Assembly: GCF_014297365.1 (NCBI RefSeq)
Contig: NZ_JACOQD010000002.1
Location: forward strand, 930,001-994,000
Source: Winogradskyella echinorum
GTDB lineage: Bacteria > Bacteroidota > Bacteroidia > Flavobacteriales > Flavobacteriaceae
Direction: 5' to 3'
DNA length: 64,000 nucleotides
Shown in pieces: positions 1 to 64,000 of this stretch. The position numbers were made by a program, and so were the translations under genes. The notes beneath the pieces are model-generated. The model was not told where the DNA came from and searched no databases. It worked only from the letters and a program-made list of their open reading frames with translations. Every line of letters begins with the position of its first letter. The first letter of the stretch is position 1.

Positions 1-276
1 ACTACTTATTTACAATTTAACAACAAAACTGAATTTGTGTTAGTGTTGGCATCAACTATTATATATCTAGTTGGCACATTTGGAGTTACAGCCTTTGGAA
101 ATGTCCCCTTAAACAATGAGCTAGAAGCATTAAATATCAACAACCTTAACCTAATAGATCTAATGGCATTTAGAACTTATTATGAAAGTGCTTGGAATCA
201 TTTTCATGATATAAGAACAATTTCGAGCATGGTTTCATTTATACTATTACTTATATCACTATTTATTAAAAGATAA
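1..276 (+). CDS. DUF1772 family membrane protein, 5' end cut by window edge
   Basis: The reading frame is open from base 1, so the gene begins outside the window and the GTG at 37 is probably internal. What remains is the C-terminal half of a small integral membrane protein: a hydrophobic helix, the motif GNVPLNNELE, a W-N-H-F-H-D-I-R-T segment and a last hydrophobic helix ending in a short basic tail. That pattern fits the DUF1772 (anthrone-oxygenase-like) family, whose cellular role is unsettled. It lies 17 bp before an NmrA-like oxidoreductase on the same strand, so the two are probably co-transcribed. Confidence 0.7.
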   Translation, partial: TTYLQFNNKTEFVLVLASTIIYLVGTFGVTAFGNVPLNNELEALNINNLNLIDLMAFRTYYESAWNHFHDIRTISSMVSFILLLISLFIKR

Positions 277-293
277 TTTTAAAACAATTAATT

Positions 294-1130
294 ATGAAAA
301 CAAATATTTTAGTTATCGGAGGAACCGGAAAAACGGGTCGCCGAGTCGTTGAGCAATTACAAAACAAAGGAATTGAGCCGAGAATTGGTTCAAGAAACGC
401 ATCACCAAGCTTTGATTGGGATGATAAAGATACTTGGGTAAATGCTTTAAATGGCATTGAAAGAATGTATGTTACCTATTATCCAGATCTGGCCGTTCCT
501 GGAGCTAAAGAAGCCATACAAAGCCTAACCTATTTAGCAAAGGAACTAGGAGTTAAAAAAATGGTTTTACTTTCTGGCAAAGGGGAAACCGAAGCAGAAG
601 CTTGCGAAAATATTGTTATGAATTCTGGTATAGATTATACAATAGTTAGAGCTTCTTGGTTTAATCAAAATTGGAGCGAAAGTTTCTTTTTAGAACCTAT
701 TTTAACCGGAGAAGTAGCACTGCCAATGTCTAATGTTTTAATTCCATTTGTAGATGCAAATGATATTGCAGAAGTCGCTGCAACCGTGTTACTAGATGAT
801 TCTTATAATGGCGAAATTATTGAAGTAACAGGTCCAGAATTAATCACTTTTAAAGATATTGTAAATATCATTTCAAAAACCAGTAATAGAAGCTTGAATT
901 TTTACGACATCACTTTAGAGCAGTACATAGATGGTATGAAACAAATGCAAATACCTAATGATGTTGTGTGGTTAATTGAGTATTTATTTACTCATGTTTT
1001 AACTAATCCAAAAAATCAATTGGTAGTTAATGATATTGAACGCGTGTTAGGCAGAAAAGCCAAACCATTTATAGAGTATGCTAAAGAAACAGCAAAAACT
1101 GGTATCTGGAGTCAAGTTGAAGTTCAATAA
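294..1130 (+). CDS. NmrA-like NAD(P)-binding oxidoreductase
   Basis: A 278-residue atypical short-chain dehydrogenase. The N-terminus has a Rossmann fold with the dinucleotide loop GGTGKTG at residues 9-15, followed by IGSRN, where NADP-preferring members carry basic residues. There is no YxxxK catalytic pair at the usual place, as expected for NmrA/NAD(P)H-binding proteins, which act as redox sensors or as reductases on small substrates. It is cytoplasmic and lacks a signal peptide. It follows the DUF1772 gene closely and is followed by a strong intrinsic terminator at 1154-1195, so the two genes form one unit. The substrate cannot be told from sequence. Confidence 0.8.
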   Translation: MKTNILVIGGTGKTGRRVVEQLQNKGIEPRIGSRNASPSFDWDDKDTWVNALNGIERMYVTYYPDLAVPGAKEAIQSLTYLAKELGVKKMVLLSGKGETEAEACENIVMNSGIDYTIVRASWFNQNWSESFFLEPILTGEVALPMSNVLIPFVDANDIAEVAATVLLDDSYNGEIIEVTGPELITFKDIVNIISKTSNRSLNFYDITLEQYIDGMKQMQIPNDVVWLIEYLFTHVLTNPKNQLVVNDIERVLGRKAKPFIEYAKETAKTGIWSQVEVQ

Positions 1131-1153
1131 CTCGATACAACAAAGCGAATTGG

Positions 1154-1195
1154 TAATGGCGATTTGAAACTCACTTTAAATCGCTATTATTTTTT
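1154..1195 (+). terminator. intrinsic terminator after NmrA-like gene
   Basis: A 12-bp stem with one G-T pair (1154-1165 with 1178-1189) encloses a 12-nt loop and is followed by six T residues. It ends the DUF1772/NmrA unit. It also argues against any start for the next gene upstream of this point. Confidence 0.85.
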
Positions 1196-1283
1196 ATTTT
1201 GTAATTTACTTTGCGAAAGGTATAGTGTAAAAGCTTGCTACTTTTTAAATGTAAAACCGTTGGTAAACATTAATAAGAGGCTC

Positions 1284-1721
1284 ATGAAAAAAAGAAGAAT
1301 TATTTCGTCAATACTTTTAATTATTGGATTTGCTTTAAGTGTTGCATTTATAACAAAAATTGAATTTCCTCAAGGCTTCGAAGCATATTTTAAAAGAGAA
1401 TACTATAATCAATTTGGCCCCTTAGCCATAAGTGTTGAGCTTTTAATTGCAAGTTATTACCTTTTTATAGGTCATAAAAAAACAAATTTCACTTTAGCTC
1501 TTTTCGGATTCACTGCTTTACTAGATCCTTTTTTTAATGCCATAGGGCTCTTTAACAGTATAATGCCATTATACGGAACCATAGTTTTATCTATCTGTGC
1601 TCTAATATGTATAGGCTTAGCATTTGCAAACACATTTAAATTAAAAAGGTTGTCTCGCATTGCAGCAATATTAAGTGTAATCCTTGGTGTTATCATTGAA
1701 CTATTTTTCAATTACATTTAG
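1284..1721 (+). CDS. small multi-pass membrane protein, unknown function
   Basis: A 145-residue protein starting at the ATG at 1284 (MKKRRIISSILL). An in-frame ATG at 1164 is rejected because it lies inside the preceding terminator. Four hydrophobic helices are visible: near residues 5-23, 40-60, 65-85 and 90-108, with a further C-terminal hydrophobic run to the end. Short basic loops (GHKK, KLKRLSR) suggest cytoplasmic turns. I recognise no family. It stands alone between the terminator and an M23 peptidase gene 152 bp downstream, so context gives no clue. Confidence 0.55.
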   Translation: MKKRRIISSILLIIGFALSVAFITKIEFPQGFEAYFKREYYNQFGPLAISVELLIASYYLFIGHKKTNFTLALFGFTALLDPFFNAIGLFNSIMPLYGTIVLSICALICIGLAFANTFKLKRLSRIAAILSVILGVIIELFFNYI

Positions 1722-1873
1722 TAAACGTTACTCTACGCCTTATAAGATTAATTGCTAAGTCACTGCCAATATATACACACTATTTCAGAAAATTCTATCT
1801 AATATTTATTTGCTAAATTAGGTGCTAAAACACGCCAATAACAGCACACACAAATGTAGAACATTGAAATCTG

Positions 1874-2704
1874 ATGCAAAGAATTTACTTTATTTTATCA
1901 ATATTTTTTCTAAGTGCTTTGTATAGTTTTGGGCAAAAACAAAAAGACGAGCCCACAACATATTTAGACGATTTATCTATTGGATGGAGAAAAGATATGG
2001 ATACGCTTAAGTTTATAGCTAAAAGTAAATCGTTAGCTCCAATTGAAATTTACTTTACAGAAGAAAAAAATCAGATAGAATTACAATCATTTATACTTAA
2101 ACCAAAAGACAGTATACAACTCATTAATTACAGCGGAGAATTACCTGATTCTACATTCATTTCTCGTTTTAAAGATAGCATTCGTATTGGTTATTTTTTA
2201 GGGCATCAATCTCTAATAGAACCAGATTTAGATTATCTATACAGAATGCCGTTTAAAAAGAGAAAAAAATATGAGGTAAGTCAGAGCTTTAATGGCAAGT
2301 TTTCCCATAACAGCTTACAGTCTAGATATGCCATAGATTTTCAGTTAAATGTAGGCGAACCTGTTTATGCTGCACGAGAGGGTACGGTTGTAAAAGTAGT
2401 GGATTGGTTTACCAAGCAAGGAGGAAAGAATTTAATACATGCTGCTAACAAAATAGTTATTTTGCATTCTGATGGTACTTTAGCTTCATATGTTCATTTA
2501 GATTACAAAGGAAGTTTTGTTAAAGAAGGAGAAATTGTAAAAAAGGGACAAAAAATTGGAATTTCAGGAGTTACAGGATATACACGTGGTCCACATTTAC
2601 ATTTTGTTGTTAGAAAAGAAAGAGATATTGCAATTCCTATCTATTTTGAAGGATATAAAGGTAAAATACTAAAGAATGGGAAACGATATAAAGTAATTGA
2701 ATAG
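1874..2704 (+). CDS. M23 (LytM) family peptidoglycan peptidase, secreted
   Basis: A 276-residue protein with a signal peptide (residues 1-20, cleaved before QKQK), then about 110 residues of unassigned beta-rich sequence, then an M23 metallopeptidase domain at about 135-250. The zinc ligands are visible: H145 and D155 in the spaced form H-x9-D (RYAIDF), and H241/H243 in GPHLHF; the YVHL motif supplies the accessory catalytic His208. M23 enzymes cut peptide cross-links in the cell wall, here probably in the periplasm. The gene faces another M23 gene across a 43-bp gap, but the two belong to different subfamilies and are not duplicates. All catalytic residues are present. Confidence 0.85.
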   Translation: MQRIYFILSIFFLSALYSFGQKQKDEPTTYLDDLSIGWRKDMDTLKFIAKSKSLAPIEIYFTEEKNQIELQSFILKPKDSIQLINYSGELPDSTFISRFKDSIRIGYFLGHQSLIEPDLDYLYRMPFKKRKKYEVSQSFNGKFSHNSLQSRYAIDFQLNVGEPVYAAREGTVVKVVDWFTKQGGKNLIHAANKIVILHSDGTLASYVHLDYKGSFVKEGEIVKKGQKIGISGVTGYTRGPHLHFVVRKERDIAIPIYFEGYKGKILKNGKRYKVIE

Positions 2705-2747
2705 AGACACTTCAACATAGTATAGTGCGCTTTTAAAGCATCTATTA

Positions 2748-3431
2748 TTAATAAATATTCAATAACAAATTAGGATCTGGGCAATTAGCTTTGTAAAATT
2801 CTAAATCGAATTGATTGCTTACTCCTGGATAATCTCCTTCAAAATTTTGAATATCTTTTATAATTTGAAAATGCAAGTGTGGCGGATAATCTCCATTAAC
2901 CTCAGCAGTACCTAACGCAGCAATTTGTTGGCCATGCTTTACTTCTACTCCAACCTCTAAATTTTTAATTGATGTTATGCTTAAATGTCCGTAAAGCGTA
3001 AAAAACTCAAACCCTCCAATGGTATGTTTTAAAATTAATGTTGGTCCATAATCTCCATAATTGGTATTATTCTTAAAGCTATGAATGATACCATTTAAAG
3101 GTGCATAAATTGGTGTATTGGCTTCTATCCACAGATCCACTCCTAAATGAATATTACGCTCGGTTTCTGGGTTAGATTGATTAAAATAATTACTACGCTC
3201 ATAAATACCGCGTTGCTCTAAATAACCTCCAAATGCAACTTTGGCGTCGTTTTTCTTTATCTGATTATTGATAAAAGTTTCTAAATCTGTTGATGAAGAA
3301 ATATTAACACCTTTTAATTCTTTATTGTGTATTGATAAATCTAGAGGCACATAATCTAACTTAGATATTCCTTTTAATAATGCATGTGTTTGAAGAGATT
3401 GCAGAAATACTTCGAAAGCGGAAAGGGACAT
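2748..3431 (-). CDS. M23 family peptidase without signal peptide
   Basis: A 227-residue protein from the ATG at 3431. The frame extends to a TTG at 3488, but those extra 19 residues look like chance coding. The M23 domain occupies residues 90-200: HLGVD (H95, D99), LYGHL (H149) and PPHLHF (H185, H187) form the zinc site. The tail DYPGVSNQFD...CPDPNLLL is typical of a flavobacterial M23 subgroup. There is no signal peptide or membrane helix, so how it would reach the wall is unclear; a cytoplasmic role or non-classical export is possible. It is monocistronic and convergent with the secreted M23 peptidase. Confidence 0.75.
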   Translation of the reverse strand: MSLSAFEVFLQSLQTHALLKGISKLDYVPLDLSIHNKELKGVNISSSTDLETFINNQIKKNDAKVAFGGYLEQRGIYERSNYFNQSNPETERNIHLGVDLWIEANTPIYAPLNGIIHSFKNNTNYGDYGPTLILKHTIGGFEFFTLYGHLSITSIKNLEVGVEVKHGQQIAALGTAEVNGDYPPHLHFQIIKDIQNFEGDYPGVSNQFDLEFYKANCPDPNLLLNIY

Positions 3432-3544
3432 AAAACTAAAATTTCCATAAAAATACGATTCTATTTCAATGGAAAAACGTGAAGACAAAATAGTTTCTGA
3501 AATAATTTCAGAAAACCAAACTCAGTAAATAAATAGTAGTTTTT

Positions 3545-5122
3545 CTAGTTCATAATTAAATTACTAAACTTAGCATTAACAATGATATTTCTATCCGAAC
3601 TTTGTCCTTCAGGATAATTACGAATGGTCTTTTGTGTTGTTGGCTTATTATTATACTTAGAACGGTTACCTTTAAAATACATACTGTAATCTATATTTTT
3701 TGGTAAGTTAACTAAAGCATCACTATTCTCTAAAATTAGATTAAGGTTCTTAAAGGTCTCAGTAAGATTAGAAATAGTTAAATCTCCAAAACTACCATCT
3801 ATAATACCTGTATCTGTTAAACGCTCTATACTAATATTAGACGACTTAGAATTAAGCACTAAATTCTTCGCATTCTTAATTTGTGCTTTATCTACAAAAT
3901 TAAGATTAAGCGTACCTAAATCCCAATTATTAATAACCACTGGCGAATAAGATACATTGATGGAAGTGTCACTTCCATCAATGTTTTCTGCTACTAAAAA
4001 TGAGTGCGATATATCACCTTTCATATTATAAATAACTGAAGTTAACTTTAGCTCGCCATGTCTTATGTTAGTTTTTAACTTAGCCTTTTTAGGGATTTTA
4101 ATTTTAATCACCTTTTTTACTTTGCTATTGCTACCAGATTCTAATCGACCTATTAAAATAGACGCTCTTCTATTCTGCATTTCTTCTTGTCTCTCGTGCA
4201 TATGTTCAGCTCTTTTGGCTAATGCTTCAGCTCGTTTCTCCATCGCTTCACCTCGCTTTTCCATTTGTTCTCCACGTTTTTCCATTTCTGCACCAAAACG
4301 TTCTCCCCAAGCTTCCATTTTTTCTTCCCACTCCTTGCCAAACTTTTCTCCGAATTCTTCACCCCATTTCTCCATGTCTTTCCCAAACTTCTCTCCAAAT
4401 TTCTCTCCCCATTTTTCCATGTCTTTAGCCCATTTGCCTTCAAAACGTTTACCATATTCTTCTCCCCATTTCTCCATCTTTTCTTGGTAACCAGACTCTG
4501 CAAATTTTCTTGCCCAAGCCTCCATTTTTTTCTGAAACTCTTTACCCCCTTTTCGTTCATACTTTTTGCTCCATTCAGTTAAGTACTTTTCTCCATCTTC
4601 TTGATATTTATCGTAATCAAAATCTATAGTTGTAATCCCTTTTGGTAACTCAGGTAGCTTTGGCATTATCGGCATTTCTGGCATTTCTGGCATTTCTGGC
4701 ATCTCAGCCATTTGTGGTAATATTGGCATAGGTGGCATTTCAGGCATTTCTGGCATTTCTGCTAACTGAAACTCTAGATCATTTAACAATGAAGAGTAAT
4801 CATCACCTGGAAATAAACTAGAACTTCTTCCACCTGTAGATGAAATAATAACGTTATCACCAGATCCTTCCACTTTAAGATTCCAAGCTTCTAAAGCACG
4901 TTGTAGTTCTTCTTGAGATAATTTTGAACTTTCAATATAAGCTTCAACTTCTACGATATCTCTATTCCAAGTTTCTAATTCTATTTCTACATAGCTAGTT
5001 CTTAAATCTACAACGACATCCTTATTAACTTTTATAGATTGTGATACCTTACTCAACTTTTTCTGTGCATAACCAAATGTGGTTATAAGGCAAAGCATTA
5101 AAATTTTGATTGTTTTTTTCAT
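3545..5122 (-). CDS. secreted repeat protein of a sigma/anti-sigma operon (DUF4097-like flanks, Met-Pro tract, helical stalk)
   Basis: A 525-residue protein with a signal peptide (1-19, FGYA/QKK). Residues 22-95 are a beta-strand segment of the DUF4097 kind (VVVDLRTSYVEIELETW). Residues 122-160 are almost pure Met-Pro-Glu (MPEMPEMPPMPILPQM and further MPEMPEMPEMP). Residues 170-315 form a charged amphipathic stalk of repeats: about 15-residue units such as MEKWGEKFGEKFGKD, tightening into 7-residue MEKRGEQ units. Residues 330-525 return to beta-strand repeats (SSNISIE, GSFGDLTISNL). It follows the sigma factor and anti-sigma-like genes on the same strand, 53 bp after the latter. I infer an envelope protein whose expression the sigma factor controls. 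The function is unknown. Confidence 0.7.
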   Translation of the reverse strand: MKKTIKILMLCLITTFGYAQKKLSKVSQSIKVNKDVVVDLRTSYVEIELETWNRDIVEVEAYIESSKLSQEELQRALEAWNLKVEGSGDNVIISSTGGRSSSLFPGDDYSSLLNDLEFQLAEMPEMPEMPPMPILPQMAEMPEMPEMPEMPIMPKLPELPKGITTIDFDYDKYQEDGEKYLTEWSKKYERKGGKEFQKKMEAWARKFAESGYQEKMEKWGEEYGKRFEGKWAKDMEKWGEKFGEKFGKDMEKWGEEFGEKFGKEWEEKMEAWGERFGAEMEKRGEQMEKRGEAMEKRAEALAKRAEHMHERQEEMQNRRASILIGRLESGSNSKVKKVIKIKIPKKAKLKTNIRHGELKLTSVIYNMKGDISHSFLVAENIDGSDTSINVSYSPVVINNWDLGTLNLNFVDKAQIKNAKNLVLNSKSSNISIERLTDTGIIDGSFGDLTISNLTETFKNLNLILENSDALVNLPKNIDYSMYFKGNRSKYNNKPTTQKTIRNYPEGQSSDRNIIVNAKFSNLIMN

Positions 5123-5175
5123 GTTTTTTTTGATTTAACTGTTCGTTTTTTGATTTTATGATTTATTGATTGTGA

Positions 5176-5745
5176 TTATGTAATTTCTTGTGTAAATGAA
5201 TCATCATTATATTCTTGCAACTTTTCTTTAAGACGCATTACTAGGTTTAGTCTAAACTTTAAATTATCTATTAAAGCGTCTAAGGTTTCTTCATTAGGTC
5301 CATTTGCATTTAATTCTATCGTAAGCTTATCATACTCTTCATTTAATTCTTTAAGACGTTGTACATAACCGTCAAATAATTCCTTATTTTCTGGTGTTAA
5401 CTGTACTTTAGATAATTCTAAATTGATGCTTGCCAAATAATAGTCTTCTACTTTCTTTAAGTCTGGCGAAACATCACCTAAGGTTTTTATGTCAGTTTCT
5501 ACAACTTTAACTGGTACATCATCAGTTATTTGTGGGTTAGAGAAAAACTGAAACGCTCCATAACTCAAGCCTAACAATACAACAACGCTTGCCGCTATGC
5601 TAAAGAAATTAAACCTGTTAGACGGTTTTTTCTTAGGCAACGTTTCTTCTAACTTTTGAAGAAAACGTGCTTCATGACCTTCAGACATTTTTATATGCTG
5701 ATCTTTTGGTTCTTCATTAAATAAATTTCTAAGATCTTGTGCCAT
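5176..5745 (-). CDS. membrane-anchored anti-sigma-like protein
   Basis: A 189-residue protein with one transmembrane helix at about residues 47-67 (SIAASVVVLLGLSYGAFQFF). The cytoplasmic N-terminus contains the flavobacterial phrase MSEGHEARFLQKLEE, and the periplasmic part is a long acidic helix region (residues 95-185, coiled-coil-like). Its start overlaps the end of the sigma factor gene by 17 bp, the arrangement expected for an ECF sigma factor and its membrane regulator. There is no zinc-binding HxxxCxxC motif, so it is not a ZAS-type anti-sigma factor, and the assignment rests on position and topology. It probably holds the sigma factor at the membrane until an envelope signal arrives. 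Confidence 0.7.
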   Translation of the reverse strand: MAQDLRNLFNEEPKDQHIKMSEGHEARFLQKLEETLPKKKPSNRFNFFSIAASVVVLLGLSYGAFQFFSNPQITDDVPVKVVETDIKTLGDVSPDLKKVEDYYLASINLELSKVQLTPENKELFDGYVQRLKELNEEYDKLTIELNANGPNEETLDALIDNLKFRLNLVMRLKEKLQEYNDDSFTQEIT

Positions 5746-6226
5746 TTTTCTCTGTGTTTAATGCTAATTGTAACTTTTGCTTTCCTCTAGATAATTGGGT
5801 TCTTGATGCGACTTCAGAAATATTCAGAATTTCAGATATTTCTTGGTGATCGTAACCTTCAATTAAATAGAGCATCACTACATATTTATACTTTTCTGGT
5901 AATTGCTCAATTGCTGCTTTTACCTCTTCAATTGTTATATCATCCTCTACTAACCATTCATTTTCGTAATCTGCATCTACGACGTTTAAATGATTCTCTT
6001 CGAGTTCTAAAAAACGTTGACGCTTAGATTTTAAAACATCAATACATTTATTAATAACTATGCGCTTTAACCAAGCTCCAAAACTTACCTCAGCTTTATA
6101 TTGTTCTAACTTTAAAAACGCTTTTATAAACGCTTCTTGTACAATATCTTCTGCCTCCATTGTATCCTTTACAAATCGAAGCGCTACTATTAACATGCCA
6201 TTGCAATATTGATTGTACAATTGCAT
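5729..6226 (-). CDS. ECF-type RNA polymerase sigma factor
   Basis: From the first canonical start (ATG at 6226) the product has 165 residues. Sigma region 2 is seen in ALRFVKDTMEAEDIVQEAFIK and FGAWLKRIVINKCID; region 4 in EQLPEKYKYVVMLYLIEGY followed by the helix-turn-helix DHQEISEILNISEVASRTQLSRGK. The N-terminus is short: the expected region 2.1 residues (IVEKCKQNDRQAQ) are encoded in frame just upstream, between a TAA at 6293-6295 and the ATG, with no ATG, GTG or TTG. Translation therefore probably begins at a rare codon (ATT at 6271 or 6265, or ATC at 6286), giving up to 22 more residues. It heads the operon with the anti-sigma-like and repeat-protein genes. Confidence 0.9.
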   Translation of the reverse strand: MQLYNQYCNGMLIVALRFVKDTMEAEDIVQEAFIKAFLKLEQYKAEVSFGAWLKRIVINKCIDVLKSKRQRFLELEENHLNVVDADYENEWLVEDDITIEEVKAAIEQLPEKYKYVVMLYLIEGYDHQEISEILNISEVASRTQLSRGKQKLQLALNTEKNGTRS

Positions 6227-6463
6227 TTGCGCTTGCCTATCGTTCTGCTTGCATTTTTCAACAATATGAATTTGAAAGGTGCTGATTTTGGTTTAGTTTT
6301 TTGATTGGTTACACATTAAAGACGTCGCTAATTTTTAAGTGTGACAAAAAATCTAAAAAAATATTCATTTTATAAGATTTACTTAAAATTCAACGTTAGT
6401 ATTCTATAAATTTAGGGATTTGAATTATCTTTAAATTTTAAATTCAATTTAAGATTAATAACT

Positions 6464-7030
6464 ATGCTTAAACGCCTCCTAATTGTCTTGTCTATATTAG
6501 CACTAGGCTTACTTTTATATTCTGTATTTGTAGAAAACATTTTCTCACCTCGCTTAAGCCCTAAAGATTCTGCTAAGATTTCTCTCAATGATTTAAATCT
6601 AAAAGTAGAATACAATAGACCTTCTAAACGTGAGCGTGAAATTTTTGGAGCGCTTGTTCCATATGACAAAGTATGGAGAACTGGTGCCAATGAAGCTACG
6701 ACTTTTGAAACTAATAAAGACTTACTCATTAATGGATTGCTTTTAAAAAAAGGAAAATATACCATTTGGAGTGTGCCTATGGAAAGCACTTGGAAGGTTA
6801 TGTTTAACTCCAGACAGTATGAATGGGGAGTTAACGAAAAAATGGAACCAATGTGGGATCCTAACTATGATGTTTTAGAAGTTGAAGTGCCTATTCAAAA
6901 GCTTGATAGCACAGTAGAACAATTTACTATTGCCTTTGACAATAAACTAGGAACTCTAAAACTTACTATGGCTTGGGATAACACCTTAATTGAAATGCCT
7001 ATAAAAGTTGAAGAGGCTAACGAATCTTAA
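6464..7030 (+). CDS. DUF2911 domain protein, membrane-anchored
   Basis: A 188-residue protein with an N-terminal membrane helix or uncleaved signal (residues 4-22, LLIVLSILALGLLLYSVF), then a DUF2911 domain across most of the rest. Family hallmarks are VEYNRPSKREREIFG, VPYDKVWRTGANEAT, LKKGKYTIWSVP and a closing tryptophan-containing strand LTMAWDN. The fold is beta-rich and sits outside the cytoplasm; its biochemical role is not established. It begins 168 bp from the oppositely oriented first normal start of the sigma factor gene and is followed after 14 bp by meaB, probably on the same transcript. Confidence 0.85.
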   Translation: MLKRLLIVLSILALGLLLYSVFVENIFSPRLSPKDSAKISLNDLNLKVEYNRPSKREREIFGALVPYDKVWRTGANEATTFETNKDLLINGLLLKKGKYTIWSVPMESTWKVMFNSRQYEWGVNEKMEPMWDPNYDVLEVEVPIQKLDSTVEQFTIAFDNKLGTLKLTMAWDNTLIEMPIKVEEANES

Positions 7031-7044
7031 CCCAAACTTGCAAA

Positions 7045-8124
7045 GTGGCAAAAAAAAAACCGACATATAAATCTGCTTTGCACGAAAATGATGGTATAAA
7101 AGAACCTGATAGCTTTAGTGCAGATTCTGCAAATGCAATTAAAGCTAAACGCCAAAAACAGGTTTCTGTTAAACATTTAGTTTCTGATATCATATCTGGT
7201 CATATTACAGCCTTAAGTCGGGCTATTACTTTAGTAGAAAGCACAAATGCATCACATACTAAAAAAGCAAATGAAATAATAACGAAGTGCCTACCTTATG
7301 CAAACAACTCTATAAGAATTGGCATTACTGGTGTACCTGGTGTTGGTAAAAGTACTTTTATTGAGGCTTTTGGAAGTTATCTTACAAAGAAGGGCAAAAA
7401 AGTCGCTGTGCTTGCTGTTGACCCAAGTAGTAGTTTAAGTAGAGGAAGTATTTTGGGAGATAAAACCCGAATGGAAGATTTAGTTAAGGATGAAAATGCT
7501 TTTATTCGCCCATCACCTTCTGGTGATTCTTTGGGTGGTGTAGCTAGAAAAACACGAGAAACTATTATTTTATGTGAAGCGGCAGGTTTTGATACCATTA
7601 TTATTGAAACAGTTGGTGTTGGACAAAGTGAAACTGCCGTGCACAGTATGGTAGATTTCTTTTTACTGTTGAAATTGGCTGGAGCTGGTGATGAATTACA
7701 AGGCATAAAACGCGGTATTATAGAAATGGCTGATGCTATCGTCATTAATAAAGCAGATGGAGATAATATAAAAGCGGCTAAAACTGCTAAAGTAGAATTT
7801 AACAGGGCTTTGCATTTATATCCTCAAAAAGATTCTAGTTGGTCGCCAAAAGTATCCTTATGTAGTGCCTTAAAACAAGAAGGTATTTCTGAAGTATGGG
7901 AAATGATTGAAAGCTATATTGAAACTTCAACCTCAAACAACTATTTTGAAACCAATAGAAATAATCAAAATAAGTTTTGGCTATTGCAAACCATAGAAGA
8001 ACGACTTAAGTCTAACTTTTATAATTCAACTAAAATTAAAGCCGAATTACAAACTCAAATTGATTTGGTTGAAGCCGGAAAAACGACGCCTTTTGTTGCG
8101 GCGGAATACTTGCTTTCGTTGTAA
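7045..8124 (+). CDS. meaB: methylmalonyl-CoA mutase-associated GTPase MeaB
   Basis: A 359-residue P-loop GTPase. The P-loop GVPGVGKS is at residues 96-103, followed by VAVLAVDPSSS (120-130), the switch segment ETVGVGQSE (188-196) and the base-specificity motif NKAD at 235-238. MeaB chaperones the B12-dependent methylmalonyl-CoA mutase, gating cofactor loading and protecting the enzyme from inactivation, using GTP hydrolysis. The mutase genes are not in this window. The start is a GTG 14 bp after the DUF2911 stop, giving the lysine-rich N-terminus MAKKKPTYKS. The length and all nucleotide-binding motifs are normal. Confidence 0.93.
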   Translation: MAKKKPTYKSALHENDGIKEPDSFSADSANAIKAKRQKQVSVKHLVSDIISGHITALSRAITLVESTNASHTKKANEIITKCLPYANNSIRIGITGVPGVGKSTFIEAFGSYLTKKGKKVAVLAVDPSSSLSRGSILGDKTRMEDLVKDENAFIRPSPSGDSLGGVARKTRETIILCEAAGFDTIIIETVGVGQSETAVHSMVDFFLLLKLAGAGDELQGIKRGIIEMADAIVINKADGDNIKAAKTAKVEFNRALHLYPQKDSSWSPKVSLCSALKQEGISEVWEMIESYIETSTSNNYFETNRNNQNKFWLLQTIEERLKSNFYNSTKIKAELQTQIDLVEAGKTTPFVAAEYLLSL

Positions 8125-8146
8125 TTAAAGATGAAATATTAAATCA

Positions 8147-8611
8147 ATGAATATTAAAATAGTTCTATTTTTTTTAATGTCATTTCAATTTTGTTTTTGT
8201 CAAAAAACATATGATACTAATAGTGAATTAGAAACAAATATTTATTTTCACTCAATAAAAGAATATCTTGATTCAGTGACAAAAGGCTCGCCAGAAAAAG
8301 ACTACGAATATTATATTGAAAAGAAACATATTCATTTAGATAGTTTTCCAAAATTAATTAATGGACGAAAAGTAAATTGGTTAAAAAAAATTGATTTAGA
8401 AGAATTACTCAATAAGAATCAATTAAATATTATCAATTTAGCTATAAATCCTATAATGATTGAAAAAGATAAATTTTATATTTCAATAATACCTTATTAT
8501 GTTAATACAAAATTCAAAAAGTATCAAGTTTTGAAAGGAATTTTTAAATTCCAATTTGAATTTGATATTCAATTAAATGGATTGATATTTAAAAATATGA
8601 TTATAGAATAA
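8147..8611 (+). CDS. secreted protein of unknown function
   Basis: A 154-residue protein with a clear signal peptide (residues 1-18, LFFLMSFQFCFC then QKTYD). The mature part is rich in Lys, Ile and Tyr, and ends in a beta-rich stretch (KYQVLKGIFKFQFEFDIQLNGLIFKNMIIE). I recognise no domain. It follows meaB by 22 bp on the same strand, but its A+T content looks higher than that of meaB, so it may be a lineage-specific addition rather than a functional partner. Confidence 0.5.
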   Translation: MNIKIVLFFLMSFQFCFCQKTYDTNSELETNIYFHSIKEYLDSVTKGSPEKDYEYYIEKKHIHLDSFPKLINGRKVNWLKKIDLEELLNKNQLNIINLAINPIMIEKDKFYISIIPYYVNTKFKKYQVLKGIFKFQFEFDIQLNGLIFKNMIIE

Positions 8612-8685
8612 TTGACATAACCATTATTCCAATATATTATCTATTTCTAATAAAGACAGTTTATTTTAGTGTAACAAAAAAACAA

Positions 8686-8693
8686 TACTTTTG
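8686..8693 (+). promoter_or_regulatory. candidate -7 element (TAnnTTTG) of the glycan operon
   Basis: TACTTTTG matches the Bacteroidota -7 consensus exactly and lies 22 bp before the GT2 start. The upstream TTG is not clear; a TTA at 8666-8668 is the best match, with a 17-bp gap. Confidence 0.45.
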
Positions 8694-8715
8694 CACAGAC
8701 TAAGTAACCAAACAA

Positions 8716-9432
8716 ATGATGTATAAGTTTACTATTGTAGTTCCTGTTTACAATGAGGAGGAAAATTTAGAACGTGTTGAAACGGAACTTTCTAACTACC
8801 TGAAAATTGCATCTGTACCAACATCTGTCTTATTTGTTAATGATGGCTCTAAAGATAATAGTCAAGCTTTAATTGAGGCAATATGCGAACGCAACGAGGC
8901 TTTTGAATATATTCTATTTAAAGAAAACAAAGGACTTAGTGCTGCTATAAAAGCTGGTTTTGACTATGTAGATAGTGAATTAGTTGGTTATATAGATTCC
9001 GATTTACAAACATCTCCAGAGGATTTCAATATTCTACTTAAACACATTGACACACATGAATTAGTTACAGGTGTACGCTCTAACCGAAAAGATTCTTTTG
9101 TAAAGAATATGTCGTCTAAAATAGCTAATGGTATTAGACGTGCTTTTACCCACGATGGTATGGACGATACAGGTTGTCCTCTTAAAGTAATTAGAACAGA
9201 TTATGCAAAACGTATTCCTATGTTTAGAGGTCTGCATCGTTTTTTACCTGCTATGATAATGTTACAGAATGGTAGAGTAACACAAGTTACGGTTCAGCAT
9301 TTTCCTAGAATTGCTGGTACTGCAAAATTTGGACTTTGGAATCGACTTCTTGGTCCACTAATGGATTGCTTCGCCTATTTATGGATGAAGAAAAAGTATA
9401 TTAACTACGACGTTGCAAAATCCAGCAAATGA
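8716..9432 (+). CDS. family 2 glycosyltransferase, polyprenyl-phosphate sugar synthase type
   Basis: A 238-residue GT-A fold enzyme. VVPVYNEEENLERV opens the nucleotide-binding site, VNDGSKDNS (residues 41-49) is the first acidic motif and DSD at 94-96 the metal-binding motif. A basic segment follows (GVRSNRKDSFVKNMSSKIAN). The compact size without C-terminal membrane helices resembles the dolichol-phosphate-mannose synthase and ArnC catalytic domain, which load a sugar onto a polyprenyl phosphate at the inner face of the membrane. The next gene overlaps it by 4 bp (ATGA), and an ArnT-like GT39 follows, so it probably supplies the lipid-linked donor. The sugar is unknown. Confidence 0.85.
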   Translation: MMYKFTIVVPVYNEEENLERVETELSNYLKIASVPTSVLFVNDGSKDNSQALIEAICERNEAFEYILFKENKGLSAAIKAGFDYVDSELVGYIDSDLQTSPEDFNILLKHIDTHELVTGVRSNRKDSFVKNMSSKIANGIRRAFTHDGMDDTGCPLKVIRTDYAKRIPMFRGLHRFLPAMIMLQNGRVTQVTVQHFPRIAGTAKFGLWNRLLGPLMDCFAYLWMKKKYINYDVAKSSK

Positions 9433-10052
9433 AAGACTGGATAATTTACAGCATCGGATTTTTAGCTCAGATTTTATTTTCTTCACGGCTGATTATTCAA
9501 TGGATAACCTCAGAAAAGCAACGTAAGGTTGTTACACCAACCACCTTTTGGACACTAAGTTTAATTGCTTCTTTCTTATTATTTATATACGGATATCTTA
9601 GATTAGATTTTGCGATAATGTTAGGTCAAAGTTTAACCTATTACATATACATTCGTAATTTACAGTTGCAAGGGCAATGGAAAAAATTCCCAAAAGTAGT
9701 TCAGTATTTGCTATTTGTAGTCCCAATCTTAATTGTTGTTTTCTATTACAACAACAATAAAATAGATATTGAATTATTATTTAAAAATGAAGCCATACCT
9801 ACATGGTTATTAGTTTTAGGAATTGTAGCCCAAATAGTATTTACATTGCGTTTTGTGTACCAATGGATTCACTCTGAACGCAATAAAGAGTCAACCTTAC
9901 CCATGGGATTTTGGGTGCTGAGTTTAATTGGTGCAGGTTTAATTTTAAGTTATGCCATTATTAGAAAAGATCCTGTGTTGTTTGTTGGGCATTTATTTGG
10001 ACTCATAATTTATGCGCGTAATGCTTACCTAATAAGACAAACCAATGATTAA
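9429..10052 (+). CDS. protein of two tandem LAB_N (lipid A biosynthesis N-terminal) domains
   Basis: A 207-residue membrane protein made of two copies of the short LAB_N domain. Copy one spans residues 3-80 (GFLAQILFSSRLIIQWITSEKQRK, then FWTLSLIAS); copy two residues 124-205 (GIVAQIVFTLRFVYQWIHSERNK, then FWVLSLIGA). Each copy carries about three helices and a conserved R-x3-QW-x2-SE signature. In other proteins LAB_N precedes LpxB; stand-alone and duplicated forms occur beside ArnC/ArnT-like enzymes. A role in translocating or presenting the lipid-linked sugar between the flanking GT2 and GT39 is an inference from order and overlap (4 bp and 8 bp), not from a known activity. Confidence 0.82.
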   Translation: MKDWIIYSIGFLAQILFSSRLIIQWITSEKQRKVVTPTTFWTLSLIASFLLFIYGYLRLDFAIMLGQSLTYYIYIRNLQLQGQWKKFPKVVQYLLFVVPILIVVFYYNNNKIDIELLFKNEAIPTWLLVLGIVAQIVFTLRFVYQWIHSERNKESTLPMGFWVLSLIGAGLILSYAIIRKDPVLFVGHLFGLIIYARNAYLIRQTND

Positions 10053-11664
10053 GCTCATAGAAAAATATCCTGTAATCAGTCTGTTACTTTTTGTCATTTT
10101 AATGTTAGGGTTTACAATTGATGCCATTCCTGTGACTATCATGGAAGCTCGAAATTTTATTTCAGCCAGAGAAATGCTTACTGATAATAATTGGATACTC
10201 ACAACTATGAATGGTGAAGCGCGTTATCAAAAACCACCTTTACCAACTTGGATAACGGCTGCATTTGGCTTAGTATTTGGAATTAAATCTGTTTTAGCTT
10301 TACGTTGGCCAGCACTCTTATTTATAGCTAGTATTGGAATATCTACTTATTTTATATCTAAAAAATTGGATTTAAATAAATCCCATAGTTTAATCAATGG
10401 TTTTATTGTTCTTACCTCTTTTTATGTTATTGGTATTAGCATAGAAGCACCTTGGGACATTTACACGCATGGCTTTATGCTTATGGCCATCTATCAGCTA
10501 CTTTTAATGTTTCAAAATAAGGAAACCACAATATTAAGAAGTCTTTTGTTTGTGTTGTTTTTAGCGTGTTCCGTATTGTCAAAAGGACCTGTTTCACTCT
10601 ATGTATTATTTCTACCTTTTGTAATTGCTTATGGAATTACCTTTCGTTTTAAAGGTGGAGTACTTCACTTTTTAAAACTTATCAGTCTTCTGGTTTTTGG
10701 AATTGTTCTAGGTGGTTGGTGGTATATGCACGTTAGAGTTGCAGATCCCGAAACCTTTACTGCCATTGCAACACGCGAAACGTCTAATTGGAGCAGTTAT
10801 AACGTCAGACCATTTTATTATTATTGGAGTTTCTTTGTACAGAGTGGATTGTGGGCAATACCAGCATTAATTAGCTTGTTTTATCCTTATATGAAATCTA
10901 GAGTCTCAAATTTAAAGGTATATCGACTTAGTTTCTTTTGGACAATTTTTGCAGTAATATTATTATCTGTGATTCCTGAAAAAAAATCACGTTACCTCAT
11001 GCCTGTTTTAATTCCGTTGGCATTAAATATTGGGTTTTATATTGAATATTTAATTCGTGAGTTTAAAAACATCAAGGATAAAAAAGAAACCATTCCTGTT
11101 TACTTTTCATTTGGATTAATTGGAGGTATCGCAATCTTATTTTGGGTTACAGGATTCTTTTTTGGCAATTTTTTAACCAGATTTATATTAGTTAGATTTA
11201 TAATCACTGCACTAATATTGTTGGTTATTGGATTTTTTATTTTTAAATTTCTAAAAGCAAAAAACATTAAAAACGTTTTTTATTTAACGGTTGGATTTAT
11301 GCTAACTATAGGCTTAGTAGCATTACCAGTTTCTAAAGTTCAGGGTCAAGCAGATTACAAACCTGTTTCAGAATTAAGCACTACTCCACTTCCTTTGTAT
11401 AGCATAGATAATGTAGCTCCAGAAGTCATCTATAATTACGGAGATAAAATTCCTAAAATAAAAACTGAAGAAGGTTATATAATCCCAAAAGAAAATCAAT
11501 TTGGATTATTAACGGTTAGGTCTAATCCTGAAACTATTGAACAACTTTCTAAACTATATACTATTGAATTTATAGACACTTACGATTTAAATTTTTCTAA
11601 TAAGGATTCTAGAGGTTATAAGTCTAGACTTGTAAATAAGCTGTATAAGCTTACTCGTAAATAA
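10045..11664 (+). CDS. ArnT-like family 39 glycosyltransferase
   Basis: A 539-residue integral membrane GT-C enzyme. After the first helix comes the family motif IMEARNFISAREML (residues 31-46), with the acidic catalytic-type residue, then RYQKPPLPTW, the conserved KPP loop. About ten to twelve helices follow, with a soluble periplasmic C-terminus from about residue 430. ArnT relatives transfer a sugar from undecaprenyl phosphate to lipid A or another envelope acceptor. It is the last gene of the GT2/LAB_N/GT39 operon, and its last 14 bp overlap the end of the convergent PAP2 gene. Confidence 0.85.
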   Translation: MIKLIEKYPVISLLLFVILMLGFTIDAIPVTIMEARNFISAREMLTDNNWILTTMNGEARYQKPPLPTWITAAFGLVFGIKSVLALRWPALLFIASIGISTYFISKKLDLNKSHSLINGFIVLTSFYVIGISIEAPWDIYTHGFMLMAIYQLLLMFQNKETTILRSLLFVLFLACSVLSKGPVSLYVLFLPFVIAYGITFRFKGGVLHFLKLISLLVFGIVLGGWWYMHVRVADPETFTAIATRETSNWSSYNVRPFYYYWSFFVQSGLWAIPALISLFYPYMKSRVSNLKVYRLSFFWTIFAVILLSVIPEKKSRYLMPVLIPLALNIGFYIEYLIREFKNIKDKKETIPVYFSFGLIGGIAILFWVTGFFFGNFLTRFILVRFIITALILLVIGFFIFKFLKAKNIKNVFYLTVGFMLTIGLVALPVSKVQGQADYKPVSELSTTPLPLYSIDNVAPEVIYNYGDKIPKIKTEEGYIIPKENQFGLLTVRSNPETIEQLSKLYTIEFIDTYDLNFSNKDSRGYKSRLVNKLYKLTRK

Positions 11665-12223
11665 ATTTGTTGAGTAAATACCTATTGAGCTTGTAAAAGC
11701 CAAAACCTGCAAGAGCACCAAAAGTCATTCCGCATAAAATATCAATTGGGTAATGTACTCCAACATATATGCGGCTGTATGCCACAATAAAACTCCAGAA
11801 TAGAAGTAAAAAGATTAAGTTTTTAAAATAAGGTCGTAATACTAAACCACCAAATACTGCTGCAGCCATGGAATTAGCTGCATGACCAGAGAAAAAGCTT
11901 CTATTAGAACTGCAACGCTCAGCTATGTAACGTATCGTATCCATAATATCTTCGCAAGCACAAGGTCTAAACCGTAATACAGATCGCTTAACGATATTTG
12001 TTGTCTGATCTGTAAAAGTTATTAAAGCAGCAATTACTACAACCATTAATAACAAAGGTTTTAATCCATACTTTTTATAAATAAGAAATAAAAGGATAGC
12101 ATAAAGTGGTATAAATGTAAGCTCATCTGTAATGAGTAACCACATCGCATCCCAAGTTGGCGAACCCAGCCCATTAAGGTATAAAAATAATTCTGTATCT
12201 AATTCTAAAAGTCTATCTAACAT
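11651..12223 (-). CDS. PAP2 superfamily membrane phosphatase
   Basis: A 190-residue membrane protein with all three PAP2 motifs: KRSVLRFRPC (about residues 72-81), SFFSGHAANSMA with the catalytic His, and SRIYVGVHYPIDIL with the second His. These enzymes remove phosphate from lipid phosphates or undecaprenyl pyrophosphate at the outer face of the inner membrane. It begins at a TAATG overlap with the small acidic protein gene upstream, so the two are translationally coupled. It converges on the GT2/LAB_N/GT39 operon; recycling the lipid carrier released by the GT39 is an attractive but unproven link. Confidence 0.85.
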   Translation of the reverse strand: MLDRLLELDTELFLYLNGLGSPTWDAMWLLITDELTFIPLYAILLFLIYKKYGLKPLLLMVVVIAALITFTDQTTNIVKRSVLRFRPCACEDIMDTIRYIAERCSSNRSFFSGHAANSMAAAVFGGLVLRPYFKNLIFLLLFWSFIVAYSRIYVGVHYPIDILCGMTFGALAGFGFYKLNRYLLNKFIYE

Positions 12224-12450
12224 TAATCGTCGTAACGCTCTACTTCTCTATCGTAAAATTCTGTAGCTTGCTTTATATAATTTTCCGTTTCGGTTTCTAG
12301 TTCTTTTTGGTCGTGTTGATCAAATTCTTCAAACCATTCTACTTCATCATTCTCAAGATTAATAATAAATCGAGGAAACTCTGTATGTATAATAAAAATT
12401 GCATCGGGATAATCTGTATTATCTCCAAGTATAAATTTTGGTAACTCCAT
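12223..12450 (-). CDS. small acidic conserved protein
   Basis: A 75-residue, strongly acidic protein: MELPKFILGDNTDYPDAIFIIHTEFP, then FIINLENDEVEWFEEF, then a Glu/Gln-rich helix. There is no signal or membrane segment. Similar small proteins are, to my knowledge, widespread in flavobacteria without an assigned function. Its stop and the PAP2 start share the bases TAATG, and only 3 bp separate it from the MATE gene upstream, so the three genes are one operon. The real-gene call rests on tight packing and protein-like composition. Confidence 0.7.
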   Translation of the reverse strand: MELPKFILGDNTDYPDAIFIIHTEFPRFIINLENDEVEWFEEFDQHDQKELETETENYIKQATEFYDREVERYDD

Positions 12451-12453
12451 GTC

Positions 12454-13836
12454 TTAACTTTTGTCTTGTTGCAAAATTAAACGCTTTGTAAGATAATTAA
12501 ACCTAAAATATAATAAAATTGCAGCTGCGCTTAAACCTGCTAGTAATCCAATCCAAATACCTAGACTACCATATGCATCTTCTTTACCTAAAAAATAACT
12601 AATAGGAAATCCAATTACCCAGTAAGAGAAAAAGGTAATAATTGTCGGAATCTTTACATCTTGAAGTCCACGCAAAGCGCCAAGCGCAATTACTTGTAAA
12701 CTATCACTAATCTGAAATACTGAAGCCGCTAATAACAATGTTGCTGCTATTTTAACTACTTCTGCCGTATCTACGGCATTGGTAGGATCGTCTAAATCCA
12801 CATACAAATCTGGAAGTACAGTATGAAAAACGACAAAGAACAATGCAAACACTACAGCAAAAACAAAACCAACTAAAAAGATAGATTCTGCAATACGTTT
12901 TAAAGCTCTAAAATCCTTTAATCCTTTTTGGTTACCTATACGTATCATTGCTGCAACACTTAAACCCATTGCTACCATAAACGTCATAGATGATAAGTTT
13001 AACGCAATTTGATTTGCTGCCTGTGCATTCTTCCCCAAAGTACCACTTAACCATATCGCTGCAGTAAATATAGCAACCTCAAAAAACATTTGCATGGCAC
13101 TTGGTAAGCCTAAGTTGGTTAACTTTTTTAGTGGTTGTTTACTTAATTTAAAAAACTTAATATGAGTTACAAAAGCTTTCGATTTATCGCGTTTTGCTAA
13201 TAACCACCATAAATAAAACAACATTACAAAACGAGATACTAGTGTACCGACAGCAGCACCAACAATACCCATTTCTGGGAAACCAAACTTCCCGAAAATT
13301 AAAACATAATTGATAGCAACGTTAAGAATATTAGCCACAATCGTAGCATACATAGGATATTTGGTTAACGATAATCCATCACTAAACTGTTTAAAAGCCT
13401 GAAAAACGATTAAAGGCACTAACGAAAACGCTACCAAATCTAAATACGGAATCGCTAATTCAACCACTTCTTCTGGTTGATCCATAACATACATAAGTGG
13501 TTTTGCCACTAACAAAATTAAAAACAGTAGCAATCCCAAAACTGTACACAGAAAAAAACCATGTTTAAAAACTGATTTTCCTTTTGCAAAATTTTTTTCG
13601 GTATCTGCTTCTGCTACTAATGGTGTAATGGCAGTAGAGAATCCAATACCTAAAGACATAGCAATAAAAATAAAACTATTACCTAAGGATACAGCAGCTA
13701 ATTCTGCAGCACCTAATTGACCAACCATTATATTATCTATAAAACTCACAAAAGTGTGGCCAAGCATGCCTAAAATAACAGGAGATGCTAGTTTAAGGTT
13801 GTATTTAAATTCTTTTGTGTAGTCACTTAAAACCAT
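12454..13836 (-). CDS. MATE family multidrug efflux transporter
   Basis: A 460-residue, 12-helix transporter in two halves. The N-half shows SPVILGMLGHTFVSFIDNIMVGQLG and PLVAEADTEKN; the second half shows the corresponding GLPSAMQMFFEVAIFTAAIWLSG and LGALRGLQDVKIPT. This is the NorM-like arrangement of Na+- or H+-coupled drug export. The start ATG at 13836 lies only 4 bp downstream of a perfect -7 element (TATTTTTG on this strand), so the transcript may begin at or next to the start codon. The acidic protein and PAP2 genes follow in the same operon. Confidence 0.92.
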   Translation of the reverse strand: MVLSDYTKEFKYNLKLASPVILGMLGHTFVSFIDNIMVGQLGAAELAAVSLGNSFIFIAMSLGIGFSTAITPLVAEADTEKNFAKGKSVFKHGFFLCTVLGLLLFLILLVAKPLMYVMDQPEEVVELAIPYLDLVAFSLVPLIVFQAFKQFSDGLSLTKYPMYATIVANILNVAINYVLIFGKFGFPEMGIVGAAVGTLVSRFVMLFYLWWLLAKRDKSKAFVTHIKFFKLSKQPLKKLTNLGLPSAMQMFFEVAIFTAAIWLSGTLGKNAQAANQIALNLSSMTFMVAMGLSVAAMIRIGNQKGLKDFRALKRIAESIFLVGFVFAVVFALFFVVFHTVLPDLYVDLDDPTNAVDTAEVVKIAATLLLAASVFQISDSLQVIALGALRGLQDVKIPTIITFFSYWVIGFPISYFLGKEDAYGSLGIWIGLLAGLSAAAILLYFRFNYLTKRLILQQDKS

Positions 13837-13840
13837 GCCG

Positions 13841-13848
13841 CAAAAATA
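13841..13848 (-). promoter_or_regulatory. -7 element abutting the MATE start codon
   Basis: TATTTTTG on the minus strand fits TAnnTTTG and ends 4 bp before the ATG at 13836. No TTG stands at the usual distance, so the promoter is unproven. If active it would give a nearly leaderless mRNA. Confidence 0.4.
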
Positions 13849-13872
13849 GTGCTTAGGTTTTAGTTGTACGAA

Positions 13873-14382
13873 TTAATTGATGCGTTTTGATTGCGTGGTA
13901 AACGAAAGTCCTTGTGAACCAACTGTGGATGACATTACAGCTTCAAAAATAGGTTCTGAACAGTCTTTTGGTGTTATCCAATCGAAAATAAAATTAGAAC
14001 CTGTACCACCAGAAACATCAGATTCTTCTATCACAATATCCAAAGTTTCCATTGGCAGTAGATACACGGGTTTTTCGATATATTGCTTTATAATTTCCCC
14101 ATGAGTACCATGATAATCTGCTTTTAATAAATAAATGGTATCTGTTTCGCTGGTATTTCTCAAACTTGCCATCGCAGTAAGGTTGTATTTTTTGTGCTGA
14201 GACAAACTGTAAATCTGTGAGTATATAGATAAATACGATTTACCAACTTCTAAAGAATCCAAACCTGAAACATCTGCAGCTCTTGCATTCCAATTAATAC
14301 GTTCAAACTCATCTTCGCTAATGTTGTTTTCACAACCATAAAAACTAAAAGCGATACAAAGTAAAAGAACTATCTTTTTCAT
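13873..14382 (-). CDS. DUF3124 lipoprotein
   Basis: A 169-residue protein with a lipoprotein signal (LCIAFSFYGC, lipidated Cys at residue 17). The DUF3124 domain covers about residues 45-168, with hallmarks YSQIYSL, LTAMASLRNTSETDTIYLLKADYHGTHG, YLLPMETLDIVIEESDVSGGTGSNFIFDW and a C-terminal SSTVGSQGLSFTT. The domain is beta-rich and its function is not known. It lies upstream of the MATE gene on the same strand with a 36-bp gap, and is followed upstream by a hairpin at 14472-14519. Confidence 0.82.
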   Translation of the reverse strand: MKKIVLLLCIAFSFYGCENNISEDEFERINWNARAADVSGLDSLEVGKSYLSIYSQIYSLSQHKKYNLTAMASLRNTSETDTIYLLKADYHGTHGEIIKQYIEKPVYLLPMETLDIVIEESDVSGGTGSNFIFDWITPKDCSEPIFEAVMSSTVGSQGLSFTTQSKRIN

Positions 14383-14474
14383 AGTGTGAGGTTTTTGAAG
14401 TCTATTACTACAAAAATAACAGATTGCAATTAGTTTATAGAATTAATTTTAAGAGATTCTGTTTTAATTTAATA

Positions 14475-14516
14475 AGCATTAAAGTGCATAACTATTAGTT
14501 TATACACTTTAATGCT
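14475..14516 (-). terminator. 12-bp perfect hairpin between two minus-strand genes
   Basis: AGCATTAAAGTG (14475-14486) pairs perfectly with CACTTTAATGCT (14505-14516), and weaker pairing continues inside the loop. It lies 14 bp after the stop of the gene at 14530-15003. The sequence that follows on the minus strand is AT-rich but lacks a clean T run, so it may work as an mRNA 3' stabiliser rather than a full terminator. Confidence 0.5.
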
Positions 14517-14529
14517 AATAACTTATATC

Positions 14530-15003
14530 TTATTTATTCAATAAGTTACTAATGGTCTTATGCCATTTCTCCATCGACTCAATTTCACCACTTAATTGAT
14601 AACAAACATCTGCATTGTAAAACTCTAAAACATCTTCTTGTTTTAAAGGCTCAGCATAACTTAACTGTAAGCAAAGGCGTTGAATTGCTTTACCACCTTT
14701 ACTCGACCTGTAAATATTGGCTGATTTGCAATCGATCACAGCAGACAAATCAATAAATTGTGTTTTATAGTCATCTTCTATTTTAGACACAAATGACAAT
14801 GTTTTTTCGGTATCATTTATACCTATAGCATAGTTGCCACAAATTTCATATTGTGTTATTTCACTATCATTTTTTATCGCGAAATCTTTTAGCACTGCTA
14901 AAAAATTCTTTTCTTTTTTTCTTCTATTTATGCCTGTTAAGACAAAAGGTGATGCACAAATAACTGCGCTTATAGCACCTACTATGGCGGTTCCTGAATC
15001 CAT
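14530..15003 (-). CDS. single-pass membrane protein of unknown function
   Basis: A 157-residue protein with an N-terminal helix (residues 6-25, AIVGAISAVICASPFVLTGI) followed by a basic stop-transfer RRKKEK. The rest looks like a soluble cytoplasmic domain of mixed alpha/beta character (LSFVSKIEDDYKTQFIDLSAV, RLCLQLSYAEP). I recognise no family. It appears to be monocistronic, with about 110 bp upstream and a hairpin downstream. Confidence 0.55.
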   Translation of the reverse strand: MDSGTAIVGAISAVICASPFVLTGINRRKKEKNFLAVLKDFAIKNDSEITQYEICGNYAIGINDTEKTLSFVSKIEDDYKTQFIDLSAVIDCKSANIYRSSKGGKAIQRLCLQLSYAEPLKQEDVLEFYNADVCYQLSGEIESMEKWHKTISNLLNK

Positions 15004-15112
15004 ATTATATTTATTTTATTTTTTTGATATATAACTGTTGTATGTATAGAAGACTCAATACATAGCATGCTGTTAGGTTATAAAACCTAAACTTTAAAAA
15101 GCATAAAAAGAA

Positions 15113-15487
15113 TTACCAAAAATTATGGAACGGAAAAATGAGATCCGATTTTTTATATCGAATCCGAAGTGTTTTTAAATGATTTTTGTATTGCTTATAG
15201 GATGCAAGAAATTGTAACTGATCCGTAAGGGACGAGTTACAGTAATCTTTAAAGGATAACTTGTAATCTGGGAAAGTAATATCTGTAGTTGAAGCTAAAA
15301 CAGTTTCAGCTTGCTGAATGTGTAAAAAATGAACTTTAGATGTATTAACCACAAATTCATTTTGTGATGTATCACCTTGTAACACTTCAACGTGACCTGC
15401 TGGTATGCTTGCTGCAGAAGCACATATCCCAAAACAATAAATTGTTATGAGTAATATAACTTTAGATATGTGATTAAAATCTTTCAC
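15113..15487 (-). CDS. small secreted protein of unknown function
   Basis: A 124-residue protein with a signal peptide (ILLITIYCFGICASA then ASIPAGHVEV). The mature domain of about 98 residues contains a predicted strand VHFLHIQQAETVL and a basic C-terminus (HLKTLRIRYKKSDLIF). There is no recognisable domain. It starts 17 bp after the stop of the antiporter gene on the same strand and is probably its downstream operon partner. Confidence 0.5.
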   Translation of the reverse strand: MKDFNHISKVILLITIYCFGICASAASIPAGHVEVLQGDTSQNEFVVNTSKVHFLHIQQAETVLASTTDITFPDYKLSFKDYCNSSLTDQLQFLASYKQYKNHLKTLRIRYKKSDLIFPFHNFW

Positions 15488-15504
15488 GTTTATTATCAGC
15501 TCAT

Positions 15505-16962
15505 TTAAGCCAGTACCTTGTTTACTTCTTTTAAGCTTTCTTCATTATCTAATAATATAACTAAGACATCATTAGCTTCAATAACCGTTGCACCTCCAGG
15601 ACGCACATATTTATCATTTCGTTTTATCATAATAATGAAAGCCGAACTAGGAAAGTGCAAATCTACTATCCTTTTATTTACTGCAGCACTATCTGGATAA
15701 ATTTTAAACTCCTCCATCTCAGATTTTGGAAGATTAAGAATGTAACGATCATTTTGTTCTACAGGCATTAATTTTTCTGGTAATGCAACATTTAACCACT
15801 TTGCAAAAATAGATAAGGTAGTACCTTGTATTAAAACCGAAGTCACAGAAATAAAAAAGACAATATTAAATATCATATTGGCTTTATCAATGCCTGCTAA
15901 AAGCGGATATGTAGCAAACACAATAGGAACTGCGCCACGCAAACCTACCCACGAAATATAAAAACGTCTCCTCAATTTCATTTTAAAAAACATGAGACTT
16001 AAAAACACACTAATAGGTCGTGCTACAAGAATAAGGAATACTGAAATTAGTAGTCCTATACCCATATATGGAATGATTTGAGACGGAAAAACAAGGAGTC
16101 CTAAAGTAAGGAAGAGTACAATTTGCATTAACCATGCAAAACCATCAAACATTTTTAAAATGGTAGATTTATGTATTAAATCTTGATTGCCTAAATAAAC
16201 AGCACAAATATAGATGGCTAAAAAGCCATTACCACCCATAAAGTCAGTAGCAGAAAATGTTATAAACATCATTGCAATAACTAAAACTGGATAAAGCCCT
16301 TCGAAGCCAAGTTTAATATTATTAATTATCCACTTACTTAATCTACCAAAGGCAAAACCTGCTATGCCACCAAAAATCATTTGTTGTAAAAATAACGGAA
16401 CAATTGATGCTAAGCTTTTATCTTGATTTATCACTAAAGTTAAAAATGCCAAAGTAAGGACGTAAGCCATTGGGTCATTACTACCACTCTCTAATTCTAA
16501 CGTTGGTCTAAGGTTGTTTTTTAATGCTAAATTCTTTGATCTTAATATTGAGAATACAGCTGCTGCATCTGTAGAAGACACTATAGAACCTAATAACATA
16601 CTTTCGTATATAGTAAAATCTGTAACATACCAAACAAACGTACCTAATGTAACCGCTGTTAGCAAAACACCTAAAGTAGATAACATTAAACCTTCCCTCA
16701 GAATAGGTTTTACAGCTTTAAAATTGGTATCTAAACCACCTGAAAATAATATAAAATTAAGGGATACAATTCCTATAAACTGTGCAAGTTTTGGGTCATC
16801 AAAACGAATCCCTCCGATACCATCAGAACCTGCCAACATACCTATGGCTAAAAAGAGAATAAGTGTAGGGACACCAAATTTATAAGAAGTCTTACCAACG
16901 ATTATACTTATAAAAAGTAATAATGAGCCTACTAACAATATATTTTCGGTGGTTAAATTCAT
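15505..16962 (-). CDS. CPA1-type K+(Na+)/H+ antiporter with C-terminal RCK_C domain
   Basis: A 485-residue protein with about twelve membrane helices (residues 5-395) and a cytoplasmic RCK_C/TrkA-C domain at about 405-485 (EFKIYPDSAAVNKRIVDLHFP...IEANDVLVILLDNEESL). The transport-site motifs GSIVSSTDAAAVFS and LESGSNDPMA mark the NhaP2/CvrA type of cation:proton antiporter, used for cytoplasmic K+ and pH control under osmotic change. The RCK_C domain probably senses nucleotides or osmolarity. A perfect -7 element (TAAATTTG, minus strand, 16992-16999) lies 29 bp upstream, though without a clear -33 TTG. Confidence 0.88.
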   Translation of the reverse strand: MNLTTENILLVGSLLLFISIIVGKTSYKFGVPTLILFLAIGMLAGSDGIGGIRFDDPKLAQFIGIVSLNFILFSGGLDTNFKAVKPILREGLMLSTLGVLLTAVTLGTFVWYVTDFTIYESMLLGSIVSSTDAAAVFSILRSKNLALKNNLRPTLELESGSNDPMAYVLTLAFLTLVINQDKSLASIVPLFLQQMIFGGIAGFAFGRLSKWIINNIKLGFEGLYPVLVIAMMFITFSATDFMGGNGFLAIYICAVYLGNQDLIHKSTILKMFDGFAWLMQIVLFLTLGLLVFPSQIIPYMGIGLLISVFLILVARPISVFLSLMFFKMKLRRRFYISWVGLRGAVPIVFATYPLLAGIDKANMIFNIVFFISVTSVLIQGTTLSIFAKWLNVALPEKLMPVEQNDRYILNLPKSEMEEFKIYPDSAAVNKRIVDLHFPSSAFIIMIKRNDKYVRPGGATVIEANDVLVILLDNEESLKEVNKVLA

Positions 16963-17320
16963 TAGTGTTTGCCTTGCTTATTTAGACAGCTCAAATTTAA
17001 CTCATTTATTAACAGTATGTAAGTTTCAATACTTAAAAGAACTTTAAAGTTTTAATGATCTAGTTAATGCATCGTTTTAAATTATTTACTAGGTTTAAAT
17101 TTGAAGAAATTTCAGAAATATATTAACACCAAGAAATTACTAATAATGATAATTTGTTTCAGTTTAGCTCAAAGTTAAGTAACTGATGAGGATCATAAAA
17201 TTTGAATGTATTTGGTCATTTTACAAATTGTTGGCAGTAATTAAATATAATCATTAGTAATATCCATTTTTTATCAAAAATAAAACTCAAAAAATCAATT
17301 GGCAGTGCCACCTATTTAAA
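16963..17320. other. 358-bp intergenic region
   Basis: It holds the likely antiporter promoter (minus-strand TAAATTTG at 16992-16999). The remaining 300 bp, downstream of the nitronate monooxygenase gene, are AT-rich with no open frame, RNA gene or convincing terminator that I can see. Confidence 0.6.
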
Positions 17321-18262
17321 CTATAATAAGGCTATATTTTGCTTTGCTTTCTCAAACTCAGCTACCATATCTCGTACAATCTCAGCTACAGGCTTTACAT
17401 CATGTATTAAACCTGCTATTTGCCCAATCTCTAGTTCACCATCATCTAAATCCCCTTCAAACATGCCGCGTTTGGCTCTGGCTCTTCCTAAAAGCTCTTT
17501 AAGTTGTTCTAGTGTTGGTGCGGTTTTATAGAGGTCTTGTAACTCATTGTAGAATTTGTTTTTAATCAATCGTACTGGTGCTAATTCTTTTAAAGTAAGC
17601 TGTGTATCACCTTCTTTAGCATCAACCACTACTTGTTTAAACGCTTGGTGTGCAGAAGATTCTTTACTGGCTACAAATCGGCTACCTACTTGGACTCCAT
17701 CAGCTCCCAAAATCATACATGCTAGCATTGCTTTTCCTGTGGCAATACCTCCTGCTGCAATTAATGGAATTTGCAGCTGTTCTTTTACCATTGGGATTAA
17801 GGTTAAGGTAGTCGTTTCATCCCTTCCATTGTGTCCACCAGCTTCAAAGCCTTCGGCAACGATAGCGTCTACTCCTGCGTCTTGAGCTTTTAGTGCAAAC
17901 TTTACACTACTTACCACATGTACAACCGTAATACCTTTATCTTGTAACCATTTGGTCCAAGTTTTAGGATTTCCGGCAGAAGTGAATACAATTTTTACGC
18001 CTTCCTCTACAATGATATCCATAATTTCAGTGATGTTTGGATACAACATTGGTACATTAACTCCAAAAGGTTTATCAGTTGCAGCTTTACATTTTTGAAT
18101 GTGTTCTCTTAAGACATCCGGATACATAGAACCTGCACCTATTAAACCTAAAATTCCTGAATTACTGGCAGCTGAAGCTAATCTCCAACCACTATTCCAA
18201 ATCATACCTGCTTGGACGATTGGGTGTTTTATATTGAAAAGTTCTGTGATTCTGTTTGTCAT
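17321..18262 (-). CDS. nitronate monooxygenase / FabK-like FMN enzyme
   Basis: A 313-residue TIM-barrel flavoprotein. It begins ITELFNIKHPIVQAGMIWNSG, then has the FMN-phosphate loops AEGFEAGGHNGRD (about residues 134-146, with the conserved His), IAAGGIATGKA and GADGVQVGSRFVAS. These identify the 2-nitropropane dioxygenase family, which oxidises nitronates such as propionate-3-nitronate; the FabK enoyl-ACP reductases share the fold. The short length and lack of neighbouring fatty-acid genes favour nitronate monooxygenase, but substrate calls in this family are unreliable. It is probably monocistronic. Confidence 0.82.
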   Translation of the reverse strand: MTNRITELFNIKHPIVQAGMIWNSGWRLASAASNSGILGLIGAGSMYPDVLREHIQKCKAATDKPFGVNVPMLYPNITEIMDIIVEEGVKIVFTSAGNPKTWTKWLQDKGITVVHVVSSVKFALKAQDAGVDAIVAEGFEAGGHNGRDETTTLTLIPMVKEQLQIPLIAAGGIATGKAMLACMILGADGVQVGSRFVASKESSAHQAFKQVVVDAKEGDTQLTLKELAPVRLIKNKFYNELQDLYKTAPTLEQLKELLGRARAKRGMFEGDLDDGELEIGQIAGLIHDVKPVAEIVRDMVAEFEKAKQNIALL

Positions 18263-18281
18263 GTATTAATTAATAATTGTA

Positions 18282-18312
18282 AACCCATCCCTAACCCTTC
18301 CAAGGAAGGGAA
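18282..18312. repeat. short palindromic intergenic element
   Basis: CCCTTCC-AA-GGAAGGG (18295-18310) forms a perfect 7-bp stem set in the phrase aaacccatcccta. It sits in the gap between two minus-strand genes. Palindromes of this form recur between flavobacterial genes; only one copy is in this window. Confidence 0.4.
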
Positions 18313-18323
18313 TTTCTACGTTT

Positions 18324-19940
18324 TTATTGTTTTATAAATTTGAAAGTTTTTGAAATCGCTTCAGATGAAAGCTTTAAAAGATAAATCCCTGTCGATAAAT
18401 CTGCTGTATTTATCGTTTTAGTTTCATCTTGAATTGTTTTATTCAAAATTATTTGACCTAATTGATTATAAATTGAAAGCTCTAATTCATTTAGAATTAA
18501 AGGAAATTTTATGTTTAATTCATCTGATACAGGATTAGGATAAAACCTGAAATCATCAACTGATTCTTTATCAATAGACAAAGCCATATTTAGTGCCAAA
18601 TCTAAATCTGGAATACCATAGCCTAGAAAATCGTCTGGTGCATTAAATTGTGATGCAGATTGTCTCACAAAATCCATTACTTCTGTTGGAGATGCATCAG
18701 GAATCGCTTGCCATAAAGACGCGATACCTCCACAAAGAATTGGACCGCTAAATGACGTTCCATTATTTTGTGTTATCGTATTATTTTCGTCAATAACATA
18801 AGCTGCTCCACCTCTTGCGACCACATCTGGTTTCTGATAACCCACTTGCGCTGCACCACCTTGCGAACTAAATGACACATAGTTTCCATTGGCATCTACA
18901 GCTCCTATAGACAATACATCTGGCGAATCTGCTGGTGATCCAACAGTTTGCCATGCAGATGCTCCAGAGTTTCCTGCACTGACTACCACTAAAATTCCTT
19001 TTTCTACAGCAATAGAAGCTCCTTTAGAGATGAAGGCTACTTGCCCATTCATATCTGACGGTGAGTAATCATAATTTGGGTTATCAAACACACGGTAACC
19101 TAATGAAGTATTAATCATATCAACTCCCAAACTATCTGCTCGCTCAGCAGCCTCAACCCAATAACTTTCTTCAACAGGGTTTTCACTAGCTCCATCTTCT
19201 GTTCTAAATAAATAATAAGACGCATCTGGTGCTGTACCTACAAATTGGTCTTGCACAAAGCCAGCCATAGTGCTTAACACTCTTGTACCATGAGAACTTA
19301 TTGCACTGGCATACACATCAGCTGTTCTATCTACAAAATCATAACCATCTAATAAACCAAGACTATCTCTTAAACGTTGAAAACCTGCCATGGTATTTAC
19401 ATTTGGAAAGCCAGAATCCATAACAGCAATGGTAATACCTTTACCTGTAAAGTCTTCTAAATGTAAATTATCTACATTTATCATTTCTACTTGGTTTTGA
19501 GTATCACCATAAGTAAAATTGATAGTTTCATCTTCAATAGCTGTTTTATCTTCAATAGTAGTTGAACGCGAAGCTGTATTTAAATTTTTATTCGCAAAGT
19601 CAATATAATCTACATAAGTTAATTCACTTAAAGCGTTTATGTCTGTTTCAGTTCCTCTTACATGAACCGCATTAAACCATTTAGATTTTGCTAAAACTGT
19701 AATTCCTGTTTGGGTATTTAAATCGGAAATGTAAGCTTCATTCACAGGTACATCACGCTCATCGATTGAGATATTATGATGCTGCTTTCTATCGATTGCC
19801 TTTTGAGTAAGAATTGTAATTGGGTTTGCTATAGCCACTGCTACATTGGGTTTGTCAATAAGATAAACCCAAGCATCTTCCTGAGCGTAGCTATTTATTG
19901 TTACGAGAAGCAATAAAAGCATTGTAATTTTTCTTAACAT
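18324..19940 (-). CDS. S8 (subtilisin) serine peptidase with T9SS sorting domain
   Basis: A 538-residue secreted protease. There is a signal peptide at 1-20 (TINSYAQ), an inhibitor-like propeptide at about 25-120, and the peptidase S8 domain at about 165-455. The catalytic triad is visible: D175 (VMDSGFP), H217 (SSHGTRV) and S396 (NGTSFSGP). The C-terminal 75 residues (FRFYPNPVSDELNIKFP...LSTGIYLLKL...TFKFIKQ) are a type IX secretion sorting domain, which directs passage through the outer membrane and then surface attachment or release. A dispersed repeat fragment lies just upstream. All catalytic residues are intact, so an active extracellular protease is expected. Confidence 0.93.
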   Translation of the reverse strand: MLRKITMLLLLLVTINSYAQEDAWVYLIDKPNVAVAIANPITILTQKAIDRKQHHNISIDERDVPVNEAYISDLNTQTGITVLAKSKWFNAVHVRGTETDINALSELTYVDYIDFANKNLNTASRSTTIEDKTAIEDETINFTYGDTQNQVEMINVDNLHLEDFTGKGITIAVMDSGFPNVNTMAGFQRLRDSLGLLDGYDFVDRTADVYASAISSHGTRVLSTMAGFVQDQFVGTAPDASYYLFRTEDGASENPVEESYWVEAAERADSLGVDMINTSLGYRVFDNPNYDYSPSDMNGQVAFISKGASIAVEKGILVVVSAGNSGASAWQTVGSPADSPDVLSIGAVDANGNYVSFSSQGGAAQVGYQKPDVVARGGAAYVIDENNTITQNNGTSFSGPILCGGIASLWQAIPDASPTEVMDFVRQSASQFNAPDDFLGYGIPDLDLALNMALSIDKESVDDFRFYPNPVSDELNIKFPLILNELELSIYNQLGQIILNKTIQDETKTINTADLSTGIYLLKLSSEAISKTFKFIKQ

Positions 19941-19977
19941 CGCTTTTTATTGCAATTTAAGGAATTCGTATTAAACT

Positions 19978-20032
19978 GTTCTCGATACAAATTTCTCGAT
20001 TTATCAATCCAGTGATGCACTCGAACCGAAGT
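19978..20032. repeat. dispersed intergenic repeat fragment (ctcgatacaa / cactcgaac)
   Basis: The gap between mnmA and the subtilase contains ctcgataca, tctcgat and cactcgaac phrases in inverted relation, typical of short repeats between flavobacterial genes. The phrase CTCGATACAA recurs at 1132-1141. No coding frame or hairpin terminator is obvious. Confidence 0.35.
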
Positions 20033-21238
20033 TTAAGAAATAACACCAGAACCAACTAACTCATCTTCTAAGTACCAAGCTACAAATTGACCTTCTGTAA
20101 TTGCGGATTGTTTGTTTTCAAATTCTACGTACAAACCAGAAGCTACTTTATGTATAGTTGCTTTCTCTAGTGCTTGTCTATATCTAATTCTTGCTAATAC
20201 AGGCATGGTTTCACCTTCAGCTAAAGCTAAGTCTTCTCTGACCCAGTGTAATTCGTTATTATTTACAAATAATACATTTCGATATAAACCTGGATGATTT
20301 TTGCCTTGACCAGTATAAATGATGTTGTCTTTTACATCTGTATCAATAACAAAAAGTGGTTCTACTGTGCCACCAACACCCAAACCTTTACGCTGTCCTT
20401 TTGTAAAATAATGCGCACCTTGATGTTTACCAACTACCTTTCCGTCTGCTATTGCATATTCAGGTTTTTTAGAAAAGAATTCTAATTCGTTTTCTTTTGA
20501 ATCGAAATTTGGAATGGTTTGATTATAAGTTTCAAACGTATCTGCAACCTCAACAATAACACCTTCTTTTGGTTTTAATTGTTGCTGCAAAAACTCTGGA
20601 AGTCTTACCTTACCAATAAAACAAAGCCCTTGAGAGTCTTTCTTTTCGGCAGTAATTAAATCTTGCGCTTTAGCTATTTCTCTAACCTCAGGTTTGGTTA
20701 ATTCACCTATTGGAAATAATGCTTTTGCTAATTGGGCTTGCGATAGTTGACATAAAAAATAAGATTGATCCTTATTATTATCAACACCAGCCAGTAAATG
20801 ATGTATTTCCTTAGATGTGCCATCTTGGCTACTGACCGAAGTCGAAGTAGCTTTTCTACAATAATGACCAGTGGCTACGTAATCTGCACCAAGTTCTAGA
20901 GCGATGTCCATAAAGACATCGAATTTTATTTCGCGATTACAAAGCACATCTGGGTTTGGTGTACGTCCTTTTTCATATTCATTAAACATATAGTCCACTA
21001 TACGCTCTTTGTATTGCACACTAAGATCTACAGTTTGAAAAGGAATACCCAATTTATCTGCCACTAACATAGCATCATTACTATCTTCTAACCAAGGGCA
21101 TTCATCTGAAATGGTTACAGAGTCATCGTGCCAATTTTTCATAAAAAGTCCAATAACCTCGTAGCCTTGTTCTTTTAAAAGATAGGCTGCAACGCTTGAA
21201 TCTACTCCACCAGAAAGTCCTACTATGACTCGTTTCAT
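20033..21238 (-). CDS. mnmA: tRNA-specific 2-thiouridylase MnmA
   Basis: A 401-residue tRNA 2-thiouridylase that puts sulphur on uridine 34 of Lys, Glu and Gln tRNAs. The PP-loop SGGVDSS is at residues 9-15, the catalytic cysteines at C100 ([14 protein letters not shown]) and C206 ([10 protein letters not shown]), and the C-terminal beta-barrel contains [13 protein letters not shown]. Residues 130-145 ([16 protein letters not shown]) form a Ser/Thr-rich insertion in the loop after TGHYCRK. Its DNA matches a dispersed intergenic repeat (20828-20848), so part of a mobile repeat appears to have been absorbed in frame. The rest looks normal and functional. Confidence 0.95.
20828..20848 (-). repeat. 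fragment of dispersed repeat inside mnmA
   Basis: On the minus strand this 21-bp segment (ACTTCGACTTCGGTCAGTAG plus C) matches 18 of 21 bases of the intergenic segment at 27593-27613 (ACTTCGACTACGCTCAGTAA plus C). It encodes part of the extra loop of MnmA. Confidence 0.6.
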
Positions 21239-21313
21239 AATTATTTCCTACATAAGCAGGAATCTCTTTTTATAATTAAACTATTTGTTCGAAAAACCAC
21301 GGCAAAATTACAA

Positions 21314-21343
21314 AATAAAAAAGGCAATCATATTAGGATTGCC
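21314..21343 (-). terminator. intrinsic terminator after YwqK-type gene
   Basis: The stem GGCAATC/GATTGCC (21323-21329 with 21337-21343) is followed on the minus strand by TTTTTTATTTTG. It ends the minus-strand gene at 21377-22087 and insulates mnmA. Confidence 0.8.
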
Positions 21344-21376
21344 ATTTCAAAATTCTATTTAATAAATAGAAAAAAA

Positions 21377-22087
21377 CTATTCGTATTTTTTAATGACAAT
21401 GTTATTGGTGTGGTCTATTTCTTTAGATAATTTACCTGCTTTATAATACTTCCAAACACCTGTTTTTTTATCTGCTGTATAATTACCTTCTGAGGTAATA
21501 TTTCCATCAGAATCATAGTTAATGGTTTTTCCTTCTAATATATCCGCTTTATAATGAGCTAAGCGTAGTAGTTTATCATTTTCTGAAAACCATTTTGCTT
21601 CACCATCTAACTTTCCATCTTTATAGGATGCCTTTTCGGCAACTAAACCTTTTTTATAATACACATAACGATCTCCCTCTAAATTTCCTTCGTCATTATA
21701 ATGTTCTACAATCATTTTAGCTGTAGAATTTTTATGATAAAAAGTCCATTGACCAATAAAGCGTTTGCCATTCATTTTACCTTCACTAATCACTTTCTTA
21801 TTGGATGCATAAAAGGTTACATCGGCTAAACTATCTTTTAAGTTAAACACTTTTACAGCACTTAATACGCTTTTCCCTTCAGATAAGGTATAGAACTTAA
21901 ATGAATCTACTTCCTTACCATGAACAAAATTACCCTCGTATCGTTTTTGATTTGTTTGATGGTAGTTTTTTGTCCATAAACCGTGTCTCTTACCGGCTTC
22001 ATCGAACTTATTAACTGATTTTTGGGCACTTACAGTTGTTAAAATTATTGTAAAAATTAAGCATAAAAATAATTTTTGTTTAATCAT
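21377..22087 (-). CDS. secreted MORN-like repeat protein (YwqK family)
   Basis: A 236-residue protein with a signal peptide (LIFTIILTTVSAQ) and a series of MORN/YwqK-type repeats: RHGLWTKNYHQTNQKRYEGNFVHGKEV, GKMNGKRFIGQWTFYHKNS, GNLEGDRYVYYKKG, GKLDGEAKWFSEN and KKTGVWKYYKAGKLSKEI. Database pipelines often call these toxin-antitoxin system YwqK antitoxins, but no toxin is adjacent here, and in Bacteroidota such proteins are common secreted or periplasmic repeat proteins of unknown role. The antitoxin label should not be taken literally. It is divergent from the fasciclin gene and has its own terminator. Confidence 0.72.
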   Translation of the reverse strand: MIKQKLFLCLIFTIILTTVSAQKSVNKFDEAGKRHGLWTKNYHQTNQKRYEGNFVHGKEVDSFKFYTLSEGKSVLSAVKVFNLKDSLADVTFYASNKKVISEGKMNGKRFIGQWTFYHKNSTAKMIVEHYNDEGNLEGDRYVYYKKGLVAEKASYKDGKLDGEAKWFSENDKLLRLAHYKADILEGKTINYDSDGNITSEGNYTADKKTGVWKYYKAGKLSKEIDHTNNIVIKKYE

Positions 22088-22154
22088 TTTGTAATTTCGT
22101 TAAACAAACTAATAAAAGTTTGACAATGTTGAACAATTTTAAAAACTCAAAAAA

Positions 22155-23573
22155 ATGAAAATTATTTCAAAAACAATCAAAATGCTACCAGTATTTCTAA
22201 TGTTAATTAGTTTTACTGCTTGTAGTAACGATGATGACAACACTAACGATCCAGGTAATGAGACAAATACTATTGTTGATTTGGCTATGGATACCCCAGA
22301 TTTAAGTTCATTAGTAGCTGCTTTAGGAAGAGCTGATGGTGATCTTGCAGCGGTATTAAGTGGAACAGGTCCATTTACAGTTTTAGCACCAACGAACGCC
22401 GCTTTTAGTACATTTTTAAGCGAAAATGGATTCGCTTCTTTAGAAGACGTTCCAACTGATGTCTTATCTCAGGTATTATTGAACCATGTAATTACTGGCG
22501 AAGTAACTTCGTCTGCTTTAGTTAGTTTAGGTTCTGGTTACACAAGTTCAAATGCTACTGGAGCTGGTGGAAACAACATTAGCTTATTGTTCGACACATC
22601 AAACGGAGTTACTTTTAATAATACTGCTAGTGTTGTAAGCGGTTTAGCAGACATTGATGCAGATAACGGAGTTGTTCATGTTATTGATGCCGTTTTAGGA
22701 CTGCCAGATGTAGTAGACCATGCATTAAACAACAGTAATTTTACATCGCTTACAGGTGCATTGACTTCTGAAGATTTAGTAACAACATTACAAGGCGAAG
22801 GACCATTTACAGTATTAGCACCAACAAATGAAGCTTTTACAAATTTCACTAACCCAGATGGAAATGCTTTAGCTAGTGTTCTTTTAAACCACGTTATAGG
22901 AGGAGTGATTCTATCAACCGATTTAGTTTCGGCTGGTTCAGGTTATGCTTACACTACTGCTACTGGTCCAAATGATAACGACTTAAGTATTTACTTTAAT
23001 ACATCAAATGGAGTAATGTTTAATGGACAGTCTACAGTTAGTACAGCGGATATTATAGGTACTAATGGTGTAATACATGTTGTAGACGCTGTTATTGATT
23101 TACCAACAATTGCAACTTTTGCAACAACAAATGATGCCTTATCTACTCTTGTGGCTGCACTTTCTTATGCAGATACTGGGTCACCTACTGTTCCATGGAT
23201 AGCAACTGTATCTGATGCTACAGCTGGACCATTTACAGTATTTGCACCTACAAATGATGCTTTTGTAGATCCTACAACTGGTGTTCTTGCGGAACTAGGA
23301 CTAACTGGATTTGGTGAAGGTACTGGCGAACTAAATGCTGCTACTACTGATGCTGTTTTATTAACACACGTAGTAAGTGGTAATGTACAATCTTCTGGAT
23401 TACCTAATGGAACTGTTAGCACACTCGGAGGAAATATTACTGCAGATAACACAGCATTTACATTAACTGACGGAAATAACCGAGTGAGCAATATTGTTAC
23501 AAGTTTAGTAGATATACAATCTGTAAATGGTGTTGTACACGTTATTGATAAAGTATTACTACCACAAGATTAA
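22155..23573 (+). CDS. fasciclin (FAS1) lipoprotein with three FAS1 domains
   Basis: A 472-residue lipoprotein (MLISFTACSNDDD, lipidated Cys near residue 23) followed by an acidic linker. Three FAS1 domains lie in tandem at about 40-185, 187-318 and 320-470. Each has the H1 motif (GPFTVLAPTNAAF, GPFTVLAPTNEAF, GPFTVFAPTNDAF) and the H2 motif (NGVVHVIDAVL, NGVIHVVDAVI, NGVVHVIDKVL). FAS1 domains mediate adhesion at the cell surface. Strong internal repetition suggests descent by domain duplication. It is monocistronic, with a bidirectional terminator downstream. Confidence 0.9.
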   Translation: MKIISKTIKMLPVFLMLISFTACSNDDDNTNDPGNETNTIVDLAMDTPDLSSLVAALGRADGDLAAVLSGTGPFTVLAPTNAAFSTFLSENGFASLEDVPTDVLSQVLLNHVITGEVTSSALVSLGSGYTSSNATGAGGNNISLLFDTSNGVTFNNTASVVSGLADIDADNGVVHVIDAVLGLPDVVDHALNNSNFTSLTGALTSEDLVTTLQGEGPFTVLAPTNEAFTNFTNPDGNALASVLLNHVIGGVILSTDLVSAGSGYAYTTATGPNDNDLSIYFNTSNGVMFNGQSTVSTADIIGTNGVIHVVDAVIDLPTIATFATTNDALSTLVAALSYADTGSPTVPWIATVSDATAGPFTVFAPTNDAFVDPTTGVLAELGLTGFGEGTGELNAATTDAVLLTHVVSGNVQSSGLPNGTVSTLGGNITADNTAFTLTDGNNRVSNIVTSLVDIQSVNGVVHVIDKVLLPQD

Positions 23574-23589
23574 GAAGAGAATAATTGGA

Positions 23590-23609
23590 GAGGTTGGTTA
23601 CCTCATTTT
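23590..23609 (+). terminator. minor hairpin after fasciclin gene
   Basis: GAGGT (23590-23594) pairs with ACCTC (23600-23604) and is followed by ATTTTT. It is a weak first stop ahead of the stronger terminator at 23631. Confidence 0.35.
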
Positions 23610-23630
23610 TATATTGATTGATTAGTTAGT

Positions 23631-23665
23631 AAAAAGCCCTTTGAACAATGTTCAAAGGGCTTTTT
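23631..23665. terminator. bidirectional terminator between fasciclin and yidC genes
   Basis: A 15-bp perfect stem (23631-23645 with 23651-23665) contains AAGCCCTTTGAA and has A runs on the left and T runs on the right. It can therefore end both the plus-strand fasciclin gene and the minus-strand yidC transcript that converge here. Confidence 0.9.
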
Positions 23666-23684
23666 TAATTATAATAAAAGTAAA

Positions 23685-25589
23685 TTATTTTCTCTTTCCT
23701 TTCTGTTGCGCTTGCTTTTGTTTTTCAGCTTGCTCCATCATCTCTGCCATTTTCTTCTGAAACTTGTTCTGTTTCTTTGGCTTCGTTTTACTAACTTCTA
23801 TTTTAGCTAGTACTTTTTCTTCGTCTATTATGTAGTTTTTAATCACTAACATAATACCAATACTAATAAGGTTAGAAATGAAATAATACAAACTCAAACC
23901 TGAGGCGTAATTATTAAAGAAGACTAACATTAAAAGTGGTGAGAAATAAATCATATACTTCATCATCTTACCCATATCTGGCATACCTTCTTGCGTTGGT
24001 TGTGTTGCCATTTGCTGACCTGTAGTCATCTTCATATAGAAGAAAATTGCTACAGCTGCTAATATTGGAAATAAACTTACATGATCTCCATAAAATGGTA
24101 TTGAAAATGGTAATTGTGCAATAGAATCATAAGAACTTAAATCGTCTGCCCAAAGGAAACTTTTTTGTCTTAACTCAAATGCTGTTGGGAAAAACATAAA
24201 CAAGGCATAAAACACTGGTATCTGCATTAAACCAGGTAAACAGCCACTCAACGGACTTGCACCTGCCTTGCTTTGCAATGCCATAGTTTCTTGTTGTGCT
24301 TTCATTTTATTGTCTTTGTACTTAACTCTAATAGCATCTAACTCTGGCTTTAAGATTTTCATCTTAGCCTGAGATAAAAACTGCTTATACTGTACAAAAG
24401 ACAACATAATCTTTACCAAAATTGTCATTACAATAATAGCAATACCATATGGTAAGAAGCCACTTAAGAATCCGAATAAAGGAATAAAAAGTGCTTTGTT
24501 AATCCAACCAAAAATTCCCCATCCAAAAGGGATACTTTCCTCTAATCCTTTTTCATAAGTTTTTAGCGTCTTAGCATCTGTAGGTCCATAATAAAGGTCA
24601 AAACTTTTATTAACCTCTCCACCATTATATACCAAAGGAAACTTTGATGTGTATAACTTAGTAAATAAGGTATCTACTTCTTCGTCTTCTACTAAATCTT
24701 TAGATGTAAGTTCAACATTTTTTAGTGCACCATCGTTAGACACTAAAATAGAACTAAAGAAATGCTGTCTATAAGAAAGCCACTCAACATCCTCAACAGT
24801 TTCCTTATCATCGCTCATCTGACCTAGCTTGTCTATCTTATCTTCGTCGTGCTTGTAGGTTAATCTTGTATAGCGATTTTCGTAACTAATACTTTTAGCA
24901 TGGCGAATCTGTTTTTGTTTCCAATCTAAAATAATTGGTTGCGATGTATTAAAAACACCGCTTAAACCTTGTGATTTAATTGAAAAATCAATCATGTAAT
25001 CATTTGGTTTTAACTCGTAACGATATTCCAAATATTCAGATTCAGAAACCTTAAGTTTCATAGAAACTACTGTATTATCTCCACTTTTAGAAACACTAGG
25101 CTGAAATGGGAAATCTTGAGTATTTAAAGTTCTATTATCTGAAGTGCCAAAAGTAATATTAAACGCACTATTGTTGTCTTTTACTAAATAAATAGGTACT
25201 GAATCGTAATCTACAAAGTTCTTTAATTTAACCTCAGCTAAGTGACCACCTTGTCTTTTAAACTTTAATTCAAAAACATCCGTTTCAACCGTTGTTATAT
25301 CTTCACCTGGAAGCGTTAATGCATTTGCAAAAGAGCCTACTTTACTCTGTAATGCAGCCTGCTGTGTAGAATCTAAAGCTTTTACATTGCTGTAATCTTC
25401 AGAAGTTGTTACTACAGCTTCATTTTGTTTACTTTCTTTTTTCTCGGCCTCTACCTGTTCTTGTTCTGCTTTCTTCTGCGCTTCAATTTCTTCTGGTGTT
25501 GGACTATTTTGATACATCATAAATATCAAAATTCCAAAAATGAGGACAAACCCTATTATTGAGTTAATGTCAAATTTCTTTTCTTCCAT
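23685..25589 (-). CDS. yidC: membrane protein insertase YidC
   Basis: A 634-residue inner-membrane insertase/chaperone of the Bacteroidota form. TM1 is at about residues 8-25, there is a long periplasmic beta domain (about 80-360), then the conserved five-helix core with GIAIIVMTILVKIMLSFVQYKQFLSQAKM, the hydrophilic groove region SPLSGCLPGLMQIPVFYALFMFFP, and YFISNLISIGIMLVIKNYI. The tail is highly basic (KPKKQNKFQKKMAEMMEQAEKQ) and may contact ribosomes. YidC inserts membrane proteins alone or with SecYEG. It follows pyrG on the same strand, with a 186-bp gap that contains a repeat fragment. Confidence 0.95.
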   Translation of the reverse strand: MEEKKFDINSIIGFVLIFGILIFMMYQNSPTPEEIEAQKKAEQEQVEAEKKESKQNEAVVTTSEDYSNVKALDSTQQAALQSKVGSFANALTLPGEDITTVETDVFELKFKRQGGHLAEVKLKNFVDYDSVPIYLVKDNNSAFNITFGTSDNRTLNTQDFPFQPSVSKSGDNTVVSMKLKVSESEYLEYRYELKPNDYMIDFSIKSQGLSGVFNTSQPIILDWKQKQIRHAKSISYENRYTRLTYKHDEDKIDKLGQMSDDKETVEDVEWLSYRQHFFSSILVSNDGALKNVELTSKDLVEDEEVDTLFTKLYTSKFPLVYNGGEVNKSFDLYYGPTDAKTLKTYEKGLEESIPFGWGIFGWINKALFIPLFGFLSGFLPYGIAIIVMTILVKIMLSFVQYKQFLSQAKMKILKPELDAIRVKYKDNKMKAQQETMALQSKAGASPLSGCLPGLMQIPVFYALFMFFPTAFELRQKSFLWADDLSSYDSIAQLPFSIPFYGDHVSLFPILAAVAIFFYMKMTTGQQMATQPTQEGMPDMGKMMKYMIYFSPLLMLVFFNNYASGLSLYYFISNLISIGIMLVIKNYIIDEEKVLAKIEVSKTKPKKQNKFQKKMAEMMEQAEKQKQAQQKGKRK

Positions 25590-25605
25590 ATATTAGTTGT
25601 CTTTC

Positions 25606-25635
25606 GACTGCGCTCAAGAAAAACTTCAGCGGTAA
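25606..25635. repeat. fragment of dispersed repeat (tttcgactgcgctca)
   Basis: The gap between pyrG and yidC contains TTTCGACTGCGCTCAAG followed by ACTTCAGCGG. The phrase TTCGACTRCGCTCA also occurs at 27600 (reverse) and 61026, and in diverged form within mnmA. Confidence 0.5.
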
Positions 25636-25775
25636 TCTTATTTAGTTTAGTTTTTAAACGCTTAACCTAATTTCTAAAACAAATTCAGAATAATAAATTA
25701 AAAGGTTGATTTGTTTAGATTGAACAACTCAAATAGTTATCCAAATTTAATTTTACGCCAAAGTGGCATACTATT

Positions 25776-27404
<1,629 letters not shown>

Positions 27405-27555
27405 TTAAACGCAGGCAAATTTACAAAATTTAATTACTTATTCTCTATTTGTTTATGCTTTGTTGAAATGTTATGATTTAAAGCCATTTAAAGGCATAAA
27501 CACAATCCTTTATTCTATTGACTATTTAAAAATTTTCATCTAACTTAGCTTACTT

Positions 27556-27615
27556 GTGCTGAACTTGTTTCAGTAACGTTTAATATAAGTCTGTTACTGA
27601 GCGTAGTCGAAGTAT
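27556..27615. repeat. dispersed intergenic repeat with inverted arms
   Basis: It contains GCTGAACTTGTTTCAGTAAC on one side and GTTACTGAGCGTAGTCGAAG on the other. GTTTCAGTAAC and GTTACTGAGC form an imperfect inverted repeat. Related phrases occur near 25606, 60820-61050 and 62987. Confidence 0.6.
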
Positions 27616-27628
27616 TGGGATAGACTTA

Positions 27629-27799
27629 TCACAAAGTTAGGCACAGGCTGAAAAACCAATCAATACGTTTTTTAAGTTTTAGACAATCTGTTTCAGCTCT
27701 TTTAATAATTTCATTAGAGACTTCTGAGCAAGTGCAATTTTCATTTATATACAGTTTTTTTATTAATATAATAAAATCAGAATTACAATCAATTCGCAA
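27629..27799 (-). pseudogene. short frame of 56 codons, possible gene remnant or small protein
   Basis: From a TTG at 27799 to a TGA at 27629 the minus strand reads RIDCNSDFIILIKKLYINEN, then CTCSEVSNEIIKRAETDCLK, then a WFF-containing end. The composition is protein-like, with helical periodicity and five cysteines, unlike most chance frames here. There is no ATG and a stop directly upstream, so it may be the 3' remnant of a decayed gene. I recognise no family. Confidence 0.25.
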
Positions 27800-27944
27800 C
27801 TGTTACGCTTGATTGACAATCAGAAAGTGTGTCGCTTCCTCAAATGGAATTAACAACTGTAAGGAAGTAATAGAAATGTACTTAGGAATAATCTATTTTC
27901 TATTATTTAGAAACAATATTCACCTTACCAAATAATAGAAAAAA

Positions 27945-28712
27945 TTATTGCCTTACACCAAAATACTTTCCTCTAGGATATTTAAAGATCCTAGGTATTT
28001 CGTATTCTTTTAAACGATTCTCATAATTGCTTTTTACTACAGGATTCATAGCAGCCCCATAATCACCTATTCCTGTATCATATATGTGAAGCCCTTCACC
28101 ATCTGCATTAAGTAAAAAACCGGAAATTTCAACTAAATTATTTTTGTACTCAATTTGAAAGAAAACTCTTCTATCACCTTTAGTTACCAATTCAAATGCT
28201 TTCCCATTATCATCATTATACTCATAACCATCATCAAAAACAGTCCAAGTATCCCCATCTATAACAGCTACAACGTCACCGTTACCATCTCTAATTATTG
28301 TATATACCAACAATCTATTATCTTTAATAGCTAATTTTAATAATTGACCAGATGATGATGGAAATAATTGGCCAAACGAAGAAAGACTTAATACACCGTC
28401 GACAAGATCTAGGGTTGCGCCATCCTCTCTCTTTCCTATCCTCATTTGTTTTACTGGCTCACCATCAAAATTTAAATCCCCAAACTTGGCATTAATCTTT
28501 TCTACCAAAGATTGTTTCTCATTCTCTTTATCTTTTTCTACCTTATCAGTAGCAATATTTGTTATTTGGACTATAGCAATTATTAATAGAAAAGCTATTA
28601 TAGATACTACAATTAATCTATGTGTATTAGTGAGTTTACTCCACTTGTTGAGAGAGATTATAAGTGACAATACAGCCACTACAAAAACTAAAATTGGTTC
28701 AAGGTATTTCAT
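27945..28712 (-). CDS. membrane-anchored protein of unknown function
   Basis: A 255-residue protein with two N-terminal membrane helices (about residues 5-20 and 32-52), then a charged helix (ATDKVEKDKENEKQSLVEKI) and a beta-rich soluble domain from about 75 to 255. The soluble part contains FGQLFPSSSGQLLKLAIKDNRLLVY, DGDTWTVFDDGYEYNDD and, at the end, GIGDYGAAMNPVVKSNYENRL. I recognise no family. The two-helix anchor with one large domain recalls sensory or effector membrane proteins, but nothing specific can be claimed. It is monocistronic. Confidence 0.5.
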   Translation of the reverse strand: MKYLEPILVFVVAVLSLIISLNKWSKLTNTHRLIVVSIIAFLLIIAIVQITNIATDKVEKDKENEKQSLVEKINAKFGDLNFDGEPVKQMRIGKREDGATLDLVDGVLSLSSFGQLFPSSSGQLLKLAIKDNRLLVYTIIRDGNGDVVAVIDGDTWTVFDDGYEYNDDNGKAFELVTKGDRRVFFQIEYKNNLVEISGFLLNADGEGLHIYDTGIGDYGAAMNPVVKSNYENRLKEYEIPRIFKYPRGKYFGVRQ

Positions 28713-28895
28713 TTGACTAAATTAATAAAAAGAATTAATTTTAATGAATTGTAAACTTTAGCCGTTTATAATTAATTGCTTTGGTCGTTACTTATTTTGA
28801 AATTCCTTCGGATTTTTCTTGCGTTCGTTTTTGTTTGCTAAATTAATTGCTCAACCACGCAACTAACCACAAACAACACTAAACCCAACCAAAAA

Positions 28896-28925
28896 TTGAT
28901 TATCCAATTAAATACCGTACCTTTG
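28896..28925 (+). promoter_or_regulatory. consensus Bacteroidota promoter of the DEAD-box helicase gene
   Basis: TTG at 28896-28898 and TACCTTTG at 28918-28925 are separated by 19 bp, matching TTG-N19-TAnnTTTG. The expected start of transcription, about 28930, leaves a leader of about 165 nt before the ATG at 29098. Confidence 0.72.
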
Positions 28926-28929
28926 CACG

Positions 28930-29097
28930 CGTTCTACAAAACTTTAGTGATGTAGAGCATAAATCTCAACGTCGCTAAGGCTATGTTGAGGAACTCCTCA
29001 GGGTGAGGATGTGTTACCTAGAAGTTTAAGTGTTTAGTATGTCGATTCGCTTCTTTTGTAACACCAAAAGCATATAATCGAATACATAAACTCAAGA
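28930..29097 (+). promoter_or_regulatory. long structured 5' leader of the helicase mRNA
   Basis: Three short, overlapping hairpins can form: CTCAAC/GTTGAG (28965-28970 with 28985-28990), TGAGG/CCTCA (28987-28991 with 28996-29000, loop AACT) and TCCTCA/TGAGGA (28995-29000 with 29004-29009, loop GGG). The second excludes both others. Such a leader is expected for a cold- or autoregulated RNA helicase, but no known riboswitch class fits. Confidence 0.45.
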
Positions 29098-30999
29098 ATG
29101 AGCACATTCCAAGAACTCGGTCTTAATGAAGACCTTTTACATGCTATTACGGATTTAGGTTTTGAAAAACCATCTGAAGTACAAGCAAAAGCAATCCCAC
29201 TTTTATTAGAAGAAGACAAAGACTTAGTGGCTTTGGCACAAACTGGTACAGGTAAAACTGCTGCTTTCGGATTTCCGATGTTGCAAAAAATAGATATTGA
29301 TAGCAGAACCACACAAGGTCTTATCTTATCGCCAACGCGCGAGCTTTGTTTACAAATAGCCAACGAGCTTAAACTTTACGGTAAATATTGTAAAGGTTTA
29401 AACGTTACTGCTATATATGGTGGAGCAAGTATCTCTGACCAAGCAAGATCTGTAAAACGTGGAGCACAAATTATTGTGGCAACTCCTGGTCGTATGAAAG
29501 ATATGATTAGCCGTAACATGGTTGATATTTCTAAAATACAATACAGCGTTTTAGACGAAGCTGATGAAATGTTAAACATGGGCTTCTATGAAGACATTAC
29601 AGATATTTTATCGCATACACCAGACGATAAAAGCACATGGTTATTCTCTGCAACGATGCCAAAAGAGGTGGCTACTATTGCAAAGAAATTTATGTACGAT
29701 CCTACTGAAATTACAGTAGGTAATAAAAATGAAAGTACAAGTAATGTATCGCACGAATACTATTTAGTAAACGCAAGAGATCGTTACCAAGCATTAAAAC
29801 GTTTAGCAGATGCTAATCCAGATATATTTTCTGTGATTTTCTGTAGAACAAAACGTGATACGCAAAAAGTAGCCGAAAACTTAATTGAAGATGGTTACTC
29901 TGCAGGAGCATTACATGGAGATTTAAGTCAGAATCAACGTGATATTGTGATGAAATCTTTTAGAAACAGACAAATACAAATGTTGGTTGCCACAGATGTA
30001 GCAGCTCGTGGTATTGATGTCGATGATATTACACACGTAATTAATTACCAACTGCCAGACGAAATAGAAACCTATACGCACAGATCTGGTCGTACAGGAC
30101 GTGCTGGTAAAACTGGTGTTTCTATGGTGATTGTTTCTAAAAGTGAAACTCGAAAAATAAAAAGTATTGAGCGCATTATAAAAAAGCAGTTTGAAAAGAA
30201 AGAAATTCCATCTGGAATGGAAATCGTAGAAGTGCAATTAATGTCTTTGGCCAATAAAGTTCATGAAACAGAAACTAATCACGAAATTGATAAGCACCTA
30301 GAAAGTATCAACGAACTATTTGCAGATACCGATAAAGAAACCTTAATAAAGAAATTCTTCTCAGCAGAATTTAACCGTTTCTTTAATTATTATCAAAAAT
30401 CTAAAGACTTAACCGTTTCAGAATCGAGAGGGTCTGATAGAGAAGGTGGACGTGATTACGGAAAATCATCTAACGATACACGCTATTTTATAAATGTTGG
30501 TCGTAAAGATGGTTTTGATTGGATGAAATTGAAAGATTTCTTAAAAGAGCAATTAGAATTGGGACGCGATGATGTCTTTAAAGTAGATGTAAAAGAAAGT
30601 TTTTCATTTTTTAACACAGAAAAAGAGTTACAAGAAAAGGTATTAGCCTTTTTTACAGATTTTAAACACGAAGGTCGCTTTGTTAATGTAGAAGTCAGCG
30701 AAAATAAAGGACGTAGTGGTGGCGGAAGACGAGACAGAGGTCGCGGCCGTGGAAGAGATGATAGACGTTCTGGAGGTGGAGGTCGCAGACGCGATAGTAA
30801 ACCAAGAGGTGAAAGAAGATCTTCTGATTCTGGAAACAGAACTGAAAGACGCAGCAGCAGACGATCGGATGATAACAAAAGTGAAAGACGCTCTAACGAC
30901 AGAGGCGATAAAAAATATAATGATTCTAGAGGAGATAGACGACCAGAGTCTAGTAGCTCTGGATCTGATAGACCAAGACGATCTCGCAGACGCGATTAA
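29098..30999 (+). CDS. DEAD-box RNA helicase with DbpA-type RNA-binding domain and RGG-like tail
   Basis: A 633-residue RNA helicase. The core (1-375) shows the Q motif region GFEKPSEVQAKAIP, P-loop AQTGTGKTA, DEAD in VLDEADEML, SAT in LFSATMP and motif VI HRSGRTGRAG. A DbpA-like RNA-binding domain follows at about 460-545 (RYFINVGRKDGFDWMKLKDFL), then a disordered tail of about 85 residues rich in Arg, Gly, Asp and Ser. This is the DeaD/CsdA type that unwinds structured RNA in ribosome assembly, decay and cold adaptation. The gene has its own consensus promoter, a long leader and a downstream terminator. Confidence 0.92.
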   Translation: MSTFQELGLNEDLLHAITDLGFEKPSEVQAKAIPLLLEEDKDLVALAQTGTGKTAAFGFPMLQKIDIDSRTTQGLILSPTRELCLQIANELKLYGKYCKGLNVTAIYGGASISDQARSVKRGAQIIVATPGRMKDMISRNMVDISKIQYSVLDEADEMLNMGFYEDITDILSHTPDDKSTWLFSATMPKEVATIAKKFMYDPTEITVGNKNESTSNVSHEYYLVNARDRYQALKRLADANPDIFSVIFCRTKRDTQKVAENLIEDGYSAGALHGDLSQNQRDIVMKSFRNRQIQMLVATDVAARGIDVDDITHVINYQLPDEIETYTHRSGRTGRAGKTGVSMVIVSKSETRKIKSIERIIKKQFEKKEIPSGMEIVEVQLMSLANKVHETETNHEIDKHLESINELFADTDKETLIKKFFSAEFNRFFNYYQKSKDLTVSESRGSDREGGRDYGKSSNDTRYFINVGRKDGFDWMKLKDFLKEQLELGRDDVFKVDVKESFSFFNTEKELQEKVLAFFTDFKHEGRFVNVEVSENKGRSGGGRRDRGRGRGRDDRRSGGGGRRRDSKPRGERRSSDSGNRTERRSSRRSDDNKSERRSNDRGDKKYNDSRGDRRPESSSSGSDRPRRSRRRD

Positions 31000-31007
31000 A
31001 TAATGTT

Positions 31008-31033
31008 AAAAGCCTCTTAATTGAGGCTTTTTT
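31008..31033 (+). terminator. intrinsic terminator after helicase gene
   Basis: AAAGCCTC and GAGGCTTT form an 8-bp stem around a TTAATT loop, and a T run follows. It lies 9 bp after the stop codon. Confidence 0.88.
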
Positions 31034-31100
31034 ATGGGCTATACTTGTTAATTTTTTATCAAATCTGAAGTAGGCATATGTTAAAATGCGTTTAGTTTAT

Positions 31101-31108
31101 TACCTTTA
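31101..31108 (+). promoter_or_regulatory. candidate -7 element before the CarboxypepD-reg gene
   Basis: TACCTTTA matches TAnnTTTG at 7 of 8 positions. It ends 2 bp before an in-frame ATG at 31111 and 17 bp before a second at 31126. A transcript from here would begin after the first ATG, which favours the second as the true start. Confidence 0.4.
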
Positions 31109-31125
31109 CAATGTTATTCAATTAC

Positions 31126-31935
31126 ATGCGATATCTACTTATTCTATTTTTAAGTCTCACTACAGTTAATAGCTATAGCCAAGACAGTACTGCAACAGTA
31201 CTACCAACTAAGGTAAAAGGAACCATCATAAGCTCTTCTACTGATGAGCCTTTGAGCGATGTAAATATTGTAAATCTTAACCAAGTAAAAGGTGTTGCAA
31301 CTGATGAAAACGGAGCGTTTGAAATTACTGCAAAAGCGAATGACACACTACATTTATCGTATCTAGGTTACAAATCCTTAAAAGTTAGAGTAACAAATGA
31401 TTGGCTAAAATTTGGTAATACGGAAATTGCAATGACCGAAATGGCTTTAGCTTTAGAAGAAGTTACCGTTAACCAATTGCAATTAACGGGCTACTTAGAG
31501 GTAGATATGAAGCAAATTCCTATTCAGACCAATAATCAATACCGTATATCTGGCTTACCTGGCAGATCTTATGAAGGTGGTAAAACTAATATAGCCACTA
31601 AAATACTTGGTGCTATTTTTAATCCTGCAGATTTCTTGTATAATATGTTTGGTAAAAAGCCAAATGAGATGCATAAGCTTAAAAAGATGAAGGAGGATGA
31701 CGAAATTAGAAATCAACTAGCACAACGATTTGACAGAGAAATGTTATTGGTGTTACTACAAGTAAATAAGTTCGATTTAGATGAAATTGTTAACCAATGT
31801 AACTACTCAAAGGATTTTATAAATACGGCTAATGATCTTCAAATATTGGATGCTATTAGCGAGTGCTATGAAGAATACAAAGTAATACAAAGAAGTAAAG
31901 AGAGAAAAAGCGGTAAGAAAAAAGATAAAGCTTAA
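31126..31935 (+). CDS. secreted protein with carboxypeptidase-regulatory-like domain
   Basis: A 269-residue protein from the ATG at 31126; an in-frame ATG at 31111 would add five residues but abuts a -7 element. There is a signal peptide (LLILFLSLTTVNSYSQ), then a CarboxypepD_reg-like beta-sandwich at about 27-110 (VKGTIISSSTDEPLSDVNIVNLNQ, DTLHLSYLGYKSLKVRV). The C-terminal 150 residues are helical and basic (GKKPNEMHKLKKMKEDDEIRNQLAQRFDREMLL). Domains of this kind usually start TonB receptors; stand-alone versions are common in flavobacterial envelopes and their role is unknown. It is monocistronic. Confidence 0.78.
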   Translation: MRYLLILFLSLTTVNSYSQDSTATVLPTKVKGTIISSSTDEPLSDVNIVNLNQVKGVATDENGAFEITAKANDTLHLSYLGYKSLKVRVTNDWLKFGNTEIAMTEMALALEEVTVNQLQLTGYLEVDMKQIPIQTNNQYRISGLPGRSYEGGKTNIATKILGAIFNPADFLYNMFGKKPNEMHKLKKMKEDDEIRNQLAQRFDREMLLVLLQVNKFDLDEIVNQCNYSKDFINTANDLQILDAISECYEEYKVIQRSKERKSGKKKDKA

Positions 31936-31939
31936 TACT

Positions 31940-32302
31940 CTATGCATCAGAATGCAAGGCAATTCTATTCCCTTCAGAATCTATAAATACTCCCATAAAA
32001 CCATTATCTTCTGATATTATAGTTTTTTCCAAGCCAATTTTTCCTCCGGCTTCCTCTACTCTATTGAGTTCTGTAGTAATATCTTTCGACATAAAATAAA
32101 TAAGAGTTCCTTCTTTACTTGGTATATAAGAATGCTGTTTTATTAGTGTTCCGGTGGTACCATAAGATCCATTATTGTTAGGAAACCACCCCATTTTTAA
32201 TCCACCAAATTCTACATCTTTAATTTTAATATCAAAAACAGTTTCATAGAACTTCTTAGCACGTTGCATGTCGTTTACTGGAATTTCGAACCAAACTACC
32301 AT
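31940..32302 (-). CDS. VOC family protein (glyoxalase-like)
   Basis: A 120-residue vicinal-oxygen-chelate protein with two beta-alpha-beta-beta-beta units: MVVWFEIPVNDMQRAKKFYETVF and LIYFMSKDITTELNRVEEAGGKI, ending GFMGVFIDSEGNRIALHSD. The family covers glyoxalases, dioxygenases and drug-binding proteins, so the activity cannot be assigned. The conserved Glu in FEIPV and the His/Glu positions at the end are candidate metal ligands. It lies 14 bp downstream of a second, different VOC gene, with which it shares an operon. Confidence 0.82.
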   Translation of the reverse strand: MVVWFEIPVNDMQRAKKFYETVFDIKIKDVEFGGLKMGWFPNNNGSYGTTGTLIKQHSYIPSKEGTLIYFMSKDITTELNRVEEAGGKIGLEKTIISEDNGFMGVFIDSEGNRIALHSDA

Positions 32303-32316
32303 AATCTAAATTATTA

Positions 32317-32730
32317 TTAAGAATTAGTATTAGATGCACTTACCATCCAATGAATACCAAATTTATCTATTACACTACCAAATTTACCTCCCCAAAATAC
32401 CTCTTTAAAAGGCATTGTTGCTTTTCCACCTTCTAATAAGCCATAATATATGGCACTTCCCTGTTCCTCATCATCTGCAGCGATACTTACATGAAAATTA
32501 TTCCCTTTAACCAATGGCTTATTAAAATCGTCTGAAGCTTTAAGCTCACAACCCTTGCCAAATGCCATTGTTGTATGCATTATTTTATTTTCAATTTTGG
32601 GTTTGCAGAATTCTGGAGGTCCATCTTTATAACGCATTGTCATTAAAATTTCACCATCAAAAACATCTTTATAAAAAGTTATTGCTTCTTCACAATTACC
32701 GTCAAAGGAAAGATAAACATCACATTTCAT
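32317..32730 (-). CDS. VOC family protein (PhnB-like)
   Basis: A 137-residue protein of the PhnB / 3-dmu-9_3-mt type. It shows YLSFDGNCEEAITFYKDVFDGEI, MRYKDGPPEF, the HTTMAFGKGCELKASDDF strand pair and a C-terminal KEVFWGGKFGSVIDKFGIHWMVS, which is the family's signature ending. These small proteins resemble glyoxalase halves; no firm substrate is known. It is first of the two VOC genes and is separated from the TrmH-type gene upstream by 41 bp. Confidence 0.85.
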   Translation of the reverse strand: MKCDVYLSFDGNCEEAITFYKDVFDGEILMTMRYKDGPPEFCKPKIENKIMHTTMAFGKGCELKASDDFNKPLVKGNNFHVSIAADDEEQGSAIYYGLLEGGKATMPFKEVFWGGKFGSVIDKFGIHWMVSASNTNS

Positions 32731-32771
32731 AGTGCTTAGTTTATAAGTTAGTAACTTAAAGTTACAAAATA

Positions 32772-33428
32772 TTACCCATTCGTCTGATAATGTTCGACTA
32801 TAGCCTCATAGTTTTTAATTGTTTTTTTAATCCAATCAAACCGTTTTTCTAAAATTTCATCTTCAGAAAGTTGCCAATTAATTGTAGATTTTCGAAGTTG
32901 AGCAGTTACATGCTGAAGTATAATTGCAGCAGATACCGATATATTTAAACTCTCAGTAAAACCAACCATAGGAATTTTTAGAAAACAATCTGCATGGTCC
33001 AAAACCTGTTGCGAAAGTCCTTCAGTTTCTCTACCAAAGAAAAAACACGATTTATTAGTAATATCAAAATCTATTAAATCGCAATCTTCGGCATGTGGTG
33101 TTGTTGCAACAATTTGATAACCTTTAGCTTTTAAGTCTGCAATACAAGATTTGGTAGTGTTGTAGCGATTTAGATCTACCCATTTTTGAGCTCCCATCGC
33201 TATTTCTCTATCAATACTTTTAGAATTAACTTCTTCAACAATATTTACTTCTTGTATACCAAACACATCACAAGATCGCATAACTGCACTAGTATTGTGT
33301 AATTGATACACATCTTCTGTAGCAACTGTAAAATGTTTAGTACGTTTCTTTAAAACATTATTAAAACGTTCTCTTCTATTATCTGTAAGATAAGTTTCTA
33401 AATATTCTAAAAGTTTTGAGTTTTGCAT
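32772..33428 (-). CDS. TrmH-family tRNA/rRNA 2'-O-methyltransferase
   Basis: A 218-residue SpoU/TrmH-type SAM-dependent methylase with the deep trefoil knot motifs: HNTSAVMRSCDVFG (motif 1), FFFGRETEGLS (motif 2) and IPMVGFTESLNISVSAAIIL (motif 3). The length and N-terminal extension (YLTDNRRERFNNVLKKRTKHFTVATEDVY) fit TrmH, which methylates G18 of tRNA, rather than the larger RlmB. I leave the symbol blank because family members differ in target. It is divergent from the TPR protein gene, with 33 bp between start codons; a minus-strand TACTTTTG (33449-33456) is a likely -7 element. Confidence 0.87.
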   Translation of the reverse strand: MQNSKLLEYLETYLTDNRRERFNNVLKKRTKHFTVATEDVYQLHNTSAVMRSCDVFGIQEVNIVEEVNSKSIDREIAMGAQKWVDLNRYNTTKSCIADLKAKGYQIVATTPHAEDCDLIDFDITNKSCFFFGRETEGLSQQVLDHADCFLKIPMVGFTESLNISVSAAIILQHVTAQLRKSTINWQLSEDEILEKRFDWIKKTIKNYEAIVEHYQTNG

Positions 33429-33461
33429 AAAACCTTATATTTAATGCTCAAAAGTAAAATT

Positions 33462-34670
33462 ATGAAATTTAAGTCTATCATCATTTTTATCCTTTTAGCT
33501 TTTTTATCTCATCAAATAAGCTATGGGCAAGAAAAAGATAAAATATGTTTATGTAAACCTCTAAAGGAAACCAAAGAAAACGACGCCAAAGTAATAGAAA
33601 TGGCTGAGTACATTGAAAATTCTTTTCATGAACTAGAAACAAAAGGTTTTAATGAAAAGTTTCATGTTAAATCATTTATAAACAATATTACGGATAATCA
33701 AGATATTGACATGGAAGACCAATATACAATTGGTTTTATGAAAGGGATAGAAGACACAGGTAAAACCTTATCTCAAAAAATAGTTAATTCTATTGATGCT
33801 GGTGAATACTATAATTTAATCAACTACCATTATAGTATTGAAGACATGACCTATTATTTTACTTTTAGAATGTTCTCTGAAGCGTCTGGTGTTAATTACC
33901 ACGATTATAAAGTCTGTTCTGATGGTGAAGACATTAAATTTAATGATATATATGTTTACCTTACTGGTGAAGAAATTTCACTAACATTTCAAAGATTATT
34001 TCTATTATCAAAACCTTCAAATAAAATTTTATCTAAGGTATTTGGATTTAATTCGGGTGAAGACTTATATACGTTGGTAGAAGCTAAAAAGTTAGCAGAA
34101 AAAGGAGATTACAAAGGAGCTTACGAAAAAATTTCTGAAATTAAAGGAGCTTTTGGTAAGGAAAAATTTACTCTAATTTTAAGAGCCAGTTATGCAAGCT
34201 CATTTAACGACAAATTGTATGAAGAGGTATTAGCTGAATTTGCCGAATTATACCCAAAAGATCCTACATTATATCTAAAACTAGTAGACTATTATTTACT
34301 GAAAGGTAAATACAATTTAGCACTTGTAAATGTTGACAAACTTATATTTGAGACCAATGATGATTTTCTTAACCTTATAAAAGGGAATATCTATTTGTTA
34401 AAAGAAGAATTTAAAAATGCAGAAAAAAACTTTGAATATATGACCGTTAATTACCCAGATCTTTTAGAAGGTTATGTAGGACATATGGTGAGTCTCAATT
34501 ATCAAAATCGATTTGAAGATACGTTAAGTATAGTAAAAAACCTACTAGAACAAGGCTATGATAAAGAGGCGCTATTAGAATTTATAGAAGAAAAAGATAT
34601 AGAGGGCCATAATGCTCTTGAGGCTTTTGTAAATTCTAAGGTTTACCAAGAATGGAAACGAAATTCATAA
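33462..34670 (+). CDS. secreted tetratricopeptide-repeat protein
   Basis: A 402-residue protein from the ATG at 33462 (MKFKSIIIFILLAFLSHQIS, then YGQEKDK), with a signal peptide cleaved near residue 22. An in-frame ATG at 33423 inside the divergent methylase start region is rejected. The N-terminal half (to about 210) is mixed and contains a Cys pair ICLCK; the C-terminal half (about 215-390) is a helical TPR array (AKKLAEKGDYKGAYEKISEI, LVDYYLLKGKYNLALVNVDKL, GNIYLLKEEFKNAEKNFEYM). It probably acts as a periplasmic scaffold. The sirtuin gene follows after 10 bp. Confidence 0.72.
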   Translation: MKFKSIIIFILLAFLSHQISYGQEKDKICLCKPLKETKENDAKVIEMAEYIENSFHELETKGFNEKFHVKSFINNITDNQDIDMEDQYTIGFMKGIEDTGKTLSQKIVNSIDAGEYYNLINYHYSIEDMTYYFTFRMFSEASGVNYHDYKVCSDGEDIKFNDIYVYLTGEEISLTFQRLFLLSKPSNKILSKVFGFNSGEDLYTLVEAKKLAEKGDYKGAYEKISEIKGAFGKEKFTLILRASYASSFNDKLYEEVLAEFAELYPKDPTLYLKLVDYYLLKGKYNLALVNVDKLIFETNDDFLNLIKGNIYLLKEEFKNAEKNFEYMTVNYPDLLEGYVGHMVSLNYQNRFEDTLSIVKNLLEQGYDKEALLEFIEEKDIEGHNALEAFVNSKVYQEWKRNS

Positions 34671-34680
34671 TGTCTTAAAC

Positions 34681-35355
34681 ATGAAACACATCGTTGTATT
34701 AACAGGCGCTGGCATGAGTGCCGAAAGTGGTATTAAAACTTTTAGAGATGCAGATGGACTTTGGGAAGGACACGATGTTATGGAAGTTGCTTCTCCACAA
34801 GGTTTTGCTCGCAACCCAGAATTGGTTTTAGACTTTTATAATCAAAGACGACGACAACTTAAAGAGGTACAACCCAACCAAGCTCACAATGATTTAGCTG
34901 AGTTAGAAAAGGATTTTAAAGTTACTATAATTACCCAAAACGTAGATAATTTACACGAACGAGCTGGCAGCACTGATGTTGTTCACCTGCATGGAGAATT
35001 ACAAAAAATAAGAAGCACCGGAAACCCAAAAGATATTAGAGTTTGGACAGAAGATCTTAATTTGGGTGATACTTGTGATAAAGGCTACCAATTAAGACCT
35101 CATATTGTTTGGTTTGGTGAAGATGTACCTATGATTGAGACAGCTGTTAAAATTTGTTACGCAGCAGATATTCTTGTTATAATTGGTACGAGTATGCAAG
35201 TTTATCCTGCTGCTAGTTTAATGGATTATGTACAACCAGATACACCTATTTATTATATAGATCCTAAACCTGCTATTTCTAATAATGGTAAGGTGAATGT
35301 TATAGCAAAATCTGCGACTGAAGGCATGAAAGACCTTATAAGCCTATTAAAATAA
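34681..35355 (+). CDS. Sir2-type NAD-dependent protein deacylase
   Basis: A 224-residue class III-like sirtuin. The NAD-binding loop GAGMSAESGI is at 9-18, then FRDADGLW, TQNVDNLHERAG (85-96) and the catalytic His104 in HLHGE. Y53 and R56 (FYNQRR) match the Tyr/Arg pair that reads succinyl or other acidic acyl groups in SIRT5/CobB. Of the four zinc cysteines only C132 is recognisable, in the stretch TGNPKDIRVWTEDLNLGDTC, so the structural zinc is probably missing. The gene follows the TPR protein by 10 bp; a functional link is not evident. Confidence 0.88.
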   Translation: MKHIVVLTGAGMSAESGIKTFRDADGLWEGHDVMEVASPQGFARNPELVLDFYNQRRRQLKEVQPNQAHNDLAELEKDFKVTIITQNVDNLHERAGSTDVVHLHGELQKIRSTGNPKDIRVWTEDLNLGDTCDKGYQLRPHIVWFGEDVPMIETAVKICYAADILVIIGTSMQVYPAASLMDYVQPDTPIYYIDPKPAISNNGKVNVIAKSATEGMKDLISLLK

Positions 35356-35378
35356 CCTGAACCAATAGTATTACTAAG

Positions 35379-35579
35379 CTAATCATCAGCACTCAATTTA
35401 AAAAATTCATTAACTGGTTTGCTAAACACTTGAGATAGCTTTAGTGCTAAAACTGTTGATGGCACATAACGATTAGCCTCAATAGAGTTGATGGTTTGGC
35501 GAGAGACACCAATTTTTTTTGCTAAATCATCTTGTGTTAAACTCAAAATAGCACGCTCTACTTTTATTGTGTTTTCCAT
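35379..35579 (-). CDS. XRE-family DNA-binding regulator (short)
   Basis: A 66-residue Cro/C1-type protein consisting almost entirely of the helix-turn-helix: RAILSLTQDDLAKKIGVSRQTINSIEANRYVPSTVLALKLSQVF. The ending PVNEFFKLSADD resembles regulators encoded next to small membrane proteins. Its ATG overlaps the stop of the upstream membrane-protein gene (TAATG), so the two are translationally coupled. It probably represses its own operon through the tandem sites at 36032-36096. Confidence 0.85.
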   Translation of the reverse strand: MENTIKVERAILSLTQDDLAKKIGVSRQTINSIEANRYVPSTVLALKLSQVFSKPVNEFFKLSADD

Positions 35580-36028
35580 TATCTGTATCGCTTTAAGGTG
35601 TGGTAAGACATCAATTGAACCATCAGCATAAAAAGAAGCGTTTGAAAATCACCCAAATCCTTATATACTTCACCACCAGAATGCACAACATTAGATACAC
35701 CAAACTCTACATAAGGCATTACCAGAGTATATACAACACCAACTACAAAAGCCCATGCATAAGACTGCATTTTTAATTTTATAGTTAACTCATCTTCTTC
35801 TTTATCTCTAGCGACAGACATAAGTAACATACCTATAAGTAGTGTTTTTTGTAACAGCAGTTTTAACCACTCAGTATCACCATCCATTGCAAAAGCACGG
35901 ACAAACATCATTACAATAGATAGAGCACCAATAACAACTCCTACCATCATAAACCTATGTGGCAATCTAAACCTTGTTATTTTCTCTAACCGTTTACGCT
36001 CGCAGTTTATCATTTTTTCCGTATTCAT
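35579..36028 (-). CDS. four-helix membrane protein paired with XRE regulator
   Basis: A 149-residue protein from the ATG at 36028; a TTG at 36037 would lie inside a promoter element and is rejected. Four membrane helices are visible (about residues 27-45, 58-75, 90-110 and 130-147), with a basic, cytoplasmic N-terminus (CERKRLEKITRFRLP) and a conserved loop SVARDKEEDELTIKLKMQSYAW. Genes of this size coupled to a 65-70-residue XRE regulator are common in Bacteroidota, where the membrane protein may sense a signal. No biochemical role is established. Confidence 0.72.
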   Translation of the reverse strand: MNTEKMINCERKRLEKITRFRLPHRFMMVGVVIGALSIVMMFVRAFAMDGDTEWLKLLLQKTLLIGMLLMSVARDKEEDELTIKLKMQSYAWAFVVGVVYTLVMPYVEFGVSNVVHSGGEVYKDLGDFQTLLFMLMVQLMSYHTLKRYR

Positions 36029-36031
36029 AAT

Positions 36032-36096
36032 TGACAAATATATTTTATATTAAGTAAAATTATTTTTACTATATGACAAATATACTTTACATAATA
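36032..36096 (-). promoter_or_regulatory. tandem direct repeats containing two -7 elements (promoter/operator)
   Basis: TGACAAATATATTTTATATT (36032-36051) and TGACAAATATACTTTACATA (36074-36093) match at 17 of 20 positions. Each contains TATATTTG on the minus strand (36035-36042 and 36077-36084), a perfect -7 element, 42 bp apart. Copy two is also a loose palindrome (TGACAAATA / TACTTTACA). This suits two promoters blocked by dimers of the XRE protein encoded downstream. Confidence 0.55.
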
Positions 36097-36215
36097 ATAA
36101 AATGCAAAAAATTTTTGCAAAACTTGATTTTGTAATATTTTTCTGCTAAATTCGATTTCATTAATAATTAAGCTATTAAATAATTTTCACTAAATGTTCA
36201 TTAAAAATCTTATCT

Positions 36216-37817
36216 ATGAAAAAAATTACTTTATTAATAAATTTACTTTTCACAATAAATTTATGTGCCCAAATACAGATTTCTAATTTCACATTCAATA
36301 ATGTCTCAAGTTCTGGACCTAGTTCTCTACAAGAGTTTAATGGTGAAATTTTCTTTTCAGCGAATACTGATAATTATGGAAGAGAATTATGGTCTAGCGA
36401 TGGAACTTCAAATAACACTAATTTAATAATTGATATAGCTCCTGGCGAATCTAATGGATTGGTGACATTCTTCTCTGCAATTCTGAACAATGAATTGTAT
36501 TTTAATGCAAATGATAATTATGATTATTCTGGAGGTGAAATTTGGAAAACTGACGGTTCAGGAACCAATTCATCCTTAGTAACATCATATACTGGAAGAT
36601 TATTCGGATTAACAACTGTTGGTAATCTTATTTATTTTACAATAAAAACTAGTAATAATAACTTACAAATATGGAAATCTGATGGTACGCAATCGGGTAC
36701 TACATTAGTTAAAGACAATATTGCAATTTGGAATGTACCTACATTTCAAGGAAGTATTAATAATACTTTTATTTTTACTATTCAAGTACCCTCAACTAAT
36801 AATTCTAAAGTATGGAGAAGTGATGGCACTTCTAGCGGGACGTTTGCATTAACAGGAGAAATTGATGGTAATGGCTCTACTGGGAGTACATCAGACCTTA
36901 GCCATTACATTGTCTACAATAATAATTTATATTTTATTACTCGATATTATTTGTATAAAACGGATGGAACTATTGCTAATACTAGTCAAGTGGCATCTGT
37001 TTGGAATGCTCAAAATAATTTAGTTGATTTTGGAGATACAATAGAATTAAATGGCAAAATTTATTTTTTGTTTTACTCATTAGGCCTAAAAAAACTAGCT
37101 ATTTATGAATCAGATGGTACTTCAAGCGGGACTTCGGAAATTTACTCTGTTACAGGTAATGCATATTTTTATCCTGCTTATTTAAATAAATCAGGAAATA
37201 ATTTAATTTTCACATCAATAAACACAAATAATGGAACTTCTCTTTATTATTTAAATACCAATAACTTTACATTATCCGAAATTATTCAAATTGATGAAAG
37301 TCCGCAAGAGCCGCCATATTTTCTGGGAAATTTTTCTGCACTATCATTAGATAGATTAAATGACAATCTTTTTTTTATGAGTTCACCTAAAGATACGTTT
37401 CCAGAAAAAAAAGGATGGGTATTCAATGAAACTTCTATGAGTTTAACCCCTTATACTGCTTTGGATGATTTATATGAAGATTATTTTGGCCAAAAAATTA
37501 TATATAATAATGACTTATATTATTCTAAAAACAATCAGTTATGGAAATTTGACACAAATTCTTTAAGTCTAAGTGATGTAACAAATAATGAAGTAATTCA
37601 AGTTTTTCCAAATCCTACATCTGATTTTATAAATTTCAGTCAACCTGAAACAGTTAATGATATTAAAGTTTACGACATTAATGGTCAACTGGTTATAGAA
37701 AATCAAGTACTAATTAATGATAAACTTGATGTTAGAAATTTAAATTCTGGGATATATTTAATTGACTTTAAAAAAGATAATTTAAGAATAACAAAAAAAA
37801 TAGTAATCGCTAAATAA
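36216..37817 (+). CDS. T9SS-secreted protein with ELWxxDGT repeats
   Basis: A 533-residue protein with a signal peptide (ITLLINLLFTINLCAQ). The central region carries at least six ELWxxDGT-type repeats spaced about 50-60 residues apart: ELWSSDGTSNNT, EIWKTDGSGTNS, QIWKSDGTQSGT, KVWRSDGTSSGT, LYKTDGTIANT and IYESDGTSSGT. These suggest a beta-propeller. The last 75 residues (IQVFPNPTSDFINFSQP...LNSGIYLIDFKKDNL...KIVIAK) are a type IX sorting domain. Such proteins are exported and surface-bound; ligand and function are unknown. It is Asn/Ser-rich and preceded by about 180 bp of very AT-rich DNA. Confidence 0.87.
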   Translation: MKKITLLINLLFTINLCAQIQISNFTFNNVSSSGPSSLQEFNGEIFFSANTDNYGRELWSSDGTSNNTNLIIDIAPGESNGLVTFFSAILNNELYFNANDNYDYSGGEIWKTDGSGTNSSLVTSYTGRLFGLTTVGNLIYFTIKTSNNNLQIWKSDGTQSGTTLVKDNIAIWNVPTFQGSINNTFIFTIQVPSTNNSKVWRSDGTSSGTFALTGEIDGNGSTGSTSDLSHYIVYNNNLYFITRYYLYKTDGTIANTSQVASVWNAQNNLVDFGDTIELNGKIYFLFYSLGLKKLAIYESDGTSSGTSEIYSVTGNAYFYPAYLNKSGNNLIFTSINTNNGTSLYYLNTNNFTLSEIIQIDESPQEPPYFLGNFSALSLDRLNDNLFFMSSPKDTFPEKKGWVFNETSMSLTPYTALDDLYEDYFGQKIIYNNDLYYSKNNQLWKFDTNSLSLSDVTNNEVIQVFPNPTSDFINFSQPETVNDIKVYDINGQLVIENQVLINDKLDVRNLNSGIYLIDFKKDNLRITKKIVIAK

Positions 37818-37950
37818 GTTCTTTACAGAAAATAAGATAACCAAACTATTAGATTATTCATAGTTATTAGGATTAGCTCAAATAAAACTATAACATAGAG
37901 CGCAAGTACAGCATATATAAACTCTTTAGTAACATTTGTTAATTAAAAAA

Positions 37951-37979
37951 AAGCCCAAACAATAAAATCGTTTGGGCTT
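37951..37979 (-). terminator. terminator, strongest on minus strand
   Basis: AAGCCCAAAC (37951-37960) pairs with GTTTGGGCTT (37970-37979). On the minus strand the stem is followed by eight T residues, and on the plus strand only by TCTC. It therefore mainly serves the minus-strand receptor gene, and weakly the plus-strand T9SS gene. Confidence 0.75.
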
Positions 37980-38121
37980 TCTCAACTATTAACCTACTTA
38001 ACTAATACTATTATAAAAATTCATTTATAATTACTATTACTTAAAACTTATCTCATTACTATAGACGTAAAAACTTCCTTTTTATTTCAAAGCTTTACAT
38101 ATTTAACGTGTATTTAACAAA

Positions 38122-38145
38122 AACCCGAAACTAACGTCTCGGGTT
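38122..38145. terminator. second hairpin in the convergent gap
   Basis: AACCCGA (38122-38128) pairs with TCGGGTT (38139-38145), with A-rich sequence to the left and TTTCTT to the right, so it can act in both directions. Confidence 0.65.
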
Positions 38146-38272
38146 TTCTTATTTAATAGCTAAACATTAACACTAACCATCAACTATTTATGTAGGCTAT
38201 TAAATGTACTTTTACTCTGTATGCTAAAGACCGTCCAAAAATGGTTTTGTGACACTTTAGCTTAATTTATTT

Positions 38273-40747
38273 CTACATAAATCCTCCTCCTTGTTTTTCG
38301 TCATCATCACGTTGCTTACGCGATTTTGCTCTGTATTTTCCTCCACCAAATCGGTATGATAAACCTGCAAAAATGGTTTTAAATTCTGGTTGAAAATTCA
38401 CTGTTTGTCTAAAAGGTCTTTCACTTACAATAGATATTTCTTGTGTATCAAATACGTTATTAAAGTTTAAGCTAAACGTAGCTCTGTTGTCTTCTAAGAA
38501 GCTATAACGCATTCCTAAGTTTACAAAATACATTGGGTCCATTTCAAAATTTAATCCTGTATCTGGTCCTCTATACATTGCAAAAGCAGATAAGGATAAA
38601 CTCTTTGTTACTCTAAAGTTATTGAATACTCTAAAATTGTATATCACATTATTAACCTCAACATTACTTACTTCAATATCACCTTCTGTAGGATTAACTA
38701 TTGTTGGGTCTAACGACTCAGCAAAACCAGTCTGTCTTCGAGAATATAAATCGAAACTAGCATTTAAACTCCACCATTTTGTTGGTCTGTAATTACTAGA
38801 TAATTCTATACCATAAGCCGAGGTATTATCAAAATTATCGTTAGTTAAAATCACACGACCAGATCCTAAGTCTGAACGATCCACAAATACACCTTGGTTA
38901 ATTTCGTCTTCAATTAATCTATAGAATACTCCACCAGTAATACTCCCTTTTTCTAGGTTTCTTGTATAGTTTACCTCAAGTGAGTTTGTAAATTGTGGTT
39001 CTAATTTTGGGTTACCAAATTGAGAAATTAACGGTGTATTAAACTCTGGTATAGGATTTACTTGTCCAACTCCTGGTCTATCTACTCGTCTACTATAACT
39101 AAATTGGTATGAGTTTTTTTCTGAAGGATTATAAGTTACAAACGCAGATGGATACACTTGAAAATAATCATTTTCAAATGGAAAATCTGTAGTTGTATTG
39201 TCTGTTAAATCTGTATCTATAGCTAAGGCATCAACTTGTACAGACTCTGCTCTTAATCCCACTTTATAAGACCATTTTTCTAATTGCTTACCGTATGTAG
39301 CATATGCAGAATAAATGTTTCTCTCGTAATCAAAAAGTGTTTGCGTTGGTATGTAATCACCAAATTCGTTTCTCACTCTTGCATCAGAATTATAGTCAAT
39401 ATTATTATCAAACAAACGTGCCTGTAATCCTACTTCTAGTTTTGCGGTTTCCGATAATGGATTGGTATAATCTAAGTTTATTGTTGTTCTGTTACGCTCT
39501 GTATTTGTTAATTCATCAAAACTTGGACGCGATCCAGAACCTGTAAAACGGTTTAAAGTTTCTAAGTCGTTATCAAAAATATTATGATCTACTTCTAATT
39601 CAATATTATGGCCTTCGTCATCAAAATTAAATTTATAGTTAGCATTATATTGTTGACTATTGTTTTCGTTTACATTATCAAATGTTTGACTTAAATCATT
39701 AGACGGATCATTTTCAAAGAAAGTTTCGGTTCTCCCTAAAGTACCACCATCAAACACATTTTGATTTGTAAAAAACGAAAGCGTATGCTTATCATTGATG
39801 TAATAATCAACTCCTATTTTAAATAAATGCGAATTACGCTCATCTAAAAAATTGAATGTTTGAGATACATCAGACTCTGTTTGGGTTAACAAACCTGTAT
39901 TTCTATTATTAGAAATATTATTACCATAACTTCCGTAAAAGTTAAGTTTTCCATTTCTATAGTTCATATCAATAGAACTATTAAACTTAGGTTCTAGTTG
40001 GTAACCAAGTCCAAAATTTAAATTTCCATTAAAGCCAATATTAACGTTTTTATGAAGTATAATATTAATAATACCACTCATTCCTTCAGGATTATATTTT
40101 GCTGAAGGATTGGTAATTAATTCAATACTCTTTATAGATGTTGAAGGAATTTGTTTTAGTAATTGTGCTGCAGGAATATTTGATAATTTTCCATCAACCA
40201 TTACTTGTACATTCTGGTTTCCTCTTAATGCAATGGCGCCAGTTTGTTGATCTACATTAACAGATGGAATGTTATTCATTATATCTGAGGCTGTTGGCCC
40301 AGAAGTCGTTAAATCCTTACCAACATTAATAACTTTTCGGTCTATTTTTTGTTGAATAGTCGAAGTCTCTGCCACAATAGTAACTTCATCTAAAGACTCG
40401 GCACTCTCCTTGAGCATAATATCACCCACATTTATTTTGTAGCTGTTTTTTCCAATATTCACCTGTTTTAAAATAGTTTTGTAGCCGATAAATTTAATTT
40501 CAACTTTTACATCACCTTCTGGGATTTTATCAATATTAAAAGTACCATCATCGTTGGTAATACTACCTGTAATGATTTTGTCTACCATATCCTTAATAAT
40601 AACATTAACATAAGGTAAAGGCTCATTGAGCTCTGCATCCATAACGCGTCCTGAAATAGAACCGTTTTTTATATCTGAATTGGAATTGGGTTGTGCGCTT
40701 AAAATGGCTGATGAGACCATGATAAGCATTAAAAAGAAATGCTTCAT
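38273..40747 (-). CDS. TonB-dependent outer-membrane receptor (OMP_b-brl_3 type)
   Basis: An 824-residue receptor. There is a signal peptide (1-19, SSAILSAQ), a carboxypeptidase-regulatory domain at about 30-115 (SGRVMDAELNEPLPYVNVIIKD), a TonB plug at about 135-235 (TSGPTASDIMNNIPSVNVDQQTG and SIELITNPSAKYNPEGMSGIINI), then a C-terminal outer-membrane barrel to the end. The final SYRFGGGKYRAKSRKQRDDDE tail is basic and ends in GGGFM. It lacks a SusD partner, so it belongs to the outer-membrane beta-barrel family rather than a polysaccharide-utilisation pair. The substrate is unknown; peptide or metal ligands are possible. Confidence 0.9.
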   Translation of the reverse strand: MKHFFLMLIMVSSAILSAQPNSNSDIKNGSISGRVMDAELNEPLPYVNVIIKDMVDKIITGSITNDDGTFNIDKIPEGDVKVEIKFIGYKTILKQVNIGKNSYKINVGDIMLKESAESLDEVTIVAETSTIQQKIDRKVINVGKDLTTSGPTASDIMNNIPSVNVDQQTGAIALRGNQNVQVMVDGKLSNIPAAQLLKQIPSTSIKSIELITNPSAKYNPEGMSGIINIILHKNVNIGFNGNLNFGLGYQLEPKFNSSIDMNYRNGKLNFYGSYGNNISNNRNTGLLTQTESDVSQTFNFLDERNSHLFKIGVDYYINDKHTLSFFTNQNVFDGGTLGRTETFFENDPSNDLSQTFDNVNENNSQQYNANYKFNFDDEGHNIELEVDHNIFDNDLETLNRFTGSGSRPSFDELTNTERNRTTINLDYTNPLSETAKLEVGLQARLFDNNIDYNSDARVRNEFGDYIPTQTLFDYERNIYSAYATYGKQLEKWSYKVGLRAESVQVDALAIDTDLTDNTTTDFPFENDYFQVYPSAFVTYNPSEKNSYQFSYSRRVDRPGVGQVNPIPEFNTPLISQFGNPKLEPQFTNSLEVNYTRNLEKGSITGGVFYRLIEDEINQGVFVDRSDLGSGRVILTNDNFDNTSAYGIELSSNYRPTKWWSLNASFDLYSRRQTGFAESLDPTIVNPTEGDIEVSNVEVNNVIYNFRVFNNFRVTKSLSLSAFAMYRGPDTGLNFEMDPMYFVNLGMRYSFLEDNRATFSLNFNNVFDTQEISIVSERPFRQTVNFQPEFKTIFAGLSYRFGGGKYRAKSRKQRDDDEKQGGGFM

Positions 40748-40831
40748 TTTTTGATTGATTTTACACCAGTATTATTACACTAGTGCTTTGATTTTTGATT
40801 GATTTTGATAGTTTCTTATTGTGTAGACGAC

Positions 40832-40839
40832 TACTTTTG
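40832..40839 (+). promoter_or_regulatory. candidate -7 element for the CoA-binding protein gene
   Basis: TACTTTTG matches TAnnTTTG and lies 45 bp before the ATG at 40885. The nearest TTG (40805-40807) is 24 bp away, longer than usual. Confidence 0.4.
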
Positions 40840-40884
40840 TATTATGTTACCGTATTTAACATTACTTAACATCTTTTTAACATT

Positions 40885-41247
40885 ATGAGTAAAAAAACAT
40901 TAGTCTTAGGAGCTTCTTTAAAACCAGAACGCTACTCAAACATTGCTATTAATAGATTATTAAATTACAATCATGAGGTAAAAGCTTTTGGATTAAGAGC
41001 AGGAAAGATTAATAATGTAACTATAGATACAGAATTATTACCGTATGATGACATTGACACAGTAACATTATACTTAAATCCATTACGACAAAAAGCGTAT
41101 TACGATTATATTATAGGTTTACAGCCTAAGCGTGTTATATTTAATCCAGGAACAGAGAATCCCGAATTTTATCATCTTTTACAACAAAATAATATTGGGT
41201 TTGAAGAAGCCTGTACCTTAGTACTCTTAGGAACTGGGCAGTACTAA
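40885..41247 (+). CDS. CoA-binding domain protein (YccU-like)
   Basis: A 120-residue Rossmann-like protein consisting of one CoA-binding domain. It starts TLVLGASLKPERYSNIAINRLL, with the loop that cradles the nucleotide, then VTLYLNPLRQKAYYDYIIGLQPKRVIFNPGTENPEF and ends ACTLVLLGTGQY. Stand-alone members bind CoA or similar nucleotides and have no agreed role. It is a single gene; the haloperoxidase gene ends 4 bp after it on the opposite strand. Confidence 0.87.
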   Translation: MSKKTLVLGASLKPERYSNIAINRLLNYNHEVKAFGLRAGKINNVTIDTELLPYDDIDTVTLYLNPLRQKAYYDYIIGLQPKRVIFNPGTENPEFYHLLQQNNIGFEEACTLVLLGTGQY

Positions 41248-41251
41248 AATC

Positions 41252-42586
41252 TTATTTTAAAAAAGAGATTTTAGCATTTACTAATGTCCCTAATGCAATA
41301 CCTTGATCTAGGCCAACCTCAATTGCTGCTCTATAATGGATACCTCCATAAAGACGACTTAGCGCAGCCTCTTTAGCAGCTAACCTAAATGATTTAAAGC
41401 TTCGCATAGGTAAGCCAAATGGAAGTTCTGTAGTATCATCAAATGCAAAATTATCACCAAAAATTTCGGTTAACACTTCGGACGAAGCGCCTGAAACCAC
41501 AGAGTGACCACTCGTATATTCTGGAAATGGTGGAGTTTGCAGAATTGGCGCCCATTCTAAATCTATATACTTATTAATTAGAGTTTCGGGTCTAATTAAA
41601 TTACTTCTATATTTTTCGTCCCAACAGCTTATAAAAGCATCCGCAACAGCTAATGAGGTTTTGGTATAAGCATAGACTGTTTTTTCAAAATCTGAATTAG
41701 TTTGTTTACAAGCAATTTTACAAATACCTATCCAATGCGCTCCTGGTGTAATTTTTTTCTTAGCAAACATAAAGTGTCCTTTGTTTACCGAAACAAAGGG
41801 ATTACAATCCCAAAAACGAGCCATAGCAATTTCTTCACTATCATCTCCTTTGGCTCTAATAGCATTATTGATATTAAAGACTTCCATTAACTCATTATGA
41901 AACGCTGTACCCTTTTCTAAAGAAAATTTTGGATGTGTTATTGGCTTAAATTGAGCGGCAGAATCTAACACAAAAGGTCTTAACTTATTCCAGCTTGGTT
42001 CTATACCTTTCATATAAGCTGGTGGAGTTGGTTCCCAACGCGATGGATCATCGGTATAAATGTTATAATCTGGCATAGTGCGTGTTTCCGCATAATTATC
42101 TGCGTTCATCCATGCGATAATTTGCTCAGATATCTCTAAACCAAAGTCTTTAGCCTTATTGAAATCTTCGTGGTTTAGCGTTTTCCAATTACTATATAAA
42201 CTATCTCTGTATGCTGTAATACGCTCTTTAGAAAACACTAATTCTTTGGCTACATCAATGTAAGCTATTAAAGATGCCAATTTTAGATTAGTAGAAGCAT
42301 CTGCTTTTTCAGATTTTAATTTTGTTAGTCCATTGAGTTGATTTCCCAAAGACTTATAGCTCGCATTATTTTGGTTTAATGTTTCGTATGCCGCAATATT
42401 AGGATACGCATAAATTCTACTTGCAACTGGAGGTGAAAAGATATCGTGTATCATTACTTCAGTTAATTTATCTACTGAATTATGATAATCCTCTGTGGTG
42501 ATATTGATAGGCAATTCTTCCTTTTTACACGAAAAACAGATTAAGAAAATAATTACCGATAGTATTGAAGAGGTGTGCTTCATCAT
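41252..42586 (-). CDS. vanadium-dependent haloperoxidase-like lipoprotein (PAP2 superfamily)
   Basis: A 444-residue lipoprotein (IIFLICFSCKKEE, lipidated Cys at about 20). The all-helical C-terminal domain has the vanadate-site motifs FPEYTSGHSVVSGAS, with the acid-base His, and RLYGGIHYRAA, with the vanadate-ligating His. These residues define the vanadium haloperoxidase / bacterial acid phosphatase fold, which oxidises halides with peroxide or hydrolyses phosphate esters. The activity cannot be decided by eye. Its ATG directly follows the TAA of the VCBS/ASPIC lipoprotein gene, so the two are translationally coupled and probably work together at the outer membrane. Confidence 0.85.
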   Translation of the reverse strand: MMKHTSSILSVIIFLICFSCKKEELPINITTEDYHNSVDKLTEVMIHDIFSPPVASRIYAYPNIAAYETLNQNNASYKSLGNQLNGLTKLKSEKADASTNLKLASLIAYIDVAKELVFSKERITAYRDSLYSNWKTLNHEDFNKAKDFGLEISEQIIAWMNADNYAETRTMPDYNIYTDDPSRWEPTPPAYMKGIEPSWNKLRPFVLDSAAQFKPITHPKFSLEKGTAFHNELMEVFNINNAIRAKGDDSEEIAMARFWDCNPFVSVNKGHFMFAKKKITPGAHWIGICKIACKQTNSDFEKTVYAYTKTSLAVADAFISCWDEKYRSNLIRPETLINKYIDLEWAPILQTPPFPEYTSGHSVVSGASSEVLTEIFGDNFAFDDTTELPFGLPMRSFKSFRLAAKEAALSRLYGGIHYRAAIEVGLDQGIALGTLVNAKISFLK

Positions 42587-45500
42587 TTAATTCTGAAAAG
42601 AATAAAGTTTTAATTCATCATTATTAGATAGTATTATAACCAAATTCTTATCCTTCATTTTTAAGGTTTCAATTTGTTTTATTTGCTGGTTGAAAGGGTC
42701 TATACCTAAGTTTGAAACAGGCTGATAATTTGACGTGTCTTTTACCAAAAGCCCTTTTAGAGCAGAATACGAGCCATGATAGGTATTGACTTTATAAGAA
42801 TTACCACCAACCATTAATTGAGCTTCATCATTAACTTCTAACTCAGAAAATGTAGTGATTGGAGCCAACTGAAATGCATCTTCAAATTTAACAAACTCAC
42901 TAAAACTGCCATTATCATTTCTTAAATAGCCTGAAGCCAGTGTGTGAACTTCAAATTTTTGAGCTTTAGCAATTGACCCTTTAGTAATAGCTTCTTCTAT
43001 AGTTTTACCAGCAAAGCTTTTATGATCTACATAAATTTTACTAATCACATTCATTTGTGCAGCAAGCTCATCTTTAGAATTTAAGGGATAATACTTTCCG
43101 TTTTTATTATAGGCGATTAGTGTTTCATTTTTACCATTTTCATCAAAATCAGAATAGTACATTACTAATGGCCCATCAAAATTGAGGTTAAATTTGGTGT
43201 TCAGTCCCCAATTACCAAGTAAAATGTCTTGGTCGCCATCATTGTCAATATCAAAAGTTGAAACAGTTTGCCATAGACCATTTAAATTGTCTGGCAAATC
43301 CATTACTTCTAAAACTCCTTTTTTATTGATGTAAATTTTTGGTTCGTCCCATTCTGTAGACACTATTAAATCTTTAACGTTGTCTCCATTTACGTCTTCC
43401 CATTTGGCTGACGTTACTTTAGAAAATAGTTCAAAATTAGTATCTATTGAAAAATTACCTTTTCCATCATTTACTAAGATGTTTGATTTTACAGTTTTAC
43501 CAAAATCTTTGGCATCTGCAAGATTACCAACAAATAAATCTATATCCCCATCCTTATCATAATCATAGGCCTCTACTGTCGTTGTAACCAACCAGTTTAT
43601 AGGAATACGTAGCTTAGACCGAACAAATTTTCCATTTTCGTTTATGTACAAACGATCTTCCTGAAATTTATCAATCTTACGTTCATTAATGCCTGATGCT
43701 ATATATAGATCTAAATCGCCATCATTATCTGCGTCAAAAAATTCGGCATCGTTATCTTCAAAAGTTGCGTCATTGGTAATTTCTGTAATATTCATTTCAG
43801 AAAAACCACTTCCACTATTTAAAAACAAATGCGCAGGTTGACCGGACGAGTTTCCTATAAAAACATCTTCAAATCCATTACCATCAATGTCTGCTTTTGC
43901 AAGAGCTGGACCAAACGTTGAAATTTTATATGGTATTAATTTTTCTTCACTAAAATCGTTGTAATTATCTTCTTTGTGCGTAAAATCAATAAAATTTTCT
44001 TTTTTGAAAGTTGACTTAGAATCTATTTTACTATAATTATAAACACTGTTTCCTTCGGAATAGCTAACCTTTAAATTCTGATTAATTGTAGGATTTTTAA
44101 TCGTTTGAAACTCATTATTTGGCCAAATAATTTGAATAGAATCTATAGTTACCGCATCGTCTAATCCAAAATGTAGTTTACTATCTAAAGATGATAAAAA
44201 CCCTCTAGACTTAAACAATTGTTTAAGTTGACGCTTGTCGTTATTATAAACAATGGCTTTAAGTCCAATACCTTCTTTATTGGCACCTTTATACTCAAAG
44301 TCTAAAGAAATATAATTTTTTGTACTATTGGTAGTATTTTCATATAGTCCGGCAGTTTCACCAAAATTATTGGTTACCAAATCTAAATCTCCATCTAAGT
44401 CTAAATCTATATAGATGGCTCCATTAGAAAGGTTGGGTTTATTTTCTATCCAATCACCAGTTTTATTTTTAAATTTTATAGAATTGCCTTCAAACATTTC
44501 GTTAGAGACTTTTCCGCTATTCATTTCGTTAATAGAATTAAACAACCATTCTAAACCATCCTTTTCTGTACGCCCTTTAAAAGCACTAGACACATATTTT
44601 TTAAAATCTAAACCGTTTGGACGTCTTAAAATACCGTTAGATATAAATAAATCTTGATGCCCATCATTATTAAAATCTGCAAACAGTGGTGCCCAACTCC
44701 AATCGGTATCTGCCACTTGATTGAACAATGCTGTCTCTTGAAAAGAATTCCCAGAATTATTGATCTGAAGCATGTTGCGCGAATATTGATCTTTATAGCC
44801 CAATTTTTTTAGGTGAACTTGCATATTAAACATTGCATCATCACCTTCCGTTTCTTTAAGTATGCGCTCACTTTTTGGTAACATATCTAAAGTCATTAAA
44901 TCTTGGTAACCATCGCCATTAATATCAGCCGCATCACTTCCCATTGAGAACCTACTTATAGTTGTAAAAGCATCAGCCAAACTTTCTGTAAAGGTTCCAT
45001 CTTGATTATTGATATAATAATAATCGTCTTCATGAAAATCATTACACACATATATGTCATCCCAACCATCATTATTAAAATCCGCTACAGAAGCACTTAA
45101 TCCATAACCATTAACACCACCAAAAATGTTGGCCGCGTCACTAACATCAGAGAATTTTCCGTTATTATTATTCAGTAAAACGTCTCCAACTAATTCTGCA
45201 CGTTTATGTCGTAATTCAGCTTTTCCATGAGATAGTGTTGTATGTACAGCGTGATTAACAATATAAACATCTAAATCATCGTCTTTATCATAATCGAAAA
45301 AATAGGCTTGTGTAGAATACCCCTTAAAATCTAAACCATAATCTTTAGCCTTTTCTGTAAATGTACCATCACCATTGTTTATAAAGAGTTCGTTATGACC
45401 TTTAAAATCTAATAGTCCCGAAACTGCACAAACATATATATCTAGTAAGCCATCATTGTTAATATCTACCATAGTTGCACCTGTATTCCAACTAGCACTA

Positions 45501-45835
45501 CCAGAAATATTAGCATTTTTAGAAACGTCTTCAAATTTTAAATTGCCTTTATTAATGTATAATTTATTGTCGCCAGTGTTTGATACAAAATATAAATCTG
45601 AAAGTCCATCATTGTTAATATCACCTGCAGCAACACCACCTCCATTATAATAATAGATATAGTTAATAATACTGTGTTGTGCGTCTTCTGGTACTATATT
45701 AGAAAAATCGATACCAGTATCTTTTTCCGATAACTGATTAAGAAGATAATTTTGTTTAGCTATTGTTTCGTCAACATCATTAGAACAGGCTAACAATATA
45801 GATATTGCAACCAGAGTGAGGGTTATTTTTTTCAT
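42587..45835 (-). CDS. VCBS/FG-GAP repeat lipoprotein with ASPIC/UnbV domain
   Basis: A 1082-residue lipoprotein (LVAISILLACSND, lipidated Cys at 17). At least twelve FG-GAP/VCBS blades carry Ca-binding loops of the form DxNxDGxxDxxV, for example DINNDGLSDLYF, DFNNDGWDDIYV, DINGDGYQDLMT, DFNNDGHQDLFI, DADNDGDLDLYI, DYDKDGDIDLFV and DIDNDGDQDILL. An ASPIC/UnbV domain lies near residues 545-600 (IDSIQIIWPNNEFQTIKNPTINQNLKV). Two seven-blade propellers are likely. Such lipoproteins sit on the flavobacterial surface. It is the first gene of a two-gene operon with the haloperoxidase-like lipoprotein. Confidence 0.9.
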   Translation of the reverse strand: MKKITLTLVAISILLACSNDVDETIAKQNYLLNQLSEKDTGIDFSNIVPEDAQHSIINYIYYYNGGGVAAGDINNDGLSDLYFVSNTGDNKLYINKGNLKFEDVSKNANISGSASWNTGATMVDINNDGLLDIYVCAVSGLLDFKGHNELFINNGDGTFTEKAKDYGLDFKGYSTQAYFFDYDKDDDLDVYIVNHAVHTTLSHGKAELRHKRAELVGDVLLNNNNGKFSDVSDAANIFGGVNGYGLSASVADFNNDGWDDIYVCNDFHEDDYYYINNQDGTFTESLADAFTTISRFSMGSDAADINGDGYQDLMTLDMLPKSERILKETEGDDAMFNMQVHLKKLGYKDQYSRNMLQINNSGNSFQETALFNQVADTDWSWAPLFADFNNDGHQDLFISNGILRRPNGLDFKKYVSSAFKGRTEKDGLEWLFNSINEMNSGKVSNEMFEGNSIKFKNKTGDWIENKPNLSNGAIYIDLDLDGDLDLVTNNFGETAGLYENTTNSTKNYISLDFEYKGANKEGIGLKAIVYNNDKRQLKQLFKSRGFLSSLDSKLHFGLDDAVTIDSIQIIWPNNEFQTIKNPTINQNLKVSYSEGNSVYNYSKIDSKSTFKKENFIDFTHKEDNYNDFSEEKLIPYKISTFGPALAKADIDGNGFEDVFIGNSSGQPAHLFLNSGSGFSEMNITEITNDATFEDNDAEFFDADNDGDLDLYIASGINERKIDKFQEDRLYINENGKFVRSKLRIPINWLVTTTVEAYDYDKDGDIDLFVGNLADAKDFGKTVKSNILVNDGKGNFSIDTNFELFSKVTSAKWEDVNGDNVKDLIVSTEWDEPKIYINKKGVLEVMDLPDNLNGLWQTVSTFDIDNDGDQDILLGNWGLNTKFNLNFDGPLVMYYSDFDENGKNETLIAYNKNGKYYPLNSKDELAAQMNVISKIYVDHKSFAGKTIEEAITKGSIAKAQKFEVHTLASGYLRNDNGSFSEFVKFEDAFQLAPITTFSELEVNDEAQLMVGGNSYKVNTYHGSYSALKGLLVKDTSNYQPVSNLGIDPFNQQIKQIETLKMKDKNLVIILSNNDELKLYSFQN

Positions 45836-45860
45836 TAATAGCGATGGTTAGTCAACTTAA

Positions 45861-45894
45861 CAAAAGTAATAATTTTTTAACAAACATTTAACAA
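45861..45894 (-). promoter_or_regulatory. candidate promoter of the VCBS/haloperoxidase operon
   Basis: On the minus strand TTG (45894-45892) is followed after 23 bp by TACTTTTG (45868-45861), a perfect -7 element 25 bp before the ATG at 45835. The spacing is at the long end of the usual range. Confidence 0.42.
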
Positions 45895-45980
45895 TCACAC
45901 TTAAAACCAACTGATTTTTGTAAAAAATCGAAGTTCAATACCCCAAGAAATTAACTCACAAGAAGTTAATTATTAATGGT

Positions 45981-47429
45981 TTATGATTTTTTATTTTTTA
46001 TTAGTAATAATCCTAAAAATGTTAAAAGACCATTAATAATTAAAATTTCAAAACCAATTTCATAGCCATTAAATAACTCTTTAGAATATAAATTAAGAAT
46101 ATATGAAAGTAATGGCGCTATTACAGCTATTATCCAAACATACTTATCTTTAACTTGTGATTTTGTTAATAATCCAAAAGCAAATAAACCAAGTAAAGGT
46201 CCATAAGTATATCCTGCTGCTTTAAAGAGTTCCCAAATAACAGACACATCTTTAAAAATTAAATCGAACAGTAAAATCACAACAATCAATACAACACTAA
46301 ATGCAATGTGTATTTGTTTTCTAATCCGTTTTCTTTCATTTTCAGGCTTATGTTCAATTTCAATAATGTCTATACAAAATGAGGTTGTTAATGATGTTAA
46401 GGCCGAATCTGCACTAGAATATGCAGCGGCTATTAACCCGAGTAAAAAGAATGCAGATGTAACGACTCCTATTTCTGGTAACATCGCAATTGTAGCAAAT
46501 AAATCATCTTTTGTTGCACTTATGTTATGAATTTCGGCATACTGAGTTAACATTAAACCAAGAAGTAGAAATAGAATATTTACAAAAATTAATACAATAC
46601 TAAAAGACACCATATTCTTTTGAGCATCTTTTAAATTACGACATGTTAGATTTTTCTGCATCATATCTTGATCTAAACCTGTCATAGTTATTGTGATAAA
46701 AATGCCAGAGAGGAAGCTTTTCCAAAAATACTGTGCATCATTACCATCTTCAAAATAGAAAACCTTACTTAAGTTACTTTCCTTGGCATTACTAATAACA
46801 TCACCAATACTATTCAAATCTAATGCTGAAGCTAAAAATATTATCGTAACAACAACAGAGACTAACATAAATAGTGTTTGAAGCGTATCCGTGAAAATTA
46901 TCGTTTTTATACCTCCTCTAAACGTGTATAACCAAATGAGAGCAATGGTTATAATTACGGTAATTGCAAAAGGAATATCAAATAAATCAAAAACCAATAA
47001 TTGTAGAACTTTAGCTACCAAAAACAATCTAAAGGACGCACCTACTGTCCTAGAAATAAGAAAAGCTATGGAACCCGTTTTATAACTTACATTACCGAAC
47101 CTGTCTCTTAAATAGGTGTAAATTGATGTTAAATTTAATTTATAGTAAAGCGGTAATAACACATAAGCTATAATGAGATAACCAAAAAAGTAGCCAAAAA
47201 CGACTTGTAAATAACCAAATTGTTTGGCCTCTACAGCACCAGGAACTGAGATAAATGTTACACCAGACAATGAAGCACCTATCATTCCAAAAGCAACTAA
47301 ATACCATGGAGCAGACTTATTTGCTTTAAAAAAAGCGGCATTACTATCCTCCTTACCTGTGAAATATGAGATTAAAACAAGTAAACCAAAATAGCATGCT
47401 ATAAGTATTAGTATGGATGTAGGAGTCAT
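45981..47429 (-). CDS. sodium:solute symporter (SSS family)
   Basis: A 482-residue transporter with about thirteen membrane helices. SSS features include PWYLVAFGMIGASLSGVTFISVPG near the N-terminus (TM2, unwound sodium-site helix), the YLRDRFGN loop and TMTGLDQDMMQKNLTCRNLKDAQKNM (TM7-8), then AAYSSADSALTSLTTSFCIDI, whose Ser/Thr residues form the Na2 site. The last helices end in KNKKS. Substrates of this subfamily (sugars, sialic acid, other organic solutes) cannot be read from sequence. It is monocistronic and divergent from the BNR-repeat T9SS gene. Confidence 0.88.
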   Translation of the reverse strand: MTPTSILILIACYFGLLVLISYFTGKEDSNAAFFKANKSAPWYLVAFGMIGASLSGVTFISVPGAVEAKQFGYLQVVFGYFFGYLIIAYVLLPLYYKLNLTSIYTYLRDRFGNVSYKTGSIAFLISRTVGASFRLFLVAKVLQLLVFDLFDIPFAITVIITIALIWLYTFRGGIKTIIFTDTLQTLFMLVSVVVTIIFLASALDLNSIGDVISNAKESNLSKVFYFEDGNDAQYFWKSFLSGIFITITMTGLDQDMMQKNLTCRNLKDAQKNMVSFSIVLIFVNILFLLLGLMLTQYAEIHNISATKDDLFATIAMLPEIGVVTSAFFLLGLIAAAYSSADSALTSLTTSFCIDIIEIEHKPENERKRIRKQIHIAFSVVLIVVILLFDLIFKDVSVIWELFKAAGYTYGPLLGLFAFGLLTKSQVKDKYVWIIAVIAPLLSYILNLYSKELFNGYEIGFEILIINGLLTFLGLLLIKNKKS

Positions 47430-47444
47430 AATTAGATTACTTAA

Positions 47445-47476
47445 TTAAGATAAAATTTTTAAAAACAGTATTTTTG
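47445..47476 (+). promoter_or_regulatory. candidate promoter of the BNR-repeat T9SS gene
   Basis: TATTTTTG (47469-47476) is a perfect -7 element 29 bp before the ATG at 47506. A TTA at 47445-47447, with a 21-bp spacer, is the best -33 candidate. Confidence 0.42.
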
Positions 47477-47505
47477 AGAAAAATAGCTAAAAAAAAAGAA
47501 ATATT

Positions 47506-50055
47506 ATGAAAAAGGTTGCACTACTATTTGCACTTATTGGTTTTGTGCTGCAAATCTCGGCACAAGATTACAAAAAATTAATGGCTGAAGGCACTCATAC
47601 TGTAGAACATGTTGTAAAAATTGCAGAGCAGCATTTCGATTCTGTAGGAAGAGGACGTGGCACTGGTTATAAACAATTTAGGCGTTGGCAATATTTTGCG
47701 GAGCGCTCAATGGACGAAACTGGTAAACTAAAATCCCCAGAGTATTACTATAACGAATTACAAGATTATAATTCGAAAAAAAATAATGAAGGCATAGCTG
47801 CTAAAACAGTAGTTGGCACATGGGAAGAAATGGGACCAACCTATTGGAATGCTACTTCTGGCTATAATCCTGGTGTTGGACGTGTTACCTCATTTGCTGT
47901 TGATAAAAACGACCAAAATCATATTATTGTTGGCAGTGAAACTGGCGGTGTTTGGAAAAGTTTAGATGGTGGATCTAGCTGGGCAGTTTTAACAGATAAT
48001 TTAGCTAATACAGATGTATATTCTTTAGCCATAGACCCATCAAATAGTTCCACTTATTTTTGGGGATCTAGAAATGGTGCAATTTTTAAATCTGAAGATG
48101 CAGGCTCAACATGGAGTCTACATGGAAGTTTACCATCTGGTTGGGTTAATAAAATATTAATTCATCCAACCAATTCACTAAAAATGTACTGCAGCGCTCA
48201 AAGTGGTGGCCTTTTTAAATCAACTGATGGCGGTATTACTTGGAGCTCAATCTATTTTGTTAATGTGAGCACAGGCTATGATATTGAGTTTAAACCCGGA
48301 AATCCAAGTGTAATATACGCTTCAGGTAATGATTTTTATATGTCAACTAATGATGGAGTTAGTTTTTCTAAGGTAAGTGGTTCTACTCCTAATCAATTTT
48401 CTACGGGACCTAAAATGATTGGTGTTTCGCCAGATAATGCTAATACAGTATATGTAATTGAAGCTTCTGGAGGTGCTTTTAACGGTTTATACAAATCTAC
48501 AGATAGTGGTGCTACTTTTATAAAGCTAAATCACACTAACAAAAATTACTTTGGTTACGCTTCTGACCCAGAAGATCCAGATGATGCTGGAGCTGGACAA
48601 GCACCAAGAGATATGGATATTGCCATAAACCCAAATGATGTTAATGATGTACATATCGCTGGAATAAACACTCGCCGATCTACAGATGGTGGTCTCACAT
48701 TTAGTATGACCTCTCAGTGGACGCCAAATAGTGCAACATCGGAAAACATAGGTTATTGTCATGCAGACGTAGATATATTAGAATTTGTAGGCACAGGAGC
48801 TAACACTAAACTATATGTTGGGACTGATGGCGGTATTTACAAAGCTGAAAACCCAACCATTGTCAATACTAATTTCTATACAGATTTAACACCAGGTTTA
48901 GGAATTCGCCAGTTCTATAAAATTGGAGTAAGCCAAACTAACCCAGTAATAGTTACTGGAGGTTCACAAGATAATGGATCCTCAGTTCTTGGTGCAGATG
49001 GTAATTGGACTGATTGGTGGGGAGCAGATGGCATGGAAGGCTTTGTAGACAAAACAAATTCTCAAATAATGTATGGCACCTCACAATTTGGAGGTTTTAT
49101 TAAAACATTCGATGGTGGTAATAGTGTGGCTGGTGTTAGCCAACCTGATGGAAAAGGCTATGATAATTTTTGGAATTGGATTGTACCTTTTGAGGAAGAT
49201 CCTATAGTACAAGATGTAATTTATTGTGCTTTTGATGAAGTTTATAAATCTTTAAATGGTGGAAATAGTTGGACATCAATATCTCAAAATTTTGGTACTA
49301 ATATAGATCACCTAAAAATAGCGCCAACCAATAGCAATACTATGTATTTAGCTATTAACGGAAACTTTTGGTACACTATTGACGGAGGAACTCTTTGGCA
49401 GCAATCAAGTCTAAATCTTGGTATTAATAGAATAATTAATTCTATTGCTGTACACCCTACTGATCCTAATAAAGTAGCAATAGCAACAACAGATAACCAA
49501 AGTGTTTATATAAGTACTGATAATGGAGCATCATTTACATCTGTATTATGGGATTTACCCGGATTTACAGCGCAAGCAGTTGCCTGGCAGAATAATGGTA
49601 AAGATGGCTTATATGTTGGTATGAATTACGGTGTGTATTATACCGATAATGATTTGGGTAATACTTGGACAGCCTTTAACAATGGATTACCAAATACACG
49701 TATTAACGAACTAGAAATTAACTCGACAGATAATAAAATTTACGCTGCAACTTATGGTAGAGGACTTTGGAGATCTAGTCTTTATGACGAAACTTTAAAT
49801 GTTACTAATTTTGAATTTGATGATCTATCTATATACCCAAATCCTGCAAATAACGAAGTAAATTTAAAATGGAATAATTCTGAAGATGTAAGTATTAGAA
49901 TTTATAACACATTAGGTAAGTTAGTATTTTATGGAAAAAAAGTTAACCTATCTAACGCGTTAAAAATTGATGTTTCATCTTATACATCTGGAATGTATTT
50001 TGTAAAATTGAATAGCACAAAAGGAGAAATCACTAAAAAGCTAATTCTAAAATAA
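47506..50055 (+). CDS. T9SS-secreted BNR/VPS10-like beta-propeller protein
   Basis: An 849-residue secreted protein. There is a signal peptide at 1-19 (FALIGFVLQISAQ), then a helical N-terminal segment, then about ten BNR/sortilin-type Asp-box repeats (SLDGGSSW, SEDAGSTW, STDGGITW, STNDGVSF, STDSGATF, STDGGLTF, SLNGGNSW, STDNGASF, TDNDLGNTW) that should fold into one or two propellers. The last 80 residues (LSIYPNPANNEVNLKW...SYTSGMYFVKLNSTKG...KKLILK) are a type IX sorting domain. Similar proteins are annotated as glycosyl hydrolases or sialidases, but the catalytic residues of sialidases are not evident. A terminator follows. Confidence 0.88.
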   Translation: MKKVALLFALIGFVLQISAQDYKKLMAEGTHTVEHVVKIAEQHFDSVGRGRGTGYKQFRRWQYFAERSMDETGKLKSPEYYYNELQDYNSKKNNEGIAAKTVVGTWEEMGPTYWNATSGYNPGVGRVTSFAVDKNDQNHIIVGSETGGVWKSLDGGSSWAVLTDNLANTDVYSLAIDPSNSSTYFWGSRNGAIFKSEDAGSTWSLHGSLPSGWVNKILIHPTNSLKMYCSAQSGGLFKSTDGGITWSSIYFVNVSTGYDIEFKPGNPSVIYASGNDFYMSTNDGVSFSKVSGSTPNQFSTGPKMIGVSPDNANTVYVIEASGGAFNGLYKSTDSGATFIKLNHTNKNYFGYASDPEDPDDAGAGQAPRDMDIAINPNDVNDVHIAGINTRRSTDGGLTFSMTSQWTPNSATSENIGYCHADVDILEFVGTGANTKLYVGTDGGIYKAENPTIVNTNFYTDLTPGLGIRQFYKIGVSQTNPVIVTGGSQDNGSSVLGADGNWTDWWGADGMEGFVDKTNSQIMYGTSQFGGFIKTFDGGNSVAGVSQPDGKGYDNFWNWIVPFEEDPIVQDVIYCAFDEVYKSLNGGNSWTSISQNFGTNIDHLKIAPTNSNTMYLAINGNFWYTIDGGTLWQQSSLNLGINRIINSIAVHPTDPNKVAIATTDNQSVYISTDNGASFTSVLWDLPGFTAQAVAWQNNGKDGLYVGMNYGVYYTDNDLGNTWTAFNNGLPNTRINELEINSTDNKIYAATYGRGLWRSSLYDETLNVTNFEFDDLSIYPNPANNEVNLKWNNSEDVSIRIYNTLGKLVFYGKKVNLSNALKIDVSSYTSGMYFVKLNSTKGEITKKLILK

Positions 50056-50073
50056 TATTCAATTAAATACTTT

Positions 50074-50113
50074 AAAGTCCGATTGTAAATCAATTATAAT
50101 CGGGCTTTTTTAT
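50074..50113 (+). terminator. intrinsic terminator after BNR-repeat gene
   Basis: AAAGTCCGATT (50074-50084) pairs with AATCGGGCTTT (50098-50108) through one G-T pair, and TTT follows. It separates the T9SS gene from recR. Confidence 0.85.
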
Positions 50114-50126
50114 GTCTAAAAATCAG

Positions 50127-50134
50127 TACCTTCG
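50127..50134 (+). promoter_or_regulatory. -7-like element abutting the recR start codon
   Basis: TACCTTCG matches TAnnTTTG at 7 of 8 positions and ends 5 bp before the recR ATG. Because the preceding terminator ends at 50113, recR must have its own promoter in these few bases, which implies a nearly leaderless mRNA. Confidence 0.5.
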
Positions 50135-50139
50135 TACTT

Positions 50140-50757
50140 ATGGAATTTTCATCAAAACTCTTAGAAAATGCGGTCAACGAAATGTCTCAATTACCAGGTA
50201 TAGGTAAACGCACAGCATTACGTTTAGTTTTGCATTTATTGAGACAGCCTGAGAATCAAACATTTCAATTAGCTGATGCTTTATCAAAAGTTAGAGCAGA
50301 AATTAATTTTTGCAAATCGTGTCATAATATAAGTGATAAACCACTTTGCGAAATTTGTGAGAATCCAAATCGTAATAATCAACTTATCTGTGTGGTTGAA
50401 GATATTAGAGATGTAATGGCTATTGAAAACACAAGTTCTTTTAAAGGTTTATATCATGTCTTAGGTGGTAAAATATCTCCTATGGATGGTATTGGCCCGC
50501 AAGATCTAAACATTACTACATTAGTAGAAAAAGTAAAAGCAGGACAAGTAAAGGAATTAATCTTTGCTATGAGTCCAACCATGGAAGGAGATACCACTAA
50601 TTTCTATATCTTTAGACAAATTCAAGATTATAATGTAGCTACCTCAACAATTGCAAGAGGTGTAGCTGCTGGCAACGAATTAGAATATACAGACGAAATA
50701 ACGTTAGGCCGAAGTATTATAGACCGTGTTCCTTTTGAAGCTTCTCTAAAATCGTAA
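50140..50757 (+). CDS. recR: recombination mediator protein RecR
   Basis: A 205-residue DNA repair protein of the RecFOR pathway, which helps load RecA onto gapped DNA. The N-terminal helix-hairpin-helix reads [12 protein letters not shown] (residues 18-29), the zinc finger uses C58, C61, C70 and C73 ([16 protein letters not shown]), and a Toprim domain follows ([12 protein letters not shown], then [16 protein letters not shown]), with the Walker-B-like ending [21 protein letters not shown]. The length is normal. It is followed after 3 bp by a glycosyltransferase gene starting with TTG. Confidence 0.96.
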
Positions 50758-50760
50758 TAT

Positions 50761-51861
50761 TTGAAATTATCTGTAATCATATTAAACTATAATGTGAGGT
50801 ATTTTTTAGAGTTATGTCTAAAAAGTGTTGAAACTGCCATTGAGAATATTGATGCAGAAATTATAGTTATAGACAACAACTCTCCAGATGATAGTTGTAG
50901 CATGGTAAAATCGTTATTTCCATCCGTTAAACTCATAGAAAACCAAGAAAACCCAGGATTTTCAAAAGGAAATAATATAGGCGTTGCTCAAGCAAAAGGT
51001 GAGTATTTATGTATACTAAATCCAGACACTGTAGTAGCCGAAGACACATTTTTAAAACTTATAGAATTTGCAGACGATAAGGAAAAACTCGGTATTATTG
51101 GTTGTCAACTTATTGATGGTAAAGGCAAATATCTTCCAGAAAGTAAACGAAACATTCCTACTCCTAAAGTTTCATTAAAGAAAATATTAGGCAAAGACAA
51201 AGATTATTACGCTAATTATTTAAAGATTAACACAACAGGTAGAGTAGATATATTAGTTGGTGCATTTATGTTCTTAAAAAAAACTGTCTATGATGCTGTT
51301 AATGGTTTTGATGAAGATTACTTTATGTATGGTGAAGATGTTGATTTATCTTATAAAGTTTTAAAAGCGGGTTACGACAATTACTATTTTGGAGAAACTA
51401 CCGTTATTCATTTTAAAGGTGAAAGCACACTTAAAGATGCCAAATATGCTAAGCGTTTTTACGGAGCCATGCAGATTTTTTATAAAAAGCATTTTAAGGC
51501 TAATCTAGTATTTAATGCAATTGTGTGGTTAGGCATAAAACTAGCTTATGTTTTTAGACGACCTCCAACCGTTTTAAAAACGGAATCTAAATCGACCATT
51601 ATTTATGGCAATAAAATAGATTCATCTTTAAAAAATCAATTACAACAACCTATAAAACACAATAACATAATTAATAGAGAAGTTCCAGATCATAGCATGA
51701 TTATCTATGATCTCAATACGCTTAAAACAAAGGCAGTTATTGAGGATATGAAACAAAAGGCTAAACAAGAACATATAGTCTTTAGATTTTTACCGAAAAA
51801 CAGTAAATTTATCCTCGGAAGTGACAGTGCTGTTACAAGAGGTGAAATCACACACTTTTAA
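50761..51861 (+). CDS. family 2 glycosyltransferase (rhamnosyl/WcaA-like) with C-terminal extension
   Basis: A 366-residue GT-A enzyme. The start is a TTG 3 bp after the recR stop; no ATG fits, since the conserved N-terminus LSVIILNYNVRYFLELCLKSV begins at the second residue after it. Motifs are IDNNSPDDSC (about 38-47), ENPGFSKGNNIG, NPDTVV, the acceptor-side FDEDYFMYGEDVDLSYK, and a region with H and W typical of GT2 enzymes acting on cell-wall or O-antigen sugars. The last 105 residues are basic (RRPPTVLKTESKS) and of unknown function. Co-transcription with recR is by position only. Confidence 0.85.
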   Translation: MKLSVIILNYNVRYFLELCLKSVETAIENIDAEIIVIDNNSPDDSCSMVKSLFPSVKLIENQENPGFSKGNNIGVAQAKGEYLCILNPDTVVAEDTFLKLIEFADDKEKLGIIGCQLIDGKGKYLPESKRNIPTPKVSLKKILGKDKDYYANYLKINTTGRVDILVGAFMFLKKTVYDAVNGFDEDYFMYGEDVDLSYKVLKAGYDNYYFGETTVIHFKGESTLKDAKYAKRFYGAMQIFYKKHFKANLVFNAIVWLGIKLAYVFRRPPTVLKTESKSTIIYGNKIDSSLKNQLQQPIKHNNIINREVPDHSMIIYDLNTLKTKAVIEDMKQKAKQEHIVFRFLPKNSKFILGSDSAVTRGEITHF

Positions 51862-51953
51862 AATCGTTATAAGTTGAATTAAAATCAATGAAATATCGGT
51901 TTTTTTATTAATTTTGCATTCAAATTGCAAATAAAGACCTTCAAATTATAAAT

Positions 51954-53327
51954 ATGGCAAAGTTTGAACTTAAGTTACCTAAAATGGGAGAGAGTGTTGC
52001 TGAAGCAACCATAACCTCATGGCTTAAAGACATCGGAGATACAATTGAAGCTGATGAAGCCGTTTTAGAAATAGCTACAGATAAAGTAGATAGTGAAGTA
52101 CCAAGTGAAGTTGACGGTGTTTTAGTTGAAAAACTATTCAATGTTGATGATGTTGTACAAGTCGGACAAACCATTGCTGTAATAGAAACAGAAGGTGGAG
52201 ATACTGTAGAAGTAAAAGCTCCGGCTGCAGAACCTGTAGCTGAACCAGAAGCACCTAAAGCAGTTGCTGAAGTTAGCCAAACTGTTGTCGCTGCTAAAGC
52301 AAATGTTGTGCCTATTGTATCTTCAGGTGAACGTTTTTATTCTCCTTTGGTTAAAAATATAGCCAAACAAGAAGGTATTTCTCAAAGTGAACTCGATACC
52401 ATTCCTGGATCCGGAAAAGACAATCGTGTAACTAAAAACGATATTAAAGCTTACCTTGAGTCTCGTGGCTCTGCTCCTGCTCCAGTTGCTGCTCCTAAAG
52501 CTGAACCAGTAGTAAAACAAAAAGTGGAAACGCCAGTGGCTACTACCAAAACTCCAGAGAAACCAGCGGAAGAAAAATCGACAGAAAAGCCAGTTGAAAA
52601 ACCAGTATTAGCCTCTGGAGATGATGAAATTATAGAAATGAGTCGTATGGGTAAACTCATTTCAAAATATATGGTAGAATCTGTACAAACCTCTGCACAT
52701 GTGCAGTCTTTTATTGAAGCAGATGTCACTAATATTTGGAACTGGAGAAAGAAAGTTAAGAAAGACTTTATGGAACGTGAAGGAGAAAATTTAACCTTTA
52801 CTCCAATTTTTATGGAAGCTGTAACCAAAGCTTTAAAAGAATTCCCAATGATGAACATTTCGGTTCAAGGAGATTCTATTATTAAAAAGAAAGCCATTAA
52901 TGTTGGTATGGCGGCAGCATTACCAGATGGTAACTTAATTGTACCTGTAATTAAAAATGCAGATCAGCTTAATTTATTTGGTATGGCAAAACGTGTTAAC
53001 GATTTAGCCAATAGAGCACGCTCAGGCCAGTTAAGTCCAGATGACATACAAGGCGGAACGTACACAGTTACTAATGTAGGTACATTTGGTAGCATTATGG
53101 GAACACCAATTATCAATCAACCTCAAGTTGGTATTTTAGCGCTTGGAGCTATTAGAAAAATACCAGCAGTTATCGAAGGACCAGAAGGAGATTATATTGG
53201 TATCCGTTACAAAATGTTCTTATCACATTCTTATGATCATAGAGTGGTCAATGGAGCACTTGGTGGACAATTTGTTAAATATGTGAAAGATTATTTAGAG
53301 GCTTGGGATTCTAATCGCGAAATCTAA
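51954..53327 (+). CDS. 2-oxoacid dehydrogenase E2 (dihydrolipoyl acyltransferase)
   Basis: A 457-residue E2 subunit. The lipoyl domain (1-80) has K44 in EIATDKVDSEVP, followed by an Ala/Pro/Glu-rich linker; the E3/E1-binding domain is at about 124-165 (YSPLVKNIAKQEGISQSELDTIPGSGKDNRV), then a second linker rich in Lys, Pro and Glu. The catalytic domain runs from about 215 to the end, with the active-site His in SHSYDHRVVNGALGG. The E2 transfers an acyl group from lipoate to CoA. Ile/Val-type features suggest the branched-chain or 2-oxoglutarate complex, but the other subunits are not here. A -7 element TAATTTTG lies at 51909-51916 without a clear -33. Confidence 0.92.
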   Translation: MAKFELKLPKMGESVAEATITSWLKDIGDTIEADEAVLEIATDKVDSEVPSEVDGVLVEKLFNVDDVVQVGQTIAVIETEGGDTVEVKAPAAEPVAEPEAPKAVAEVSQTVVAAKANVVPIVSSGERFYSPLVKNIAKQEGISQSELDTIPGSGKDNRVTKNDIKAYLESRGSAPAPVAAPKAEPVVKQKVETPVATTKTPEKPAEEKSTEKPVEKPVLASGDDEIIEMSRMGKLISKYMVESVQTSAHVQSFIEADVTNIWNWRKKVKKDFMEREGENLTFTPIFMEAVTKALKEFPMMNISVQGDSIIKKKAINVGMAAALPDGNLIVPVIKNADQLNLFGMAKRVNDLANRARSGQLSPDDIQGGTYTVTNVGTFGSIMGTPIINQPQVGILALGAIRKIPAVIEGPEGDYIGIRYKMFLSHSYDHRVVNGALGGQFVKYVKDYLEAWDSNREI

Positions 53328-53363
53328 AAAAAGTTCCTTTAAAAAAGGTTTTAGAATAAATTT

Positions 53364-53398
53364 AAAAAGCACAGTTACTTAAGTACTGTGCTTTTTTT
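53364..53398 (+). terminator. intrinsic terminator after E2 gene
   Basis: AAGCACAGT and ACTGTGCTT form the stem (53367-53375 with 53385-53393) around a 9-nt loop, and five more T residues follow. Confidence 0.88.
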
Positions 53399-53545
53399 AT
53401 ATAATGATAATATGGATTTCTACATATTTAGTTGTGCGTTGACCTTTAAAATTATCAATCAAATCGCAAATAGAAAATTACAGCGGAATTTACGTAAGGA
53501 GACAGTGAATTAGTAAAGTTTCACACATACTTTTTTAACCGTTTT

Positions 53546-54280
53546 TTAATTCTTTGTAGGAAACATAATGTTCAATTCCTTAAGTGAGCAAGGTTTATTT
53601 CCTACATTTTTACCAACAGCAAAATTCTCAAATTTCAATTCTTTATTTTCAATTAGTTTCTGCAAATAATCTGTTTCAAAACCTAACTGTTGCAATTTGT
53701 TTTTCCCAGCTTTAACATTATCTATTTTACCTAAAAAATAGTTAGAATATATCTGCACTCTTATAAGTCTTTCTTTTTCGTATATGCTTGGACTTTCAGG
53801 TAAAATTGATGCAGAGAATTCAATTGCTTTCTCAAAATCTCCATTAAATAATAATGTTGAAGCAATATCTGCTTTTAATACAAACGAATCTGGATAGTTC
53901 TCTAGAATTTTTTTATCTACATTTAAAGCTCCTTCAAAGTCTCCCATAAACATAAGACCTTGAGATTTTAAATAGAGCGCTTTGTAATTTAGCGAATCTC
54001 TTATTAAGCATTGTTCGAGAAGATTCATTATTTCAAAAAGATTTGGATTAGAAATAGTTTTTGAATGTGCCAAACGAAAATATAATTCTGCATTATTTGG
54101 ATTTTCATCGATTAAAGTATTGAGCAGCTTATTTGCGTTTTGAAAGTCGTTTAATTCTTGATAATTGGTCACTTCTTGAAGTTGAGAATATATATCAACA
54201 CTTTGATATTCATTTCTATTACTCCCTTTACAAGAGAAAAGTAAAAAAGTCAGGAGTATAAATATAATTGGTCTTATCAT
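53546..54280 (-). CDS. TPR lipoprotein of unknown function
   Basis: A 244-residue lipoprotein (IFILLTFLLFSCKGS, lipidated Cys at 17). Helical TPR-like repeats run from about residue 35 to 210: YQELNDFQNANKLLNTLIDENPNNAELYFRL, ALYLKSQGLMFMGDFEGALNVDKKI, ADIASTLLFNGDFEKAIEFSASI and IYSNYFLGKIDNVKAGKNKL. The last 30 residues are basic and contain CSLKELNIMFP. TPR lipoproteins usually act as scaffolds in the periplasm; the partner is unknown. It opens a block of poorly conserved genes on the minus strand. Confidence 0.65.
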   Translation of the reverse strand: MIRPIIFILLTFLLFSCKGSNRNEYQSVDIYSQLQEVTNYQELNDFQNANKLLNTLIDENPNNAELYFRLAHSKTISNPNLFEIMNLLEQCLIRDSLNYKALYLKSQGLMFMGDFEGALNVDKKILENYPDSFVLKADIASTLLFNGDFEKAIEFSASILPESPSIYEKERLIRVQIYSNYFLGKIDNVKAGKNKLQQLGFETDYLQKLIENKELKFENFAVGKNVGNKPCSLKELNIMFPTKN

Positions 54281-54444
54281 TCGTTTTCTCTAAACGTTTA
54301 TAATGTGTTTGGGGATGATTTGTTACATGGTTAATCACCTAAATAAGCAACTAAATCATAGCTATAAAATCTATTTAAAATTGCGAATATGGTCTAAAAC
54401 TAGTAATAACTTGCATACAGTATTGTACATATTGTTTCTTTTCT

Positions 54445-55062
54445 TTAAGGACTTATCCATAAATAAATATCTTTTAATATTTCCCATTCTCCATCAACCT
54501 TTTTAAACACAATTACGTGTTCACTTTTACAAAGACCAATTTTTCCACAATCAACCCAATAATAGAGTGAAGCATAATTTCCAGAATATTTTATTTTCGA
54601 CAACCCGATTGCAAGACTATGTTTAAATTTCCGATTTATTTTTCTCCATCGTTTAGTATAAGAACTTGTTGAATTATCTATAAGTTCGTTAAACAACTTA
54701 TTTGGTAAAGAATGGACCTCTAATGATTTTATATCTAACGAATCTGTATTTATTTTAGGATGATTGGTAAATGTAGAATCTAAATCTGGTAATGATTCAA
54801 TAAAATCTTTATTCTTTACACCTTTCATATTCTTCAACATTAGGTGGTCCTCCTTAAATTCAAAGTCTAAATTTTCCATTAAAACCACTGTTTCAAATGG
54901 CTTCATTCGACTATCCACAAAATTGGCAAATTCTATATCAGAATCGAAACTTGAAATTCCAAATTCAATAGTCTTTGAGAATATGATATAATTATCTTTT
55001 GTGCTTTGTCCAAAGATGGCAAAACAACTAAAATAGATAATATGTATAATAATTGTTCGCAT
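54445..55062 (-). CDS. secreted protein of unknown function
   Basis: A 205-residue protein with a signal peptide (IIIHIIYFSCFAIFGQ). The mature part ends in a beta-rich block typical of orphan flavobacterial secreted proteins: HSLAIGLSKIKYSGNYASLYYWVDCGKIGLCKSEHVIVFKK, then VDGEWEILKDIYLW. The paired cysteines (DCGKIGLCKS) may form a disulphide. No family is recognised. It is isolated by more than 100 bp on either side. Confidence 0.5.
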   Translation of the reverse strand: MRTIIIHIIYFSCFAIFGQSTKDNYIIFSKTIEFGISSFDSDIEFANFVDSRMKPFETVVLMENLDFEFKEDHLMLKNMKGVKNKDFIESLPDLDSTFTNHPKINTDSLDIKSLEVHSLPNKLFNELIDNSTSSYTKRWRKINRKFKHSLAIGLSKIKYSGNYASLYYWVDCGKIGLCKSEHVIVFKKVDGEWEILKDIYLWISP

Positions 55063-55175
55063 TATATATAGCGATTTGTTATAAGAATTTTCAACTATTT
55101 GTTTGTTAACAATTTACGAAAGACATTCAGATATAGCAAATACGCAACTACCTTTATTTAAGAACAAAATAGCAA

Positions 55176-55769
55176 TTATTTTTTTGCGGTATTCTGCGCA
55201 GTATTTATTTCCGTTAATATTTTCCCTTCTCCATTCAGTCTATATTTATAACCTTCCCAATCTATTAATTCAATTCTATTTTCAACAATTTTAAATTCTG
55301 TTTTTCCGTCTGGATTTACAAAAATATCACTCGTACTAAAATTCCATTTAGTATTTCCATTTTTATCAATTCGGCTAACTTGAATTTCACCGTGAACGAT
55401 AAAATCTTCGTCAAATTCATAAATTCCGAAACAAGTTGCAACGTCATATTGCTTTCGCCAATTAGCTGATAAATCTGCTAAATTCAGAGAATATATTTGG
55501 TCAGAACAACATATATAAATTCGGTCATTTTTAATTAAAAACGAATTTTCAGAAATTTCAGTTGTTCCGCCAGATTCCAATAATAACACACTACACTTTT
55601 CAAAATCGTTTTCTGTTATTCGAATTCCGTATTTTGAGGAAGGTTGATATTCCAATTCAATTCCTAAATCGGCTGGATATTGTTTCTTAAATCTCCGACC
55701 AAATTCCGCTGAATCCATATCAGATTCATTTGTTATTTCAATTACGGAATTTTGATAGTTTACTTTCAT
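55176..55769 (-). CDS. protein of unknown function, PQQ/WD-like beta strands
   Basis: A 197-residue protein from the ATG at 55769 (MKVNYQNSVIEITNESDMDS). Upstream codons in the same frame are rejected because they reach only a less likely ATG at 55853. There is no signal peptide. Strand-turn repeats such as SFLIKNDRIYICCSDQIYSLNLADLSANWRKQYD and FIVHGEIQVSRIDKNGNTKWNFS resemble blades of a PQQ-like propeller, with Trp at blade ends, but the protein is too short for a whole one. It is a lineage-specific gene, possibly an immunity-type protein; this is only a guess. Confidence 0.5.
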   Translation of the reverse strand: MKVNYQNSVIEITNESDMDSAEFGRRFKKQYPADLGIELEYQPSSKYGIRITENDFEKCSVLLLESGGTTEISENSFLIKNDRIYICCSDQIYSLNLADLSANWRKQYDVATCFGIYEFDEDFIVHGEIQVSRIDKNGNTKWNFSTSDIFVNPDGKTEFKIVENRIELIDWEGYKYRLNGEGKILTEINTAQNTAKK

Positions 55770-55903
55770 TTTATGGGTTAGGTCAAATTGTGTAAACGGT
55801 CTAGTGTATGATTTCCTTACGTGATTAAGAACTAAAGTTAGCAAATAAATCACAGATAGAATATTCCGCAGGAATGTTCATAAGTCGGCAGTGACCCAAG
55901 CAA

Positions 55904-56491
55904 TTAATTATACACGGTGTTGCCCACAGTTATTTTTATTCGTTCAATATTTTTATTTGTTTCATCACCCTGGTTAAATTCAAGTCGGTCAATTGTAATT
56001 CCACATTTGTTTTTTGCAATTTCCGCATCAACAATTCGTTCCAAATAATCAATTTCGTTCACACTTACTCCGTAATAATCAAATATAAGAATATCATATT
56101 TTTCAAAATCGCATTTTATAGCTAATGCTTTATTTTTTCCGATTGTCAGATTATTCACTTTCTTTTTAGAACACAATTCTAAATATTCAGCTATAATTTT
56201 CGCTTTAGTTCCGTCAACATTTAGTTTTTCCGTTATATAATTCTCAACAGTAAATGATTTTATGATTTTCCTAAATCCACTTTCTGAATACTCTTTTGAC
56301 AATTTTATTTTTGGAATTTTTTTCTCAAAGTGAATCATTAATTCGTTTCGGAAACTCTGAACCAAACTATTTCCTTTAGAATCAAAATTCGGCACGCATA
56401 ACCTAATGAGTTTTCCAGATTCCACATCAAATTCAGGGATTGAAATTCCCTTAAATTCAAATTTTGGACTATGAAAAATGGTGTTGCCCAC
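55904..56491 (-). CDS. orphan protein bounded by direct repeats
   Basis: A 195-residue protein with a GTG start (residues MGNTIFHSPKFEFKG). The middle is basic and helical (FRNELMIHFEKKIPKIKLSKEYSESGF), the C-terminal half mixed alpha/beta (KCDFEKYDILIFDYYGVSVNEIDYL). No family is recognised. Both ends lie in copies of one 22-bp repeat (55916-55937 and 56480-56501), so the starting residues MGNT and the ending VGNTVYN come from the same DNA phrase. If the GTG is wrong, the next Met is residue 51. It follows the lipoprotein gene by 2 bp. Confidence 0.45.
   Translation of the reverse strand: MGNTIFHSPKFEFKGISIPEFDVESGKLIRLCVPNFDSKGNSLVQSFRNELMIHFEKKIPKIKLSKEYSESGFRKIIKSFTVENYITEKLNVDGTKAKIIAEYLELCSKKKVNNLTIGKNKALAIKCDFEKYDILIFDYYGVSVNEIDYLERIVDAEIAKNKCGITIDRLEFNQGDETNKNIERIKITVGNTVYN
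55916..55937 (+). repeat. gene-flanking direct repeat, copy A
   Basis: The 22-bp phrase GGTGTTGCCCACAGTTATTT plus TT is identical to copy B at 56480-56501, 564 bp away, and weaker similarity continues for about 15 bp (ttcaatattt). It covers the 3' end of the gene at 55904-56491. Confidence 0.7.
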
Positions 56492-56501
56492 AGTTATTTT
56501 T
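56480..56501 (+). repeat. gene-flanking direct repeat, copy B
   Basis: It is identical to copy A over 22 bp. It spans the GTG start of the gene at 55904-56491 and the stop of the lipoprotein gene at 56494-57003. A partial inverted copy (TGTTGCCCACAATTATG on the minus strand) occurs at the lipoprotein start, near 57001-57017. Confidence 0.7.
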
Positions 56502-57003
56502 TTGATTCAATATTTGCTTCTAAATAAATCTTATTGTCAACATTGAACTTAACAATTCCAATTAGTTCTAAATCTGATAGTTCATGACAACAAATACCAA
56601 ACGCATCTTTCTCAGAATAAAGTTCAGAGTAGGTCTTTTTCAATTCAAGCACGATGTCTCTTTTCCTAAAACCATTTTCATTTTTTATTATGTAGCCAAT
56701 CCTTTTTTTAATCGGAAAGTCAATTATAAGAATGGCATTGGTGCTATCAGTAACTATATTATCGACATTATATAATTTATCTAATTCCGGATTTGATATA
56801 TTAATTCCACCTACACCTCCTTTTTCGCGAATATATCTTTTTCCATTATCTCCTTCGATTTGAAATGGAATTGCTGATACTATCATTCCACCATACATAA
56901 CATCAGATTTAACTATCTCGAAACTTTTTTCAGATATTGTCTTTTTTTTACAACTAGAAATGGTTATTAAAACAAGAATTAGAAGAAAGTATGTGTTTTT
57001 CAT
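56494..57003 (-). CDS. orphan lipoprotein
   Basis: A 169-residue protein from the ATG at 57003, which follows an inverted partial copy of the flanking repeat. The lipoprotein signal is MKNTYFLLILVLITISSC, with the Cys at residue 18 followed by a lysine run. The mature region contains VIVSDVMYGGMIVSAIPFQ-like strands, a glycine-rich REKGGVGGINIS and a Cys-Cys pair in FGICCHELSDLELIG. No family is recognised. The next gene starts 2 bp after its stop, indicating coupling. Both look lineage-specific. Confidence 0.5.
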   Translation of the reverse strand: MKNTYFLLILVLITISSCKKKTISEKSFEIVKSDVMYGGMIVSAIPFQIEGDNGKRYIREKGGVGGINISNPELDKLYNVDNIVTDSTNAILIIDFPIKKRIGYIIKNENGFRKRDIVLELKKTYSELYSEKDAFGICCHELSDLELIGIVKFNVDNKIYLEANIESKK

Positions 57004-57109
57004 AATTGTGGGCAACATATAATAAAAGCACCTATTTTAAAAAGCAATAAATTCAGCTTTATTCAACTATATTAGTACTTTAATCAATTTCAATTATTTA
57101 CAAATAATT

Positions 57110-57131
57110 ACAAACGTTTATAAACATTTGT
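57110..57131. repeat. 22-bp near-perfect palindrome next to fabH
   Basis: ACAAACGTTTA (57110-57120) and TAAACATTTGT (57121-57131) are inverted repeats with one mismatched pair and no loop. It sits 6 bp beyond the fabH stop, at the edge of the orphan-gene block. The lack of a T run argues against a terminator; a protein-binding site is more likely. Confidence 0.4.
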
Positions 57132-57137
57132 ATCTAA

Positions 57138-58148
57138 TTACCACTTAATAATACAACTTCCCCAAGTAAAACCACTACCAAAAGCAGCTAATACCACAGT
57201 ATCACCTTCTTTAATTTTACCTTCTTCCCACGCTTCAGTTAAAGCAATTGGGATGGATGCTGCCGTTGTGTTTCCGTATTTCTGTATATTATTAAAAACT
57301 TGGTCGTTATTAAGTTTAAACTTCTTTTGTATAAACTGCGCGATACGTAAATTGGCTTGGTGTGGAATTAACATATCTATATCATCTACTTGTAATTGGT
57401 TTTTCATTAAACCTTCCATAATAACTTCACTAAAACGGACCACTGCATTTTTAAATACAAACTGTCCGTTCATATGAGGAAAGTAGCTTTCGTCATTTGG
57501 GTCATTATCTTCAATTATATCATTGACCCAACGTTTCCCCATTCCTGGAGCTATTAACACTAATTCTTCGGCGTGCTCACCTTGTGAGTGTAAGTGTGTG
57601 GATAAAATCCCTTTAGTAGTATCTTCTTCTCTTGTTAAAACTGCTGCACCTGCTCCATCACCAAAAATTACAGATACACCTCTTCCTCTTGTAGTTTTAT
57701 CTAAACCGTAAGAATGCAATTCACTACCAATAACAAGGATATTTTTATACATCCCAGTTTTTATAAAATTATCGGCTACAGAAATGGCATATACAAAACC
57801 AGAGCACTGGTTACGTACATCTAAAGCACCAACTGTTTTTATATCTAAAGCATGTTGTACTTGCACACCTGGACCAGGAAAATACATATCTGGACTCAAC
57901 GTAGCAAAGATTATAAAATCAATATCATCTTTATCTATACCTGCACGTTCAATAGCAATTTTAGCAGCCTTTACTCCCATTGTTGCTGTAGTGTCTCCAC
58001 TACCCTTTTTTACCCATCGACGCTCTTTAATACCTGTACGCTCTTGTATCCATTCGTCATTCGTATCCATCATTTTAGATAAGTCGTCATTAGTAACTAC
58101 ATTATCTGGCACATACTTTCCTAAGCCTATTATTTTTGAATTGTACAT
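57138..58148 (-). CDS. 3-oxoacyl-ACP synthase III (FabH type)
   Basis: A 336-residue ketoacyl synthase III. The catalytic triad is visible: C115 in VRNQCSGFVYA, His in LIPHQANLRI and Asn in YGNTTAASIPIAL. FabH starts fatty-acid synthesis by condensing acetyl- or branched acyl-CoA with malonyl-ACP; Bacteroidota use branched primers. Several FabH copies per genome are common, so I leave the symbol open. A textbook promoter lies 59 bp upstream. The neighbours are unrelated: an orphan block downstream and a divergent S9 peptidase upstream. Confidence 0.92.
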   Translation of the reverse strand: MYNSKIIGLGKYVPDNVVTNDDLSKMMDTNDEWIQERTGIKERRWVKKGSGDTTATMGVKAAKIAIERAGIDKDDIDFIIFATLSPDMYFPGPGVQVQHALDIKTVGALDVRNQCSGFVYAISVADNFIKTGMYKNILVIGSELHSYGLDKTTRGRGVSVIFGDGAGAAVLTREEDTTKGILSTHLHSQGEHAEELVLIAPGMGKRWVNDIIEDNDPNDESYFPHMNGQFVFKNAVVRFSEVIMEGLMKNQLQVDDIDMLIPHQANLRIAQFIQKKFKLNNDQVFNNIQKYGNTTAASIPIALTEAWEEGKIKEGDTVVLAAFGSGFTWGSCIIKW

Positions 58149-58206
58149 AAAAAATTCTTGTTTATATTCTCACGAAAGTGAGACTTAATTTACAATAAAT
58201 ATACAG

Positions 58207-58236
58207 CAAATTTACCATTTTAATTGTTTAACTCAA
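58207..58236 (-). promoter_or_regulatory. consensus Bacteroidota promoter of fabH
   Basis: On the minus strand TTG (58236-58234) and TAAATTTG (58214-58207) are 19 bp apart, matching TTG-N19-TAnnTTTG exactly. The -7 element ends 58 bp before the ATG at 58148. Confidence 0.75.
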
Positions 58237-58331
58237 TTCACAATTTATGAGTTATAATTTTAACATCTCTATCACATTTTAGGGCTTCAATTTTTAGTAT
58301 CTTCAAGCCACTAATCAATTATCAATAAATC

Positions 58332-60776
58332 ATGAAAACTCTCATTCGTTTATTTGCATTTTTAATGCTCTTTAATAGCTACGCGCAACAAAGCTTAAAA
58401 TATCAACAACCCTCCGAAGAAATCCTAGAATTAGCAGATGTAGAACTAGCTCCTGGTGTACAGATCGACAGCAAAGGAGAACATATGGTTTTGCTTTATC
58501 GCAATCAATACAAATCTATTGCAGAACTGTCTGAAACTGAATTGAGATTAGCAGGACTAAGAATTAATCCGGTAACTAATATAGGCAGCAGAACAAATTA
58601 CTATACCAACCTCAAAGTAAAAGGCACAAAAGATAAAGATGCTAAACAAGTAACTGGGCTACCAGAAAACCCAAGACTATCTGGCTTTAGATGGTCGCCA
58701 GATGAAACCATGATTGCTTGTCTTAATACCACAACAACTGGCGTAGAGGTTTGGTTGTTACATATTGCAGAAGCCAAAGCAACTAAACTCACTGATGCCA
58801 ATACTAATGCTAACATGGGTAGCACAATCAACTGGTTTAATGACAATAAACATCTTTTAGTTAAAACGTTACCTAGTGACAGAAAGCCTTTAATTAATAC
58901 GGCAACGGCTGTACCAACAGGACCAACTATTTCTGTGAGTGATGGTGCAAAAGCACAAAACAGAACCTACCAAGATTTATTAAAAACACCAAACGACGAA
59001 TTAAATTTTGAACAATTAGCTCGTGCAGACATTAAAAAAGTTTCTATTGATGGTAAGGTACAAGATTTCTTAGATGCAGAAATGTATCGTGGTATTAGCT
59101 TTTCGCCAGATGGAAAGTATGTCATAGTAACTAAAATTAAACGTCCATTTTCTTATTTAGTAACCTATACAAGATTTCCAAGCGAAAGCATAATATACGA
59201 TAGCAACGGAAAAAAGATTAGAACAGTTAATGAAGTCCCTTTAGATGAAGTAAGAGCAAAAGGATTTATGTCTACAAGAATGGGAAAACGAAATATGACA
59301 TGGAGAGGAGATAAACCTGCAACGCTAGTTTGGGCAGAAGCTTTAGATAATGGAGATCCTGCTGTCGAAGCGGAATATAGAGATGCTGTTTACGAAGTAA
59401 ATGCACCCTTTAATGGCAAACCAAAATTAATACTAAAAACGAAACAACGTTTTTCAGGCATTCAATGGGGAGACGACAATACTGCCGTTGCGTACGATTA
59501 TTGGTGGAATACCAGAAATACAAAAACGTATATGTTTAATCCTTCTAATGCAAAAGCAAAAGTGATATCAGACCGTAATTACCAAGATGTTTATAGCGAT
59601 CCAGGTAATTTTATGAGTTCTAAAAATGAGTTTGGTCGTTATACATTAAATATGGATAATGGCAAATTATATTTAATGGGAGATGGTTACAGTAAAGAAG
59701 GTCAGTTTCCTTTTATAGACGAGTACAATATAAAAACAGGAAAAACAAAGCGTTTGTATCAATCTGAATATACAGATAAATTAGAGACATTAAATTCTGC
59801 TATTGATATGAAGAAAGGGGAAATTCTTATTAGAATTGAGTCTCAGAAAGAATACCCTAACTACTACATTAGAAATATTAAAAAGAAAAACAATTTAACA
59901 GCTATTACAGATTTTGAAAATCCTTTTAAAAGCCTAGAAAAAGTTAATAAACGTGTTATTAATTACAAACGTGAGGACGGACTTGGATTAGATGGTACGC
60001 TATACTTACCTTTAGATTATAAAGAAGGTGAAAAATACCCAATGATTTTATGGGCTTACCCTCGCGAATACAAAGATAAAGCAAGTGCTTCTCAAAGTAC
60101 AACCAACCCAAATGAGTTTGTATATCCATATTATGGCTCTCCAATTTACTGGGTTACTAAAGGTTATGTAGTATTAGATGGAGCGGCTTTCCCTATTGTA
60201 GGAGAAGGCAGTGAAGAACCTAACGACTCATTTAGAACACAATTAGTAGCTAACGGAAAAGCTGCTATTGATGCTGTTGATAAGCTTGGTTATATAGATA
60301 GAAATAAAGTAGCCGTTGGTGGTCATAGTTACGGAGCATTTATGACGGCTAACTTATTATCGCATTCTAACTTATTTGCTGCAGGTATTGCAAGAAGTGG
60401 AGCTTATAACAGAACCTTGACACCTTTTGGTTTTCAAAGTGAAGAACGAAGCTATTGGGAAGCTCCAGAAATTTATTATAATATGTCTCCATTTATGCAT
60501 GCAGATAAAATGAAAACTCCATTACTATTAATACATGGTGTTGCTGATAACAATTCTGGTACGTACCCTTTACAAAGCGAGCGCTATTTTAATGCGCTTA
60601 AAGGTTTAGGCGCACCAGTGAGATTGGTAATGTTACCAAAAGAAAGTCATGGCTATAGAGCTAAAGAATCTATTATGCATATGCTTTGGGAGCAAGATCA
60701 ATGGTTAGAAAAGCACGTGAAAAACAAGGAAGAAAAAGAAGAGAAAATTGAGAATACGGAGGCTATAAAAAATTAG
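58332..60776 (+). CDS. S9 (prolyl oligopeptidase) family secreted peptidase
   Basis: An 814-residue serine peptidase. There is a signal peptide (FAFLMLFNSYAQ), an N-terminal beta-propeller at about 30-540 (blades such as GFRWSPDETMIACLNT and GISFSPDGKYVIVTKI), then an alpha/beta-hydrolase domain at about 560-795. The triad is S666 in GGHSYGAF, D739 in GVADNNSGT and H773 in ESHGYRAK. It resembles the glutamyl-/acyl-peptidase-like S9 group used by flavobacteria for peptide digestion in the periplasm. A Lys/Glu tail (KNKEEKEEKIENTEAIKN) ends the protein. It is followed by an inverted-repeat element that probably stops transcription. Confidence 0.9.
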   Translation: MKTLIRLFAFLMLFNSYAQQSLKYQQPSEEILELADVELAPGVQIDSKGEHMVLLYRNQYKSIAELSETELRLAGLRINPVTNIGSRTNYYTNLKVKGTKDKDAKQVTGLPENPRLSGFRWSPDETMIACLNTTTTGVEVWLLHIAEAKATKLTDANTNANMGSTINWFNDNKHLLVKTLPSDRKPLINTATAVPTGPTISVSDGAKAQNRTYQDLLKTPNDELNFEQLARADIKKVSIDGKVQDFLDAEMYRGISFSPDGKYVIVTKIKRPFSYLVTYTRFPSESIIYDSNGKKIRTVNEVPLDEVRAKGFMSTRMGKRNMTWRGDKPATLVWAEALDNGDPAVEAEYRDAVYEVNAPFNGKPKLILKTKQRFSGIQWGDDNTAVAYDYWWNTRNTKTYMFNPSNAKAKVISDRNYQDVYSDPGNFMSSKNEFGRYTLNMDNGKLYLMGDGYSKEGQFPFIDEYNIKTGKTKRLYQSEYTDKLETLNSAIDMKKGEILIRIESQKEYPNYYIRNIKKKNNLTAITDFENPFKSLEKVNKRVINYKREDGLGLDGTLYLPLDYKEGEKYPMILWAYPREYKDKASASQSTTNPNEFVYPYYGSPIYWVTKGYVVLDGAAFPIVGEGSEEPNDSFRTQLVANGKAAIDAVDKLGYIDRNKVAVGGHSYGAFMTANLLSHSNLFAAGIARSGAYNRTLTPFGFQSEERSYWEAPEIYYNMSPFMHADKMKTPLLLIHGVADNNSGTYPLQSERYFNALKGLGAPVRLVMLPKESHGYRAKESIMHMLWEQDQWLEKHVKNKEEKEEKIENTEAIKN

Positions 60777-60797
60777 TATATCTCTTCGTAATTATAG

Positions 60798-60927
60798 AGG
60801 CTGTCTGAGAAAATCTCTACTTGTCACGCTGAATTTATTTCAGGGTCGATTAATATATTGAACTTCATTTATTAAAGATTCTGAAACAAGTTCAGAATGA
60901 CATAAGTTTTTACTTTTCAGACAGCCT
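60798..60927. repeat. 130-bp inverted-repeat element (MITE/REP-like)
   Basis: Perfect 11-bp terminal inverted repeats AGGCTGTCTGA (60798-60808) and TCAGACAGCCT (60917-60927) enclose a second, imperfect inverted pair (ctgaatttatttcag near 60829 and ctgaaacaagttcag near 60881). ATTTTTTTC follows, so the folded element could also end transcription of the S9 peptidase gene. Confidence 0.7.
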
Positions 60928-60933
60928 ATTTTT

Positions 60934-61051
60934 TTCTGTCATCTTGTCACAATTATACCATTGGTATTTTATTTGAATAACTGTTCATTGTAAACAAAAT
61001 AATTAATAATTCTGTTTTGAAAGCATTTCGACTACGCTCAATGTGACAGAA
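60934..61051. repeat. second inverted-repeat element before htpG
   Basis: TTCTGTCA (60934-60941) and TGACAGAA (61044-61051) form 8-bp ends. The right arm contains TTCGACTACGCTCA, the core phrase of the dispersed repeat also seen at 25606 and 27600. It ends 19 bp before the htpG ATG and must overlap or replace part of its promoter. Confidence 0.6.
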
Positions 61052-61070
61052 CGGTAAAAATTTAAATAAC

Positions 61071-62981
61071 ATGACAAAAGGAAGTATTAATGTATCGGTA
61101 GAGAATATCTTTCCGTTAATTAAAAAATTCTTGTACAGCGACCATGAAATCTTTTTACGTGAGCTGATTAGTAATGGTACAGATGCCACATTAAAACTAA
61201 AACACCTTACTAGTATAGGTGAATCTAAATCTGAATACGGAAACCCACAGATTGAAGTGAAAATTGATAAAGAAGGTAAAAAACTTCATATCATTGATCA
61301 AGGATTGGGTATGACAGCCGAAGAGGTTGAAAAATACATTAATCAAGTAGCCTTTTCTGGTGCTGAAGAATTCTTAGATAAATACAAAGATTCAGCTGCA
61401 GATTCGGGTATCATTGGTCATTTTGGTCTTGGTTTCTACTCTGCCTTTATGGTAGCAGAAAAAGTTGAAATTATTACTAAGTCGCATACAGGAGCTCCTG
61501 CTGCACATTGGACTTGTGATGGTTCACCAGAATTTACATTAGTTGAAGCAGATAAAGAGGATAGAGGAACCGAAATCATTCTTCATATCGCTGAAGATTC
61601 TACAGAATTTTTAGAAGAAGCTCGTATCCGTGAGCTATTGAATAAGTATAACAAATTTATGCCTATTCCTATTAAATTTGGAACTAAGGAAATAAACGAC
61701 CCAGATTTTACTCCAAAAACAACAAAAGATAAAGACGGAAAAGAAACTACTGAGCCACATAAGCAAATTACAGTAGATGATATTATCAATAATCCAAACC
61801 CGGCTTGGACAAAACAACCTTCAGATTTAAAAGACGAAGATTATAGCAGCTTCTATAAAGAGTTGTACCCAATGCAATTTGAAGAGCCATTATTTAACAT
61901 TCATCTTAATGTAGATTACCCGTTTAACTTAACAGGAATCTTGTATTTCCCTAAGATGACGAATGATCTTAACATTCAAAAAGATAAAATTCAACTCTAT
62001 CAAAATCAAGTATTTGTAACTGATAATGTAGAAGGTATTGTACCAGAATTTTTAACGATGCTTCGTGGTGTTATAGATTCTCCAGATATTCCTTTAAATG
62101 TATCTCGTAGTTACCTACAAGCAGATGGAGCTGTAAAGAAGATTTCATCTTACATTACACGTAAGGTAGCAGATAAATTAAAATCGTTATTTAATAGTAA
62201 CCGTGAAGATTTTGAGAAGAAATGGGACGATATTAAAATCGTTATTGAATACGGGATGTTATCTGAAGAAAAATTCTTTGAAAAAGCAGATGCTTTTGCT
62301 TTATACCCAACAGTAGATGGTAAATATTACACCTTTGAAGAGTTAACCAATGCTATTAAAGCTAAGCAAACGGATAAGGATGATAAAATGGTGATTCTTT
62401 ATGCATCTAATAAAGATGAACAACACGCTTACATCCAAACTGCAAAAGAAAAAGGTTACGAGGTCTTATTATTAGACTCGCCAATTGTTTCGCATTTAAT
62501 TCAGAAATTAGAAACGACTAAAGAAAATATTTCTTTTGCTCGTGTAGATGGTGATCACATCGACAACTTAATTAAGAAAGATGAGACAACAATTTCAAAA
62601 CTATCTGACGAGGAAAAAACCAAGCTAGACGAGCTTTTAAAAGAAGTAGTACCTTCTGAAAAATTTATGGTTCAATTAGAAGCTATGGATAGTAATGCCT
62701 CTCCATTTATAATAACACAACCAGAGTTTATGCGTCGTATGAAAGAGATGCAGCAAACTGGTGGCGGAGGTGGAATGTTTATGGGCAACATGCCAGAGAT
62801 GTATAACCTTATCGTTAATACAAATTCTGAACTAGTTGGCGAAATTCTAAATACCAAAACTAAAAAGAAACAAGAGCGTTTAATTAATCAAAGTTTAGAT
62901 TTAGCACGTTTATCTCAAGGTTTACTTAAGGGAGAAGAACTGACGAATTTTATTAAACGTAGTTATGATATGATTAAGTAA
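61071..62981 (+). CDS. htpG: molecular chaperone HtpG (Hsp90)
   Basis: A 636-residue Hsp90 chaperone. The GHKL ATP-binding domain shows LRELISNGTDATLKL, IDQGLGMTAEEV and GIIGHFGLGFYSAFMVAE; the middle domain follows (YPFNLTGILYFPKM, VPEFLTMLRGVIDSPDIPLNVSRSYLQ, with the catalytic Arg region), and the C-terminal dimerisation domain includes a GGGGGMF linker and ends IKRSYDMIK. It assists folding of client proteins under stress. The upstream region is built from repeat elements, so its regulation here may differ from relatives. A terminator follows at 63028. Confidence 0.96.
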   Translation: MTKGSINVSVENIFPLIKKFLYSDHEIFLRELISNGTDATLKLKHLTSIGESKSEYGNPQIEVKIDKEGKKLHIIDQGLGMTAEEVEKYINQVAFSGAEEFLDKYKDSAADSGIIGHFGLGFYSAFMVAEKVEIITKSHTGAPAAHWTCDGSPEFTLVEADKEDRGTEIILHIAEDSTEFLEEARIRELLNKYNKFMPIPIKFGTKEINDPDFTPKTTKDKDGKETTEPHKQITVDDIINNPNPAWTKQPSDLKDEDYSSFYKELYPMQFEEPLFNIHLNVDYPFNLTGILYFPKMTNDLNIQKDKIQLYQNQVFVTDNVEGIVPEFLTMLRGVIDSPDIPLNVSRSYLQADGAVKKISSYITRKVADKLKSLFNSNREDFEKKWDDIKIVIEYGMLSEEKFFEKADAFALYPTVDGKYYTFEELTNAIKAKQTDKDDKMVILYASNKDEQHAYIQTAKEKGYEVLLLDSPIVSHLIQKLETTKENISFARVDGDHIDNLIKKDETTISKLSDEEKTKLDELLKEVVPSEKFMVQLEAMDSNASPFIITQPEFMRRMKEMQQTGGGGGMFMGNMPEMYNLIVNTNSELVGEILNTKTKKKQERLINQSLDLARLSQGLLKGEELTNFIKRSYDMIK

Positions 62982-62984
62982 CTT

Positions 62985-63016
62985 CAATTTGTCATGCTGA
63001 ACTTGATTCGGCATCT
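62985..63016 (+). repeat. fragment of dispersed repeat after htpG
   Basis: TTGTCATGCTGAACTTGATT, then CGGCATC, is a copy of the repeat family seen near 27560 (GCTGAACTTGTTTCAG) and within 60820-60900. Confidence 0.55.
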
Positions 63017-63027
63017 TACATATTATT

Positions 63028-63062
63028 AAAAACCACTTTGTTAATTCAAAGTGGTTTTTTTT
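63028..63062 (+). terminator. intrinsic terminator after htpG
   Basis: AAAACCACTTTG pairs with CAAAGTGGTTTT around a TTAATT loop, and more T residues follow. Confidence 0.9.
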
Positions 63063-63093
63063 ATTAACTTTATATTACTAAACCGCTATTCTT

Positions 63094-63828
63094 ATGAAAC
63101 CTCAACACAGAAAAATACTATTAACTATTCTTATTATTGGCTTCCTCTTTTACATAGATCCCGTTTACGCAGGTCCTGGTGGCACTATTGCTAAAGGCTT
63201 GTTTAAAACTTGGTGGGGAAAACTCATTTTGTTTGTTTTATTTATTGTGCTATTTCCCCTTATTGTTTATACCTATACTGTTGAATTTTTTGCTGTTAAA
63301 AAAACAAAAAAACAGCTTAATCAGATTGGTTTAAAAAATAAAGATTTCTCATGGTTAAATCTCGAAAAAAATGTCTACAATATTTTTACAAGGGTATATG
63401 AAGCTTGGGATAAAGAAAACATGAAAGAAGTATCTGGTTATGTAAACCACTGGTATTGGCAGAACCAACAACAAGTTCATTTAGATCGTTGGAAGAGAGA
63501 AAACTTAAAGAACATTTGTAAATTAGAAAGGATAAAAAGTATTAAACCAGTCTATGCAGAAATCACTAATGAGGATAATTTTGAAGGTTCTAAAATAGCA
63601 TTTGTTATTTCAGCAAATATCAAAGACTATCTTATTGATCGTGATACATATAAAATTGTAGAAGGCAAAAATGAGTATGGTGATGAAGAGCATATATGGA
63701 TCATGGAATACACAGAAGGAAAATGGTTACTCGATGATATTAGAGAAGGTAATTTTAGCCTAGCTTTTGCAAAAATGAAAAATGTAGTACCAGAAATAAG
63801 CATTAATGGTAGTTTAACTACCAAATAA
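63094..63828 (+). CDS. Tim44-like domain membrane protein
   Basis: A 244-residue protein. The N-terminus carries a signal-like segment (LLTILIIGFLFYIDPVYA, cleaved or not before GPGGT) and a strong membrane helix (about residues 44-67, LILFVLFIVLFPLIVYTYTVEFF). The soluble C-terminal part (about 85-240) is a Tim44-like NTF2-fold domain: VYNIFTRVYEAWDKENMKEVSGYVNHWYW, DRWKRENLKNICKLERIKSIKPVYAEI and EHIWIMEYTEGKWLLDDI. Bacterial Tim44-like proteins are little studied and are thought to bind membranes or partner proteins. It is monocistronic between two terminators. Confidence 0.8.
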   Translation: MKPQHRKILLTILIIGFLFYIDPVYAGPGGTIAKGLFKTWWGKLILFVLFIVLFPLIVYTYTVEFFAVKKTKKQLNQIGLKNKDFSWLNLEKNVYNIFTRVYEAWDKENMKEVSGYVNHWYWQNQQQVHLDRWKRENLKNICKLERIKSIKPVYAEITNEDNFEGSKIAFVISANIKDYLIDRDTYKIVEGKNEYGDEEHIWIMEYTEGKWLLDDIREGNFSLAFAKMKNVVPEISINGSLTTK

Positions 63829-63849
63829 AAAGTCTTTAAACTGTTTAAT

Positions 63850-63882
63850 AAAACCGCTTTATTTATTTAAAGTGGTTTTTTC
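63850..63882 (+). terminator. intrinsic terminator after Tim44-like gene
   Basis: AAACCGCTTTA pairs with TAAAGTGGTTT (one G-T pair), and TTTCTT follows. The remaining 118 bp to the window end are AT-rich and show nothing recognisable. Confidence 0.85.
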
Positions 63883-64000
63883 TTATATAAAAAAGCCAAT
63901 TAACTAGTATTAATCTATAGCATCGAATTTAACACTGTTACTCAAAAGGTTATTCTTACTTTTACATAAAACATATCTAATTCATTTTAAGTGAGTTCCG

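Follow-up and report, generated by a model that had tools for sequence, protein, structure and literature searches.

The window analysed here is a stretch of 64,000 nucleotides from Winogradskyella echinorum. It carries a three-gene unit in which an ECF sigma factor gene and an anti-sigma factor gene are followed by the gene of a 525-residue beta-helix protein that is presumably exported (Table 1). In a structural model the two halves of this protein (residues 21-96 and 336-525) are one Toastrack-type beta-helix domain. The arm of about 230 residues between them is, judged by comparison of homologues, an insertion, an elaboration encountered in Flavobacteriaceae only. Our proposal, which is tentative and falls a little short of an even chance, is that the products of the three genes make up an autoregulated envelope-stress unit to which the arm is a binding addition. 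Many of the sampled Flavobacteriaceae carry the unit, which extends to other families of the phylum, and it would offer a way into the study of how flavobacteria sense envelope stress.

Table 1. Coordinates of the three-gene unit in the window and of the parts of the beta-helix protein
Feature	Position	Strand	Basis
ECF-type promoter, TTGTCACA-N14-ACGTCTTTA	6317..6347	-	motif conserved among relatives
ECF sigma factor, regions 2 and 4	5729..6226	-	PF04542 and PF08281 above cut-off
Anti-sigma factor, 189 aa	5176..5745	-	one predicted membrane helix (46-69), predicted periplasmic helices (94-182)
Gene of the arm-bearing beta-helix protein, signal peptide included	3545..5122	-	525 aa; open reading frame and homologues
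Signal peptide, residues 1-20	5063..5122	-	ends ...GYAQ; cleavage inferred
Beta-helix, N-terminal half, residues 21-96	4835..5062	-	model strands; fold match from 19-21; profile match 18-95
Hydrophobic-Pro-Glu tract, period 3, residues 122-161	4640..4759	-	sequence; composition across homologues
Conserved segment after the tract, residues 162-185, FDYDKYQEDGEKYLTEWSKKYE	4568..4639	-	invariant residues, motif
Amphipathic helical stalk, residues about 170-325	4148..4615	-	model helices 170-325; periodicity
Beta-helix, C-terminal half, residues 336-525	3548..4117	-	model strands, block pLDDT mostly 80-96; fold match to 525

A beta-helix protein in two halves

The open reading frame starts with ATG and its N-terminus, MKKTIKILMLCLITTFGYAQ, resembles a signal peptide. 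Around the presumed cleavage site A19 is nearly invariant and Q20 invariant among 16 homologues. The AlphaFold2 model, built from 16 sequences (mean pLDDT 75, pTM 0.52), forms strands over residues 21-96 and 336-525 and helices over 170-325, and leaves the tract as coil. Its confidence is moderate to low in the arm, with pLDDT below 50 at 294-332. In a Foldseek search of the PDB the top match was 4QRK at E 8.6e-3, and none reached 0.001. With a second aligner, and for a predicted model of mean pLDDT 75, the matches were 3LYC (Z 17.8, 219 of 239 residues, rmsd 3.5, model residues 20 to 525), 3PET (Z 15.6) and 4QRK (Z 12.4, 157 of 212 residues, rmsd 2.7). PMC11237479 uses the last of these to exemplify the Toastrack fold. 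The best fold matches, 3LYC from Parabacteroides distasonis and 3PET from Bacteroides fragilis (BF0245), cover parts of both halves, but their chains of 239 and 218 residues are too short to hold an arm and their identity to the protein is 5 and 11%. Since the fold matches span both halves, these can be read as one domain and the tract and stalk as a loop insertion.

An earlier note on this DNA had described a beta fold split by a tract and a stalk, with DUF4097-like strands on both sides. The split holds good, in that the halves fold together in the model. The strands do belong to one Toastrack-type fold, but the DUF4097 label has no counterpart in Pfam, where the 525-residue protein has no match above the cut-off to PF13349; in the host genome this profile matches a different gene only. 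Kinship to DUF4097 rests on the fold and on insert-free relatives. The Pfam scan of the protein gave only a sub-threshold match in the helical part, to DUF2884 (YggN), with 25.0 bits against a cut-off of 30.6 and with 7 of 16 homologues at E <=0.01. PMC2731931 and PMC4577112 list yggN in the Escherichia coli sigma-E regulon and among Salmonella sigma-E binding sites. E. coli YggN itself gives no significant alignment with the stalk, and the match was taken as an effect of composition, as were weak matches to apolipoproteins.

The operon and its promoter

The sigma gene overlaps the anti-sigma gene by 17 bases. Among the best 80 of 430 relatives, which were confirmed in named genomes and used as the locus set, the sigma, anti-sigma and beta-helix genes follow each other on one strand in 77 loci; of the remaining three, two reach the contig edge at the anti-sigma gene and the third lacks DNA upstream. 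In a larger, redundant set of 174 loci, 173 have the anti-sigma gene immediately before the beta-helix gene. The note's placing of the protein in a sigma/anti-sigma operon is thus correct, with an ECF sigma gene and an anti-sigma gene upstream. A peptidase M23 gene is found downstream in many loci, but it was left out of the unit since it lies about 1.5 kb further away in several Psychroserpens-like loci. In the window there are two such genes downstream of the operon, at 1874-2704 (+) and 2748-3488 (-), arranged tail to tail.

The 189-residue anti-sigma protein matched no anti-sigma family in profile scans. It carries a conserved GHEARF segment, and its periplasmic part is predicted to have three long helices within 94-182. 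For the anti-sigma protein a sequence search of the PDB gave no match, and for its periplasmic part a structural search gave no clear relative; the fold search returned many tied helical bundles, among them 2Y39 (Z 7.3), which stands for the CnrX-type periplasmic metal sensors.

ECF promoters as a rule have AAC in the -35 element and CGTC in the -10 element. Relatives of the window share the consensus TTGCAACA-N14-TCGTCTTTA upstream of the sigma gene, from which the copy in the window differs at three bases. The general form TG..AC-N13to19-CGTC occurs in 77 of 77 upstream regions (the window and those 76 of the best 80 of 430 loci that have enough DNA) and in 0 of 77 in a reversed control. The strict form, TTGNNACA-N14-NCGTCTTTA, occurs in 66 of the 77, including 41 of 41 in the closest set. 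The exact consensus was counted in four genomes (G005, G028, G034 and G011, with G026 left aside): the first three have one copy each, before the beta-helix operon, and in G011 it is absent and the best site has one mismatch. With up to three mismatches there are 31 matches in the host genome and 30 in the reversed control, and three of the 31 precede the sigma genes of the three paralogous operons in that genome. A wide regulon was rejected because the motif counts equal the control; a regulon with looser sites is possible.

A promoter-like site of this type with one mismatch, identical in two genomes, was seen elsewhere (L203 and L211, motif at 1501 (-)). It precedes a different ECF sigma-like gene, which is followed by the gene of a small membrane protein.

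Distribution and co-inheritance

In a protein search, 32 of 60 sampled genomes had a match, with 28 of 36 for the others of the host genus. With the full-length protein 203 of 299 family genomes matched; the match was strong in 192, and the other 11 were weak (E 6.1e-6 to 7.8e-4) and had no close anti-sigma gene. A profile of the C-terminal half alone matched 187 of 299 family genomes, 9 of 148 from the order and 13 of 296 from the phylum, and many Flavobacteriaceae genomes in the order and phylum samples were without a match to it. The anti-sigma profile matched 243 of 299 family genomes, 51 of them more weakly than 1e-40 and taken as paralogues. All 192 genomes with an anti-sigma match at E <1e-40 encode the beta-helix protein, 186 of them by the C-terminal profile and six (G084, G205, G282, G311, G350, G351) by the full-length search; G147 has a weak match to the C-terminal half (E 2.8e-4) and no strong anti-sigma match. 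Within the genus, eight of eight genomes that lack the beta-helix protein also lack a close anti-sigma gene, two of these genomes being less than 90% complete. It should be kept in mind that co-inheritance of neighbouring genes can arise from joint loss alone.

The arm as an insertion

The gap between the two halves is 159-270 residues long (median 230.5) in the 174 loci of the redundant set. In six outgroup proteins it is 11, 15, 20, 19, 36 and 20 residues (L144 and L145, from other families of the order, and L149-L152, from other families of the class). The outgroup values are raw and the family values corrected to the profile ends; the raw range in seven family rows is 160-265. All six outgroup genes lie behind a sigma gene and an anti-sigma gene in identical order. 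The anti-sigma profile includes some of the outgroup sequences that it scores, and a search with a single sequence recovered the anti-sigma protein at E <=1e-5 for five of the six outgroups and missed that of L150. When a profile of six insert-free proteins, with the L198 paralogue itself among them, is laid on the 525-residue protein, it places 14 model positions on residues 96-329.

The L198 paralogue comes from the host genome, which holds two further, paralogous operons, L197 and L198, each with its own sigma and anti-sigma gene. The L198 protein has 362 residues and no long insert. The L197 protein has 397, and a weak profile match puts 78 residues between its halves. A genome that encodes both arm-bearing and arm-free versions lends itself to comparing the roles of core and arm. 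One of the two paralogous operons, without a long insert, is followed by the gene of a small repetitive lipoprotein-like protein that may be akin to DUF2807.

Two unusual copies were seen among the relatives. In L146 (G402, 1507-2547 (-)) the frame stops early in the C-terminal half, with a TAA inside the match, and the tract is rich in proline and poor in methionine. In L165 (G350, 3158-5266) the N-terminal half and the tract are fused in frame to a protein that, by eye, is beta-lactamase-like. This is either a rearrangement or an assembly error in a genome that is 84% complete, and L165 is absent from the counts of the C-terminal half.

How the unit may work

The sequences show a conserved gene order, a conserved ECF-type promoter in front of the operon, strict co-inheritance and a signal-peptide-like N-terminus on the beta-helix protein, and the proposed mechanism builds on these. 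In the proposed autoregulated unit, the anti-sigma factor would hold the sigma factor at the inner membrane, and a stress signal at its periplasmic helices would free the sigma factor, which would then transcribe chiefly its own operon. The exported beta-helix protein would consequently be the main output. In the periplasm its core would serve as a scaffold and a partner surface. The arm would be an amphipathic extended strand, polyproline-II-like, and then amphipathic helices along which a hydrophobic stripe runs unbroken. Its amphipathicity suggests that it may give a longer reach in binding a membrane face, itself or a partner. It is an add-on; the sigma/anti-sigma arrangement also exists with arm-free versions.

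The beta-helix protein could also act upstream of the sigma factor, as a periplasmic co-sensor that locks the helical part of the anti-sigma factor until stress titrates the protein away, in a negative feedback. The strict pairing of the two genes is consistent with this. So is the conservation of the anti-sigma protein, where the periplasmic helices hold five of seven invariant columns in 29 sequences (some alignment rows lack the N-terminus through the start that was chosen, which favours periplasmic columns), and where these helices are retained in the insert-free systems. Docking would have to use the core and not the arm, because the arm-free systems have homologous anti-sigma factors. 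We regard the co-sensor as unlikely.

The tract, the stalk and what they might bind

The preferred reading, in which the arm binds, draws on its two regular parts. Residues 120-161 contain 13 Pro, 10 Met and 8 Glu among 42, so that the Met-Pro-Glu tract reported at 122-160 in the earlier note is real, and it is better described as hydrophobic-Pro-Glu with a period of three. Among the 107 homologues whose tract has four or more period-3 proline steps, Met (44%) and Leu (38%) predominate at its first position, ahead of Ile (9%), Phe (6%) and Val (2%), and its third position is mostly Glu (67%). With a period of three, each face of a polyproline II helix carries a single type of residue. After the tract comes a conserved segment in which G162, F168, D169, Y173, G177 and Y180 are invariant among 16 homologues. 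The strict pattern FDY..Y...G..Y...W occurs in 107 of 134 homologues and in 0 of 134 in a shuffled control, and many of the 27 that miss it do so through one visible substitution.

The charged helical repeats of the stalk shorten, as had been described, from units of 15 residues (MEKWGEKFGEKFGKD) to units of seven (MEKRGEQ). Between residues 198 and 289 hydrophobic residues recur at lags of 15 and 19 (14 times each, where 4.7 and 4.4 are expected with an sd of 1.7) and at lags of 4 and 11 (15 and 12, against 5.3 and 5.0 expected). The helical moment of the stalk peaks at 95 degrees per residue, that is 3.79 residues per turn, a value that would favour right-handed supercoiling, and helix moments are 0.3-0.65 across much of the arm. 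These repeats are weak in the DNA itself (period 9 with 11.2 copies and 74% matches; period 45 with 2.0 copies and 86%), so they look old and not like fresh slippage. A recent repeat expansion in this strain only, which the earlier note had named as evidence that would count against its reading, was rejected because homologues occur across the family.

Lengths and elements were compared in 134 distinct sequences from 167 loci, loci being dropped when the C-terminal half scored below 60 or its start was unrecognisable; the 55-row alignment omits L028 and L029, both truncated by contig ends. The stalk is variable in length, as had been supposed, and the variation is modest: 118-215 residues, with 5-44 for the tract, by a simple rule (the longest loose proline chain) that misses the tract in some rows. 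In an alpha/polyproline-II stalk such as that of streptococcal AgI/II an extended tract pairs along a helix, in which case the two lengths should co-vary. Here a raw Spearman correlation of 0.44 vanishes in independent contrasts (r 0.08, p 0.34, 133 contrasts, with the same tract rule), and with the proline count used in place of tract length the contrasts give r -0.08 and p 0.39. These contrasts lend no support to a hairpin of matched lengths.

The earlier note had read the arm as a methionine-rich, metal- or oxidant-sensitive stalk of variable length that is read out by the anti-sigma protein. Methionine is indeed strongly preferred in the tract: it makes up 45% (461/1025) of Met, Leu, Ile, Val and Phe at the hydrophobic position, compared with 5% (292/6215) in the C-terminal half. 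From the composition of the homologues, it is nonetheless exchangeable with Leu, Ile, Phe and Val, which replace it in relatives with an identical operon. The insert has no Met-Pro at all in 10 of 134 homologues, no more than one in 24 and no more than two in 38; nine of the 24 retain a period-3 run of at least five prolines. The sole Cys of the protein sits in the signal peptide. The note had also pointed to homologues that lack both tracts in the same role as a possible objection. Such proteins exist as remote relatives only and not within the family. Scored by exact period-3 proline runs and by [WF]G[EDK], a run beyond two prolines is missing in 15 of 134 and the repeat motif in 7, and both are missing in 0 of 134, where less than one would be expected by chance. 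This persistence counts in favour of the earlier reading. Readout by the anti-sigma protein fares worse: since the operon also occurs with no long insert, both in outgroups from other families and in a paralogous copy of the host genome, the arm does not look like an ancestral readout device. Taken together, sensing through methionine is weakened, and the reading as a whole is improbable.

A surface adhesin carried on a stalk is just as improbable. The PDB titles of 3PET and 4QRK (putative adhesin or cell adhesion protein) would suit it, but these are database names. The tract also resembles the proline-rich region of the beta protein of group B streptococci (NF038253, E 2.7e-4, with a score of 18.9 bits where the cut-off is 1700). 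This XPZ region, which according to Areschoug 2002 reportedly adopts a polyproline II structure, is periodic and proline-rich like the tract, but the match is weak and the beta protein is a surface protein of a Gram-positive. With no Cys after the signal peptide the beta-helix protein has no lipoprotein anchor, no secretion-signal family is among its reported family matches, and a sigma factor of its own fits stress better.

Relation to known systems

Toastrack proteins (DUF4097/DUF2154/DUF2807, with 4QRK, Bacillus subtilis YvlB/LiaG and Listeria Lmo2486/2487 as members) share the beta-helix fold and the link to envelope stress; in other phyla such domains are connected with membrane-stress systems. 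The 525-residue protein differs from them in its signal peptide, its inserted arm, its own sigma/anti-sigma pair and the missing Pfam match. In PMC11237479 Toastrack domains are argued to be intracellular, and an operonically linked sigma factor is named for a different, DUF2089-type Toastrack context. An intracellular location would count against the proposed export, but the signal-peptide-like start of the protein, with A19-Q20 kept in 16 homologues, speaks against such a location here. The same paper describes PSP and Lia systems, in which Toastrack is likewise coupled to a membrane-stress regulator, whereas a Pfam scan of the five neighbouring proteins here found no PspA, PspC, LiaI/LiaF or two-component protein. 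According to PMC12791056 the yvl operon, which encodes Toastrack in B. subtilis, is tied to the ECF factor sigma-W, so an ECF link as such has precedent, and what is new here is the signal peptide, the dedicated anti-sigma gene and the inserted arm. No description of this three-gene unit or of the arm architecture was found among the papers listed for DUF4097, DUF2807, Toastrack and Winogradskyella sigma factors, in a search that covered few subscription journals. With more reserve than for the single unit, it may be suggested that Bacteroidota have an undescribed class of three-gene stress units, with three paralogous copies here that each follow a similar ECF promoter, in which a sigma factor would mainly serve to make its own exported scaffold protein and the arm of one copy would be a long-reach binder.

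The start of the sigma factor gene

Coding conservation of the sigma gene extends 5' of the annotated ATG, over 6226-6280 (-), and likewise upstream in L058-L096. In 38 rows the changes upstream of this ATG number 43, 12 and 129 at codon positions 1, 2 and 3. One codon in this region, frequently ATG in other genera, is ACC in the window and ACG in 31 of the 38 nearest relatives (31 of 39 with L072, which has ATG and was omitted from the count). By this comparison the ATG of the sigma gene seems to have been lost in most of the nearest relatives, and a non-standard start is likely.
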